Below are positions 1-42,724 of a DNA stretch of 42,724 bases, piece after piece. Under the pieces are notes generated by a model that saw only the letters and a program-made list of their open reading frames with translations, was not told where the DNA came from and did not search any database. Each line of letters starts with the position of its first letter. Position 1 is the first letter of the stretch. This DNA is from Natronohydrobacter sp. Its GTDB lineage: Bacteria > Pseudomonadota > Alphaproteobacteria > Rhodobacterales > Rhodobacteraceae. The position numbers were made by a program, and so were the translations under genes. The stretch lies in contig JAFIEM010000017.1 of NCBI GenBank assembly GCA_020832555.1, forward strand, positions 1 to 42,724, written 5' to 3'.

Positions 1-2
1 GC

Positions 3-359
3 TCAAGCGTCCTGCGCGCCGGATTTCCCGGCTGGCGCAGCGCCGCCGCAGTCGCTTCCCCACCACGGCCCTTTGCCCTCAGCCTGCAAGAGCGCGAACT
101 GCCCCTCCAGCCCCTGCGCATAGAGAGCGATCATCTCGGGCATCATCGCCTCGGTCTCGCGCATCGCGTCGACCAGACGAGAGGGGTGTTCATCGGCGAC
201 CTGCTCCAGCCCTTCTGGGGTCACACCTGCGCGGCGCGCGACCGCGTCGATCACCTCTGACGCAAGCCTGGTATTCGCGCCCCCGATCTTGCGCTCCAGC
301 ACGCGGGTCAGCAGGGGTGCTCCGATATGGCGGGCGGCGTCAAGGAGGAAGGCTGACAT
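3..359 (-). CDS. Mu-like prophage hypothetical protein, 118 aa, downstream of endolysin
   Basis: I do not recognise this family. The ATG at 359 overlaps the stop of the endolysin gene (ATGA, 356-359), so I chose it over an upstream in-frame extension to 491 that would run inside the endolysin gene. The protein begins MSAFLLDAARHIGAP and is mostly helical and charged. The C-terminus contains WWGSDC followed by a Gly/Ala/Pro-rich tail. There is no clear membrane segment, so it does not look like a classical holin, although its place directly after the endolysin suggests a role in lysis or in the start of the late genes. It is the last complete gene of the leftward operon before the window edge. 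The function is unknown; the reading frame is supported by the tight coupling. Confidence 0.6.
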   Translation of the reverse strand: MSAFLLDAARHIGAPLLTRVLERKIGGANTRLASEVIDAVARRAGVTPEGLEQVADEHPSRLVDAMRETEAMMPEMIALYAQGLEGQFALLQAEGKGPWWGSDCGGAAPAGKSGAQDA

Positions 360-1261
360 CAGAGGCTCCAGAGCTTGCGGGCGAGTTTGGGGAAGCGCGG
401 CAGGATGGCGCTCGCAATCGCATCTCGGTACTGCCACGCCAGCCACAGGCCCCAGATCAGACCCGCGCCCAGCAGCACAGTGCCGACCCACGACAGCGCC
501 GGGTCAATCTCTCCTCCGACATCAAGAGCCGTCTCGGCTCCACCTGCCGCCACTGCAGCGGCTGGGGTTTTGGCTTTCGCGCGGCTGTCCATTACACGCT
601 GCAGGGTCGAGAGCGTGGCGCGGCCCACGATCCCGTCGACGTTCAGATCATGATCGCGCTGGAAGGCCCGGATGGCGAGAACATCGAAGCCGGTGATATC
701 CGTGCCCACGCCGTAGCCCAGCGACACGAAGGCCGCGCGGGCGGCTTCCATTTCGTCCAAGTCCAGATCGACCACCATGCGCGCCAGCCCCGGACTGGGG
801 CTAAGCGGTGCCCCGCACCCGTAATCGCCATACCGCAACAGACGGAATTCTTCTTCGCGCCGCCGGGTCAGGCCCGGCAGCACGCGCCCGCCGCCCTTGT
901 TCCAGGCAAGCAACCCTGCGCGGGTGGCGGTCCAGTTTTTCTCTGCCCAGCGCTTCACCCAGCTTGCCCGCGCGATCGCACCGGTGTTGAAATGGAATGA
1001 TACGCCCGCGTCGAACTCATGCTGTTTCGCATTTGGCATGGCGGATTTCACGGCAGGCTCATAGTTGCGCCGCAGTGCGAGCTGCAACAGGCGCGTGGAC
1101 TCCGCCGCTGTGATCGTCATGCCGGCATGAGGTTTGACCACGCCCGAGGCTGCGGTCAGGCCAACGCCCACGGTCCAGATGCCCGCCGGGCAGCGATAGG
1201 CCTTCAGGACATCGCCCTCATGCCGCTTCTTGAAGTCGACACCTTGCGCACTCGTCTGCAT
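359..1261 (-). CDS. GH24 phage endolysin (muramidase) with PG-binding domain and C-terminal membrane anchor
   Basis: This is a 300-residue lysozyme that hydrolyses peptidoglycan for host lysis. The N-terminal GH24 domain (about residues 1-150) shows the catalytic Glu in RHEGDVLKAY and the block CPAGIWTVGVGLT. It has Cys where T4 lysozyme has its catalytic Asp, which is common in P22-type phage lysozymes. A peptidoglycan_binding_1 domain follows (FDVLAIRAFQRDHDLNVDG to ATLSTLQRVM, about 195-230). A hydrophobic segment (WVGTVLLGAGLIWGLWLAW, about 263-282) precedes a basic tail. The ATG at 1261 is chosen because the frame upstream is antisense-like material inside the neighbouring gene. About 120 bases separate it from the Mor-like regulator, enough for a promoter under that regulator. 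The C-terminal membrane segment is unusual; most such enzymes have either an N-terminal SAR signal or none. Confidence 0.85.
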   Translation of the reverse strand: MQTSAQGVDFKKRHEGDVLKAYRCPAGIWTVGVGLTAASGVVKPHAGMTITAAESTRLLQLALRRNYEPAVKSAMPNAKQHEFDAGVSFHFNTGAIARASWVKRWAEKNWTATRAGLLAWNKGGGRVLPGLTRRREEEFRLLRYGDYGCGAPLSPSPGLARMVVDLDLDEMEAARAAFVSLGYGVGTDITGFDVLAIRAFQRDHDLNVDGIVGRATLSTLQRVMDSRAKAKTPAAAVAAGGAETALDVGGEIDPALSWVGTVLLGAGLIWGLWLAWQYRDAIASAILPRFPKLARKLWSL

Positions 1262-1380
1262 GCTCACAACCCCCGCCGATGATGCTCTCGGCCACGGGCA
1301 TGATGCCGCTCGCAACCATGGGCAGAATCGCGCGCGCAAGCTTGGCGATACATCCGCAAAGGGTTGTGTAGTGACGGGGG

Positions 1381-1752
1381 TCAGAACAGCCGGAGCTGGC
1401 GGGGATCGCCGATTTCGCCCTTGGGCGCGCGCTTGAGATAAGCGCGAACGGTCACGTCCGTGACATGCAATCTGCGGGCAATTTCGGCCACAGACAAGTT
1501 TTTCTTGTAGAGTTGCCGTGCGATCCAGGGCTTTGCGGTCGGCACGCGGCGCGGCAGGAACTCTGAGGCCTCGGCCAGCGCCTGCGCTTTCTCGATACCG
1601 AACTTCTTCGCCACCATGGATTTGCCCTTGGCGTTGCGCGGGACATAGAGTTCTGCGCCCCCGAAGCTGAGCAGGAAATCGACGGCCCCGTCCATGCCAA
1701 GGACGCGCACATAGGGTTCGATCTGGGCGGGCACTTTCGACTCGCAGCTCAT
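1381..1752 (-). CDS. Mor-like middle/late transcription activator
   Basis: This 123-residue DNA-binding protein resembles Mor/C regulators of Mu-like phages, which switch on middle or late genes. The central block GGAELYVPRNAKG matches the conserved GG-x-x-x-YVP strand of the Mor dimerisation domain. The C-terminal half carries a helix-turn-helix (NLSVAEIARRLHVTDVTVRAYL, about residues 85-106). Its ATG overlaps the stop of the MT-A70 methylase (ATGA, 1749-1752), so both are translated from one message. It is the last regulator before the endolysin, the position occupied by mor or C in Mu. The family assignment rests on motif recognition only; a generic HTH protein is the alternative. Confidence 0.65.
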   Translation of the reverse strand: MSCESKVPAQIEPYVRVLGMDGAVDFLLSFGGAELYVPRNAKGKSMVAKKFGIEKAQALAEASEFLPRRVPTAKPWIARQLYKKNLSVAEIARRLHVTDVTVRAYLKRAPKGEIGDPRQLRLF

Positions 1753-2351
1753 TGCGCCGCCTCGCTCGGAAATCTGCCTGTCTCCAGCCCCCAGACATCC
1801 TGACCATCCCAGGGCTCGCGCGCGAAAAGCTCGACCGCGAAGACGTCCGGTAGGAGTGTCTCGATCAGTGCGCGCATCTCGGGTGGCTTGCGCGAATGCT
1901 CGCGGCGCAGCGATTCCATGCCATCTGGAAACTGTTCAGGTGCCTCGATCAGGTTTCGTACGCTACGCGATCGCGTCTCCGGGCTGCCCAGCTTGCCGAT
2001 CAGGAAAGGCTCGGTCGAGGAGCGCAGCACATAGCCGGTGCCGAACGCCGCCCGCGCCATGGTGGTGCGCTTGGTCCAGCTGCCGCCCGTGACATAGCGA
2101 AACCCCCAGGCCGCCATGACATCGAGCGCCTGCGGCAGATGCGGCCAGGTGCTCCACAGAAACAGCATGCAATCGCGCCCGGCCAACTGCGAGACCGGCA
2201 GCGCCTTGATGGCATCGATGTCCATCGTGGCATAATGCGCCTCGGGGCTCTTGGCATAGCCTTTCTCTGAGCGCATCGCATAAGACCACGGAGGATCAGC
2301 GAGGATCGCACCATATTTCATCGGTGTGAGCGGATCGAAAGGCCAGATCAT
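1749..2351 (-). CDS. MT-A70 family adenine-specific DNA methyltransferase
   Basis: This 200-residue protein carries the catalytic motif DPPW (residues 19-22, context ILADPPWSYA) and the conserved block FLWSTWPHLPQALDVMAAWGF (about 66-86) of the MT-A70 family of SAM-dependent N6-adenine methylases. The C-terminal LFAREPWDGQDVWG is the usual SAM-site block. Phages use such enzymes to mark their DNA against host restriction. The length is typical of phage MT-A70 proteins. Start and stop overlap the genes on both sides, so it belongs to the early operon. A second adenine methylase of the D12 class lies at 13.0-13.9 kb. The recognition sequence cannot be read from the protein. Confidence 0.88.
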   Translation of the reverse strand: MIWPFDPLTPMKYGAILADPPWSYAMRSEKGYAKSPEAHYATMDIDAIKALPVSQLAGRDCMLFLWSTWPHLPQALDVMAAWGFRYVTGGSWTKRTTMARAAFGTGYVLRSSTEPFLIGKLGSPETRSRSVRNLIEAPEQFPDGMESLRREHSRKPPEMRALIETLLPDVFAVELFAREPWDGQDVWGLETGRFPSEAAQ

Positions 2352-2695
2352 GCGACAAGCCTCGATCCGCCACCACCATCAGGGCCACCGTCCCTGTTCG
2401 AGAGCACATGCGCGGGAACCGTTACCGCGAAGTCCAGCGTGGCCTCCTGCGCGCCGGTCTCCCAGACCTCGAAGACAAGCGGGCGACCACTGAAAGGTGG
2501 CTGTGCTGCGTCGAGCCGGATCACGATGCGTCCCGACCCATCCTCCAATGTGCCTTCTAGCCGGGTTGATCCAGGCAGAAGATGCATCGGCGGTGCGCCA
2601 TTGAACAGCGTCCCGCCGATAATCCGGAACTGGTCCATCGCCCAGGCCGTGGCCATGATCAGATCGCGCTGATCCGGTGTGATGATCGGGATCAT
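2348..2695 (-). CDS. Mu-like prophage hypothetical protein, 115 aa
   Basis: Unrecognised family. The ATG at 2695 (MIPIITPDQRDLIMATAW) overlaps the stop of gemA by ATGA and was chosen over an upstream Met at 2734. The predicted protein starts with a short helix and continues as an apparent beta-rich domain with GGTLFNGAPPMHLLPG and GRPLVFEVWETGAQE. It ends in a Gly-rich tail. No signal peptide, membrane segment or known catalytic motif is visible. It lies between gemA and the MT-A70 gene, so it is an early or accessory phage protein of unknown function. Confidence 0.6.
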   Translation of the reverse strand: MIPIITPDQRDLIMATAWAMDQFRIIGGTLFNGAPPMHLLPGSTRLEGTLEDGSGRIVIRLDAAQPPFSGRPLVFEVWETGAQEATLDFAVTVPAHVLSNRDGGPDGGGGSRLVA

Positions 2696-3312
2696 GGCCG
2701 CACCGCGCGGATACGCACGCCCCATGTGTTGCACAGATTGCGCCAGTCGCGTGCGTTCATCGCATTCAGCGCAAGCCCGGTTTCGGCTGTGACCGCCTCA
2801 GCAAAGGACGGTCGGGGCGCAGTTTCGATCCGTGGCAGGCGGTGCCATTGCGCCAGCGCAATCTTGGCACCGTGGTCGGCCAGCCATGGGTTAAGTTTCA
2901 ATTGCGGATGCCAGGCGACATCGCCTTCGCGCGTCAGCCAGGACTTCAGGGCCTCGACCGCTTTGTCGGCCGAGGCTGGATCAACCAGAAAACGCGGATG
3001 GTCGATCCCGGTCTGGCGGCGCACGAAAGCCACCAGCGCCGCGTCCTGCCGGTTGAGGATCAGGCCGAGGTTCCAGCCCGAAATCCAGAGCGCCTGCAGC
3101 TTCTTGGCATAGGGTCCGCTCAGCAGGCGCTGGCGTGGCTGATGGCGGAAGCCAAGGCGGCGGAGTTCTGTGGCGATCGCGTCTTTCTCGCGCGGGGACA
3201 TGTCGCGCAAGCGGCGCTTGCCGGTGACCCGTTCATAGAGCGCGCGCCGGTCATCCTCCTCGGCAATGCCCAGTGCGCGGATCCCTGCATAGATCATCTT
3301 GACCGCGCTCAT
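2692..3312 (-). CDS. gemA: GemA-like regulatory protein (DUF1018, Mu gp16 type)
   Basis: This 206-residue protein resembles the DUF1018/GemA family of Mu-like phages. In Mu, GemA affects host gene expression and DNA topology. Recognisable blocks are the N-terminal MIYAGIRALGIAEEDDRRALYERVTGKRRLRDM, a very typical opening (residues about 6-38), and the C-terminal ALNAMNARDWRNLCNTWG. The middle contains KLQALWISGWNLG, another typical element. ATG 3312 is chosen because it starts at this conserved N-terminus and lies 10 bases after the DUF3164 stop; an extension to 3585 would overlap the DUF3164 gene. The position after the DUF3164 gene matches other Mu-like phages. Confidence 0.8.
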   Translation of the reverse strand: MSAVKMIYAGIRALGIAEEDDRRALYERVTGKRRLRDMSPREKDAIATELRRLGFRHQPRQRLLSGPYAKKLQALWISGWNLGLILNRQDAALVAFVRRQTGIDHPRFLVDPASADKAVEALKSWLTREGDVAWHPQLKLNPWLADHGAKIALAQWHRLPRIETAPRPSFAEAVTAETGLALNAMNARDWRNLCNTWGVRIRAVRP

Positions 3313-3322
3313 GATGGCCTCC

Positions 3323-3973
3323 TCACGCTTTTGCCAGATCGATGGTGACCGCCTGCCAAGGCGCATCGTGGCTGGCGCGCTGGTAGCAGCGGATATAGGT
3401 CTTGCTGCCCACGACGCGCATTGCATCACGGATCGCACGCATGGCCTGCTGCCAGCGCCCGTCCTCGATCTCCAGTCGCAACAGCATGAAGATTTCCGAT
3501 CGGTTGATCTGACCTGCCCTGTCGGTATTGAAGGCCCGCGTGACGATGGCGCGGATTTCGGCACGGGCATCTGCGGCCCATTCATTCAGGCACTCGTCCA
3601 CGAGTTCCTTGGCGATCTGCAACTGCGGGCCGAAATCGATGTGATCGGCAACCTGTACCTGCACCTTAAACAGGCCGTCATGGGTCATGAATGTCTTGTT
3701 GCCCTTCGCGCCGCCCTTGGTCTGCCCGTATTCCTGCGCGAGCAACGCTTCCAGCGCGCCCAGGTCTTCAAACGTGTGAGCTTTGAACCGCGCGACCTGC
3801 TCCGACAGCGCCATGGCATAGCCCATGACCCGGCGCACGGTCTCGTCTTCCAGCTCGGCGGCGGCGGCGACCAGCTCGACGGGCACAAGGTTTCCCTTGG
3901 CATCGGGCATGTACATCTTGCCGCCCACGTCGACGCGGCCATCTGGGATCGGCATAGGTCGTTGTTCACTCAT
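3323..3973 (-). CDS. DUF3164 family Mu-like phage protein
   Basis: This 216-residue protein matches DUF3164, a family found in early operons of Mu-like phages. The opening is PIPDGRVDVGGKMYMPDAKG followed by LVPVELV. The centre has YGQTKGGAKGNKTFMTHDG and FKVQVQVAD, and the C-terminal part WQQAMRAIRDAMRVVGSK then YIRCYQRAS. All these elements are characteristic of the family. The biochemical function is not established. ATG 3973 overlaps the stop of the upstream gene (ATGA, 3970-3973). The protein has no membrane segment and is presumably cytoplasmic. Confidence 0.85.
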   Translation of the reverse strand: MSEQRPMPIPDGRVDVGGKMYMPDAKGNLVPVELVAAAAELEDETVRRVMGYAMALSEQVARFKAHTFEDLGALEALLAQEYGQTKGGAKGNKTFMTHDGLFKVQVQVADHIDFGPQLQIAKELVDECLNEWAADARAEIRAIVTRAFNTDRAGQINRSEIFMLLRLEIEDGRWQQAMRAIRDAMRVVGSKTYIRCYQRASHDAPWQAVTIDLAKA

Positions 3974-4365
3974 GTCGTCTCTCCTTCTTTGGTGGACAGG
4001 TGAAGCGCGCGCGCGTTGCGCGGGCAGTTGTTGCAGGCGCGGAACATCCGCACCCGCTGAGGATTGGAATTAACAAACTGGCGTGCCTTGCGCTGCCAGC
4101 CCTGGCATTCATGCGTCGCGATCGCCCCTTTTGCCGGACAGGTCACCTGAGCACCCATGAAAGCCCCGCGCACAGCCTGTTCGACCGCGCCCAGATCGCC
4201 CGGGTATTTCCGGCGCAGCACCTGGCTGACCAGCGCAGGCGAGCGCCCGATGTCATTGGCGACGCTGACCTGCGAGCGCGCCGCGCAGGCCCGTGCGAGC
4301 GTCTCGATCCAGTCAGGGACGGGCGTGCCCCAAGCGCTGCGCGCGATATCGAGCGGCCCGCTCAT
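3970..4365 (-). CDS. Cys-rich helix-turn-helix phage protein, 131 aa
   Basis: An N-terminal HTH is visible (QVSVANDIGRSPALVSQVLR, about residues 32-51). The C-terminal half carries Cys/His residues in the order CPAKG, HECQG, RACNNCP, which could bind zinc. I infer a DNA-binding regulator or replication accessory factor. ATG 4365 overlaps the stop of the preceding winged-helix gene (ATGA), so the longer frame up to 4545 is rejected. The gene sits in the place where Mu carries small semi-essential early genes after B. The specific function is unknown. Confidence 0.7.
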   Translation of the reverse strand: MSGPLDIARSAWGTPVPDWIETLARACAARSQVSVANDIGRSPALVSQVLRRKYPGDLGAVEQAVRGAFMGAQVTCPAKGAIATHECQGWQRKARQFVNSNPQRVRMFRACNNCPRNARALHLSTKEGETT

Positions 4366-4976
4366 GTGTTCTCTCCGGGTCGATAGACTTCTTGCGTGTT
4401 CTGGTCGAAGACCTGTTTGATGCGCTGGATCATCGGAGGCCGGGGGCCGGTATAGCGCACGAGCTTGTAGACGGCCTTGCGGCCGCGGCCTGGATCGGCC
4501 TTCTCCACCACGCGCAGATACCCGGTTCGCGCCAGCATCGAACAATAGCTCTGCGCGGTGGCCTCGGACACATTGACGGTGTCAGTGGTGGCATGGACGG
4601 CCAGATCGAGTGCGCTGAAGGAACCCTTGATATGCATGGATCGCCACATGTTCGCGGTGCCCGCTCCTTGCGTGACAGGGCTGCCGTCACGTCGCAGGCG
4701 CGGTGCGTGATGACCCGCATCCCGTTTGAGCCGGTACTGCGCGGCCCTGGCCGGGATCTCTTGCCCACAAACCCGATCGAGATACCCGCCAGCCGTTAGC
4801 GATAGCAGGTAGTCGGACACCGTCTTGCAGTTCAGCCCCAGCTGATCGGCAAGCGCGCGGGCAGAGACTGTCGCCGCTGCATCCTTGCGCGCGACCGTGG
4901 TGATCGCGGCCCAGACGGATTGGCGCGGATAATGATGGCCCTCGGAAGCCATGATGGTGACGGAACGACGGCTCAT
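4362..4976 (-). CDS. Winged-helix DNA-binding phage protein, 204 aa
   Basis: Residues about 20-75 look like a winged helix (SVWAAITTVARKD to VSARALADQLGLNCKTVSDYL), followed by a second possible HTH (LAVHATTDTVNVSEATAQSYC, about 125-145) and ARTGYLRVVEKAD with RGRKAVYKLVRYTG. The whole protein reads as two tandem winged-helix units. ATG 4976 overlaps the stop of the MuB-like gene (ATGA, 4973-4976). It may be a regulator or a partner of the transposition proteins; the sequence alone does not say. I do not recognise a named family. Confidence 0.7.
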   Translation of the reverse strand: MSRRSVTIMASEGHHYPRQSVWAAITTVARKDAAATVSARALADQLGLNCKTVSDYLLSLTAGGYLDRVCGQEIPARAAQYRLKRDAGHHAPRLRRDGSPVTQGAGTANMWRSMHIKGSFSALDLAVHATTDTVNVSEATAQSYCSMLARTGYLRVVEKADPGRGRKAVYKLVRYTGPRPPMIQRIKQVFDQNTQEVYRPGENT

Positions 4977-5710
4977 TTGCGCCCCCGTGGCTTCGGGGGC
5001 TGGCCGTCGAAGAACCCGCCCGGCCAGTCCTTGAGCGACAGCGACTTCAGACCCCGCGTGCGTGCAAACTCCCGCAGCCGGTCCAGATTGACACAGATGC
5101 GCCGGATCGACCCGTTTGACGCGCTCACCAGCGCAGTGAGCAGATCATCCGCCAGCGTGATGTCGCCCGCATAGATCCGTGCTAGCAGTTGCGCATCATC
5201 CTGATCGGCATGCTCGGCCTTGACCCAGTCAAGCATTCGACCGTGGAAACGCTCCCATTGCTGCAGCTTTCCGGGCAGCTGTTCTTCACCGATCAGGATG
5301 ATCGTGGCCTCGGAGGATTCGTAAATATCGCGGACCAGCTCGACCATATTGCGGTTGACCAGATAGTCGGCCTCGTCGATCAGGAGCGGCCGCCCGGTAC
5401 GCGCAATCTCCTCTGATATCTGATGCACCATGTCGGCGATATTGCGTCGAGGCGGGATCCCGAGATCGGTCAGGATCGCCTCGCAGAGCGTCTTCTTGGT
5501 CCAGACGCTTTTCAGCTGGACATAATAGGCGTTGAAAGTGTTGGCCGCATGGGTCGCGGCCGTGGTCTTGCCATAGCCCGAGAAGCCGTAGAACACGGCC
5601 ATGCCGGGCAGCCCATAGCTGCGACCGCGCACCCGCTCTACCAGTTCCTCCAGCGCCATCACGTTGCGCAGGGGTGCTACCGAATTGCCTGTTGCCTGTA
5701 TCTGTGTCAT
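4973..5710 (-). CDS. MuB-like transposition target-selection AAA+ ATPase
   Basis: This 245-residue ATPase should act with the transposase just upstream. In Mu, MuB binds target DNA in an ATP-dependent manner, stimulates MuA and gives target immunity. Walker A is YGFSGYGKTT (residues 41-50) and Walker B is RPLLIDEADYL (about 107-117). The sensor region is ATIILIGEEQLPGKL, and the C-terminal part includes SNGSIRRICVNLDRLREFAR, typical of AAA_22/TniB/MuB-type proteins. ATG 5710 is favoured because an upstream extension to 5776 would run into the end of the transposase gene, and GAGAAAA lies just upstream. The 62-base gap to the transposase is one of the few real gaps in this operon. Confidence 0.9.
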   Translation of the reverse strand: MTQIQATGNSVAPLRNVMALEELVERVRGRSYGLPGMAVFYGFSGYGKTTAATHAANTFNAYYVQLKSVWTKKTLCEAILTDLGIPPRRNIADMVHQISEEIARTGRPLLIDEADYLVNRNMVELVRDIYESSEATIILIGEEQLPGKLQQWERFHGRMLDWVKAEHADQDDAQLLARIYAGDITLADDLLTALVSASNGSIRRICVNLDRLREFARTRGLKSLSLKDWPGGFFDGQPPKPRGRK

Positions 5711-5772
5711 TTTCTCTCCATCATCTTTGGTGACCGCCGGTCGTAGGCCTGCATGCCCCGACCGGCACTTCT

Positions 5773-7890
5773 TCAAGCGAACATCTGCCGTCCGTAGGTT
5801 TGCCAGGTGCGCTTATGCGCGCGGTATTCCGGCTGGGTCTGATAGACCTGCAACCAGGCATCATCTGCCGGATCGATCTCACGACCCTCGGCGACTGCCT
5901 CTTCCAGGCCCAGCGCCCGGCGGAATCGCTCGATCGGCTTCTCGGTGCTGACCTTGGGTGTGTTCTCGGGCCGGAATCGGGCGATATGGGCGGCGCGGCG
6001 GGATTCCAGATCAGGGCTGATCGCTGCCGGTGCGGTATCGCGCGAGGCCGCTGCATCACCGGCTGCTGTCAGGCCCGGTGTGTCATGTGACTTCTGACGC
6101 GGGGGCAACGTGACGATATTGCGGGCCCGCTCACGCCCCTCTTCCAGCAGGGCATCGGCGACATCGCGCGGCCCGATCTGACGCGCGGCCTTGCGGATTT
6201 CGGCCACCCGTTCCGCCTCATAGGCTTTCTGCGCTTCCTTGACCTTGCGGGTGGTGCTGACCGGATCGAGACCTGCCAATTGCCAGCAGATGGCCTCGCC
6301 CAGCCATACCTCGCCCTCGGGCTCGAACAGCCAGATGCGCCCCAAATCGAGTGGGTCCATGCGCACCAGCACATCCGAGCCCGGCATTACATCGCCGGTC
6401 TGGTAGTGATGGCCATTCACCCGCACGCCCGAGGCCGTCACGCGACGGAGACCATCGCCGCTGGCAATCGGGGCCAGCAACACGTTCAGGGCATCGGGAT
6501 TCGAGATCGCGCGGACTGATCCGGTCCATTGCGTCGCGCGCAGCATGGGGCTGACATTACCAAGCGCTGAATGCGGCCGCGTGCCATAGATCGTGTCAGC
6601 CCAGTCGTCGCACCATGCCTGGAACTCGGCCAGGTCCATCTCTACCTGGAAGAGCTCCTCGTCGTCGGTGCCCAGCCGCTGCGCGAAAGCCTTGCGCGAT
6701 TCGATCACCTTGCGATCAGACACCGAATGCCCGATGAAGCCCGGGCAGGTCGCCAGGTCACGCTGGAAAGTGCCGATCACACGCTCGACCATGCCCTTGT
6801 CAGACGGGTCATAGGCGGCGGACACGCGGGTCTCAATCTGTAGCGCCGAGAGCAGTTTGACCGTTGTCCTGGCGCGAAAATCGCTGCCATTGTCTGTCTT
6901 GACCGTGTTCGGCACGCCCCAGTCTAGCAGGCATTTGCGAATGAGAAGGCCCACGGCCGAGGCGCGCGGTGTCTCGGATACCAGCACACGCACGCGCCGC
7001 GACCAGACGTCGATCGCGAGATACACCGAATGCCTTTTCTTGCCCCTGAGCATGACATCGGCAGGCGAGGCGTCGATTTCCCACAGATCATTGAGCTCGG
7101 CCGCAATCGTGGTGCCGGTGGCGCGGAAAGCGACATGCGAGCGATAGCGGTCCGGATCGCGCAGGCGCAGCAACTCGTTGCGGTACTCGCGCTCCCACCA
7201 GGCGATGGTATATTGCACGGCACGCAGAGAGGGCAGCTTGTCCAGTTCGGCCCCGAAACTCTTGCGGATATAGGCGCGCAGGTGATGCGCGGTAACAAAG
7301 GGTTTCGAGGCCAGAACGCCCAGGCAGACCATCCGCACCCGACCGTCGAGAGCTGTATCCAGCATCGGGGGCTTCGCGCGACCATCGCGGCCCAGAGCAT
7401 CGTCACCTGCCGCATCGCGCAGTCTGCGCCAGCGCCTAAGCTGGCGGTCGCTGACACTTGGCACATGGGCGCGAACCCAGTCCGGCACCTCGATTGCGCC
7501 AGCGCGGTAAGCTTCGGTGAAAAGCGGCTCGGCCGCACGCGGTTTGATGGCGTTTGCTGCGCCCCAGGCGGCACAGGTGTTCAGCACCCAAAGCCGCGCA
7601 TCCCGCCGGTTGCGATCTTTGCCTGCAAGGCTGTCATCCTCGCGCAGGGGCAGCGCCGGTGTCGCACCACTCCCTGGTGTATGGCGGGCGATCCAGGCAA
7701 CCCGTGCCTCCTCGGGCAGCAGGTCAATGCTGTATTCGAGTCCGCCGCCCATGCCGCGCCGTTCACGCGCCAGACCCGGACGAGCTGCCCAGCCATTGCG
7801 CCGGGCCTTTTCCGCAAGCCCGCGACGGGTGCTTGGCAGGCCGGGCAACCCGGCATCCGCGATCTCGGCAAGGGTCAGCCAGCGGCGCAT
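5773..7890 (-). CDS. MuA-type DDE transposase
   Basis: This 705-residue transposase would cut and join the prophage ends during lysogenisation and replicative transposition. The N-terminus (residues 1-60) is a Mu-type DNA-binding HTH (MRRWLTLAEIADAGL, TRRGLAEKARRNGW). The rve catalytic core has Asp273 (DLWEIDASPADV), Asp333 (VKTDNGSDF) and Glu369 (DKGMVERVIGTF), which gives D,D(35)E spacing like retroviral integrases and many Mu relatives. The C-terminal Mu-transposase beta-barrel (about 460-530) is followed by a charged tail that in MuA contacts MuB. The length is close to MuA (663 aa). ATG 7890 is 3 bases after the preceding stop. All three catalytic residues are present, so the enzyme is probably active. 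Confidence 0.95.
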   Translation of the reverse strand: MRRWLTLAEIADAGLPGLPSTRRGLAEKARRNGWAARPGLARERRGMGGGLEYSIDLLPEEARVAWIARHTPGSGATPALPLREDDSLAGKDRNRRDARLWVLNTCAAWGAANAIKPRAAEPLFTEAYRAGAIEVPDWVRAHVPSVSDRQLRRWRRLRDAAGDDALGRDGRAKPPMLDTALDGRVRMVCLGVLASKPFVTAHHLRAYIRKSFGAELDKLPSLRAVQYTIAWWEREYRNELLRLRDPDRYRSHVAFRATGTTIAAELNDLWEIDASPADVMLRGKKRHSVYLAIDVWSRRVRVLVSETPRASAVGLLIRKCLLDWGVPNTVKTDNGSDFRARTTVKLLSALQIETRVSAAYDPSDKGMVERVIGTFQRDLATCPGFIGHSVSDRKVIESRKAFAQRLGTDDEELFQVEMDLAEFQAWCDDWADTIYGTRPHSALGNVSPMLRATQWTGSVRAISNPDALNVLLAPIASGDGLRRVTASGVRVNGHHYQTGDVMPGSDVLVRMDPLDLGRIWLFEPEGEVWLGEAICWQLAGLDPVSTTRKVKEAQKAYEAERVAEIRKAARQIGPRDVADALLEEGRERARNIVTLPPRQKSHDTPGLTAAGDAAASRDTAPAAISPDLESRRAAHIARFRPENTPKVSTEKPIERFRRALGLEEAVAEGREIDPADDAWLQVYQTQPEYRAHKRTWQTYGRQMFA

Positions 7891-7893
7891 GGA

Positions 7894-8157
7894 TTATTTG
7901 CCCTCTTCCCGGCGGTAAATGAGGTCGAGGCCAGTCCCGATCGCGTCCAGAACACCTTGTTGGGCGAGATGATCGAGTTCCGAGACCAGATCATCCGTGG
8001 CGCGTGTCCACTTGACCCAGACCTCTGCGATCTCTTCATGACTGTCGCGCACGCCCACCCCGTCGCGCCGAGCGCGGGTGGCGTCAGCGACAAGGGAGCA
8101 GATCCGCGACCAGCGCTCGGCGGTGCCTTGCGGCGTGCAGGAAATCTGAGTGTTCAT
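7894..8157 (-). CDS. Prophage hypothetical protein, 87 aa, before transposase
   Basis: This small acidic, helical protein begins MNTQISCTPQGTAERW. ATG 8157 overlaps the stop of the 51-residue membrane protein (ATGA, 8154-8157), and the stop lies 3 bases before the transposase start. This packing supports the frame. No family is recognised and no motif stands out besides repeated helical stretches (DATRARRDGVGVRDSHEEIA, TRATDDLVSELDHLAQQG). A frame extension up to 8373 is rejected because it would run antiphase through the membrane-protein gene. Confidence 0.6.
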   Translation of the reverse strand: MNTQISCTPQGTAERWSRICSLVADATRARRDGVGVRDSHEEIAEVWVKWTRATDDLVSELDHLAQQGVLDAIGTGLDLIYRREEGK

Positions 8158-8309
8158 TGAAATACCCCCACGAGAAGAAAGCCAACCACGATGATCAGGG
8201 CCAGACAGACCGCGCCGATCAGATCGCCGATCCAGTGATCGTCGAGCGACCGAATGGCCCGCCAGAGCCCGGTCCCGATGCGGGCGGTGATGTGAAGGAC
8301 ATGGGCCAT
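8154..8309 (-). CDS. Small single-pass membrane protein, 51 aa
   Basis: I translated this by hand because it is short. It begins MAHVLHITARIGTGLWRAI, with SLDDHWIGDL in the middle, and ends in one hydrophobic segment (LIGAVCLALIIVVGFLLVGV, residues 30-49) followed by FQ. Its stop overlaps the next ATG as ATGA (8154-8157), the same coupling used throughout this operon, and GGGAGAGATC upstream supplies a ribosome-binding site. The predicted topology is an amphipathic N-terminal part and one C-terminal transmembrane helix. Function is unknown; a host-takeover or superinfection-exclusion role is possible but not shown by the sequence. Confidence 0.65.
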   Translation of the reverse strand: MAHVLHITARIGTGLWRAIRSLDDHWIGDLIGAVCLALIIVVGFLLVGVFQ

Positions 8310-8369
8310 GATCTCTCCCTCTCGTGGCGATGACGGGCCGGGCGAACCTGCCGCCCGGCCGGGGCGCGC

Positions 8370-8645
8370 TCACGCCTTGAGTGCCTTGGACGCCTTGAAG
8401 CCCAGCGTGGTGCTGGCCTTGATCTCGACCGGCTCGCCCGTGCGCGGGTTGCGTCCGGTGCGCGCGGCCCGGCTGCGGGCGCTGAAGGTGCCGAAGCCCT
8501 GTATCTGGACGCTCGCGCCGTCACTCGTGGCGCGGATAATCTCGGCCAGTGCCGCGTCAATCACTGCGGCAGCCGTGACCGTACGACAGTCCGCGACATC
8601 AGCGGCGCGTTGGATCAGTTCGGATTTGGAAAGGCGTTTGCTCAT
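8370..8645 (-). CDS. HU/IHF-family DNA-binding protein, phage-encoded
   Basis: This 91-residue protein has the complete HU fold: N-terminal helices (MSKRLSKSELIQRAADVAD), the strand SVQIQGFGTFSARSRAARTG, the signature RNPRTGEPVEIKAS and the C-terminal helix GFKASKALK. HU bends DNA. In Mu, host HU is needed to assemble the transpososome, so a phage copy in the transposition operon is likely to serve the same purpose. ATG 8645 overlaps the previous stop as ATGA. It differs from a chromosomal hupB by its operon context. The call is firm at family level; whether it behaves as HU or IHF cannot be told. Confidence 0.93.
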   Translation of the reverse strand: MSKRLSKSELIQRAADVADCRTVTAAAVIDAALAEIIRATSDGASVQIQGFGTFSARSRAARTGRNPRTGEPVEIKASTTLGFKASKALKA

Positions 8646-8884
8646 GGCTGGTGGTCCTTTTGGGTTGAGGGGCGATCTTCGGAAACGACATCGACCCGCC
8701 CCTGTTGGCCGATGGTCTGTGGCGGAGACCGCTGGTGAGAAGAATGCAGCGATCGGTGAAGCATCATCTCGATGTTCCGCAGACGTGTTTCGATTTCCAG
8801 GAGGCGCAGCGGCATCGGACATTGCGCGCATCCCTGCTGGGACTCGGAGGGAACTGAACTGCACGTTCTTCGGGTTTCCCGCAT
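8642..8884 (-). CDS. Prophage hypothetical protein, about 80 aa
   Basis: The start is either ATG 8884 (TGATG overlap with the preceding stop) or the adjacent GTG 8887 (GTGA overlap). The stop overlaps the HU start as ATGA. The protein is polar, with a helical centre (LRLLEIETRLRNIEMMLHRSL, about residues 27-47) that could be a short coiled coil, and two Cys (GCAQC) near residue 20. It is not similar to any family I know. The coupling on both sides is the main evidence that it is translated. Confidence 0.5.
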   Translation of the reverse strand: MRETRRTCSSVPSESQQGCAQCPMPLRLLEIETRLRNIEMMLHRSLHSSHQRSPPQTIGQQGRVDVVSEDRPSTQKDHQP

Positions 8885-9306
8885 CACGCGACCTCCCGAT
8901 GCATCTCGCGCAGGCGCGCGTTTTCATCGCGGGCAGCGGGTGCCATACGCGCGGCCAGTTGGGTTTGGAGGAAATCGACCAGTGTGACCTTCGGGCGGGT
9001 GCCGAGCAGGCGCGGCGGCAGACCATGGCGGCGCGCGGTTGCGCGGATGGCTGAATAGGTGACGCCGAAATGAACCGCCATCGCCGGGCCATGAACGCCC
9101 GCCTTCCACATGGCGGTGAAGAGCGCGATATCGGCGATCTCGTACTTGCGCCCTAGCTTGCGCGGCGGCAGGCCAAGGGCCTTCGCCCGCAGCCAGAGGC
9201 TCGAGCGTGAAAGCCCCGCCTGCGCGGCGGCCTCGACCGTGCTCAGACGCTCGTCCAGCCACAGACGCCGGATCCGCGCGGCAGGGATGCGTGTTCCAGC
9301 GGGCAT
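8884..9306 (-). CDS. Helix-turn-helix protein, first gene of the early operon
   Basis: This 140-residue protein has two HTH-like units: RLSTVEAAAQAGLSRSSLWLRA (about 25-46) and AMAVHFGVTYSAIRATARRHGL (about 75-96). Each is followed by a short basic LPPRKLG or LPPRLLG, so the protein looks like an internal duplication. I chose ATG 9306 because GGAGGGAACTGTG lies directly upstream; an ATG at 9321 has no such site. It opens the leftward early operon opposite the zinc-ribbon gene, the place of ner in Mu, so I infer an early regulator. The target is unknown, but the GGTACCGG inverted repeat at 9356-9390 is a candidate. Confidence 0.7.
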   Translation of the reverse strand: MPAGTRIPAARIRRLWLDERLSTVEAAAQAGLSRSSLWLRAKALGLPPRKLGRKYEIADIALFTAMWKAGVHGPAMAVHFGVTYSAIRATARRHGLPPRLLGTRPKVTLVDFLQTQLAARMAPAARDENARLREMHREVA

Positions 9307-9355
9307 CACAGTTCCCTCCATGCTTCTGAATTCCCAGATTGGCTGCTATGCTGGC

Positions 9356-9390
9356 GGTACCGGAGAGCGCTCGCCTCGCCCCCCGGTACC
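9356..9390. promoter_or_regulatory. Inverted repeat in the early-operon divergent promoter region
   Basis: The 8-base arms GGTACCGG (9356-9363) and CCGGTACC (9383-9390) are exact inverted repeats 19 bases apart. They sit in the 123-base gap between the leftward early operon (start 9306) and the rightward zinc-ribbon gene (start 9430). A two-site operator for a dimeric regulator is the simplest reading. No clear -35/-10 pair could be assigned with confidence. Confidence 0.4.
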
Positions 9391-9429
9391 TTCATCCCCT
9401 TCCGAAAGGCCCGAAAGGAGACGATCTGC

Positions 9430-9945
9430 ATGGTGAAGTCAGTCATCGAAACGGCCCTCGATCTGGGCACCAAGGCAGGTGGAACACTCGGTGCTACCGC
9501 GACCGGATTGCGCGCCGTGCTCGACCTGGCGAAGAGGCCCGATGCCGACCTCACCGAGATCAAAACCAGACTGGTCGATCTCATCGACCAGCTGATCCAG
9601 GCCAAGGAGGCGCAGATGATGACCCAGAACGCGCTGCTGGAACTTCAGCAGGAGCAGGCGCGCGATCAGCGCTTTGCCGATGAGGCCGCGCGCTATACGC
9701 TTTCGGAAACCGACATGGGCGGGCTGGTTTATGCGCTCAAGCCGGACCACAAGAATGGTGAGCCCAGACACTGCCTTTGCGCAAACTGCTTCGAGCAGAG
9801 GCAGAAATCGATCCTGCAGCGGGTGGCGCATAACACGCTGGGCTGCCCGCGCTGCAAGGCGCAGGTCTATATGGATTTCAAGGAGTCCGGTCCGCGATCC
9901 GGCGGCTTGCACACCAGATGGGATGTCCTCGATCCCTATCGGTAA
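9430..9945 (+). CDS. Coiled-coil and zinc-ribbon prophage protein, 171 aa
   Basis: The N-terminal half (about residues 1-85) is helical and likely coiled-coil (DLTEIKTRLVDLIDQLIQAK, LLELQQEQARDQRFADEAAR). The C-terminal half contains two Cys pairs, CLCANC (about 113-118) and GCPRC (about 137-141), with beta-strand-like sequence around them, which fits a zinc ribbon. The start is supported by AAAGGAG nine bases upstream of ATG 9430. It is transcribed away from the early operon and converges on the small regulators at 9966. The family is not one I can name; similar zinc-ribbon proteins accompany phage control regions. Confidence 0.65.
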   Translation: MVKSVIETALDLGTKAGGTLGATATGLRAVLDLAKRPDADLTEIKTRLVDLIDQLIQAKEAQMMTQNALLELQQEQARDQRFADEAARYTLSETDMGGLVYALKPDHKNGEPRHCLCANCFEQRQKSILQRVAHNTLGCPRCKAQVYMDFKESGPRSGGLHTRWDVLDPYR

Positions 9946-9965
9946 AGCTGTTTGGCGTCTGGGCA

Positions 9966-10475
9966 TCACAGCTCCGCCCTGCTCAGTGGCGGCGGGCGCG
10001 GGATGTCGGACGGCCAAGGGGTGGCTTCAGGCCAGATTGCTGAAAATTCTGAAAGGAAGCGCCAGTATACCCTGTCGCTGACCTCTATCGGGGGTCGCTT
10101 TGCGAATGGCCTCCAGTCACGCTGTAGCGAAACAGCTATGTCGTATAGCTTCGACGTCGGGGGGGTATCGCGTCTGCCAGGTTTCAACCTGGACATCCCG
10201 GCAGCCTGAACAAAGTCCTCCATACCGGTGGCAGCGACAAGAAGGTTGCCCAGCCTGATGACCTCTTCAGTCTCGGTAGACACACGGTACGTCAAACTGA
10301 CAATGCGTGGATCTGATCGCGGTGAGTCTACGGTATCCAGCGCGCGCATAGTGGTGCCGCGAACCGAACGAAAGACCGGAATCGGTCCTTTATAAGCGGC
10401 AGTATTCGATTCCAGCTCCGGAGCGAGGATCAGCGCCAGTTGACGGCGCAGGGGAGCAAGAGCAGACAGCATCAT
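9966..10475 (-). CDS. Small regulator-like protein, 169 aa, with WPSDIPRPP tail
   Basis: The protein overlaps its upstream partner by ATGA (10472-10475), where two consecutive ATGs occur. The N-terminal half has no recognisable motif. The C-terminal part, VSDRVYWRFLSEFSAIWPE then WPSDIPRPP, resembles the C-terminal third of the adjacent 83-residue gene (RTATADRVLTWFSDNWP then WPSDIPRPP). I infer a related, perhaps DNA-binding, Cro-like module fused to an extra N-terminal domain. It is part of the operon facing the repressor and so probably belongs to the lysis/lysogeny control set. Confidence 0.55.
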   Translation of the reverse strand: MMLSALAPLRRQLALILAPELESNTAAYKGPIPVFRSVRGTTMRALDTVDSPRSDPRIVSLTYRVSTETEEVIRLGNLLVAATGMEDFVQAAGMSRLKPGRRDTPPTSKLYDIAVSLQRDWRPFAKRPPIEVSDRVYWRFLSEFSAIWPEATPWPSDIPRPPPLSRAEL

Positions 10476-10723
10476 GCAGCCTCCTTCTTGGATTTGGGGG
10501 GGCGGGGGATGTCGGACGGCCACTCAAGCTCTTGGTCCGGCCAATTGTCCGAAAACCAGGTCAAAACACGGTCAGCAGTGGCTGTGCGACAGTCGCTTCC
10601 GTCAATGAGCCTCTTGAAGAAATCGCCTTTCCGAAGCGCGCGCATCGAGATCGCGAAGTGCGTCACATTCCTATGTGACGCGAGGGTTTGTGAAAGGGTG
10701 ATGAGTGCAGTTCGCTGATCCAT
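10472..10723 (-). CDS. Cro/XRE-like small regulator, 83 aa
   Basis: This protein is divergent from the S24 repressor, separated by an 87-base operator region, which is the position of a cro-type gene. The middle and C-terminal parts (FFKRLIDGSDCRTATADRVL, then TWFSDNWPDQELEW) look like the end of an XRE-type HTH with a recognition helix, a pattern familiar from small alphaproteobacterial regulators. ATG 10723 is preferred over a GTG at 10732, which lies at the edge of the operator. The last residues WPSDIPRPPKSKKEAA share the WPSDIPRPP motif with the next gene. Role as a Cro-like repressor is inference. Confidence 0.6.
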   Translation of the reverse strand: MDQRTALITLSQTLASHRNVTHFAISMRALRKGDFFKRLIDGSDCRTATADRVLTWFSDNWPDQELEWPSDIPRPPKSKKEAA

Positions 10724-10732
10724 AGGACGCAC

Positions 10733-10798
10733 TAGCCACTAGTAGCCCGACAAGTCAAGCCTGTAGTGGCTACCTATTTACGATCTAGCCACTACAGG
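10733..10798. promoter_or_regulatory. Lysogeny-switch operator, three TAGCCACTA sites
   Basis: CCTGTAGTGGCTA (10760-10772) and TAGCCACTACAGG (10786-10798) form a perfect 13-base inverted repeat with a 13-base spacer. A third half-site TAGCCACTAG lies at 10733-10742. All three are inside the 87-base gap between the Cro-like gene (start 10723) and the S24 repressor (start 10811). The layout, with three related sites shared by two divergent regulators, is that of a lambda-type right operator. Confidence 0.7.
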
Positions 10799-10810
10799 CT
10801 ATGCAAAGTG

Positions 10811-11503
10811 ATGGACCCGATTCTTGATGCGATAGACCAAGCGCTGAAGCGCAAAGAGCTGTCAGACGCCGCAGCGTCGAGGATGGCTGTTGGGCACTCG
10901 TCGCTGATCAAGAATCTGCGGCAACCGCGAGATGGCGAAAAACGCTATAACCTTCCTGCACTTATTAAGTTGGCTGATGTATTGGGGCTGGAGTTCTACT
11001 ACGGCCCTCCGCGAGACACCGCCACGGTCGAGCCAGTCATCCTTGATGCTGAAGAATACGCCAAAGTGCCCCTCCACGAGGTTGAACTGGCTGCCGGTGC
11101 TGGCGCTGTGTCGGGCGATGAAGAGATATCGGGCGAACTGGTCTTTAAGCGTAGCTGGCTGCGCCGTGTGGGTGTGTCACCGGCCAATGCCAGACTTGCC
11201 CGTGTGCGCGGAGAGAGCATGGAACCCACACTCAAAGACGGTGATGTGGTACTGATCGACATAGGCCGGAAAACAGTTCCGGCACGGCCCAGAGATCCCG
11301 AAAAGCCCCTGCATGCCGATCTCTATGCCCTGCGCGAAGGTGACCAGTTGCGTATCAAGCGCGTCGAGCATTCTAAGCTTGGGCGGTTGATCCTACATTC
11401 AGACAACTCGATGATGTTTCCAGCCGAGGTGCGAGAAGGCCATGATGCGCGTGAATTGGATGTAATCGGTAAGGTGGTCTGGTCGGGGCATAGGTGGGGA
11501 TGA
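10811..11503 (+). CDS. LexA/CI-like repressor with XRE HTH and S24 peptidase domain
   Basis: This 230-residue protein is the probable prophage repressor. The N-terminal part (about 1-60) is an XRE HTH (ALKRKELSDAAASRMAVGHS, then LIKLADVLGLEF). The C-terminal S24 domain has the nucleophile Ser136 in RVRGESMEPTLKDGDVVLID and the general base Lys183 in GDQLRIKRVE, the pair used for RecA-stimulated self-cleavage. This suggests SOS-induced loss of repression, unlike Mu c, which has no S24 domain. ATG 11811-type upstream extension is not needed: I chose ATG 10811 over the in-frame GTG 10766, because the GTG lies inside the operator repeat. Confidence 0.9.
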   Translation: MDPILDAIDQALKRKELSDAAASRMAVGHSSLIKNLRQPRDGEKRYNLPALIKLADVLGLEFYYGPPRDTATVEPVILDAEEYAKVPLHEVELAAGAGAVSGDEEISGELVFKRSWLRRVGVSPANARLARVRGESMEPTLKDGDVVLIDIGRKTVPARPRDPEKPLHADLYALREGDQLRIKRVEHSKLGRLILHSDNSMMFPAEVREGHDARELDVIGKVVWSGHRWG

Positions 11504-11507
11504 AGTG

Positions 11508-11984
11508 ATGCGCTTGCATGGCCTGTTCTTTCTTGTGTTCGCGTCGCTGGCCTTGGGGGCAGCGGGCGCAGTTGCTTCAGAATGGCGGGTGACTGAAAAC
11601 ACAGACCGCTTCACTGACGAAGTGACACACTCTGTTCATATCCAAGATCAAGGCTATGCAGGCTTGCTGGACTTCAGTTGCGAGGAAGGCGGCGATGTCA
11701 GGGCGATTTTTCTTTGGTTTTCCGCGAGTGGCCTTCATGGCCCAGAGGTGCAGGTCGAATGGAGGCTTGGAAGCCGTCCGAGAGGGGTCTTGAGCGGGCG
11801 TCCTGCTCCAACTGGGGATGCGGTGTGGAGTGCGGAAAGTGTGACAACGCTCATCGACGATCTGCTCGACGGCGAGCAGGAGTCTACCGCGCTGATCGTC
11901 CGATCGCGCGGCAACCTGCTGGAATTCGACATCATGGGCTTCGGCGCGGCCTATGAGGATCTGATGTCCCGCTGCCGCCTATAA
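11508..11984 (+). CDS. Secreted hypothetical protein, 158 aa
   Basis: The N-terminus MRLHGLFFLVFASLALG then AAGAVASEW is a clear Sec signal peptide with likely cleavage after VAS. The mature part has two Cys (DFSCEEGG and the final SRCRL) that may form a disulfide, and a beta-rich pattern. It begins a few bases after the repressor stop, so it may be co-transcribed in the lysogen. That context, plus export, suggests a lysogenic-conversion (moron) protein, but no family is recognised. An adjacent GTG at 11505 is an alternative start. Confidence 0.65.
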   Translation: MRLHGLFFLVFASLALGAAGAVASEWRVTENTDRFTDEVTHSVHIQDQGYAGLLDFSCEEGGDVRAIFLWFSASGLHGPEVQVEWRLGSRPRGVLSGRPAPTGDAVWSAESVTTLIDDLLDGEQESTALIVRSRGNLLEFDIMGFGAAYEDLMSRCRL

Positions 11985-11994
11985 AGGAGTTCCG

Positions 11995-12141
11995 ATGACC
12001 GAGAAAAAGCCTGACACTTCACGCCTTGCGCTGAACTCGCAGCAGCCGATAGGCCGCATTGCAGCACCGGGCGCATCGCAGCAGCCGACCGGGGCTTTGC
12101 CGACGGGCAACCCCAAACCGCCGCCGAAACCCAAGAAATAA
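11995..12141 (+). CDS. Pro/Gln-rich small protein, 48 aa
   Basis: Translated by hand; it is too short for most gene finders. AAAGGAG lies 6 bases before ATG 11995, a strong ribosome-binding site, and the gene follows the secreted protein by 10 bases. The protein starts MTEKKPDTSRLALNSQQP and ends with GNPKPPPKPKK. It has no signal peptide or hydrophobic segment and is probably disordered and basic. The function is unknown. It converges on the membrane protein gene whose stop is at 12142. Confidence 0.55.
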   Translation: MTEKKPDTSRLALNSQQPIGRIAAPGASQQPTGALPTGNPKPPPKPKK

Positions 12142-12762
12142 TCAGGCGATGCGTCGGATTTCGACCTCGCTGATCTGATCGGCGCGGATAAATGTCATCG
12201 CCTGCCCCCATTCGTCATCGACGGGCTCCATCTCGACCCAGCCTTCGTCCTCATCAGTCATCACATGGGTGACGTAAAGTGCGACCGATCCATCCTCGCC
12301 CAGCAGACAGGGCCCGAGAGGGCTGGCGTTGAAGCGGCCGACCTGATCGCACATGAGGCACTTGCCAGACTTCAGGCGCACGACAAGCTGGCTGACCGGG
12401 GACAAGGGCCGCGCGAGCATACTCTCCCAGACAGACGTGAAGCCGTCGTGATCGGTTATTCCGATACGCCGCAGTGCGCGGAACATCCATTCCTGCAGCC
12501 ACCGCCGCCACAGAAGAGCCACGCCCAGGACCACGAGTGCGGCCAGTGGGTAGACTGCCCATACATCAAGATCAGTTGTGGCAAGAGCCAGCGTTGCGGC
12601 CCTCGCAAGCATCGCAAAGACAGCCGAGAGGAACACCGTCTCGACCGCATTCTTGCCCGCTCCTCGGCCGATATAGGCTGCTCGATAGCCCATATACCCG
12701 ACAGCCAGAACGAACAGCGTGTCGAATGGCAAGTTCAGCAGGTTCTCAATATCACCGATCAT
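12142..12762 (-). CDS. Membrane protein with cytoplasmic C-terminal domain, 206 aa
   Basis: Two or three membrane segments occupy the N-terminal half (TLFVLAVGYMGYRAAYIG, VETVFLSAVFAMLARAATLA, VYPLAALVVLGVALLW). The rest is a soluble domain of about 100 residues with CLMCDQVG and an acidic stretch DEDEGWVEMEPVDDEW. AAGGAG before ATG 12762 supports the start. I do not recognise the family with certainty. It lies at the outer edge of the prophage control region on the minus strand, convergent to the small Pro-rich gene, and may be prophage cargo. Confidence 0.65.
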   Translation of the reverse strand: MIGDIENLLNLPFDTLFVLAVGYMGYRAAYIGRGAGKNAVETVFLSAVFAMLARAATLALATTDLDVWAVYPLAALVVLGVALLWRRWLQEWMFRALRRIGITDHDGFTSVWESMLARPLSPVSQLVVRLKSGKCLMCDQVGRFNASPLGPCLLGEDGSVALYVTHVMTDEDEGWVEMEPVDDEWGQAMTFIRADQISEVEIRRIA

Positions 12763-13048
12763 GGTCGCTCCTTGCTATGGATGTAACCCAGCTACATGCT
12801 TTGTCCTATGCAAAAAGCCCGCAAGCCCACTTCGTCGAAAACGGTCGCGCCAGAATTCTTGCGGGTTAAATCCCCCTTCAATCCCTGAAAAACTGCAGCT
12901 GATCTCCGCCAGCGGAGGTCCGGACGGTTGCAGCCGTCCGAACCACGGGGAGCCAGTGACGATCCCCCGCCAGCGCGCCAGAACTTGTCGCTGTCCGCTT
13001 CCGCGATCACGGGACGGTCAGCATGGAACGATTCGGGAACATTTGTCC
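12763..13048. other. Non-coding region with several short hairpins
   Basis: No gene was found here. CGGACGG/CCGTCCG forms a 7-base stem at 12921-12940, and CTCCG/CGGAG a shorter one at 12905-12917. CCCGCAAG near 12818 pairs with CTTGCGGG near 12863 over a long loop. The region separates the leftward membrane protein gene from the rightward D12 methylase and must hold the promoters of both. A prophage end could also lie here, but I could not identify it. Confidence 0.35.
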
Positions 13049-13876
13049 ATGACCGATCTGCCGCTGACGCCCGTGAAACCCGTTGCCCCGCCTGCGCCCT
13101 GGCTGGGTGGCAAGCGCAACCTTGCGGGGCGCCTGACCGCGCTCCTCGATACGATGCCGTGCCGGACCTATGCCGAGCCATTCGTGGGTATGGGCGGGAT
13201 TTTCTTCCGCCGCCGGATGCGGCCGAGGGCCGAGGTGATCAATGATTACGGCCGCGACGTGGCAAACCTGTTCCGGATCCTGCAGCGCCACTATCCGCAG
13301 TTTCTGGACACGCTGAAATTCCAGCTGACCACGCGGGTGGAGTTCGAAAGGCTGGGGGAAACCGATCCGGCCACGCTGACTGACCTGGAACGTGCCGCAC
13401 GGTTTCTCTATCTGCAGCGCACGGCCTTTGGCGGCAAGGTTTCGGGCCGCAACTTCGGGGTCTCGATCGACCGGCCTGGGCGGTTCAATCTGACCACGGT
13501 TGAGCCCATGCTGGAGGAGGTGCATTCGCGTTTGTCCGGTGTGGTGATCGAATGCCTGGATTTCGAGGCCTTCATTCGCCGCTACGACAGCCCCGGCACG
13601 CTGTTCTACCTGGACCCACCCTACTGGGGCAGCGAGGGCGACTATGGCAAGGCGCTGTTCCAGCGTGCGGATTTCGAGCGCCTGGCAGGCGTGTTGGCGG
13701 GCGTGAAGGGCCGGTTCGTCATGTCGATCAATGACGTGCCGGAGGTGCGCGAGGTCTTCAACGGATTCGATCTGACCGAGGTGGAGACCAGCTACACCGT
13801 GGGCAGCAAGGTCGGGAGCCGGGGGAAGCGGGCGGAGCTGGTGGTGATGAATCAGAAGAAAACCCTTAACGAATAA
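13049..13876 (+). CDS. D12-class N6-adenine DNA methyltransferase (Dam-like)
   Basis: This 275-residue enzyme should transfer methyl from SAM to adenine N6. Motif X/I elements are APWLGGKRNLAGRL (about 16-29) and YAEPFVGMGGIFFRR (41-55). The catalytic DPPY is at 189-192 in LFYLDPPYWGSEGDYG. RTAFGGKVSGRNFGV (about 124-138) matches the usual D12 centre. The ATG at 13049 is chosen because the frame upstream is non-conserved and crosses the hairpin-rich region. No restriction endonuclease is adjacent, so an orphan, phage-type protective or regulatory methylase is likely. The stop codon lies inside a perfect terminator hairpin. Confidence 0.9.
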   Translation: MTDLPLTPVKPVAPPAPWLGGKRNLAGRLTALLDTMPCRTYAEPFVGMGGIFFRRRMRPRAEVINDYGRDVANLFRILQRHYPQFLDTLKFQLTTRVEFERLGETDPATLTDLERAARFLYLQRTAFGGKVSGRNFGVSIDRPGRFNLTTVEPMLEEVHSRLSGVVIECLDFEAFIRRYDSPGTLFYLDPPYWGSEGDYGKALFQRADFERLAGVLAGVKGRFVMSINDVPEVREVFNGFDLTEVETSYTVGSKVGSRGKRAELVVMNQKKTLNE

Positions 13877-13883
13877 GGGTTTT
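13859..13883. terminator. Bidirectional rho-independent terminator overlapping the methylase stop
   Basis: AAAACCCTTA (13859-13868) and TAAGGGTTTT (13874-13883) form a perfect 10-base stem with the loop ACGAA. Each strand ends in a T run, so it can act in both directions. The TAA of the methylase (13874-13876) is part of the stem. It separates the methylase from the DUF5131 gene. Confidence 0.75.
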
Positions 13884-13932
13884 CACAAATCTCAAATGCT
13901 GTATTGTCAGCGGAAATTGCGCGAGACCTTTT

Positions 13933-14766
13933 ATGGGCGAAAACACAAAGATCGAATGGGCCACCCACACCTTCAACCCATGGTGGGGCTGCACCAAGGT
14001 CTCTGAGGCATGCAAGAACTGCTACGCTGAGTCTTGGGCAAAACGTGTAGGTCAGCCCGTCTGGGGGCCTAAATCGGACCGGCGCCTGTTCGGGGAGGCC
14101 CATTGGCAGCAGCCCCTGCGCTGGGATCGGAAAGCGGAAAGCGATGGTTCCAGGCCGCGTGTGTTTTGCGCATCCATGGCAGATGTCTTTGAAGACCGCG
14201 ACGAGCTCTCTGAATGGCGCGGGAAGCTCTGGGGGGTCATTGAGGCCACGCCGAACCTCGATTGGCTTCTCCTCACCAAGCGCCCGCAGAACGTCAAGCG
14301 GCTGGCTGGTTGGAGCCAGAACTGGCCTGAGAACGTCTGGCTGGGGACGACGGTTGAACTGCAAGCGCGCGCGGACGAGCTACTGCCGCACTTGGCGTCT
14401 GTCCCGGCACGGGTGCGATTCATCTCCGCCGAGCCTCTTCTAGGCTCGCTCGAAATCGAGCCGTGGCTTGGCTCAAGCATAAACTGGGTTATAACCGGGG
14501 GCGAGAGCGGTCCGAAGGCTCGGCCTGCATCGCCGAACTGGTTCAGATCGCTGCATCTTCAGTGCATGAAAAACGACGTGGCCTTCCACTTCAAGCAATG
14601 GGGGGACTGGGCTCCAGGGGAGGGGATCAATCTGCCGAAGGCAAAGAGTGCGAAGACCGCGCTGGCCGCCGACGGCACCGAGATGGTGAAGGTCGGCAAG
14701 AAGGTCGCGGGTAGAGAGCTGGACGGGGCAGAGTGGGACGGTCTTCCTTTGCGAAAGGCCATTTGA
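13933..14766 (+). CDS. DUF5131 (phage Gp37/Gp68) three-Cys-motif protein
   Basis: This 277-residue protein matches PF07505 (Gp37Gp68/DUF5131). The signature is EWATHTFNPWWGC with Cys20, Cys27 and Cys30 (GCTKVSEACKNCYAE), a CX6CX2C pattern that resembles an iron-sulfur or radical-SAM-like site. Other family blocks are VFCASMADVFED, WLLLTKRP, NVWLGTTVE, RFISAEPLLG, WVITGGESGPKARP and FHFKQWGDWAP. Biochemistry of the family is not established as far as I know. The next gene encodes TcmP, its regular partner, so the two form a mobile two-gene unit. A promoter probably lies in the 56-base gap after the terminator. Confidence 0.9.
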   Translation: MGENTKIEWATHTFNPWWGCTKVSEACKNCYAESWAKRVGQPVWGPKSDRRLFGEAHWQQPLRWDRKAESDGSRPRVFCASMADVFEDRDELSEWRGKLWGVIEATPNLDWLLLTKRPQNVKRLAGWSQNWPENVWLGTTVELQARADELLPHLASVPARVRFISAEPLLGSLEIEPWLGSSINWVITGGESGPKARPASPNWFRSLHLQCMKNDVAFHFKQWGDWAPGEGINLPKAKSAKTALAADGTEMVKVGKKVAGRELDGAEWDGLPLRKAI

Positions 14767-14774
14767 GCGGTCAG

Positions 14775-15698
14775 ATGGAAATGTTCGACCGAGCAGAGCT
14801 CGGATCGAAAACAGGGCAGCTGAGTTTCAGTCTCAGCGGTACAAAACAGCCCGTTTCTGGAATCCTTCGCCCGCCGGATCAGACCAATTCAAAGAGTAAA
14901 CTGGTTGCAGAGTATATACGCCTTTTTCAACAGATCACCCGAGGGGGGCTATATATCGACGGGTTTGCGGCACCCCAAAGCCGGGATCATGAAGAATCGT
15001 GGACAGCCCGCCGGGTTCTGGAGGTAGAGCCCAAAAGGCTCCGCGCATTCTGGCTGTGCGATGTTGATCCCGAAGGGATCATTCAGCTGAATAAACTCAA
15101 GGCGGCGCATCATAAAAACCCCAAGTCCCGTTACGTTTATATCCAGCACGGTGACTTCAACCAGCTTATACACGGAATTCTGAAAACCCCGAAAATGCGC
15201 AGAAACACAGCTGTTTTCGCTTTGCTTGACCAGCGTACAGCCGAATGTCATTGGTCGACCGTTGAGGCGATCGCCGCGCGCGCAGGCAGGACGAAAATTG
15301 AAATCCTGTATTTCTTGGGAACGTCCTGGCTTCATCGTTCGCTTTCACAGTCGCGCACTCCCGAAAGGCTTGCCCAGCTTAACCTATGGTGGGGTTCAGA
15401 TGGCTGGCGCTCCCTTATTGAGAAGTCCCAAGTTCGCATGGTCGAGGCCGTAGGCAAGCGCTTCACTGACGAACTGAAATATCGGTATGTGAAGCCCTAT
15501 CCCATCTACCAGATGGAGGATGGGAATAGGGTCTCGTTCTACCTCATTCACGCCAGCGATCATCCCGAAGCGCAGAAGCTCATGGACAGGGCCTTCGTGA
15601 AGGTAGTCGGAGATGCGCCAGGGGTCGATGCAGGTAGACAGAAGACCTTCTCATTCGAGCTTCAGCCCGACATGCGACAGACGACGAATTCCGGCTGA
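14775..15698 (+). CDS. tcmP: Three-Cys-motif partner protein TcmP
   Basis: This 307-residue protein fits the TcmP family, named for its constant association with three-Cys DUF5131 proteins. Typical elements are SKLVAEYIRLFQQ, GGLYIDGFAAPQ (about 61-72), FALLDQRTAECHWSTVEAIA and KIEILYFLGTSWLHRSL. The GGLYIDGFA block and the later LLD resemble a SAM-binding methyltransferase fold, but this is inference. ATG 14775 has GAGCGG just upstream and lies 9 bases after the DUF5131 stop; the GTG at 14733 would overlap the previous gene. Base composition is slightly less GC-rich than in the neighbours, in line with transfer. Confidence 0.82.
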   Translation: MEMFDRAELGSKTGQLSFSLSGTKQPVSGILRPPDQTNSKSKLVAEYIRLFQQITRGGLYIDGFAAPQSRDHEESWTARRVLEVEPKRLRAFWLCDVDPEGIIQLNKLKAAHHKNPKSRYVYIQHGDFNQLIHGILKTPKMRRNTAVFALLDQRTAECHWSTVEAIAARAGRTKIEILYFLGTSWLHRSLSQSRTPERLAQLNLWWGSDGWRSLIEKSQVRMVEAVGKRFTDELKYRYVKPYPIYQMEDGNRVSFYLIHASDHPEAQKLMDRAFVKVVGDAPGVDAGRQKTFSFELQPDMRQTTNSG

Positions 15699-15767
15699 GG
15701 CGTCTTAGCTAAGTCCTGAGCTATGCGCTCAGCGCAACTCTTGGGCTGTTGGCCATATGATGATTCT

Positions 15768-15809
15768 GGGACATGTTCCTTGCGCGAAATGGGACATGTT
15801 CGTTGCGCG
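15768..15809. repeat. Tandem direct repeat GGGACATGTTC-nTTGCGCG
   Basis: Two 19-base units, 15768-15786 and 15791-15809, differ at one position (C or G after GGGACATGTTC) and are spaced 23 bases start to start. The core includes the palindrome ACATGT. A third, shorter match starts at 15952. Repeats of about two helical turns can be transposase-binding sites at the end of a mobile element. Confidence 0.6.
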
Positions 15810-15976
15810 CTACAGTTACATCATCAGAGTCTTCTGCAGGCCTCAACATGCTAAACTAGGCGATCGAAGCGCGAGAGTAACAAAACCATGCAAATCGACA
15901 GTTGCTTGATGTCAGTTCATATACAAAATTGCGTCGAATAGCAGCGATTGAGGACATGTTCTGTTTTGAAAGATTG

Positions 15977-16003
15977 CCACCGACAGCAGGTCGCTGTCGA
16001 TGG
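15977..16003 (-). terminator. Hairpin downstream of the tct operon
   Basis: CCACCGACAGC (15977-15987) pairs with GCTGTCGATGG (15993-16003) with one mismatch and a 5-base loop. It lies 17 bases beyond the stop of the last tctC gene on the minus strand and is followed by a weak T-rich stretch (CTTTC). It probably ends the operon transcript, with modest confidence because the T run is poor. Confidence 0.45.
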
Positions 16004-16019
16004 CGGGACGGAATACAGG

Positions 16020-16946
16020 TCAGTCAGCCATGACTTCTTCGGTTGCAGCACGGATGCGGCGCACATTGGCTTCCATTTCATCCTGACCGATCATCACAAC
16101 CGGGAAGAACGTGTTGCCTTCGGTGATGTCGATGAAGGATTGGTGCGTGCTGGCAAATTCTGCCGCCGCGATCAGGCGCTCCTTGACGTCATCGGGCACG
16201 CCTGCAGGCACGATGATGGTGCGGTAATCCTCGATCGAGTAGTCATAACCCAATTCGATCAGGGTCGGCACATCAGGGTAGAAGGGGCTGCGCTCTGACG
16301 ACATGAAGGCCGCAACCACCATTTCACCCGTCGGCGTATATTGCGCATGCGTCCCGCCCGAATAGGCGAAATCGACCTCGCGACCCAGAACCAGCGGGGC
16401 CATGCCGCCACCGCCGCCTGTTGGAACGATGGCCAGATCAAGCCCTTCCTCTTCAGCAATGGCGCGGATGATGGCTTCGTCCAGCGGGGTTTGCTGGGCA
16501 TAGGTCATCGGGTTTTCTTTGCCATGTGCGATGATTTCATCAAACGTGCTGAAGGGCTGCTCGGCCGAGGTCACAATCGCATTCTGCCCCAGCGCCACCG
16601 ACGCCAGATATTCGAAATCGTCGATCTCGTATTCGACCGGGGTGATGATCGGGGTGAAGGTCAGCGCAGTGGTGCCGCCGAACAGGAAGGTGTAGCCATC
16701 CGCATCGGTGTTTTTCAGCCGGGTAAAGGCCACGGCCGAACCGCCACCGGGCTGGTTGACCACATTGACCGGCTGGCCAAGGAATTCTTCCATGACATTG
16801 GCCAGCACGCGGCCCTGAATGTCGGTCGAACCACCTGGGTTGAAGCCGATCACCATCGTCAGCGGGCGCGTGGGCCAGTCTGCGGCCATGGCCATGGGTG
16901 CGCCAAGGATGGTTGCGCCAAGAATTGCGACAAGTGTCTTTTTCAT
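16020..16946 (-). CDS. tctC: Tripartite tricarboxylate transporter substrate-binding protein (TctC/Bug), copy 1
   Basis: This 308-residue periplasmic protein starts with a signal peptide (MKKTLVAILGATILGAPMAMA). Family blocks include WPTRPLTMVIGFNPGGSTDIQ, VNVVNQPGGGSAVAF and PDVPTLIELGYDYS. Bug proteins bind organic acids such as citrate and deliver them to the TctAB membrane complex. It is the distal gene of tctB-tctA-tctC-tctC and is closely related to its upstream neighbour: both share GFxxGGSTDIQGRVLA, GGGG and RSPFYPDVPTL blocks. The substrate cannot be read from the sequence. The start has GAGAGAGAC upstream. Confidence 0.92.
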   Translation of the reverse strand: MKKTLVAILGATILGAPMAMAADWPTRPLTMVIGFNPGGSTDIQGRVLANVMEEFLGQPVNVVNQPGGGSAVAFTRLKNTDADGYTFLFGGTTALTFTPIITPVEYEIDDFEYLASVALGQNAIVTSAEQPFSTFDEIIAHGKENPMTYAQQTPLDEAIIRAIAEEEGLDLAIVPTGGGGGMAPLVLGREVDFAYSGGTHAQYTPTGEMVVAAFMSSERSPFYPDVPTLIELGYDYSIEDYRTIIVPAGVPDDVKERLIAAAEFASTHQSFIDITEGNTFFPVVMIGQDEMEANVRRIRAATEEVMAD

Positions 16947-16966
16947 CTGTCTCTCTCCTGTTGGTT

Positions 16967-17896
16967 TCAGTTGGCCATCAAGGCCTCGTTGGCCGTGCGG
17001 ATTTCGCGCAGCGTGGCCTCAGTCTCCGCACCGTCCATAAAGACGATGGGATGCTGAGTATTCTCGACAGTCACTTGCACGAAGGGCTCATGCTCGACTG
17101 CGAAACGGGCGGCATTTTCAAATGCCTGCACAATCTCGTCCGGGGTGCCGCCGGGCAGGAAGAAGCCGCGGTAATCATCCATCGCGTAAGGATAGCCAAG
17201 ATCCATCAGCGTGGGCACATCCGGGTAGAAGGGCGAACGTTCGCGCGTAAAGAAGGCCAGCAGGTTCATTTCACCTGTGGGCACATATTGCGAGTGAATG
17301 CCGCCCGAGAAGGCAAAATCCACCTCGCCCCCCAACAGCAGAGGCGCAACGCCGCCCCCGCCGCCAGTGGGCGCGATGGCCAGATCAAGCCCTTCCTGTT
17401 CGGCGATGCGCATCATGATCGCCTGATCCATCGGCAATTGCTGAGCATAGCTCATCGGGTTTTCACGCCCGTATTCGATCAGTTCCTCGAAGGTCTGGTA
17501 GGGCGCGTCACCCGCCGCGATCACCCCGAACTGGCCGCCAACCAGCGTGGCCGCATAGCGGAAGTCGTCAATCTCGTATTCGACCTCGGTCACGATGGGT
17601 GAAAAGGTCAGGCCCAGCATGACACCGAACATGAAGGTATGCCCGTCGGGCTCGGCATTCATGAAGCGCGTCAGCGCGACCGCCCCGCCCCCACCGGGCT
17701 GATTGACGACATTGACGGGCTGGCCGAAATATTCCTCCAGCGTGCGGGCCAGCACACGGCCCTGAATATCGGTCGATCCGCCAGCGGCAAAGCCGATGAC
17801 CATTGTCATGGGCTGGGTGGGCCGCCAGTCATCGGCAAGCGCGGGCGCAGCCAGCAATGCGCAAAGGGCGACGCTTGTCAGGGTCAGTTTTTTCAT
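16967..17896 (-). CDS. tctC: Tripartite tricarboxylate transporter substrate-binding protein (TctC/Bug), copy 2
   Basis: This 309-residue paralogue of the next gene has its own signal peptide (MKKLTLTSVALCALLAAPALA). Shared blocks are MTMVIGFAAGGSTDIQGRVL, VNVVNQPGGGGAVAL, YAQQLPMDQAIMMRIAEQEG and RSPFYPDVPTLMDLGYPY. The two proteins align over their full length without large gaps, so a tandem duplication followed by divergence is likely. The gene lies 21 bases after tctA and should be co-translated from the same message. Two binding proteins could widen the range of organic acids delivered to one TctAB channel. Confidence 0.92.
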   Translation of the reverse strand: MKKLTLTSVALCALLAAPALADDWRPTQPMTMVIGFAAGGSTDIQGRVLARTLEEYFGQPVNVVNQPGGGGAVALTRFMNAEPDGHTFMFGVMLGLTFSPIVTEVEYEIDDFRYAATLVGGQFGVIAAGDAPYQTFEELIEYGRENPMSYAQQLPMDQAIMMRIAEQEGLDLAIAPTGGGGGVAPLLLGGEVDFAFSGGIHSQYVPTGEMNLLAFFTRERSPFYPDVPTLMDLGYPYAMDDYRGFFLPGGTPDEIVQAFENAARFAVEHEPFVQVTVENTQHPIVFMDGAETEATLREIRTANEALMAN

Positions 17897-17917
17897 GGGT
17901 TTTCTCCAGTATTGAAC

Positions 17918-19432
17918 TTAGTCAGCAGGCGCATTCGCCGCGGGCTTGCCGGTGCGGAATGTGCGGATGATCAGGGTGATCAGCGCCAGCGCCGTACAGG
18001 CGATGAAGAACAGCGCGATGGGCCGATCCAGCAAAATGGCGACATTGCCGCGCGACAGGATGATCGACTGGCGCAGGTTCAGTTCCAGCATGGGCGTGAT
18101 GATGAAGGCCACCAGAAAGGTGACGAAACTGTAATCGTATTTCTTCATCAGATAGCCCAAGAGCGCGAAGGCCATCAGGATGATCAGCCCGAATGTGCCA
18201 TAGCCTTGCAGCATCATCCCCGCGAGGCAGAAGAAGATCACGATGGGAATGACCACATGCGGCGGCACGCGGGTAATCTGAGCAAAGAACATCAGCCCGA
18301 ACCAACCCAGCGCCAGCATGATGACCGAGGCCAGGATCATGCCTGCAAAGATCGAATAGAGCAGTTCCGGGTTGTCGCGCAGCAGAAGCGGGCCGACGGT
18401 GATGCCGTGGATCGCGAAGGCGCCGATCAGCAGCGCTGCCGAGACATTGCCCGGAATTCCCAGCCCGAAAAGCGGGATCAGCGCGGCGGGGATCACGGCA
18501 TTGTCGGCGGATTCCGACGCGGCTATGCCCTTGGGGTTGCCCTTGCCAAAGGTCTCAGGGTCTTTCGCGGCTTTCTGCGCCATCCCGTAGGACATGAATG
18601 ATCCGACAGATGGCCCAAGCCCCGGCAGCGCGCCGACGAATGTGCCCACCCCTGTGCCGCGCAGAATGGTCGGCAGAATGTTCCTGAAGATCGGCCATGT
18701 GATGCGGTCGCTGCTGTCCTTCTTCAGCGCCACGGACATGTTCTCGCGGTCATAGCGCAGCTTTTCGGACTGCACGAACATTTCCGACAGCGCCAACGTG
18801 CCGATGGCAACTGCGATCAGCGGCATGCCGTCCATCAATTCGGTATAGCCGAAGGTCAGGCGCGGCAGGCCGGTCTGGTTGTCCAGCCCGATTGTGCCCA
18901 GAAAAATACCCAAGCCCCCGGCCGCCAGTCCCTTGAAAATACTGCCGCCCGACAGGCCCGCGATGAAAACCAGAGCGAAGGCCAGAATCGCGGCCATCTC
19001 ATAGGGGCCGAACAACAGCGCCACACGAGCGAAGGGGATAGCCACGAAAATCAGGATGATCGTCGCCAGAATGTCGCCAAGCACCGAGGCAATCAGCCCG
19101 ATCTGCAGGGCGGTCTTGGGCTTGCCCTTTTTCGCCATCGGATAGCCATCGAGCGCGGTGGCGGCGGAAGACGCCTCTCCCGGCGCATTGAGCAGGATCG
19201 CCGAAACCGCACTGCCCGCTGCCGTGCCCTTGGACAGTCCGATCAGAAACGAGATTGCAATGAAGGGCGACATGTAGAACGTCATTGGAATGGCGATCGA
19301 GATCGCCACCGAGCGCGACAAGCCGGGAATGACCCCCACGATATAGCCCAGCAGCACACCACCGCCGATGCCGATGAAGGATGCGAGCGTCAGCGCTTCA
19401 GCAGCGGCGGCCCCAACAGCGGAAAAATCCAT
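17918..19432 (-). CDS. tctA: Tripartite tricarboxylate transporter large membrane subunit TctA
   Basis: This 504-residue protein has about 11-12 hydrophobic segments. Family hallmarks are GYIVGVIPGLSRSVAISIAI near the N-terminus, GLSKGTAAGSAVSAILLNAPG (about 65-85), TFVGALPGLGPSVGSFMSYG, and IPLFGLGIPGNVSAALLIGA. It forms the channel through which organic acids bound by TctC enter, driven by an ion gradient. ATG 19432 overlaps the tctB stop by one base (TGATG); a longer frame to 19654 would lie antiphase within tctB. Length matches the family (about 500 aa). Confidence 0.93.
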   Translation of the reverse strand: MDFSAVGAAAAEALTLASFIGIGGGVLLGYIVGVIPGLSRSVAISIAIPMTFYMSPFIAISFLIGLSKGTAAGSAVSAILLNAPGEASSAATALDGYPMAKKGKPKTALQIGLIASVLGDILATIILIFVAIPFARVALLFGPYEMAAILAFALVFIAGLSGGSIFKGLAAGGLGIFLGTIGLDNQTGLPRLTFGYTELMDGMPLIAVAIGTLALSEMFVQSEKLRYDRENMSVALKKDSSDRITWPIFRNILPTILRGTGVGTFVGALPGLGPSVGSFMSYGMAQKAAKDPETFGKGNPKGIAASESADNAVIPAALIPLFGLGIPGNVSAALLIGAFAIHGITVGPLLLRDNPELLYSIFAGMILASVIMLALGWFGLMFFAQITRVPPHVVIPIVIFFCLAGMMLQGYGTFGLIILMAFALLGYLMKKYDYSFVTFLVAFIITPMLELNLRQSIILSRGNVAILLDRPIALFFIACTALALITLIIRTFRTGKPAANAPAD

Positions 19433-19884
19433 CACACCACCCCGACGCGCATCAAGTAAACCGACAAGACATAGAGCAGCGCCACCGGCACGACCGAACA
19501 GCCCAGGATCATCCACCAGCGCCGTTCGCCCAGCAAGATCAACATGCCCCCGATCAGAAAGGCCCCGAACCAGGTGATCTTGATGAAAGACATGAACCAG
19601 ATGGCAACGGCGACATAGGCAAAGGGCCATGCGGCCCAGGCCACGGCGCCCCAATGCAGATCAGCGGTGAAAGGGGCAATCCCTGCGCGCAGCATCTGAA
19701 CCAGACCCTTCGCGGCAACAATGCCGCCGCACACCACCATCAACCAGGCGCCAATACTTGGCACCAACCCGGGCGGCATGCGCGCGAAAGGGTTGCTGCC
19801 CGCGTAATTCGGAATCATCCAAAGCAGAGCCAATAGCCCGAACCCGGCTACGGCCAACCCGGACCAGAAATCTGATCTTGGCAT
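19432..19884 (-). CDS. tctB: Tripartite tricarboxylate transporter small membrane subunit TctB
   Basis: This 150-residue protein has four hydrophobic segments (LAVAGFGLLALLWMIP, GAWLMVVCGGIVAAKGL, AAWPFAYVAVAIWFMSFI, WMILGCSVVPVALLYVLSVY), as usual for TctB. It partners with TctA. I prefer the ATG at 19884 (MPRSDFWSG, the typical opening) because AGGGATGGG lies at a good distance; ATG 19893 is also possible. It is the first gene of the operon, directly behind the palindrome at 19904-19923. Confidence 0.85.
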   Translation of the reverse strand: MPRSDFWSGLAVAGFGLLALLWMIPNYAGSNPFARMPPGLVPSIGAWLMVVCGGIVAAKGLVQMLRAGIAPFTADLHWGAVAWAAWPFAYVAVAIWFMSFIKITWFGAFLIGGMLILLGERRWWMILGCSVVPVALLYVLSVYLMRVGVV

Positions 19885-19903
19885 AAAACCCATCCCTGAA
19901 ATT

Positions 19904-19923
19904 TGCGACTTATAAGTGTCGCA
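19904..19923. promoter_or_regulatory. Palindromic operator candidate before tctB
   Basis: TGCGAC (19904-19909) and GTCGCA (19918-19923) form 6-base arms around TTATAAGT. The site lies 11-20 bases upstream of tctB and overlaps a TTATAA sequence that could serve as a -10 box. Such a form fits GntR- or TetR-type regulators. A second inverted repeat, GGTTGCA (19934-19940) with TGCAACC (19957-19963), lies just beyond. Confidence 0.5.
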
Positions 19924-19963
19924 TTTGATCAACGGTTGCACATTTATGTCAGCGCATGCAACC

Positions 19964-20447
19964 CCTTTGCCGACAGGATAATCGATCTGCAGTACAAAAC
20001 ATTCGGGGGTACGAAACGGCTCCTGCGACCTGACTATGGCACGTCAAAAATCCCTAGCGTCCTTATCCCCAGAGCCTCGGTAGAGCGGTGAACGGCCGCT
20101 TTGCAGAAAAAGAGGCTTGCGGTTCCGCGCCCCCACAATCGGCAAACCGCCCCCTTGCTCACCCGGCTTCAGGATCGATGTGCCCGGTCCTAAGCGGTGT
20201 TTGATCCCACAGTTTGATGGTGCGATCCTTTCGCAGGAATGGAAGGAAGCAACTTGGGAAAAGTTCGTCATGCATCAGACGGATCAGATTTTTATCCGGG
20301 GGATGAAAATCCCGGCGATGCACCACGACCACGCACGCCGCTCAAGATCACTGGGAATTTTCCCCTTTGCCGCGTCTTCATGTCGGGCCAGTGCTTTAAC
20401 GGAAAGTCGCGTTGGTGCATTCCTGGCAAGCGGAAGGTCAGAGCGTT
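19964..20447. other. Long gap between two operons, no convincing gene
   Basis: The stretch between the tct promoter side and the end of the sugar-ABC ATPase gene holds no frame that I can support. A plus-strand frame at 20117-20509 overlaps the 3' end of the ATPase gene and has no recognisable motif. GC content is lower than in the flanking genes. It may contain a decayed gene; I could not name it. The 3' end of the ABC transcript should lie here. Confidence 0.4.
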
Positions 20448-21506
20448 TCAGCGCAACCGCATGCCGGTTTCGGTCTCAAAAAGGAGGACACGGGCCGGGT
20501 CGAATGTGATGCCGACATCCATATCGTCGGTCAGATCGGATTCACCATCTGTCGCGACGATCAGCCGCTCTCCGGTCGCTGCATGCAGATAGGCATAAGA
20601 GATGCCGCCAAGCTTTTCGATCAGATCAAGCCTGAAACCCTGGCCATCTGGGTCAATCTGCAGGTGCTCCGGGCGGATGCCAAGTTCGATCGTCGTGCCG
20701 TCAGCGGGCAGGTGCAGATCCAGCGCAGGCGCATCCTTGAGGGCGGGGATCGACAGCGCGCCCTGTGCGACCTGTCCCTGCAGGAAGTTCATCGCCGGCG
20801 AGCCGATAAAACCCGCCACGAAGCGATTGTCGGGGTCACGATAGAGATCGAGCGGTGCGCCCACCTGTTCGATCCGACCCGCCCGCAGCACCACGATCTT
20901 GTCGGCGAGTGTCATCGCCTCGACCTGATCATGGGTGACGTAAATCATCGTCGCGCCGATCTGCTTGTGCAGCGACGCAATCTCGACGCGCATATCCACG
21001 CGCAATTCCGCGTCCAGATTCGAGAGCGGCTCGTCAAACAGGAACACTTCGGGGCCGCGCACGATGGTCCGCCCGATGGCCACCCGCTGGCGCTGCCCAC
21101 CGGAAAGCGCCTTGGGCTTACGCTCCAGCAGCGGCTCCAGCTTCAGGATGCGCGCAGCCTCTGCCACCTTATTGGCGATCTCGGCTTTCGGCACACCGTT
21201 CATCCGCAATCCAAAGCCCATATTCTCGGCGACGGTCATATGCGGATAAAGTGCATAGGTCTGAAACACCATCGCCACACGCCGCTGCGAGGGATCGAGA
21301 CGCGTTACATCGCGGGTGCCGATGGTGATCTGGCCGCTGGTGGTTTCCTCCAGCCCGGAGACCATGCGCATGAGGGTCGATTTGCCACAGCCCGACGGCC
21401 CGACAAAGACGCAGAACTCCCCGTTCTCGATCTCAAGGTCAATGCCGTGGATCACTTGCACATCGCCGTATTTCTTGATGACATTCGACAGCGTAACGCC
21501 GGACAT
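20448..21506 (-). CDS. Sugar ABC transporter ATP-binding protein (UgpC/MalK type)
   Basis: This 352-residue ATPase has Walker A VGPSGCGKSTLMR (about 35-47), the Q-loop VFQTYALYPHM, the ABC signature LSGGQRQRVAIGR (about 133-145), Walker B VFLFDEPLSNLD and the switch His in YVTHDQVEAMTLADK. The C-terminal TOBE domain (about 240-352, ending in ARVLLFETETGMRLR) marks it as a MalK/UgpC-type carbohydrate importer. It is the last gene of the leftward operon with a GH5-like enzyme, binding protein and two permeases. It energises uptake by those permeases. Confidence 0.95.
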   Translation of the reverse strand: MSGVTLSNVIKKYGDVQVIHGIDLEIENGEFCVFVGPSGCGKSTLMRMVSGLEETTSGQITIGTRDVTRLDPSQRRVAMVFQTYALYPHMTVAENMGFGLRMNGVPKAEIANKVAEAARILKLEPLLERKPKALSGGQRQRVAIGRTIVRGPEVFLFDEPLSNLDAELRVDMRVEIASLHKQIGATMIYVTHDQVEAMTLADKIVVLRAGRIEQVGAPLDLYRDPDNRFVAGFIGSPAMNFLQGQVAQGALSIPALKDAPALDLHLPADGTTIELGIRPEHLQIDPDGQGFRLDLIEKLGGISYAYLHAATGERLIVATDGESDLTDDMDVGITFDPARVLLFETETGMRLR

Positions 21507-21509
21507 GGT

Positions 21510-22628
21510 TTATCCCCTTTTCAATCGAGAGCGCGGACCGCGCCCGGTCAATTCGGCAATGACCTCGATCTCTGTCGCGTCATAGGCGCGCCCGTCCGGC
21601 CAGAGCAGATCGTGGAACCAATGGCCCTGCGCCTGAACATCGCCATGCAGGACCTGCAACGCGGCGGGCCAGGGTTGTTCGGTCTGGCTGCGCCCTTTCA
21701 CAAGCCCCCAGTTGAATGCCCCGACCTTACGCGCGTGATAGAGGGACAGTTGATCCCCGATACGGCTGTCGATGGTTCGGGCCATCCATTCCGTGATCAG
21801 GATCGGGCGGCGCAGGGCTTCGAGCCGGACTAGATAGCGCTGCGCATGGGCAAGATCGCAATAGGCGTGGAAGCTGATGATATCCGACAGCGCCAGCGCG
21901 CTCTGATCAACCGGATCATCAAAGGCGCGGGTCTCCGTGTTCGGCTTGGGCGTGCGCCAGGCTGCGACAGTCAGGGGCTGACGCGCATTGACCTCTCGCG
22001 CCCAATCGAAACTATGTTCCATCAGCGCCTTGCTGTGCGTCGCAAGCGCCGGGTCATATTCGCGAAACCCACCAGTTGCGGTAAAGATCATCCGGTTGCC
22101 GGGTTCGTTGTAGAGATCCCATGCCAGAATGCGCGGGTCGTCGGCATGTGTGCGGATCATGTCCTGCAAATAGGCGCGAAACTCTGGCCAGAGACCTCGG
22201 TCCATGACAGCAGCACGACCCGGCGAGCCAACGGCGCGGCTGTTATGTATCCCGGCCACCGGTTCGGGTTGCGGGCCAAAGACCGGCTCTGCGCCGCCAA
22301 AGCCACAATCGTCAAACAAGACCGGCATGACCGACAGGCCAAGCTCGGAAGCAGTTTCCAGAAACCAATCGAATCGGATCTTGAATCCGTCCCGGTCATG
22401 TTTCCAGACCAGAAAATGCAGATTGGTCCGGATCGCGTTCATCCCGATCGCAGCCGCCCAACCCAGTTCGCGCAGGATGGTTTCACGGTCAAATGTCTCC
22501 GCTCGCCACATCTCGATGAAATTCACCGCGGTCGAGGGCAAGAAGTTGCATCCCACCGGCCATGGTTGTGCCTGCCACCAGACATTGGCCTGTGCTTCGG
22601 TCCAGCGGGGGCGGGGGGAAGATGTCAT
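21510..22628 (-). CDS. GH5-like glycoside hydrolase, cytoplasmic
   Basis: This 372-residue TIM-barrel enzyme shows GMNAIRTNLHFLVW, then ILAWDLYNEPGNRM with the likely acid/base Glu in NEPG (about residue 174), and PILITEWMART with the likely nucleophile Glu in the strand-7 position (about 275). This is the pattern of clan GH-A (GH5 and relatives). There is no signal peptide (MTSSPRPRWTEAQANVWW), so it acts in the cytoplasm, presumably on a beta-linked oligosaccharide brought in by the adjacent transporter. It ends 3 bases before the ATPase gene. The exact GH family and substrate are not certain. Confidence 0.75.
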   Translation of the reverse strand: MTSSPRPRWTEAQANVWWQAQPWPVGCNFLPSTAVNFIEMWRAETFDRETILRELGWAAAIGMNAIRTNLHFLVWKHDRDGFKIRFDWFLETASELGLSVMPVLFDDCGFGGAEPVFGPQPEPVAGIHNSRAVGSPGRAAVMDRGLWPEFRAYLQDMIRTHADDPRILAWDLYNEPGNRMIFTATGGFREYDPALATHSKALMEHSFDWAREVNARQPLTVAAWRTPKPNTETRAFDDPVDQSALALSDIISFHAYCDLAHAQRYLVRLEALRRPILITEWMARTIDSRIGDQLSLYHARKVGAFNWGLVKGRSQTEQPWPAALQVLHGDVQAQGHWFHDLLWPDGRAYDATEIEVIAELTGRGPRSRLKRG

Positions 22629-22666
22629 GGTCGCTATGTCCGGGGCGTTTGGGTGAAAGAATGTCA

Positions 22667-22688
22667 GCCCGCGCGTGGTCGCGCGGGC
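22667..22688 (-). terminator. Intercistronic hairpin between binding protein and hydrolase genes
   Basis: GCCCGCGCG (22667-22675) and CGCGCGGGC (22680-22688) form a perfect 9-base stem with a TGGT loop. It lies between the stop of the binding-protein gene and the start of the hydrolase. On the minus strand TGACATTCTTTC follows, a weak T stretch. It may partly end transcription or protect the upstream message, giving more binding protein than downstream products. Confidence 0.5.
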
Positions 22689-22702
22689 CGGGGGGCTTCT
22701 GA

Positions 22703-23983
22703 TCAGCGGTCGAGCAGGTCCTGCACATCCGCCTGTGCATCCGCCAAAGCCGCGTCCACCGATTTGCCAGTCAGCCAGATCGCCTGCAATTCGCGGTTCA
22801 GAACATCCTGGATCGCGCCGTAGCGGACAGAAGGCGGCGTATCGCGGGCGATATCTGCCGTGCCAGTGTATTCATCACGATGGGGCAGGGCGGCGTATTC
22901 TGCGCTGTTCAGTACGGACGTCCGCACGGCCATATGCCCGGTACGTGCCCAGTCGATATTGTGGTCATTGATGAAGGCCAGCACCTGCAGCGCGGCGGCA
23001 TAGGTGTCGGGGGCATTCGCCTTCAGCGGTGCGGGAATCGCCCACATATGGCTATCGGCCCAAGTCGCGCCCTCGTCGAAGAGTGTCGGGAAGTCGGCCA
23101 CGAAATAGCGGTTCAGCCCTTCGTCATCCTTGGCCGCCTCTGCGCTGTAGAAATCGACCACCCAGGTTCCGTTGACCAGCACCGCCGCCTCGCCATTCAG
23201 AAATGCCTGCTGGCTGTCGGCGTAGTTCAGTTGCGGATCGGCGAGGCCCGCATCGAAAAGCTGGGTGATGGCGCTGATCGCATTGCGCGCCTCGGGCGTG
23301 TCGATGGTGGCTGTATCGCCATCGAAGATATTTGCGCCCTGCTGCCACAGCAGCGCCAGAACCACACGAACGCCGATGGGGAATTGCGCGAAATCGGCGG
23401 CAAGATAGTCCTGCCCTGTCGCCTCTTTCACAGCGCGGGCATGTTCGAGAAACTCCTCCGGCGAGGACGGCAACACCGGGGCACCGTTCTCGACCAGCCC
23501 GGCGGCTTCCATCAGGTCAAGATTGACATGCCAAAGGTTCGCGTGAAAATCCATTGGCACGCCGATGATGCGATCATTATAGGTGACGGCCTCCAGCGCG
23601 GCGGCTTCCCAGTCAGACGGGTCAATGCCAGCGGCTTCCAGATCATCGGTCAGATCGGCCAGTGCGCCGATACTGGCGAATTCCGGCACGCGGTGACGGT
23701 GCATGACATGCACACCGGGCGGTGTGCCACCGGCATAGGCGGCCTTGATCTGGTCATAGTAATTGCCCCAGTCCGTGGGCAAGGTGTTGACCGAAACGCC
23801 CTCAAGGGTCGCATCGGCAGCGTTGATGATCGACTGGATGATACAGGCTTCGCCCACTGACGCCTTGGTGTCGGTGCCCGCACCTTCACAATCGCCGAAG
23901 AAGCGGCCCAGTGTCACCTCCTGCGCCATCGTTCCCGTGGCCAGAAGCGTCAGCGCCGTTGCGCCAATAATCGCGTGTTTCAT
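22703..23983 (-). CDS. Sugar ABC transporter substrate-binding protein
   Basis: This 426-residue periplasmic protein has a signal peptide (MKHAIIGATALTLLATGTMA, cleavage near AQE). The body is a family 1 extracellular solute-binding protein of the MalE/UgpB type: PPGVHVMHRHRVPEFASIG, DFHANLWHVNLDLMEAAGL, FLNGEAAVLVNGTWVVDFY and HMWAIPAPLKANAPD. It captures a sugar or oligosaccharide for the two permeases encoded upstream. GGGAGGAAACCAC before the ATG is a strong ribosome-binding site. It lies in the middle of the operon and is followed by a hairpin. Confidence 0.93.
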   Translation of the reverse strand: MKHAIIGATALTLLATGTMAQEVTLGRFFGDCEGAGTDTKASVGEACIIQSIINAADATLEGVSVNTLPTDWGNYYDQIKAAYAGGTPPGVHVMHRHRVPEFASIGALADLTDDLEAAGIDPSDWEAAALEAVTYNDRIIGVPMDFHANLWHVNLDLMEAAGLVENGAPVLPSSPEEFLEHARAVKEATGQDYLAADFAQFPIGVRVVLALLWQQGANIFDGDTATIDTPEARNAISAITQLFDAGLADPQLNYADSQQAFLNGEAAVLVNGTWVVDFYSAEAAKDDEGLNRYFVADFPTLFDEGATWADSHMWAIPAPLKANAPDTYAAALQVLAFINDHNIDWARTGHMAVRTSVLNSAEYAALPHRDEYTGTADIARDTPPSVRYGAIQDVLNRELQAIWLTGKSVDAALADAQADVQDLLDR

Positions 23984-24016
23984 GTGGTTTCCTCCCTTAC
24001 ATGTTTTGCGAATGGG

Positions 24017-24850
24017 TCAGCCTTTGGTGCCGCCCGCCGTCATGGCGCGCACCACATAGCGCTGAAAAATCAGGAACAGCACGACCACGGGCAGCGAGGC
24101 GATGACGCCCGAAGCCATGACCCGCCCCAGGCCCTCGGCCTGCGCGAAATTCGACTGGATCGAGGCCAGGCCCAGCGTGATCGTGAAATATTCGCGCTGC
24201 TGCGCCGATACGAGCGGCCAGAGATAGTCATTCCACGCATAGAGGAAGGTCAGGATCGCCAGCGTCATCATCGCGGGGCGCGCCAGTGGCAGCATCACAT
24301 ACCAGAAGATCTGCAACCAGCCCACGCCGTCGATGCGCGCGGCTTCCTCGATATCCTTGGGGATGGCCTTGAAGAACTGCATCATCAGGAACACCCCGAT
24401 AGGCACGGCCACACGCGGCAGGATCAGCGCGTGATGGCTGTTGTGCCAGCCCCAATCGGCGAACATCGTATAGAGCGGGATGAACACAGCCTGTTCGGGC
24501 ACCATCAGCCCCATCAGACACAGCACGATCACCGGCCCCTTGAGCGGAAAGTCCAGCCGCGCCAGCGCATAGCCTGCGGTTGTGGACACAGCCAGAACTG
24601 CCAGCGTCATGCCCACGGACACGATCAGCGAGTTCAGAAACCACATCGGCACCTGTCCGAAGCGGAACAGCGCGATGTAGTTGTCGGCCGTGAAGGGAAT
24701 CGGGATCAGCCCCAGCGCGGTGCTCGATGTGGTGCGCGCCAGCACATCATTGGGCTGGAATGAGAGCGACACCATCCAGATCGTCGGCACCAGCCAGATA
24801 AAGGCAGGCACGGATAGCCCGAGGATCAGCCAGTAATAGGAACGGTTCAT
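24017..24850 (-). CDS. Sugar ABC transporter permease (MalG type)
   Basis: This 277-residue protein has six hydrophobic segments and the EAA loop EEAARIDGVGWLQIFWYVMLP (about 172-192), which docks with the ATPase. The N-terminus YYWLILGLSVPAFIWLVPTIWMV is the first membrane segment. It overlaps the upstream MalF-type gene as ATGA (24847-24850), so the two permeases are made together as a heterodimer. The size is typical of MalG-type permeases. Confidence 0.93.
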   Translation of the reverse strand: MNRSYYWLILGLSVPAFIWLVPTIWMVSLSFQPNDVLARTTSSTALGLIPIPFTADNYIALFRFGQVPMWFLNSLIVSVGMTLAVLAVSTTAGYALARLDFPLKGPVIVLCLMGLMVPEQAVFIPLYTMFADWGWHNSHHALILPRVAVPIGVFLMMQFFKAIPKDIEEAARIDGVGWLQIFWYVMLPLARPAMMTLAILTFLYAWNDYLWPLVSAQQREYFTITLGLASIQSNFAQAEGLGRVMASGVIASLPVVVLFLIFQRYVVRAMTAGGTKG

Positions 24851-25944
24851 TCGTCCTTCTCCCGTCCGAGCACGAATTGCAGGATCGAAAAACCGCCCAT
24901 GATGACGAACAGAAACACCGCCATCGCCGAGGCGCGACCCAACTCGCTGTCACGAAATGCGGTCTGGTAGATGTAGCGCACCAGCACCTGAGTCGTGTCA
25001 TTCGGCCCGCCACCCGTCATCAGATGCGATTGGCCAAAGACCTGAAAATGCAGGATGATCTGCAACACCACGACCACGGTTATGGTGCGCTTCAGGTTGG
25101 GCAGCGTGATATACCAGAAGGCTTTTGCGCCCGTGGCATTGTCCAGCGCGCCCGCTTCATAGAGATCTTTCGAAATATCCTGAATGCCTGCCAGAAACAG
25201 GATCATGGCAATACCCAAGGACCACCAGATCGTCGCGATCACGATCGCGGCCATGGCGAAGCCTTCTGCGGTCAGCCAGACGATGGGCGAGCCGCCGAAC
25301 AACTCGGTCAGATTGGCGATCAGCCCTTGCCGGGGCGAAAACATGATCTGCCAGATCAGCGTGACGACCGTGACCGACAGCACCTGACTAAGAAAGAACA
25401 GCGTGCGCAGCACGGCCTTGGCGCGGGTCTCGCCGTCCAGTGCGGCGGCCAGCAGCATCGCGGTGATGGTCACGCCCGGAACAGCCAGCCCTACGAACAG
25501 GATCGTGTTGCCGACTGTCGGCCAGAACCGGCGATCATACCAGCGACCACCCTCGCCGGGATGAAACCCCGGCAGCACAAACAGCAGAAGCGCCGCAAGA
25601 CCCATGGCCAGCGCCGTGACCTTACCCGCGCGCCCGGCCCGATACAGCAAAGCGCTTGCAAGGATTCCGATCAGCCCGATGATCTGAAAGCCGGGGCTGG
25701 CCAAAGCCCCCCAGGTGATGTTGTGCCCCCACATGACGCGCTCGTAATTGCGCAGGCCCACATAGGATTTGGCATCCGGGTTGAAGGCCACCGCCATCAG
25801 ATTCCAGTCATGCAGGCTGATCCAGACCCCCTTGAAGAACGGATAGATCAGAAACACGGCATAGACCGTCAGGAACGGCACAAGCAGGATCACAGCGGCC
25901 TGGCGCTGCGACAGCGCGAAGCCCGCGCCTTGTTGTCGGGGCAT
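24847..25944 (-). CDS. Sugar ABC transporter permease (MalF type)
   Basis: This 365-residue inner-membrane permease has an EAA-type loop YEAGALDNATGAKAFWYITLP (about 271-291), followed by ILHFQVFGQSHLMTGGGP, the usual MalF ending. It is longer than the typical 290-residue form because of an extra segment after the first membrane helices (about residues 90-145, LLYRAGRAGKVTALAMGLAA). ATG 25944 has GGAGGAGACGCCAA upstream and is preferred over ATG 25989. It is the promoter-proximal gene of the operon, divergent from the LacI regulator. Confidence 0.92.
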   Translation of the reverse strand: MPRQQGAGFALSQRQAAVILLVPFLTVYAVFLIYPFFKGVWISLHDWNLMAVAFNPDAKSYVGLRNYERVMWGHNITWGALASPGFQIIGLIGILASALLYRAGRAGKVTALAMGLAALLLFVLPGFHPGEGGRWYDRRFWPTVGNTILFVGLAVPGVTITAMLLAAALDGETRAKAVLRTLFFLSQVLSVTVVTLIWQIMFSPRQGLIANLTELFGGSPIVWLTAEGFAMAAIVIATIWWSLGIAMILFLAGIQDISKDLYEAGALDNATGAKAFWYITLPNLKRTITVVVVLQIILHFQVFGQSHLMTGGGPNDTTQVLVRYIYQTAFRDSELGRASAMAVFLFVIMGGFSILQFVLGREKDE

Positions 25945-25996
25945 TTGGCGTCTCCTCCCAGAGCATCCGATTCGCGCACAGATCGCCATTTCTGTG

Positions 25997-26035
25997 TGCT
26001 AAAAATAATTAGCAAACTTTATTACCACGCGTCAA
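25997..26035. promoter_or_regulatory. LacI operator candidate and promoter of the sugar ABC operon
   Basis: TGCTAA (25997-26002) and TTAGCA (26009-26014) are inverted arms around a 6-base AT-rich centre. A TTGACG box lies upstream on the minus strand (26035-26030) with the palindrome in the place expected for the -10 region. Bound repressor would therefore block the operon. The site lies between the MalF-type permease (start 25944) and the LacI gene (start 26052). Confidence 0.55.
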
Positions 26036-26051
26036 GCTGTATTATGCGGGC

Positions 26052-27080
26052 ATGACTGATCCAAAGAGTCCCACTCCCGCTCGTGTCACGATGAAGGACG
26101 TCGCCGCGCGCGCTGGCGTGTCACAATCGACAGTGTCCTTCGTCCTCAATGGCATGGAAGACATGCGCATCGGGGCCGAGACGCGACGACGCGTGCTGGA
26201 TGTCGTGGCCGAACTGGGCTACCGACCACGCGGTGCAGGGCGACCCCTGAGCGCTTTGAGAAAACGCGTGATCGGCTTCATGCTCGACGAGATCGCAACC
26301 AGCCCTTTTGCTGCCATTTCTGTTGACGGGGCGCAGGAAGAAGCGCGCAAGCATGATGCGCTTTTGGAAATCGTCATGACGGGGGGGGACGCCGAATACG
26401 AGGCGGCTGCCTTGCGAAAATGGGCGGCCGATGGTGTTCATGGCGTCATCTATGGATCAATCCTGACGCGCAAGGCGACGCCGCCCGATATGCTCAGTCG
26501 ACATCGTGCCGTGTTGTTGAATTGCTATGATGGGATAGGTCGTTACGCATCTGTCGTCCCTGCTGAGCGTCGTGGGGGTGAAGCTGCCACCAGGGCGCTG
26601 CTGGCCGAAGGGCATCGCAAGATCGCCTTCATTTCCGGCGAGCCCTGGATGGATGCGTCGAGCCAGCGCAAAGAGGGGTTTGAGCGCGCGATGCGGGACG
26701 CCGGGCTTGCGATCGACCCTGAATTGGTACGCGAGGGAAATTTCCTTCCAAGCGGCGGACGAGCCGCGACCCTGGACCTGTTGCGCTCCGGGCCCCGGCC
26801 GGATGCGATTTTCTGCGCGAATGACCTCATGGCTGTCGGGTGCTATGAAGCACTCAAGGAGCTCGGCGAACGTCCGGGTGAAACAATCGCCGTGATGGGC
26901 TATGATGATCAGGAAATCGCACAACACCTGTCCCCGGCCTTGTCTACGGTGCTGTTGCCGCATCGTGAAATGGGGCAATGGGCCGTCATGTCCATGATGG
27001 ACGACGACACCCATTCACCGATTCAGGAGCGGATGGAATGTCCGGTAGTCCTGCGAGCATCGCATAATCGAGTTTCTTGA
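26052..27080 (+). CDS. LacI-family transcriptional regulator
   Basis: This 342-residue regulator begins with a typical LacI HTH (VTMKDVAARAGVSQSTVSFVLNG, about 11-33) and hinge (RPRGAGRPLSALRKRVIGFM), followed by a periplasmic-binding-like effector domain (VHGVIYGSILT, AIFCANDLMAVGCYEALKEL, IAVMGYDDQEIAQHLSPALST). It is divergent from the sugar ABC operon across about 107 bases with a palindromic site, so it most likely represses that operon until the sugar or a product binds. Confidence 0.93.
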   Translation: MTDPKSPTPARVTMKDVAARAGVSQSTVSFVLNGMEDMRIGAETRRRVLDVVAELGYRPRGAGRPLSALRKRVIGFMLDEIATSPFAAISVDGAQEEARKHDALLEIVMTGGDAEYEAAALRKWAADGVHGVIYGSILTRKATPPDMLSRHRAVLLNCYDGIGRYASVVPAERRGGEAATRALLAEGHRKIAFISGEPWMDASSQRKEGFERAMRDAGLAIDPELVREGNFLPSGGRAATLDLLRSGPRPDAIFCANDLMAVGCYEALKELGERPGETIAVMGYDDQEIAQHLSPALSTVLLPHREMGQWAVMSMMDDDTHSPIQERMECPVVLRASHNRVS

Positions 27081-27315
27081 AGGGATTTCAGGAGAAACCG
27101 ATAGAGGTTTCGGTTTGAACTTGAGACAAAACAATAAGATAGAGCGTTTCAAGGTGATGCTGCAAAGCATCCAGAGATTCGGCGGATATCTTCAGCGTGC
27201 GACGGGGGGAGAGCAAGGGGGCAGGCGATGCAAAGTGTTCCCCATCCCCGTCTCGGAGACACTGAAGCTAAGGCGAATTCTCCGGGTTTGGCCGTCACCC
27301 TCTCCTTGATATGGC

Positions 27316-27344
27316 AAAGGGGCCGCCCTATCGGCAGCCCCCTT
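27316..27344 (-). terminator. Hairpin downstream of the NYN gene
   Basis: AAAGGGGCCGCC and GGCAGCCCCCTT form an imperfect GC-rich stem around CTATC. It lies 24-52 bases beyond the NYN stop on the minus strand and a short T-rich stretch follows. It could end both the NYN transcript and, from the other side, the LacI transcript. Confidence 0.5.
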
Positions 27345-27367
27345 GTGCTTGTCCATCTTGGAAGATG

Positions 27368-27943
27368 TTACTGCTCGGTCAGTTCCGCGCTTGGTTCGCG
27401 TTCGAACCGGGGCTCGCGCGGAGGGCGACCGATAACATCCCGCAATTCATCCAGTTCGATGAAATTGTCAGCCTGACGGCGCAGGTCATCGGCAATCATC
27501 GGCGGCGAGCTGCGGATGGTCGAGACGACCGAAACGCGCACGCCCTGACGTTGCAGGCTTTCGACCAAAGGCCGGAAGTCGCCATCACCTGAGAACAAGA
27601 CTGCATGATCCAGCCGCGGCGCGAGTTCCATCGCATCCACGGCCAGTTCGATATCCATATTGCCTTTGACTTTCCTGCGCCCCATCGAATCAGTGTATTC
27701 TTTCGCGGCCTTTGTCACCATATTGTAACCATTATAGTGCAGCCAATCGACGAGCGGGCGAATCGGAGAGTAGTCGTCGTTTTCGAGCAATGCGGTGTAG
27801 TAGAAGGCGCGCAACAGCTTACCACGGCGCATGAACTCTTGCCGCAGGAGTTTGTAGTCGATATCGAAGCCTAGCGCCTTTCCGGCGGCATAGAGGTTCG
27901 CCCCATCTATAAACAGCGCAAGCCGTTCATCTTTATAGAACAT
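27368..27943 (-). CDS. NYN domain (LabA/DUF88) putative ribonuclease
   Basis: This 191-residue protein has the PIN-like NYN fold. The first acidic residue is in LALFIDGANLYAAG (about residue 13), followed by RAFYYTALLEND, KGNMDIELAVDAM (Asp near 96) and HAVLFSGDGDFRPLVESLQRQG (Asp near 119-121). These form the predicted metal site of LabA-type nucleases. A disordered basic/acidic tail (PPREPRFEREPSAEL) follows. It is divergent from folK across 72 bases. The RNA target is not known. Confidence 0.88.
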   Translation of the reverse strand: MFYKDERLALFIDGANLYAAGKALGFDIDYKLLRQEFMRRGKLLRAFYYTALLENDDYSPIRPLVDWLHYNGYNMVTKAAKEYTDSMGRRKVKGNMDIELAVDAMELAPRLDHAVLFSGDGDFRPLVESLQRQGVRVSVVSTIRSSPPMIADDLRRQADNFIELDELRDVIGRPPREPRFEREPSAELTEQ

Positions 27944-28015
27944 TTCGGTAACCTTGTGAGAAGATAGAGTTCAGGGAGAAAACGCAGCAGTTGGACCCCA
28001 AACCTCAGGATTAAA

Positions 28016-28708
28016 ATGAGCCCGTCAAACACCATTGCGTTCCAACATAGCACGATAGATAACCAGCGCGAAGGGAAATGCAATCTCGCGCTCGTGGCGC
28101 TAGGGGGTAACCTGAAAGGGCAAATGGATAGTCCCATTGCTCAGATTGACACCGCTATAACCGAAATTTCTTTTGCAGATCTCGGGCTTTGCGCGATCAG
28201 CAGGTATTGGCGCACACCCGCTTTTCCACCCGGTTCCGGTCCCGATTTTGTGAATGCGGCGGTTGCGTGCCAGACCGCGCTCGCACCCTCGGAAATCCTG
28301 TCGCGACTGCATGAGATCGAGGAAAGGGCCGGACGCGACCGCGTGGCGCGCTGGGCGCCAAGAGTGATTGATCTTGATCTGCTGGCCGTGGGCGATCTGG
28401 TGCTGCCGGATGCACAAAGCCACAATGACTGGCGCAACCTGCCTCTTGAGGAACAGAAAATCCGCGCGCCGGACACTTTGATTGTTCCGCATCCGCGGCT
28501 TCAGGACCGGGCTTTTGTGCTGGTGCCGTTGGCGGATATTGCACCTGACTGGCGTCATCCGGTGCTGGGCCAGAGCGTGGCGCAGATGCTTGCAGCATTG
28601 CCAGCCGAAGATCTCCGGCAGATTACGCCGATTTCACATGAAATTCACGGGTCTTTGCCTCTGGATGGCTTGTCATGCGGGCCGCATCGCAGTAAGGACG
28701 GCGCTTGA
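28016..28708 (+). CDS. folK: 2-amino-4-hydroxy-6-hydroxymethyldihydropteridine diphosphokinase
   Basis: FolK (HPPK) transfers pyrophosphate from ATP to 6-hydroxymethyl-7,8-dihydropterin in folate synthesis. Signature blocks are ALGGNLKG (about 29-36), [37 protein letters not shown] (the metal-binding Asp pair, about 116-131) and [17 protein letters not shown]. The protein (230 aa) is longer than E. coli HPPK (159 aa) by N- and C-terminal extensions. ATG 28016 has CAGGA just upstream. It stands before rpoZ in the order usual for Rhodobacteraceae. Confidence 0.92.
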
Positions 28709-28739
28709 TCCTGAATCTCAGACGATATGGAGCTTGCTT

Positions 28740-29099
28740 ATGGCCCGCGTGACGGTGGAAGATTGCGTCGACAAGGTACCCAACCGCTTTGAGTTGGTGG
28801 CACTTGCCTCTCATCGTGCCCGTGAAATCGCGGCCGGCGCACCGATCACGATTGATCGCGACAATGACAAGAACCCGGTCGTGGCGCTGCGCGAGATTGC
28901 CGAGGAAACCCAGGCTGCTGATCATCTGCGCGAACGCATGATCGAAAGCCTGCAGACCCAGATCGAAGTCGATATGCCCGAAGACGACGACATGGCATTG
29001 CTTCTCGGCGGTGCAGAGAATGATCAGCCCGAACAGGATGGCATGAACGAGGCCCAGATGCTGCGCGCTCTGATGGAAGCGCAAGGGCAGGCCGGGTAA
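28740..29099 (+). CDS. rpoZ: DNA-directed RNA polymerase omega subunit
   Basis: This 119-residue protein shows the omega signature [20 protein letters not shown], then [14 protein letters not shown] and [12 protein letters not shown] (about 46-57). Omega binds the beta-prime C-terminus, assists core assembly and forms part of a ppGpp site. GGAG lies 8-10 bases before the ATG. An acidic C-terminal tail ([12 protein letters not shown]) is typical for alphaproteobacteria. It precedes the (p)ppGpp synthetase gene, a conserved linkage. Confidence 0.96.
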
Positions 29100-29158
29100 A
29101 CGCTGCTTGCTCAGGCAGGCGCAACACTCAGGCATGACGGGCAGAAAGGGCCGCAGGC

Positions 29159-31276
29159 GTGATCTCGCAGGATGATCTGGTCGCGCTTGTGCGCAATTAT
29201 AATCCCCGTAGTGACGAGGCCCTGATCCGACAGGCCTGGGAATATGGCGCGCGCATGCATGAGGGGCAGTTCCGCCACTCGGGCGAGCCCTATTTCACGC
29301 ATCCCGTCGCAGTTGCGGCACTTCTGACAGAGATGCAGCTTGATGATGCCACGATCATCACGGCGCTCTTGCACGACACGATCGAGGACACGAAATCGAC
29401 CTTCTCCGAAGTCGCAAGGCTGTTTGGGGAAGAGATTGCCGAACTCGTCGATGGTGTCACCAAGCTGACCAATCTTCAGCTTTCCTCCTCCGAGGCGAAA
29501 CAGGCCGAGAATATCCGCAAGCTTCTGATCGCCATGTCGCGCGATCTGCGGGTGATTCTGGTGAAACTCGCCGACCGTTTGCACAACATGCGCACCATCC
29601 GCTCGATGCGGCCCGAGAAACAGGCCCAGAAAGCACGCGAGACGATGGATATCTATGCGCCTCTGGCCGGGCGGATGGGGATGCAATGGATGCGCGAGGA
29701 ACTGGAAGACCTGTCCTTCCGCGTTCTCAACCCCGAAGCGCGCAACTCGATTCTGCGCCGCTTCATCACGCTGCAACGCGAAGCGGGCGATGTGGTGCAC
29801 CGCATCAGCGCCGATATTCGCGCCGAACTCGACCGCGCGGGCATCGAGGCCGATGTCTACGGGCGTGCGAAGAAACCCTATTCGATCTGGCGCAAGATGC
29901 AGGAAAAGGATCTGGCCTTCTCGCGCCTGTCGGACATCTACGGCTTCCGCATCATCACCGATACGTCAGAAAACTGCTACCGCGTGCTTGGCGCGGTGCA
30001 TGCGCGCTGGCGGGCGGTGCCGGGGCGGTTCAAGGATTATATCAGTCAGCCCAAATCCAATGGCTATCGCTCGATCCATACCACTGTTTCCGGGCGCGAC
30101 GGCAAGCGCGTGGAAATCCAGATCCGCACGCGCGAGATGCACGAAGTCGCAGAAGCCGGTGTCGCCGCACATTGGGCGTATCGTGATGGCCAGCGCTCGG
30201 AGAACCCCTTTGCGGTGGACCCGGCGAAATGGATCAACACCCTGACCGAAGGCTTTGATTCAGACGATGATTACGATGCGTTTCTTGAGCATGTGAAGCT
30301 TGAGATGTACTCGGATCAGGTCTTCTGTTTCTCGCCCAAGGGCGATGTGATCCAACTCCCGCGCGGGGCAACGCCCCTGGATTTCGCCTATGCCATCCAC
30401 ACAAGGATCGGCGATAGCTGTGTTTCGGCCAAGGTGGACGGGCTGCGCGTGCCGCTCTGGACCCGGCTGCGCAATGGGCAATCGGTCGAGATCATCACCG
30501 CCGAGGGCCAGCGCCCGCAATCAAGCTGGATCGACATTGTAGTGACGGGGCGCGCGAAATCCGCCATCCGCCGCGCGCTGCGTGACGAAGACCGCGAGCG
30601 GTTCAGCCGTCTGGGCAACGAGCTTCTGCGACTGGCATTCGAGGCCGCAGGGCGCGACCTCAGCCCCAAAGCGCTGACAACAGCGGCAAAGCTGCTCAAT
30701 ATCCCGGATGCCGGTGAATTGCGCGCCCGCGTTGGCGCTGCCGAGATCAGTGCGCGCCGCGTTGTGGCCGCACTTTACCCCGAAATTGGCCTGTCTCAGC
30801 CGGAAGTCGATGCCTCGCGCCCTGTTGCCGGGCTGGAAGCCGATCAGTCCTTCCGCCGCGCGCCCTGCTGCCAGCCTTTGCCCGGTGAACGGATCATCGG
30901 CATCACCTATCGTGGCAAGGGCGTGGTGGCGCATTGCATGGATTGCGACGCGCTCGCGGATTTCGAGGACCAGCCCGAACGCTGGATCGACCTGCGCTGG
31001 CTCGATGGCAGCCATCCTGCGGTTTATGGTGTGACGCTGGATCTGACAATTTCGAATGATGCCGGTGTGCTCGGGCGCGTCTGCAGCTTGATCGGAGAGC
31101 ATAAGGCCAATATCTCTGATCTGCGCTTCATTGATCGCAAGCCTGATTTCTATCGCCTGTCGCTCGAGGTGAATTTGCAGGGCATATCGCATCTGCATCA
31201 GGTCTTGACGGCTTTGGAGGCAGAAACTGCTGTCGCACAGGTTGCGCGGTCACAGGATTCGTCGCTGCGCCCCTGA
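29159..31276 (+). CDS. rsh: Bifunctional (p)ppGpp synthetase/hydrolase (Rsh)
   Basis: This 705-residue enzyme makes and degrades (p)ppGpp in the stringent response. The hydrolase HD domain is intact: FTHPVAVAALL (His48) and ALLHDTIEDT (His72-Asp73). The synthetase follows (RAKKPYSIWRKMQEKD, DIYGFRII, QPKSNGYRSIHTTV, about 235-320). A TGS domain (VFCFSPKGDVIQLPRGATPL, about 383-402) and a C-terminal ACT domain (about 630-700) complete the RelA/SpoT layout. The start is GTG 29159. It is the only long Rsh in the window and probably the single one in this lineage. It sits in the rpoZ operon. Confidence 0.96.
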   Translation: MISQDDLVALVRNYNPRSDEALIRQAWEYGARMHEGQFRHSGEPYFTHPVAVAALLTEMQLDDATIITALLHDTIEDTKSTFSEVARLFGEEIAELVDGVTKLTNLQLSSSEAKQAENIRKLLIAMSRDLRVILVKLADRLHNMRTIRSMRPEKQAQKARETMDIYAPLAGRMGMQWMREELEDLSFRVLNPEARNSILRRFITLQREAGDVVHRISADIRAELDRAGIEADVYGRAKKPYSIWRKMQEKDLAFSRLSDIYGFRIITDTSENCYRVLGAVHARWRAVPGRFKDYISQPKSNGYRSIHTTVSGRDGKRVEIQIRTREMHEVAEAGVAAHWAYRDGQRSENPFAVDPAKWINTLTEGFDSDDDYDAFLEHVKLEMYSDQVFCFSPKGDVIQLPRGATPLDFAYAIHTRIGDSCVSAKVDGLRVPLWTRLRNGQSVEIITAEGQRPQSSWIDIVVTGRAKSAIRRALRDEDRERFSRLGNELLRLAFEAAGRDLSPKALTTAAKLLNIPDAGELRARVGAAEISARRVVAALYPEIGLSQPEVDASRPVAGLEADQSFRRAPCCQPLPGERIIGITYRGKGVVAHCMDCDALADFEDQPERWIDLRWLDGSHPAVYGVTLDLTISNDAGVLGRVCSLIGEHKANISDLRFIDRKPDFYRLSLEVNLQGISHLHQVLTALEAETAVAQVARSQDSSLRP

Positions 31277-31321
31277 CCTGCACCTGTGGGGCATGCGCCG
31301 AACAGAGGAAAGTCTGCGAGC

Positions 31322-31954
31322 TTGGTCTTCAAACGTCGATCTCCGAGGAATTTCCGCGAAAAGCTGGTGAATCTTGTGATCCCCGGTGGCGGGTGGGGGC
31401 GGTCGGCGAATTATGTGATGCATCGCCTGCGCCGTCTGCCTGACAGCCCGGAACGGATCGCCAAGGGGGTTGCGGCTGGCGTTGCGGTCAGTTGTACACC
31501 GCTTTTCGGTTTGCATTTCGTCGCGGCAGCCTCGCTGGCCTGGGCATTGCGCGGCAATATCCTCGCCTCGCTTCTGGCCACCTTCTTCGGCAACCCCTTC
31601 ACCTTTCCGGTGATTGCTGTCTCCGCGCTGGAACTGGGCAGTTTTCTTCTGGGGCGCGAACGCTCGGCCAAGGCCCCCGAGGCGATCCGCGCCTTCGGGG
31701 AAATCTGGGGCGAATTTGGCCGGAATTTTCTGGCAATATTTACGGATGCGCCGTTTCACTGGGAAAAGCTGAGCAAATTCGGCTGGGATATTTTCGTACC
31801 CTATATGCTGGGCGGTGTGATCATCGGGGTGATCTGTGGCGTGCCTGCCTATTTCCTGTCTCTGCCCGTGATCCGGGCCTATCGAAACCGCCGATTGAAG
31901 AAACTTCAGGAACGGTTTGAACTTGCGCGCAAAACGCAGGAAAAGAAACCGTAG
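31322..31954 (+). CDS. DUF2062 membrane protein
   Basis: This membrane protein of about 210 residues matches DUF2062. The opening VFKRRSPRNF is typical, followed by GGWGRSANYVMHRLRRLPDS, IAKGVAAGVAVSCTPLFGLH and LLATFFGNPFTFPVI. I suggest the TTG at 31322, because family members usually start MVFKRR; the GTG at 31286 is an alternative. Two or three membrane segments are visible. It stands between rsh and pdxJ, as in related bacteria. Function is unknown. Confidence 0.82.
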   Translation: MVFKRRSPRNFREKLVNLVIPGGGWGRSANYVMHRLRRLPDSPERIAKGVAAGVAVSCTPLFGLHFVAAASLAWALRGNILASLLATFFGNPFTFPVIAVSALELGSFLLGRERSAKAPEAIRAFGEIWGEFGRNFLAIFTDAPFHWEKLSKFGWDIFVPYMLGGVIIGVICGVPAYFLSLPVIRAYRNRRLKKLQERFELARKTQEKKP

Positions 31955-32027
31955 CCTCATATGCCAGACTTATTGAGTTCCTGTGCAACTGCCTTATTGT
32001 CAGGCGCATCAAGAACGAGGACAGACC

Positions 32028-32786
32028 ATGACGCTGCCTAGACCGGATGCGCCCCTGCGACTGGGGGTGAATATCGACCATGTGGCCACCTTGCGCAATG
32101 CACGCGGCGGGGCGGACCCGGATCCCGCCCGCGCCGCGCTTCTCGCGCAGCAAGCGGGGGCAGACGGGATCACCTTGCATCTGCGCGAGGATCGTCGCCA
32201 TATCATCGACGCAGATCTGCCCGCGATCCTGCGGGCCGTGCAAATTCCGATCAACCTGGAGATGGCAGCGACTGCTGAAATGCAGTCCATCGCTCTGGCG
32301 CATCGCCCCCATGCCATCTGTCTGGTGCCCGAGCGCCGCGAAGAGCGCACCACCGAGGGCGGTCTGGAGGTGGCAGGCGATGCCGCGCGGTTGACAGATT
32401 ATATTGCGCCGCTGGTGGCAGCAGGGGCGCGGGTGTCGCTGTTCATCGCCCCGGATGAGGCGCAGGTCGAAGCGGCTGCGCGCGTGGGCGCACAGGTGAT
32501 CGAGTTGCACACTGGCAGCTATTGCGAGCATTGCGCGTCCGGTGATGATGCCGCGCGCGACGCGGAATTGCGCAGGCTCTTTGCCGCAGCCTCTCTGGCG
32601 CAGGATCTCGGGCTGGAAGTCCATGCCGGGCACGGGTTGAACTTTGTCAATGTCGGCCCGATTGCCGCGATTCCGGAAGTGGTCGAGTTGAATATCGGCC
32701 ATTTCCTGATGGGTGAGGCGATTTTCGTAGGCCTGGAAGCCGCCATTCAGGAAATGCGCCGCCAGATGAACCTCGCGCGCATGTGA
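32028..32786 (+). CDS. pdxJ: Pyridoxine 5'-phosphate synthase
   Basis: PdxJ condenses 3-amino-2-oxopropyl phosphate with deoxyxylulose 5-phosphate to give pyridoxine 5'-phosphate (vitamin B6). The 252-residue protein has [64 protein letters not shown] and [12 protein letters not shown], which are all family signatures including the active-site His and Glu. ATG 32028 has GAGGACAGACC upstream. It is followed by acpS after 10 bases. Confidence 0.96.
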
Positions 32787-32796
32787 GGCCACCTGC

Positions 32797-33198
32797 ATGA
32801 TCATCGGGATCGGCACGGATCTGGCTAATATCGACCGGATCGCAGGCACGCTGGCACGCTTCGGCGACCGGTTTCGACATCGTGTGTTTACCGAGGAAGA
32901 GCGCGCGCGCGCCGGGCGGAGCGGGGATGATGCTGCGACCTATGCCAAACGCTGGGCCGCGAAAGAGGCCTGCTCGAAGGCGTTGGGAACGGGGCTTGCG
33001 ATGGGCATATCCTGGCGCGACATGTGGGTGACGAATCTGAAGGGCGGGCAGCCGGTGATGCATGTCTCGGGATGGGCGGCAGAACGTCTGGCGGCGCTGA
33101 CACCGGAAGGGCATGAGGCGGTGATCCATGTCAGCCTGACCGATGACGCCCCTTGGGCGCAGGCGTTTGTGGTGATCGAGGCACGCAGGTTGCGGTGA
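32797..33198 (+). CDS. acpS: Holo-[acyl-carrier-protein] synthase
   Basis: AcpS moves the 4'-phosphopantetheine group of CoA onto acyl carrier protein. The 133-residue protein has [13 protein letters not shown] (metal-binding Asp8) and [14 protein letters not shown] (Glu near 52), the two key blocks. GWAAERL and [18 protein letters not shown] follow. It starts 10 bases after pdxJ, with GAGG upstream. In related genomes lepB, rnc and era come next; here the operon ends. Confidence 0.95.
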
Positions 33199-33416
33199 GT
33201 CGTTTTGCTGCTTCTCGCACCTGAAATCTGAGCACTCGCGCGCCTTATTCTTTCGGCTATGTGATCAATTCTACCCTGAACCCGTAAATTGTTCACGAAC
33301 TGCCGCCCAGGGTTTCATCGCGTCTCTCAGAAAAAGGTAAAGTTCCATAAAATGCTTGCGAAAAGCTGCTATTTCGGTGCACCACGGAGTCACGAAAAAC
33401 CGATACAAGGTGCATC

Positions 33417-33587
33417 ATGTTCAATTTTTGGAATTGGTTCGGATCAGGCGGGAGCAGCAGCACTCCCACGACCACAGTCGCCGTGCCCGAAATCGACGCA
33501 TCGACAGGGCTTCTGGCGATGGCCGCAGTCGGCGCGGCGCTGCTTTTTGCTTGGGAACGTCGTCGCAGGCTCGCATCGGGGAAATAA
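33417..33587 (+). CDS. VPEID-CTERM sorting-domain protein, 56 aa (exosortase substrate)
   Basis: Translated by hand. The protein reads MFNFWNWFGSGGSSSTPTTT, then VAVPEIDAST, a hydrophobic helix GLLAMAAVGAALLFAW, and the basic end ERRRRLASGK. VPEID, one membrane helix and an Arg-rich tail are exactly the VPEID-CTERM sorting signal, recognised by exosortase E. Nearly the entire protein is sorting signal; the part before it is 22 residues rich in Ser, Thr, Gly and aromatic residues, with no signal peptide. AAGGTG precedes the ATG and a perfect terminator follows at 33623. The convergent neighbour encodes exosortase E itself. Confidence 0.88.
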   Translation: MFNFWNWFGSGGSSSTPTTTVAVPEIDASTGLLAMAAVGAALLFAWERRRRLASGK

Positions 33588-33622
33588 ATCCGCTCATCGA
33601 TCAACCGCCAGACATAAATAAC

Positions 33623-33650
33623 CGCGCCGTGCTGCCACGGCGCGTTTTTT
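33623..33650 (+). terminator. Rho-independent terminator after the VPEID-CTERM gene
   Basis: CGCGCCGTG (33623-33631) and CACGGCGCG (33636-33644) form a perfect 9-base stem with a CTGC loop, followed by six T. It lies 36 bases after the stop of the small VPEID-CTERM gene and 20 bases before the end of the convergent exosortase gene. Confidence 0.88.
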
Positions 33651-33669
33651 CATATGGTGAAATCGTTTT

Positions 33670-35268
33670 TCAGATCAGCCCCCAATCGCCCGTGATCACC
33701 GCCCCCAGCGCCACTATGGCATTCGCGGCGATATGGGCCTGAACCGCATCTGTGACCCGTCCCCGGCGCAGGGCGCACCAGGCAAAGACCAGCCCGGCGA
33801 GAGTCGCTTCCAGATAGCGACCATGCAGGACCGCAAAGACTGCGGTCGACACCGCGACGGCCAGCAGCTTGCGCGGCCAGCCGTCCCCGTCCAGCCGCGA
33901 CAGGATATAGCCGCGAAAGAACAGTTCTTCGATCAGCGGCACCAGCAGAACCGTCCCGATCAGCCGCGACACGCTCCAGACCACAGCGGCGGCCAGCGAC
34001 ATGCCCCCCAGCATCGCGGCCAGTTCGGCCCCCGATGCCGATGCGCCGCCTTGCGAGACGATCCAAAGCACTCCCACCGCAGCCCCCAGACCCCATGACA
34101 GCGGGTCGATCTGCCATGGCAGGGCGCGCAGCAGGGCCAGAAAGGGCAAGACCGCCGCACACATGATCGCCACACGCAGCGGGTATCCAAGCGCGGCCGG
34201 GTCAAACAGCGCCGCCGCGATCAGTCCCGAGACCATGAAGGCCACGAAAGGCAGGATCTGCGCGGCGGTCATGTCCTGTGTGATCGGGGTGGAGGGGGCG
34301 CGGGCCTCGACCCGGTGCAGGGCGTTCGAGCGGTGCACCAGCGCCAGAATGGCAAGCGCCAGCAGGGTGAAGAAAATCCAGCCTGCATAGCTGTGAAACC
34401 CGTCCACGGCCAATTGCGGCGAGACATGCGCGCCCAGCAGCACCAGCACTGCGATGCGGATGATATTGAGCACCCAACTGGCCAGAAGTGCCAGCGGCAG
34501 AACGATCAGCCAGAAACGACCATGCCGGATCGTGGCGTGAAACAGCACGGCATAGAGGGCGACAAAGCCGCCCACCAGCACGAAACCTTCGACGCCAGAG
34601 CATTGCGCGGCGATATGCACCGCGAAATCCTCGACACCCAGAACGAAGGTTTCGGGATCGGCGAAAGCATCTGTCCCCAGCAGACGCAGAAGCACGAAGA
34701 CCAGCGCGAAGGTCAGGAAGGTCAGGGCCTGAATGTTCCACAAGGGCTGCACGGCCTGCGCCAATTCGGGCATGATCATGACGAAGGCCAGCACTGCCGC
34801 CCCCAGCCAGCCAAGCTGTCGCAAGAGCCATGCCCAATCCGACCAAGGTGCGACCCAGCGCAAGGTGGCGGGGATAATGAGCGCACCGCCCAGCAGCCAG
34901 ATCGGCACGGCGCGGGCAAATTCGGCGGGGCCTGCACCCTCGGCCAGAATCAGGGCGGGCAGCAGCAGCACGGCAAACCCCGCCCAAGTGGCCAGCCCGG
35001 CGAGGCGGGTGATGCGCGATGTGATCGCGGCGCGGCGGGCGAAAGCGGCGAAGATCGCGGGACGCGCGAGAACCAGCACGCCGATCCCGGTCAGAAGTGC
35101 GAGGCTGCGCCCCAAGGCCGAGCGCAGCCCCCGGCACAGTTCGAAAGACCCGGTTGCGCCGCAGTCGATTTCGATGACGAACTGGTATAGCCCCGCCAAT
35201 GCAATCAGTTGCGCCAGCACCAGCCCGGCCAGATAGAGCGCCCGATGCTGCGTCAGCCCTTCGGTCAT
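33670..35268 (-). CDS. xrtE: Exosortase E / CPBP intramembrane protease fusion
   Basis: This protein of about 532 residues is almost all membrane helices and joins two enzymes. The N-terminal exosortase has the catalytic Cys223 (AAQCSGVEGF), Arg271 (NIIRIAVL) and His292 (VDGFHSYAGWIFF). The C-terminal part (about 330-532) is a CPBP/CAAX-type protease with Glu447-Glu448 (LIEELFFRGYIL), His482 (AVLHGRYLEA) and His512 (AHIAANAI). This is the layout of the exosortase E/protease of VPEID-CTERM systems. It should cleave and anchor the small substrate encoded next door. ATG 35268 has GAAAG upstream; ATG 35316 is an alternative. Confidence 0.93.
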   Translation of the reverse strand: MTEGLTQHRALYLAGLVLAQLIALAGLYQFVIEIDCGATGSFELCRGLRSALGRSLALLTGIGVLVLARPAIFAAFARRAAITSRITRLAGLATWAGFAVLLLPALILAEGAGPAEFARAVPIWLLGGALIIPATLRWVAPWSDWAWLLRQLGWLGAAVLAFVMIMPELAQAVQPLWNIQALTFLTFALVFVLLRLLGTDAFADPETFVLGVEDFAVHIAAQCSGVEGFVLVGGFVALYAVLFHATIRHGRFWLIVLPLALLASWVLNIIRIAVLVLLGAHVSPQLAVDGFHSYAGWIFFTLLALAILALVHRSNALHRVEARAPSTPITQDMTAAQILPFVAFMVSGLIAAALFDPAALGYPLRVAIMCAAVLPFLALLRALPWQIDPLSWGLGAAVGVLWIVSQGGASASGAELAAMLGGMSLAAAVVWSVSRLIGTVLLVPLIEELFFRGYILSRLDGDGWPRKLLAVAVSTAVFAVLHGRYLEATLAGLVFAWCALRRGRVTDAVQAHIAANAIVALGAVITGDWGLI

Positions 35269-35455
35269 TGGCGTTCTTTCGAGGGTTGGATCATTGGGGT
35301 TCTGGGCAGAAAACATGATTTGGGTCTGTCAATTGGCTCGGGTCGGGTGTTTGTGCAGGGCAATCGCGGCGTTTTTTTGACATCGGGACGATAATGTTCA
35401 TGAGCGCCTTGCCACATAGGCGGAGATTGCGGGCGCGATCCGGCTGACATGGCAA

Positions 35456-36175
35456 TCAGGCGGTATCGAGCTGGGTGACAAGCCGTGCGCGGGCCTCGGG
35501 CAAGGGGCGGCCTGTGCTTTCTGCAAGCCAGTGATGCAGGAAATAGCCGCTCAGGTGCAGCGCCTGTCGCAACTGGATGACGTCAAATCCGGCATTTTCG
35601 TCGATCAGGGCCGGGGGTAGGGCTAGCAAGCGGTCGGCATAGGCACCGGCACCCGCGACGGTTACTGCGCGTCCGCTGCGGGGCGAGACATAGGCCAGAC
35701 CATCCTGCGCGCCCGTCACAGCGCATTGTTGCAGATCAAGGCCGAAACCTGTGGTGTCCAGCAGGTGCAATTCCCAGTGTGCATACATGCGCAACCATCC
35801 TGGCTGGCCCAACTGGTCGAGCAGCTGGGCAGTCTGGCTATAAAAGCCCGGATAGGCCATCCGCTCGGGCAAGGCATAGCGGCACAGGGCGCAGATCGCG
35901 TTGAGTGCAGCGAGTGCGAGGCGGTCGCCCAGAATCCCGCCCGCGCGGGCCTGAAGCAGCTCGACCGTGAAGCTGCCCAGCTGCTCTTCCAGCCGCGCGC
36001 GCCATGTCAGGTCAAGCTGAGCGCCCGGTTGCAGGGTCGCGGCCATCTTGCGTGACGCCCCCCCGCGCACGACACCGGCATGGCGTCCATGAAGGGCCGA
36101 GAACACCTCGATGATCGCCGTGGCTTCGCCATGACGTTGCACGCGCAGCAATATTCCTTGGTCCCGCCAGTCCAT
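35456..36175 (-). CDS. recO: DNA repair protein RecO
   Basis: RecO works with RecR (and RecF) to load RecA on SSB-coated DNA. The 239-residue protein has the OB-fold opening [21 protein letters not shown], then [38 protein letters not shown] and [16 protein letters not shown], all typical. ATG 36175 is chosen because family members start MDWRD or similar and AAGG lies upstream; the frame extends to 36211. In relatives it follows lepB-rnc-era; these genes are missing here. Confidence 0.93.
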
Positions 36176-36249
36176 GCGCCAAGGCTTGCCGCGCGCATGG
36201 CGGCGCGGCAAGGGCTTTTCATCGTCGCCGGGTGTATTAGAATCCGGTC

Positions 36250-36891
36250 ATGCCGTCAGATGGAACGAAGATGGACCCGAAATATCGCATCACAGCCGGG
36301 ATGATTGGCGCGCTTGGGCTGGCCGCACTTGGCACGCAGCTTTTCCTGCGACTGGGGCGCGGCATGGATTTCTGGGCCGCACTCTGGGGGCTTGCGGGGT
36401 TCTTCACCATCCTGACCAATCTCTTGATGGCGCTGACCATGATGACCATTGCCGCGACAGGGCGGCGGTTGTCCTTTGGCTGGATGAGCATGGTCACGGT
36501 TTCGATGATCATGGTGGGGCTGGTCTATCATGCGCTGCTGGCGCATCTGGTCGCCTTTGCCGGGTTGCGCTGGTGGGTGGATCAGGCGCTGCACACGATC
36601 CTGCCCGCGCTGATGCTGTGGTTCTGGCTGATGGAGACCAGTCGCCATGAACCGCGCGAGGGACAGCCCCTGACATGGCTGATCTGGCCTGCGGCCTATG
36701 CGGTCTATGCGATGGTGCGCGGCGCGCTATCGGGGCGGTATATCTACCCGTTTCTGAATATCGACCGGTTGGGATTGGTCGCGGTCGCCGTGAACATGGC
36801 CGGGTTGGTGCTGGCCTTTGCCGTGCTCGCCTATGCGCTTTATGTCATCGGGCGGCGGATGCCGCTTCGGGATCAGCGCGCGTCCAGATAG
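36250..36891 (+). CDS. Pr6Pr-type membrane protein
   Basis: This 213-residue protein has about six membrane segments (AGMIGALGLAALGTQLFLRL, GLAGFFTILTNLLMALTMM, SMVTVSMIMVGLVYHALLA, LPALMLWFWLM, WPAAYAVYAMVRGALSG, AVNMAGLVLAFAVLAYALYV). FFTILTN, VDQALHTILP and GRYIYPFLN match the Pr6Pr family (FAR-17a/AIG1-like membrane proteins). The function is not established. An in-frame ATG at 36271 with GGAACGAAG upstream is an equally good start. Its 3' end overlaps the convergent glk gene by 19 bases. Confidence 0.8.
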   Translation: MPSDGTKMDPKYRITAGMIGALGLAALGTQLFLRLGRGMDFWAALWGLAGFFTILTNLLMALTMMTIAATGRRLSFGWMSMVTVSMIMVGLVYHALLAHLVAFAGLRWWVDQALHTILPALMLWFWLMETSRHEPREGQPLTWLIWPAAYAVYAMVRGALSGRYIYPFLNIDRLGLVAVAVNMAGLVLAFAVLAYALYVIGRRMPLRDQRASR

Positions 36892-37823
36892 GCGGCGCAT
36901 CCGGCGAGGGCGGCGTAGTCATCCTCGACAATCGCGATGGGGAAGCGTGCGACCAGATCCGAGAAGCGGCCCATATCGGTGAAGGCGGCGTCAAATCCGA
37001 AGCGGTCCAGCCAGGGGGCGAAGGCGCGGCTGACCCCGCCGATCAGATAGATACCGCCGAGGGGCAGGGTGATCAGCGACAGATCGGCCAGAACATGCGC
37101 GAGCAGGCGGACATAGTGGCGCCCCACCGATTGCGCGAGCGCGTCGCCGCTCTCCATCGCGGCCATGATCGCGCCTGCGTCCAGGCTCTTGCCGGAATGG
37201 GCGTCTTGGGCGTGATAGGCATAGAGGCGTTCCAGCCCGGACCCGGCCAGCACATCCTCGACCGAGGCGAAGCCGCGCCGCGCGATCAGCCAGTCGGCGA
37301 GGCGGTAATCTTCGGGGCCATGCAGGGGCAGATGGATATGGCCCGCTTCGGCGGCGGGAACGATATGACCAGTGCCAGAGGGATAGACCGGGGCGGCATT
37401 GACGCCGGTGCCAAGCCCCACGACGAGTTTGGGGCCATCTTCGGGCTGGCCTGCGCGCACCCGGCGTAGATGGGTTTCGGGCAGATGGGCAAGGGCGTGG
37501 CCCTGTGCCTGCAAGTCGTTCAGCAGGGCGATTTCCTGCATGTCAAGCTGGGCGGCCAATGTGCCTGCCTCGACCGACCAGCCGAGATTGGTCATTTCGG
37601 CATGGCTGCCCCGCACCGGGCCTGCAAGCGCCACAGCCCCGCGCGCGGGCGTAAGGCGGTGCCGCGACAGGTATTCCGTGAGCACCGAGTCCAGACCCGC
37701 ATGATCGGCATTGCGAAACCGCTCGGTCGAACCAGCAACAAGCGTGCGCCCGCGTGCAAGCGCCACGCGCGTATTGGTGCCGCCGACATCGACTACGAGA
37801 ACCGGGCTGATTTCGGTGGTCAT
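36873..37823 (-). CDS. glk: Glucokinase
   Basis: This 316-residue enzyme phosphorylates glucose with ATP. The phosphate-binding loop VVDVGGTNTRVALA is at residues 9-22. GSHAEMTNLGWSV, IALLNDLQAQGHAL (with the catalytic Asp), VVGLGTGVNAAPVYPS and PAAEAGHIHLPLHGPED match the bacterial Glk family (PF02685). GAAGGAACGCC before the ATG supports the start. It is next to a LacI regulator and the aglEFG-type transporter, which would supply glucose from alpha-glucosides, so a functional link is likely. Confidence 0.93.
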   Translation of the reverse strand: MTTEISPVLVVDVGGTNTRVALARGRTLVAGSTERFRNADHAGLDSVLTEYLSRHRLTPARGAVALAGPVRGSHAEMTNLGWSVEAGTLAAQLDMQEIALLNDLQAQGHALAHLPETHLRRVRAGQPEDGPKLVVGLGTGVNAAPVYPSGTGHIVPAAEAGHIHLPLHGPEDYRLADWLIARRGFASVEDVLAGSGLERLYAYHAQDAHSGKSLDAGAIMAAMESGDALAQSVGRHYVRLLAHVLADLSLITLPLGGIYLIGGVSRAFAPWLDRFGFDAAFTDMGRFSDLVARFPIAIVEDDYAALAGCAAYLDAR

Positions 37824-37947
37824 GGCGTTCCTTCGTGACTTGCAGGTGGCGGGCGTTTGCAGACGGGCTGATACGATGCTTTGACGCTTCGCTTCAACCC
37901 ACCATTGCGCGCATCCCGGTTTTTGGGCGGGAAGGGCGCGGGCAGGG

Positions 37948-38979
37948 TCATCGCGGCGCAGGCCCGGTCGAGGCTCCGACCATCAGCGCGGCCTCCATCA
38001 GATCGGTCAGTGGCCCGGATTGCGGGTCTTCCACCAGTCGCAAGAGCATCCGCGCAGCCCGCCGCCCGGCTTCGCGCACGGAGGATTTCGTCGCTGTGAA
38101 CATCGGCACATCGCCGTCATTGGGCAGATAGGACAGATCGTCGTCATGGGTGATCACGGAGACATCGCGCCCGAGTTTCAGCCCCAGATCCGACAGCCCT
38201 CGCCGCAACCCATAGGCCACGATCATCGACGACGACAGGAACGCGGTCGGCGGATCAGACAGGCGCATCATGTCCATCAGCGCACGATAGCCATAAGGCT
38301 CGGTCATTTCGGCCTGCCGCATCAGGGCCGGGTCCGGGGTGATTCCGGCGGCTTCAAGCCCGTCAAGATAACCGCGACGTCGGCGGGCGGCAAAATCCAG
38401 CACTTCAAGGCCATTCACCAGCGCGATGCGGCGATGCCCGAAATCGACCTGGAATTGTGTCGCCCGCCGGAACGAGCGCTGGTTGTTGATGTCGAGCCAG
38501 GAATAGGGGCGCTCGACCTGGCTGGTGCGTCCGTGGATCATGAAGGGAATGCCCAGTTCCGCCAGCAGATCGACGCGCGCATCCTTGAGTCGCGGACCAT
38601 GCACCATGACGCCATCGACCGCGCCGCGCGCGATCAGGTCGCGATAGGTCTGCGCCTCATCGGCATCGGGAACGACGCGCAGCAGCATCTCGTAGCCCGC
38701 GCGCGAATAGGTTTCGCCTGCGCCCGCAATGAAATCGGCGAAGACCGGATTCACGATTTCATGGCTGGTCGAGACCGGGATCACATGCCCGATGGCCATG
38801 GAGCGCCCGGTCGCCAGTGATTTGGCGCGCGTGTTGGGGCGGTAATTGGCGCGCTCTGCCGCGTCCTGCACGCGTTTGCGGGTCGAGTCATTGACTTCGG
38901 GAAAGCCATTCAGCGCGCGACTGACTGTCGTGGGCGACAGGCCCAGAGAGGCCGCAAGTTGTTTCAGAGTCACGCTCAT
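37948..38979 (-). CDS. aglR: LacI-family regulator of the alpha-glucoside operon (AglR-like)
   Basis: This 343-residue regulator starts with the LacI HTH VTLKQLAASLGLSPTTVSRA (about 3-22) and the hinge YRPNTRAKSLATGRSMAIGH. The effector domain has AVDGVMVHGPRL, RRIALVNGLEVLDF and PTAFLSSSMIVAYGLRRGL. It is divergent from the aglEFG operon across 268 bases that contain two palindromes (39015-39027 and 39114-39126). In rhizobia the regulator AglR sits in the same place, so control by alpha-glucosides is likely. The symbol is by analogy. Confidence 0.85.
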   Translation of the reverse strand: MSVTLKQLAASLGLSPTTVSRALNGFPEVNDSTRKRVQDAAERANYRPNTRAKSLATGRSMAIGHVIPVSTSHEIVNPVFADFIAGAGETYSRAGYEMLLRVVPDADEAQTYRDLIARGAVDGVMVHGPRLKDARVDLLAELGIPFMIHGRTSQVERPYSWLDINNQRSFRRATQFQVDFGHRRIALVNGLEVLDFAARRRRGYLDGLEAAGITPDPALMRQAEMTEPYGYRALMDMMRLSDPPTAFLSSSMIVAYGLRRGLSDLGLKLGRDVSVITHDDDLSYLPNDGDVPMFTATKSSVREAGRRAARMLLRLVEDPQSGPLTDLMEAALMVGASTGPAPR

Positions 38980-39014
38980 TGATCTTCAAACCGTATTGGA
39001 TTGCAGGGATACTA

Positions 39015-39027
39015 TGCAAATTTTGCA
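39015..39027. promoter_or_regulatory. Operator candidate TGCAAA-T-TTTGCA
   Basis: A perfect palindrome with 6-base arms about a central T, in the gap between the LacI-family gene (start 38979) and aglE (start 39248). LacI-family sites often have an odd centre and similar arm length. It is closer to the regulator start, which could mean autoregulation. Confidence 0.5.
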
Positions 39028-39112
39028 CCTGCTGAAAAGAGTTTTCCGCATGTTCAGTTTTTTCTGCACCTGCGAAATGATCAGCAAATACAGGGGGTTT
39101 CTGACAATTTAT

Positions 39113-39126
39113 TTGACAGCCTGTCA
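39113..39126. promoter_or_regulatory. aglE promoter -35 (TTGACA) overlapped by palindrome
   Basis: TTGACA (39113-39118) is a consensus -35 box for aglE. TGACAG-C-CTGTCA (39114-39126) is a perfect palindrome that overlaps it. A good -10 box at standard distance was not found. Repressor bound here would block the promoter of the agl operon. Confidence 0.45.
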
Positions 39127-39247
39127 GGCATCGGCGTAAGTGAGACGATCCAAAGCGGTTTGGGTGATGTGATTCCGGGCTGCTGGGATGGATTGGGCAC
39201 AGGCGCAAGACCTGTGCAAAAGGGAAGTCAACCTTGGGAGGATGACA

Positions 39248-40600
39248 ATGAAATCGAGACTTTACGCAGGCGTGGCCACGCTTGCCCTGATGGCCGCAGG
39301 CGCGAGTGCACAGGATCTGGTTGTCGCGCCGGGCACGGACGGGTTCAACTGGGACAGCTTCGAGGCTTTTGCTGCGGAGCATGATTTTTCGGGTCAGACG
39401 CTGAGCATCAACGGGACCTGGACCGGTCTTGACGCGGCCAATCTGCGCCGCACGCTTGCCTATTTTGAAGCCGCGACCGGCGCGACAGTGAATTACTCGG
39501 GGTCGGAAAGCTTCGAGCAGGATATCGTGATCGCAGTGCAGGCGAATTCTGCACCTGATGTCGCCGTGTTCCCGCAACCGGGTCTGGCGGCTGACATGGC
39601 AGCACTTGGTGCGCTGGCCCCGCTGGGGCAGGACACGGCAGACTGGATGGTCGAGAATTATGCGGCGGGTCAGTCATGGGTCGATCTGGGCAGCTTTCCC
39701 GGCGCAGATGGTGAAGAGCAGATGTTCGGCTTCTTCTACAAGGTCGATGTGAAATCTCTGGTCTGGTATGTTCCGGAAGCCTTTGAAGAAATGGGCTATG
39801 ACGTTCCAGGAACGATGGAAGACCTGATCGCCCTGTCGGAACAGATCGTCGAGGATGGCGGTACGCCGTGGTGCATCGGTCTGGGATCAGGGGCTGCGAC
39901 CGGATGGCCTGCGACCGACTGGGTCGAGGACATGATGTTGCGCCTGCACGACCCCGAGATTTATGATCGGTGGATCACCAATGAATTGCCCTTCAACGCG
40001 CCCGAAGTTGTCGAGGCAATCGAGCTGTATGGCAAATTCGTGCGCACTGAGGGCTGGGCGCAGGGCGGTCCTGAAGCCTCGGCCACCACAGATTTTCGTG
40101 ATACAACCGCAGGTCTGTTCCAGATACCGCCAGCCTGCTACATGCACAGGCAGGCGTCTTTCATCCCAACCTTCTTTCCTGAAGGGTCCGAATATGGCCT
40201 CGATTTTGACTTCTTCTACTTCCCCGCTTTTGCCGATCGAGACCTTGGTGAACCTGTTCTTGGGGCAGGAACGCAGTTTGCGATCCTGAATGACAGCGAT
40301 CTGTCGCGTGCATTCATCGACTTCCTGAAAACCCCCATTGCGCATGAGATCTGGATGGCGCAGTCGGGTTTTCTGACGCCGCATAATGGCGTGAATCTGG
40401 AAGTGTTTGGCGATGATGCACTGCGGGCGATGAATGAAATCCTGCTGAATGCTACGACCTTCCGCTTCGATGCGTCTGACGTCATGCCCGGTGAAATCGG
40501 CGCAGGTGCGTTCTGGACCGGCATGGTGGATTTCACCACGCAGGGCGACGCGCAGGCCGCAGCCGACGCGATCCAGTCGCGCTGGGACGCGATGCGGTAA
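39248..40600 (+). CDS. aglE: Alpha-glucoside ABC transporter substrate-binding protein AglE
   Basis: This 450-residue periplasmic protein has a signal peptide (MKSRLYAGVATLALMAAG, then ASAQDLV). It belongs to extracellular solute-binding family 1: FSGQTLSINGTWTGLD, YSGSESFEQDIVIAVQAN, DVAVFPQPGLAADMA, WCIGLGSGAATGWPATDWVEDMML and GLFQIPPACYMHRQASF match AglE of alpha-glucoside systems (sucrose, maltose, trehalose). GGGAGG lies 6 bases before ATG 39248. It is followed by a strong hairpin and the two permease genes. Confidence 0.92.
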   Translation: MKSRLYAGVATLALMAAGASAQDLVVAPGTDGFNWDSFEAFAAEHDFSGQTLSINGTWTGLDAANLRRTLAYFEAATGATVNYSGSESFEQDIVIAVQANSAPDVAVFPQPGLAADMAALGALAPLGQDTADWMVENYAAGQSWVDLGSFPGADGEEQMFGFFYKVDVKSLVWYVPEAFEEMGYDVPGTMEDLIALSEQIVEDGGTPWCIGLGSGAATGWPATDWVEDMMLRLHDPEIYDRWITNELPFNAPEVVEAIELYGKFVRTEGWAQGGPEASATTDFRDTTAGLFQIPPACYMHRQASFIPTFFPEGSEYGLDFDFFYFPAFADRDLGEPVLGAGTQFAILNDSDLSRAFIDFLKTPIAHEIWMAQSGFLTPHNGVNLEVFGDDALRAMNEILLNATTFRFDASDVMPGEIGAGAFWTGMVDFTTQGDAQAAADAIQSRWDAMR

Positions 40601-40611
40601 GCAACCATCGT

Positions 40612-40640
40612 CAACAGGGCCGCGTTGCGCGGCCCTGTTG
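40612..40640 (+). terminator. Hairpin between aglE and aglF
   Basis: CAACAGGGCCGCG (40612-40624) and CGCGGCCCTGTTG (40628-40640) form a perfect 13-base stem with a 3-base loop. There is no T run, so it may act as an mRNA-stabilising or partial-termination element. It lies 12 bases after the aglE stop and would favour binding protein over permeases. Confidence 0.6.
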
Positions 40641-40730
40641 CGCAATATCGGCTTTGCAGGACAGCAATAGTGACCATCGGAGCCACGCACCGGGAGGGTG
40701 CCGTGTCTGAGTGGTCAGGGGAGGGGAAGA

Positions 40731-41708
40731 ATGTCACCAGTCGTTCAGGGCATGCTGACCATCATCATCGGTGTCGGTGGATGTGTGGGCTATTTCTACT
40801 TTTCGAATATCATCCTCGACAAGGTGATCTTTCCGGCCAAGGGGCCGCAGGCGGGGCGCAATATCAACCGCGCCAATCAGGTCCGTCCCTGGCTGTTTCT
40901 TTTCCCGGCCATGTTCGCGCTGGGCCTGTATCTGGCCTATCCGGTGGTGGGGTCTTTCTGGCGGTCGCTCTTTGACCGTTCGGGAGCGAATTTCATCGGC
41001 TTGGGCAATTATTTCGACCTGTTCAATGAATCGACCTTCAGAACGGCGGTGTTCAACAATCTGCTCTGGGTGCTGTTCGTGCCTGCGGCGGCGACGTTTT
41101 TCGGGCTGCTGATCGCGCAGCTGACCGACCGGCTGAGCTGGGGCAATATCGCGAAATCGCTGATCTTCATGCCGATGGCGATTTCCTTCGTGGGCGCGTC
41201 GCTGATCTGGCGTTTTGTCTATTCGGCCAACCCGGATATCGGCATCATCAACGCGATCCGCGACAGCATGGGGCTGGTTGCGCTTGATCCATTGCAGATC
41301 CGGTTCTGGAACAACTTTTTCCTGATGTTCATTCTGGTCTGGATTCAGACAGGCTTTGCCATGGTGATCCTGTCAGCCGCGCTGCGCGGCATCCCGGAAG
41401 AAACGATTGAGGCCGCGATCATCGACGGGGCCAATCCCTTTCAGGTGTTCTTCAAGATCAAGGTGCCGCAGATCATGGGCACGATCATCGTGGTCTGGAC
41501 CACGATTACCATCCTGACGCTGAAGGTCTTTGATATCGTCTACACGATGACCGGCGGCAATTTCGGCACGCATATCCTGCCCAGCTACATGATGACCTAC
41601 ATGTTCCGCGATGACGGGCGCGCGACGGCGGTGGCCTTTGTCATCATGATCCTCGTGCTGCCGGTGATGATCTCGAATATCCGGCAGGCCCGGAAAGAAA
41701 TGCGCTGA
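40731..41708 (+). CDS. aglF: Alpha-glucoside ABC transporter permease AglF
   Basis: This 325-residue inner-membrane permease has an N-terminal segment (GMLTIIIGVGGCVGYFYFSN), then the MalF-type core with LFLFPAMFALGLYLAYPVVG and five further helices. The EAA loop is EETIEAAIIDGANPFQVFFK, followed by IKVPQIMGTIIVVWTTITIL. GGGGAGGGGAAGA precedes ATG 40731. It pairs with AglG. Confidence 0.93.
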   Translation: MSPVVQGMLTIIIGVGGCVGYFYFSNIILDKVIFPAKGPQAGRNINRANQVRPWLFLFPAMFALGLYLAYPVVGSFWRSLFDRSGANFIGLGNYFDLFNESTFRTAVFNNLLWVLFVPAAATFFGLLIAQLTDRLSWGNIAKSLIFMPMAISFVGASLIWRFVYSANPDIGIINAIRDSMGLVALDPLQIRFWNNFFLMFILVWIQTGFAMVILSAALRGIPEETIEAAIIDGANPFQVFFKIKVPQIMGTIIVVWTTITILTLKVFDIVYTMTGGNFGTHILPSYMMTYMFRDDGRATAVAFVIMILVLPVMISNIRQARKEMR

Positions 41709-41724
41709 GGGAGAGGGCAGAGAT

Positions 41725-42724
41725 ATGGACAATATCGCCGGACAGAATTCGAGCAACAAATTCCTCGCCAATCTGACAGTCTTCGTGCTGGTGGTGCTAT
41801 GGCTGCTGCCGACCATCGGGCTGTTTGTGTCAAGCTTCCGCGACCGCGACCAGATTTCCAATTCGGGTTGGTGGCAGGCACCGATGGCAGTGGATCTGAA
41901 CTTCCGCACGCGGGTTGCGACCGATGGGGCGCGCGAGGAAAACGGGGTCTTCATCATCGAGGGCAATGTCTTTGCCGATCCCGCACTCGCGTCGAGCTTC
42001 CCTGACGGCACCGGAACAGTCGCGGCCTTTGGCACGCGCGCAGTCGCGCCGGGCGAATTCCGCGCAGGCGAAGTGACCGAATTGCGCGGTGACGGGACCA
42101 TCGTGGTCAATCGCGATGGCAGCTTCCGGATCGAGACGGCCGAGCCGCTCGACCGTGGCCCGACACTGTATTTCGAGGCGCGCACGCCGCCGAAATTCAC
42201 GCTCGACAACTACCGGACTGTGCTTTTCGCCGACGGGATGGACCGGGCTTTCATCAACACTCTGACCGTGACCATTCCGGCCACGATCATCCCGATCCTG
42301 ATTGCGGCTTTCGCGGCCTATGCGCTGGCCTGGATGGATTTCCCCGGACGCGGGCTGCTGATCGCGGCTGTGGTGGGGCTCTTGGTCGTGCCCTTGCAAC
42401 TGGCGCTGGTGCCCCTGTTGAAGCTGCACACGGAAATCGGCATCGGGCAGAGTTTCCTGGGGATATGGCTCGCGCATACGGGCTTTGGCTTGCCACTCGC
42501 GGTCTATCTCTTGCGAAACTACATGGTGGGCTTGCCGCGCGATATCATCGAGAGCGCGAAGGTCGATGGCGCAACGGATTTCCAGATTTTCGTGCGAATC
42601 ATCCTGCCGCTCAGCTTCCCGGCGCTGGCATCCTTCGCCATCTTCCAGTTCCTTTGGACATGGAATGACCTGCTGGTGGCCAAGGTGTTCCTGCCTTCAG
42701 GTGCCGAATCTCAGGTGATGACCG
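41725..42724 (+). CDS. aglG: Alpha-glucoside ABC transporter permease AglG, 3' end outside the window
   Basis: The frame is open from ATG 41725 to the window end (333 codons). The first membrane segment is FLANLTVFVLVVLWLLPTIG. A hydrophilic loop of about 120 residues (DRDQISNSGWWQAP to ARTPPKFTLDNYRTVLF) follows before the permease core, which has TLTVTIPATIIPILIAAFAA and the EAA loop ESAKVDGATDFQIFVRIILP. The enlarged periplasmic loop is a known feature of AglG. AGGGAGAGGGCAGAGAT is the ribosome-binding region. The ATPase aglK is expected beyond the window. Confidence 0.92.
   Translation, partial: MDNIAGQNSSNKFLANLTVFVLVVLWLLPTIGLFVSSFRDRDQISNSGWWQAPMAVDLNFRTRVATDGAREENGVFIIEGNVFADPALASSFPDGTGTVAAFGTRAVAPGEFRAGEVTELRGDGTIVVNRDGSFRIETAEPLDRGPTLYFEARTPPKFTLDNYRTVLFADGMDRAFINTLTVTIPATIIPILIAAFAAYALAWMDFPGRGLLIAAVVGLLVVPLQLALVPLLKLHTEIGIGQSFLGIWLAHTGFGLPLAVYLLRNYMVGLPRDIIESAKVDGATDFQIFVRIILPLSFPALASFAIFQFLWTWNDLLVAKVFLPSGAESQVMT

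Follow-up and report, generated by a model that had tools for sequence, protein, structure and literature searches.

Sortase-like systems have been described as acting on proteins that are exported by means of a signal peptide. In the PEP-CTERM/EpsH system, as presented in PMC1569441, each client carries a motif, a helix and a basic tail, and the enzyme carries Cys-x-Gly, Asn-x-x-Arg and His-x-x-x-Gly motifs; EpsH is proposed there to act at the client motif on the periplasmic face. The median number of clients per genome with this system is eight, and a signal peptide is almost always present (97% of PEP-CTERM proteins after start-site re-analysis). In MrtJ/JDVT-CTERM (PMC11980579), a CPBP-family sorting enzyme lies beside a single target, and the same source calls the exact processing site and the lipid of archaeosortase unclear.

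The most closely related family has been named in NCBIfam as exosortase E (TIGR04162) and VPEID-CTERM (TIGR04161), and most of the VPEID-CTERM proteins have a signal peptide. Among the papers searched, we found none on this pair and no experiment on any VPEID-CTERM protein; an earlier mention of short or leaderless clients is possible in the 2012 archaeosortase/exosortase paper, which lay outside the search. Public annotation of Rhodobacterales plasmids already uses both names. The Pf3 coat protein is made without a leader. It is a small single-span protein whose N-terminal tail is moved across the membrane by YidC and whose C-terminal tail is cytoplasmic (PMC9360617, PMC8920935). Unlike a VPEID-CTERM client, it has neither a sorting motif nor sortase-like processing, and no homology between the two is claimed.

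Here, a window of 42,724 nucleotides (contig JAFIEM010000017.1, Natronohydrobacter sp.) was analysed, in which both proteins of the exosortase E/VPEID-CTERM pair are found above the curated cut-offs. The client motif, helix and basic tail and the three enzyme motifs are common to this pair and PEP-CTERM/EpsH, and on some plasmids the enzyme gene, xrtE, likewise lies near polysaccharide genes. Instead of a median of eight clients, however, there is one client of 56 residues, and the enzyme is fused to a CPBP protease, unlike the usual EpsH, although four EpsH–CAAX protease fusions are already reported in PMC1569441. The MrtJ system differs by its separate sorting motif, and the portion of PMC11980579 that describes it does not mention an exosortase half. 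The pair itself is already named; the unusual point is the recurrent absence of the leader from its clients. How a client without a signal peptide reaches the membrane, which the first-pass annotation of the window had left open, is the real point of interest, as leaderless clients recur in several lineages.

The client and its exosortase E

The features of the locus are the following, with positions in the window.

32797 to 33198, plus strand: acpS, left neighbour (PF01648)
33408 to 33412, plus strand: Shine-Dalgarno-like AGGTG, 4 nt 5' of the client ATG (sequence)
33417 to 33587, plus strand: leaderless VPEID-CTERM mini-protein, 56 residues (open reading frame; TIGR04161, 59 bits, curated cut-off 33)
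33417 to 33443, plus strand: N-terminal aromatic patch MFNFWNWFG, residues 1-9 (matches in genus relatives, equivalents in other lineages)
33444 to 33482, plus strand: Gly/Ser/Thr/Pro linker, residues 10-22 (sequence, alignment)
33483 to 33497, plus strand: VPEID motif, residues 23-27 (residue 23 is the start of the TIGR04161 match)
33507 to 33554, plus strand: hydrophobic helix, residues 31-46, approximate, placed by eye (sequence; within the TIGR04161 match)
33555 to 33584, plus strand: C-terminal Arg-rich tail, residues 47-56 (sequence)
33623 to 33650, plus strand: terminator-like site between the convergent genes, 9-bp stem and T6 (sequence scan)
33670 to 35316, minus strand: xrtE, 548 residues, exosortase E (N-terminal part) fused to a CPBP/Rce1-like protease (C-terminal part) (TIGR04162, PF09721, PF02517)
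35456 to 36211, minus strand: recO, right neighbour (PF02565/PF11967)

The small gene encodes, in this order, 22 residues (MFNFWNWFG and a 13-residue Ser/Thr/Gly-rich stretch), VPEID, a single helix and ERRRR, and is a member of the VPEID-CTERM family (E 3.4e-16). The XrtE frame matches TIGR04162 with 499.9 bits (cut-off 150) and has separate matches to the exosortase (PF09721) and Rce1-like (PF02517) models. These TIGR04161 and TIGR04162 scores exclude chance as an explanation of the two open reading frames. The first-pass annotation had read the small gene as VPEID, one helix and an Arg-rich tail behind about 22 residues without a signal peptide, and the convergent gene as exosortase E fused to a CPBP protease, and both readings were borne out. 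Its start for xrtE, 35268, is not the first ATG, which lies at 35316, but an internal ATG and an alternative start.

The genes converge tail to tail, with 82 bp between their stop codons, and the pair lies between acpS and recO; the genes closest to it, acpS, pdxJ and recO, have housekeeping functions. A promoter scan gave a single weak site on the minus strand. At 33261-33296, upstream of the small gene, there is an imperfect inverted repeat (GTGATCAATT, 16 bases, AATTGTTCAC), which by eye is clear in three and less marked in two of the five genus loci aligned. It is a possible operator or promoter element.

The exosortase and CPBP catalytic motifs have been named in PMC1569441 and PMC11980579. 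In XrtE, residues C238, R286, H307, E462, E463, H497 and H527 (with numbering that begins after the first ATG) do not vary across the 42 aligned rows and are all present in the window, as is the CPBP asparagine N531, which occurs in at least 90% of the rows. Two cysteines of the N-terminal region, C51 and C60 in alignment numbering, are also invariant in the 42 sequences and possibly form a disulfide. An AlphaFold2 model of XrtE (mean pLDDT 88.3) gave no Foldseek match against the PDB at E <= 0.001.

The client has no N-terminal signal peptide or hydrophobic leader, and starts at the aromatic patch. The best 10-residue mean hydropathy from the ATG is -0.20, and the open frame offers no other start codon ahead of VPEID. 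A frameshifted or upstream leader was ruled out by inspection of the upstream frames and of the five aligned genus loci, which showed no hydrophobic leader. The signal peptide that marks PEP-CTERM-type exosortase clients is likewise lacking in 23 of the 76 client copies counted below, the window client among them.

Further VPEID-CTERM proteins, which the first-pass annotation had proposed to look for and which would have refuted its reading if many were of normal length, were not found in the genome: the client is the sole TIGR04161 hit up to E 10. With 86.2% completeness and 238 contigs, the assembly could have missed a second client. Two additional weak matches from a protein search (E 0.24 and 1.4) lay within long frames and are not VPEID-CTERM hits. 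The genome has one EpsH-family exosortase, and no match to PF07589 (PEP-CTERM) was found at E <= 0.1 in the five genus genomes that have the client-xrtE pair.

Client size and the conserved N-terminal peptide

Clients near exosortase E were compared in 76 copies, the window included, namely 45 leader-bearing VPEID, 23 leaderless and 8 VPEIS copies (L138, L145, the third L108 copy and L137, at 19 bits, were left out). The leader calls are heuristic: a script gave 29 rows without and 52 with a signal peptide, and L096, L131, L132, L144 and L151, below its threshold, were moved by eye to the leader-bearing class. The median segment between leader and VPEID is 26 residues in leader-bearing VPEID clients, 22 in leaderless clients and 16.5 in VPEIS clients. 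A tiny client is the norm of this family and not peculiar to the window. The description of the window client as almost only a sorting signal holds for this protein, but not as a novelty, given the family norm and the name that NCBIfam has already assigned to the pair. At the same time, the tiny cargo of the whole family supports a short peptide as the product, as had been suggested at first pass. The other product suggested there, the cleaved Arg tail, is neither favoured nor disfavoured by these results.

Of the 16 residues that open the mature chain, at least two are aromatic in 22 of the 23 leaderless copies, in 35 of the 45 VPEID copies with a leader and in 0 of 8 VPEIS copies. The patch is therefore not universal, with 10 leader-bearing VPEID copies and all VPEIS copies below this threshold, although L089 and L092 fall there because their cleavage site was set too early, as were the sites of some others. 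In leader-bearing VPEID clients, a Trp-rich patch mostly follows soon after the predicted cleavage site, such as AQ-SYSWWSWWGGW in L091. With and without a leader, what is conserved is the short N-terminal peptide and not a lost cargo.

In three clades, the N-terminal part of leaderless clients has a pN/pS of 0.43, 0.52 and 0.35, compared to 0.08-0.18 from VPEID to the end; the values are rough, with synonymous sites near saturation. Such ratios indicate purifying selection on the short peptide, weaker than on the tag. Lys and Arg are more numerous in the C-terminal tail than in the N-terminal part in 23 of 23 leaderless copies; the tail always has at least four, and the N-terminal part has one or two in 11 of the 23.

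Occurrence of the pair and origins of leaderless clients

The closest named enzymes to the window XrtE are from Natronohydrobacter records; three are 92, 91 and 71% identical along the length, and a partial one 82%. Among 37 genomes of the genus, the window's included, five have exosortase E over the cut-off, and the same five each have one VPEID-CTERM protein. All five clients are leaderless, and the four others start with MWSFWNWFG, MFNFWNWFG, MWSFLNSFW and MGSRWNWFG. The genus gave 36 recO matches, of which 30 loci were examined: xrtE adjoins recO in 5, a further 7 have pdxJ, acpS and recO grouped but lack the pair, and the examined stretch has neither acpS nor xrtE in 18. This pattern fits the gain or loss of client and xrtE as a two-gene unit. 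In another genome of the genus (G254; C384:1555-1923, also L068), a weak 30-bit XrtE match has two internal stops, and the xrtE frame at L106:6001-7596 also contains a stop codon; both appear to be degraded or residual copies, if the stops are not sequencing errors.

Within the family, 248 genomes were sampled; the client is found in 31, XrtE in 32 and both in 29. The two genes are adjacent by coordinates in 27 of these 29 (not in G034, nor in G146, where they fall on different contigs). A single client match was obtained in 29 of the 31 client-bearing genomes. As most carriers have a single enzyme and a single client, the system is self-contained as far as seen, as the first-pass annotation had called it. 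Across the class, the enzyme was found in 4 of 385 genomes, one of these outside the family of the window, and it occurs on 12 plasmid records at E <= 1e-20. A VPEID/VPEIS-CTERM frame of at least 25 bits lies near xrtE in 75 of 80 named loci (L077, among the five others, ends at xrtE); these loci were the 80 most similar to the query out of 183, and leaderless kin of the window are over-represented among them. The client is downstream of xrtE and convergent with it in 68 of 79 rows, L138 being counted twice. Two xrtE loci, L090 (titled Nocardioides marinus) and L125 (titled Exiguobacterium profundum), fall among Rhodobacteraceae on the tree and are probably mislabelled or contaminated assemblies.

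Most relatives of the client carry a signal peptide, and by eye only 2 of the 31 client-bearing genomes of the family sample, the window's and G027, have leaderless forms. Nine loci from Roseovarius and an allied MAG also encode leaderless clients (MWNWFF..., MFDWFW...); the clients of three more Roseovarius loci, L092, L110 and L151, do carry a leader. Further leaderless clients are found in Marivita and allied MAGs (MFWDSWRIFF..., MSWLDRIRIF..., 5 loci), in the tandem array L108 of an alphaproteobacterial MAG (MSNFWCHWFG...), in the Rhodobacteraceae MAG L078 and in the Rhodobacter-like MAG L081 (MNWWNWW...). A tree was built of 81 exosortase E proteins. Its 21 rows without a leader and 54 rows with one (L077, L080, L082, L118, L137 and L145 being unlabelled) require four changes. 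Over 200 bootstrap trees the 5-95% range is 4-4, and well-supported branches demand at least three of the changes; the remaining one comes from the MAG L081 alone, whose position has weak support. A single clade of all leaderless rows is rejected (245 log units worse, p-AU 6.6e-7), and forcing the Roseovarius and Marivita leaderless clades together, a group chosen post hoc, is 106 log units worse (p 1.75e-4). The tree is of XrtE and not of the clients, so that swaps of clients could mimic repeated leader loss. The count of changes gives no direction; the leader is probably the ancestral state, because it is present in most relatives and in PEP-CTERM proteins generally.

Neighbouring genes were searched for a third component by clustering of open reading frames of at least 90 residues in 81 loci, and they track lineage. 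The commonest is an AcrB-type RND gene (28 of 81 loci), always within one 30-row clade of the enzyme tree that includes leader-bearing and leaderless clients. RND-adaptor-like frames are found in 24 loci, MipZ in 13 Shimia-like loci, and ABC transporter frames in 26 loci of several lineages, a large family whose members the clustering may have merged. Ten of the 81 loci encode a large SdrD_B-domain protein of one family; the client is of the VPEIS type in nine of them and VPEID in one (L135). The RND, ABC, MipZ and SdrD_B genes were rejected as parts of the system and, in our judgement, reflect shared sites. The SdrD_B/cadherin-like genes are at L131:2352-5507 (the copy scanned for domains), L105, L128, L132, L133, L135, L137, L139, L144 and L150, and SdrD B-like proteins are annotated beside xrtE on two plasmids. 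At nine loci (L081, L087, L094, L100, L111, L113, L119, L125 and L136), the pair lies near rpsL- and rpsG-like genes, and rpoC and fusA are each also beside eight of the nine, a second housekeeping site for the pair; these four gene names are assigned from the look of the sequences.

Near plasmid-borne xrtE, glycosyltransferase, polysaccharide export, flippase or sugar transferase genes are present in five of the eight regions viewed out of the 12 records (H1-H5, not H6, H7 and H12; 3-12 kb on each side). Such surroundings favour a glycan-associated surface peptide as the product.

Proposed membrane insertion and processing, and alternative readings

We favour, with moderate confidence, a dedicated one-enzyme, one-client exosortase E cassette that makes a surface-linked, Trp-rich mini-peptide, and whose leaderless clients insert N-out, perhaps via YidC. 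In the form that is probably ancestral, a Sec signal peptide would export the client and then be cut off, which would leave the aromatic patch near the mature N-terminus. In the lineage of the window and, independently, in others, the leader would have been lost and the initiator Met placed directly on the patch. A short, low-charge N-terminal tail and an Arg-rich C-terminal tail predict an N-out orientation, so a leaderless client may insert N-out/C-in as a single span, plausibly through YidC by analogy with Pf3 coat. XrtE, with its Cys-Arg-His residues expected on the periplasmic side, would then cut near VPEID and hand the peptide to an acceptor; cleavage and attachment are extrapolated here from other sortase-like systems. 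The predicted product is a peptide of about 22-28 residues, Trp-rich and Gly/Ser/Thr-linked, its new C-terminus joined to a putative envelope molecule. The fused CPBP half probably has the same protein as its substrate, or else the helix that remains after cleavage.

A more far-reaching version, which we hold only tentatively, is a signal-peptide-independent exosortase pathway, in which clients have repeatedly become ready-made mature peptides with their own N-terminus (often Met-Trp or Met-Phe), are inserted tail-first via YidC and are then joined by the C-terminus to a surface molecule. A comparably possible, if still less than even, account is that the client remains dependent on Sec/SRP, its C-terminal helix serving as a reverse signal-anchor with no special role for YidC, and that loss of the leader is tolerated since the tail is short. 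The very short N-terminal parts (19-26 residues) and positive C-terminal tails agree with this account, and leader-bearing forms average more charged residues before VPEID (2.7 vs 1.5) and have a longer segment there (median 26 vs 22), as though such chains had more need of a leader. Sequence does not distinguish it from a YidC-only route, however, and a helix so near the C-terminus would leave the ribosome late, a point on which PMC13261788 bears.

Two other explanations have lower standing. That the leaderless client is in decay or wrongly called, being non-functional or having its true start or signal peptide elsewhere, might be thought of because the assembly is fragmented (238 contigs, 86% complete), because PEP-CTERM proteins so rarely lack a signal peptide (PMC1569441) and because some leaderless frames, such as L075, have an extra upstream start codon. 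We regard it as very improbable: no start codon yields a hydrophobic leader (best value 1.30 in the 23 copies vs 1.76-2.71 in the leader-bearing class of the script), in the genus client L065 (L076 is the same client) a stop lies upstream of the Met with just one codon in between, and the same architecture is found in all five genus clients and in other lineages. Moreover, a Shine-Dalgarno match of at least 4 nt precedes 22 of the 23 leaderless copies, and selection on their N-terminal part argues in the same direction. An unlikely, though less remote, explanation is a small Trp/Phe-rich membrane-active toxin or signal that is processed by XrtE/CPBP, with release and not attachment as its function. 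Its size and Trp/Phe-rich start would suit, and the CPBP family is named in PMC11980579 for CaaX proteases and bacteriocin processing, but no immunity-like gene recurs beside the pair among neighbour frames of at least 90 residues, the recurrent RND efflux gene is confined to one clade, and the polysaccharide genes in the plasmid regions point elsewhere.

For the favoured cassette, a leader discarded more than once with the same short peptide kept would make the peptide, and not a large cargo, the product of the enzyme. If the signal-peptide-independent pathway is true, one cassette of two genes yields a Trp-rich peptide linked to the surface. With two genes, one enzyme and one 56-residue client, the locus is a minimal system for exosortase biochemistry, and so small a client is well suited to mass spectrometry of the processing site and of the attached molecule.

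Larger sets of clients also occur. At L108:7588-8573 (the same array as L042:3055-4040), three tandem VPEID-CTERM genes lie beside one exosortase E; at least two of them are leaderless, with N-terminal parts unlike each other. The genome with this array, G027, has a fourth VPEID-CTERM gene, with a leader, on another contig.
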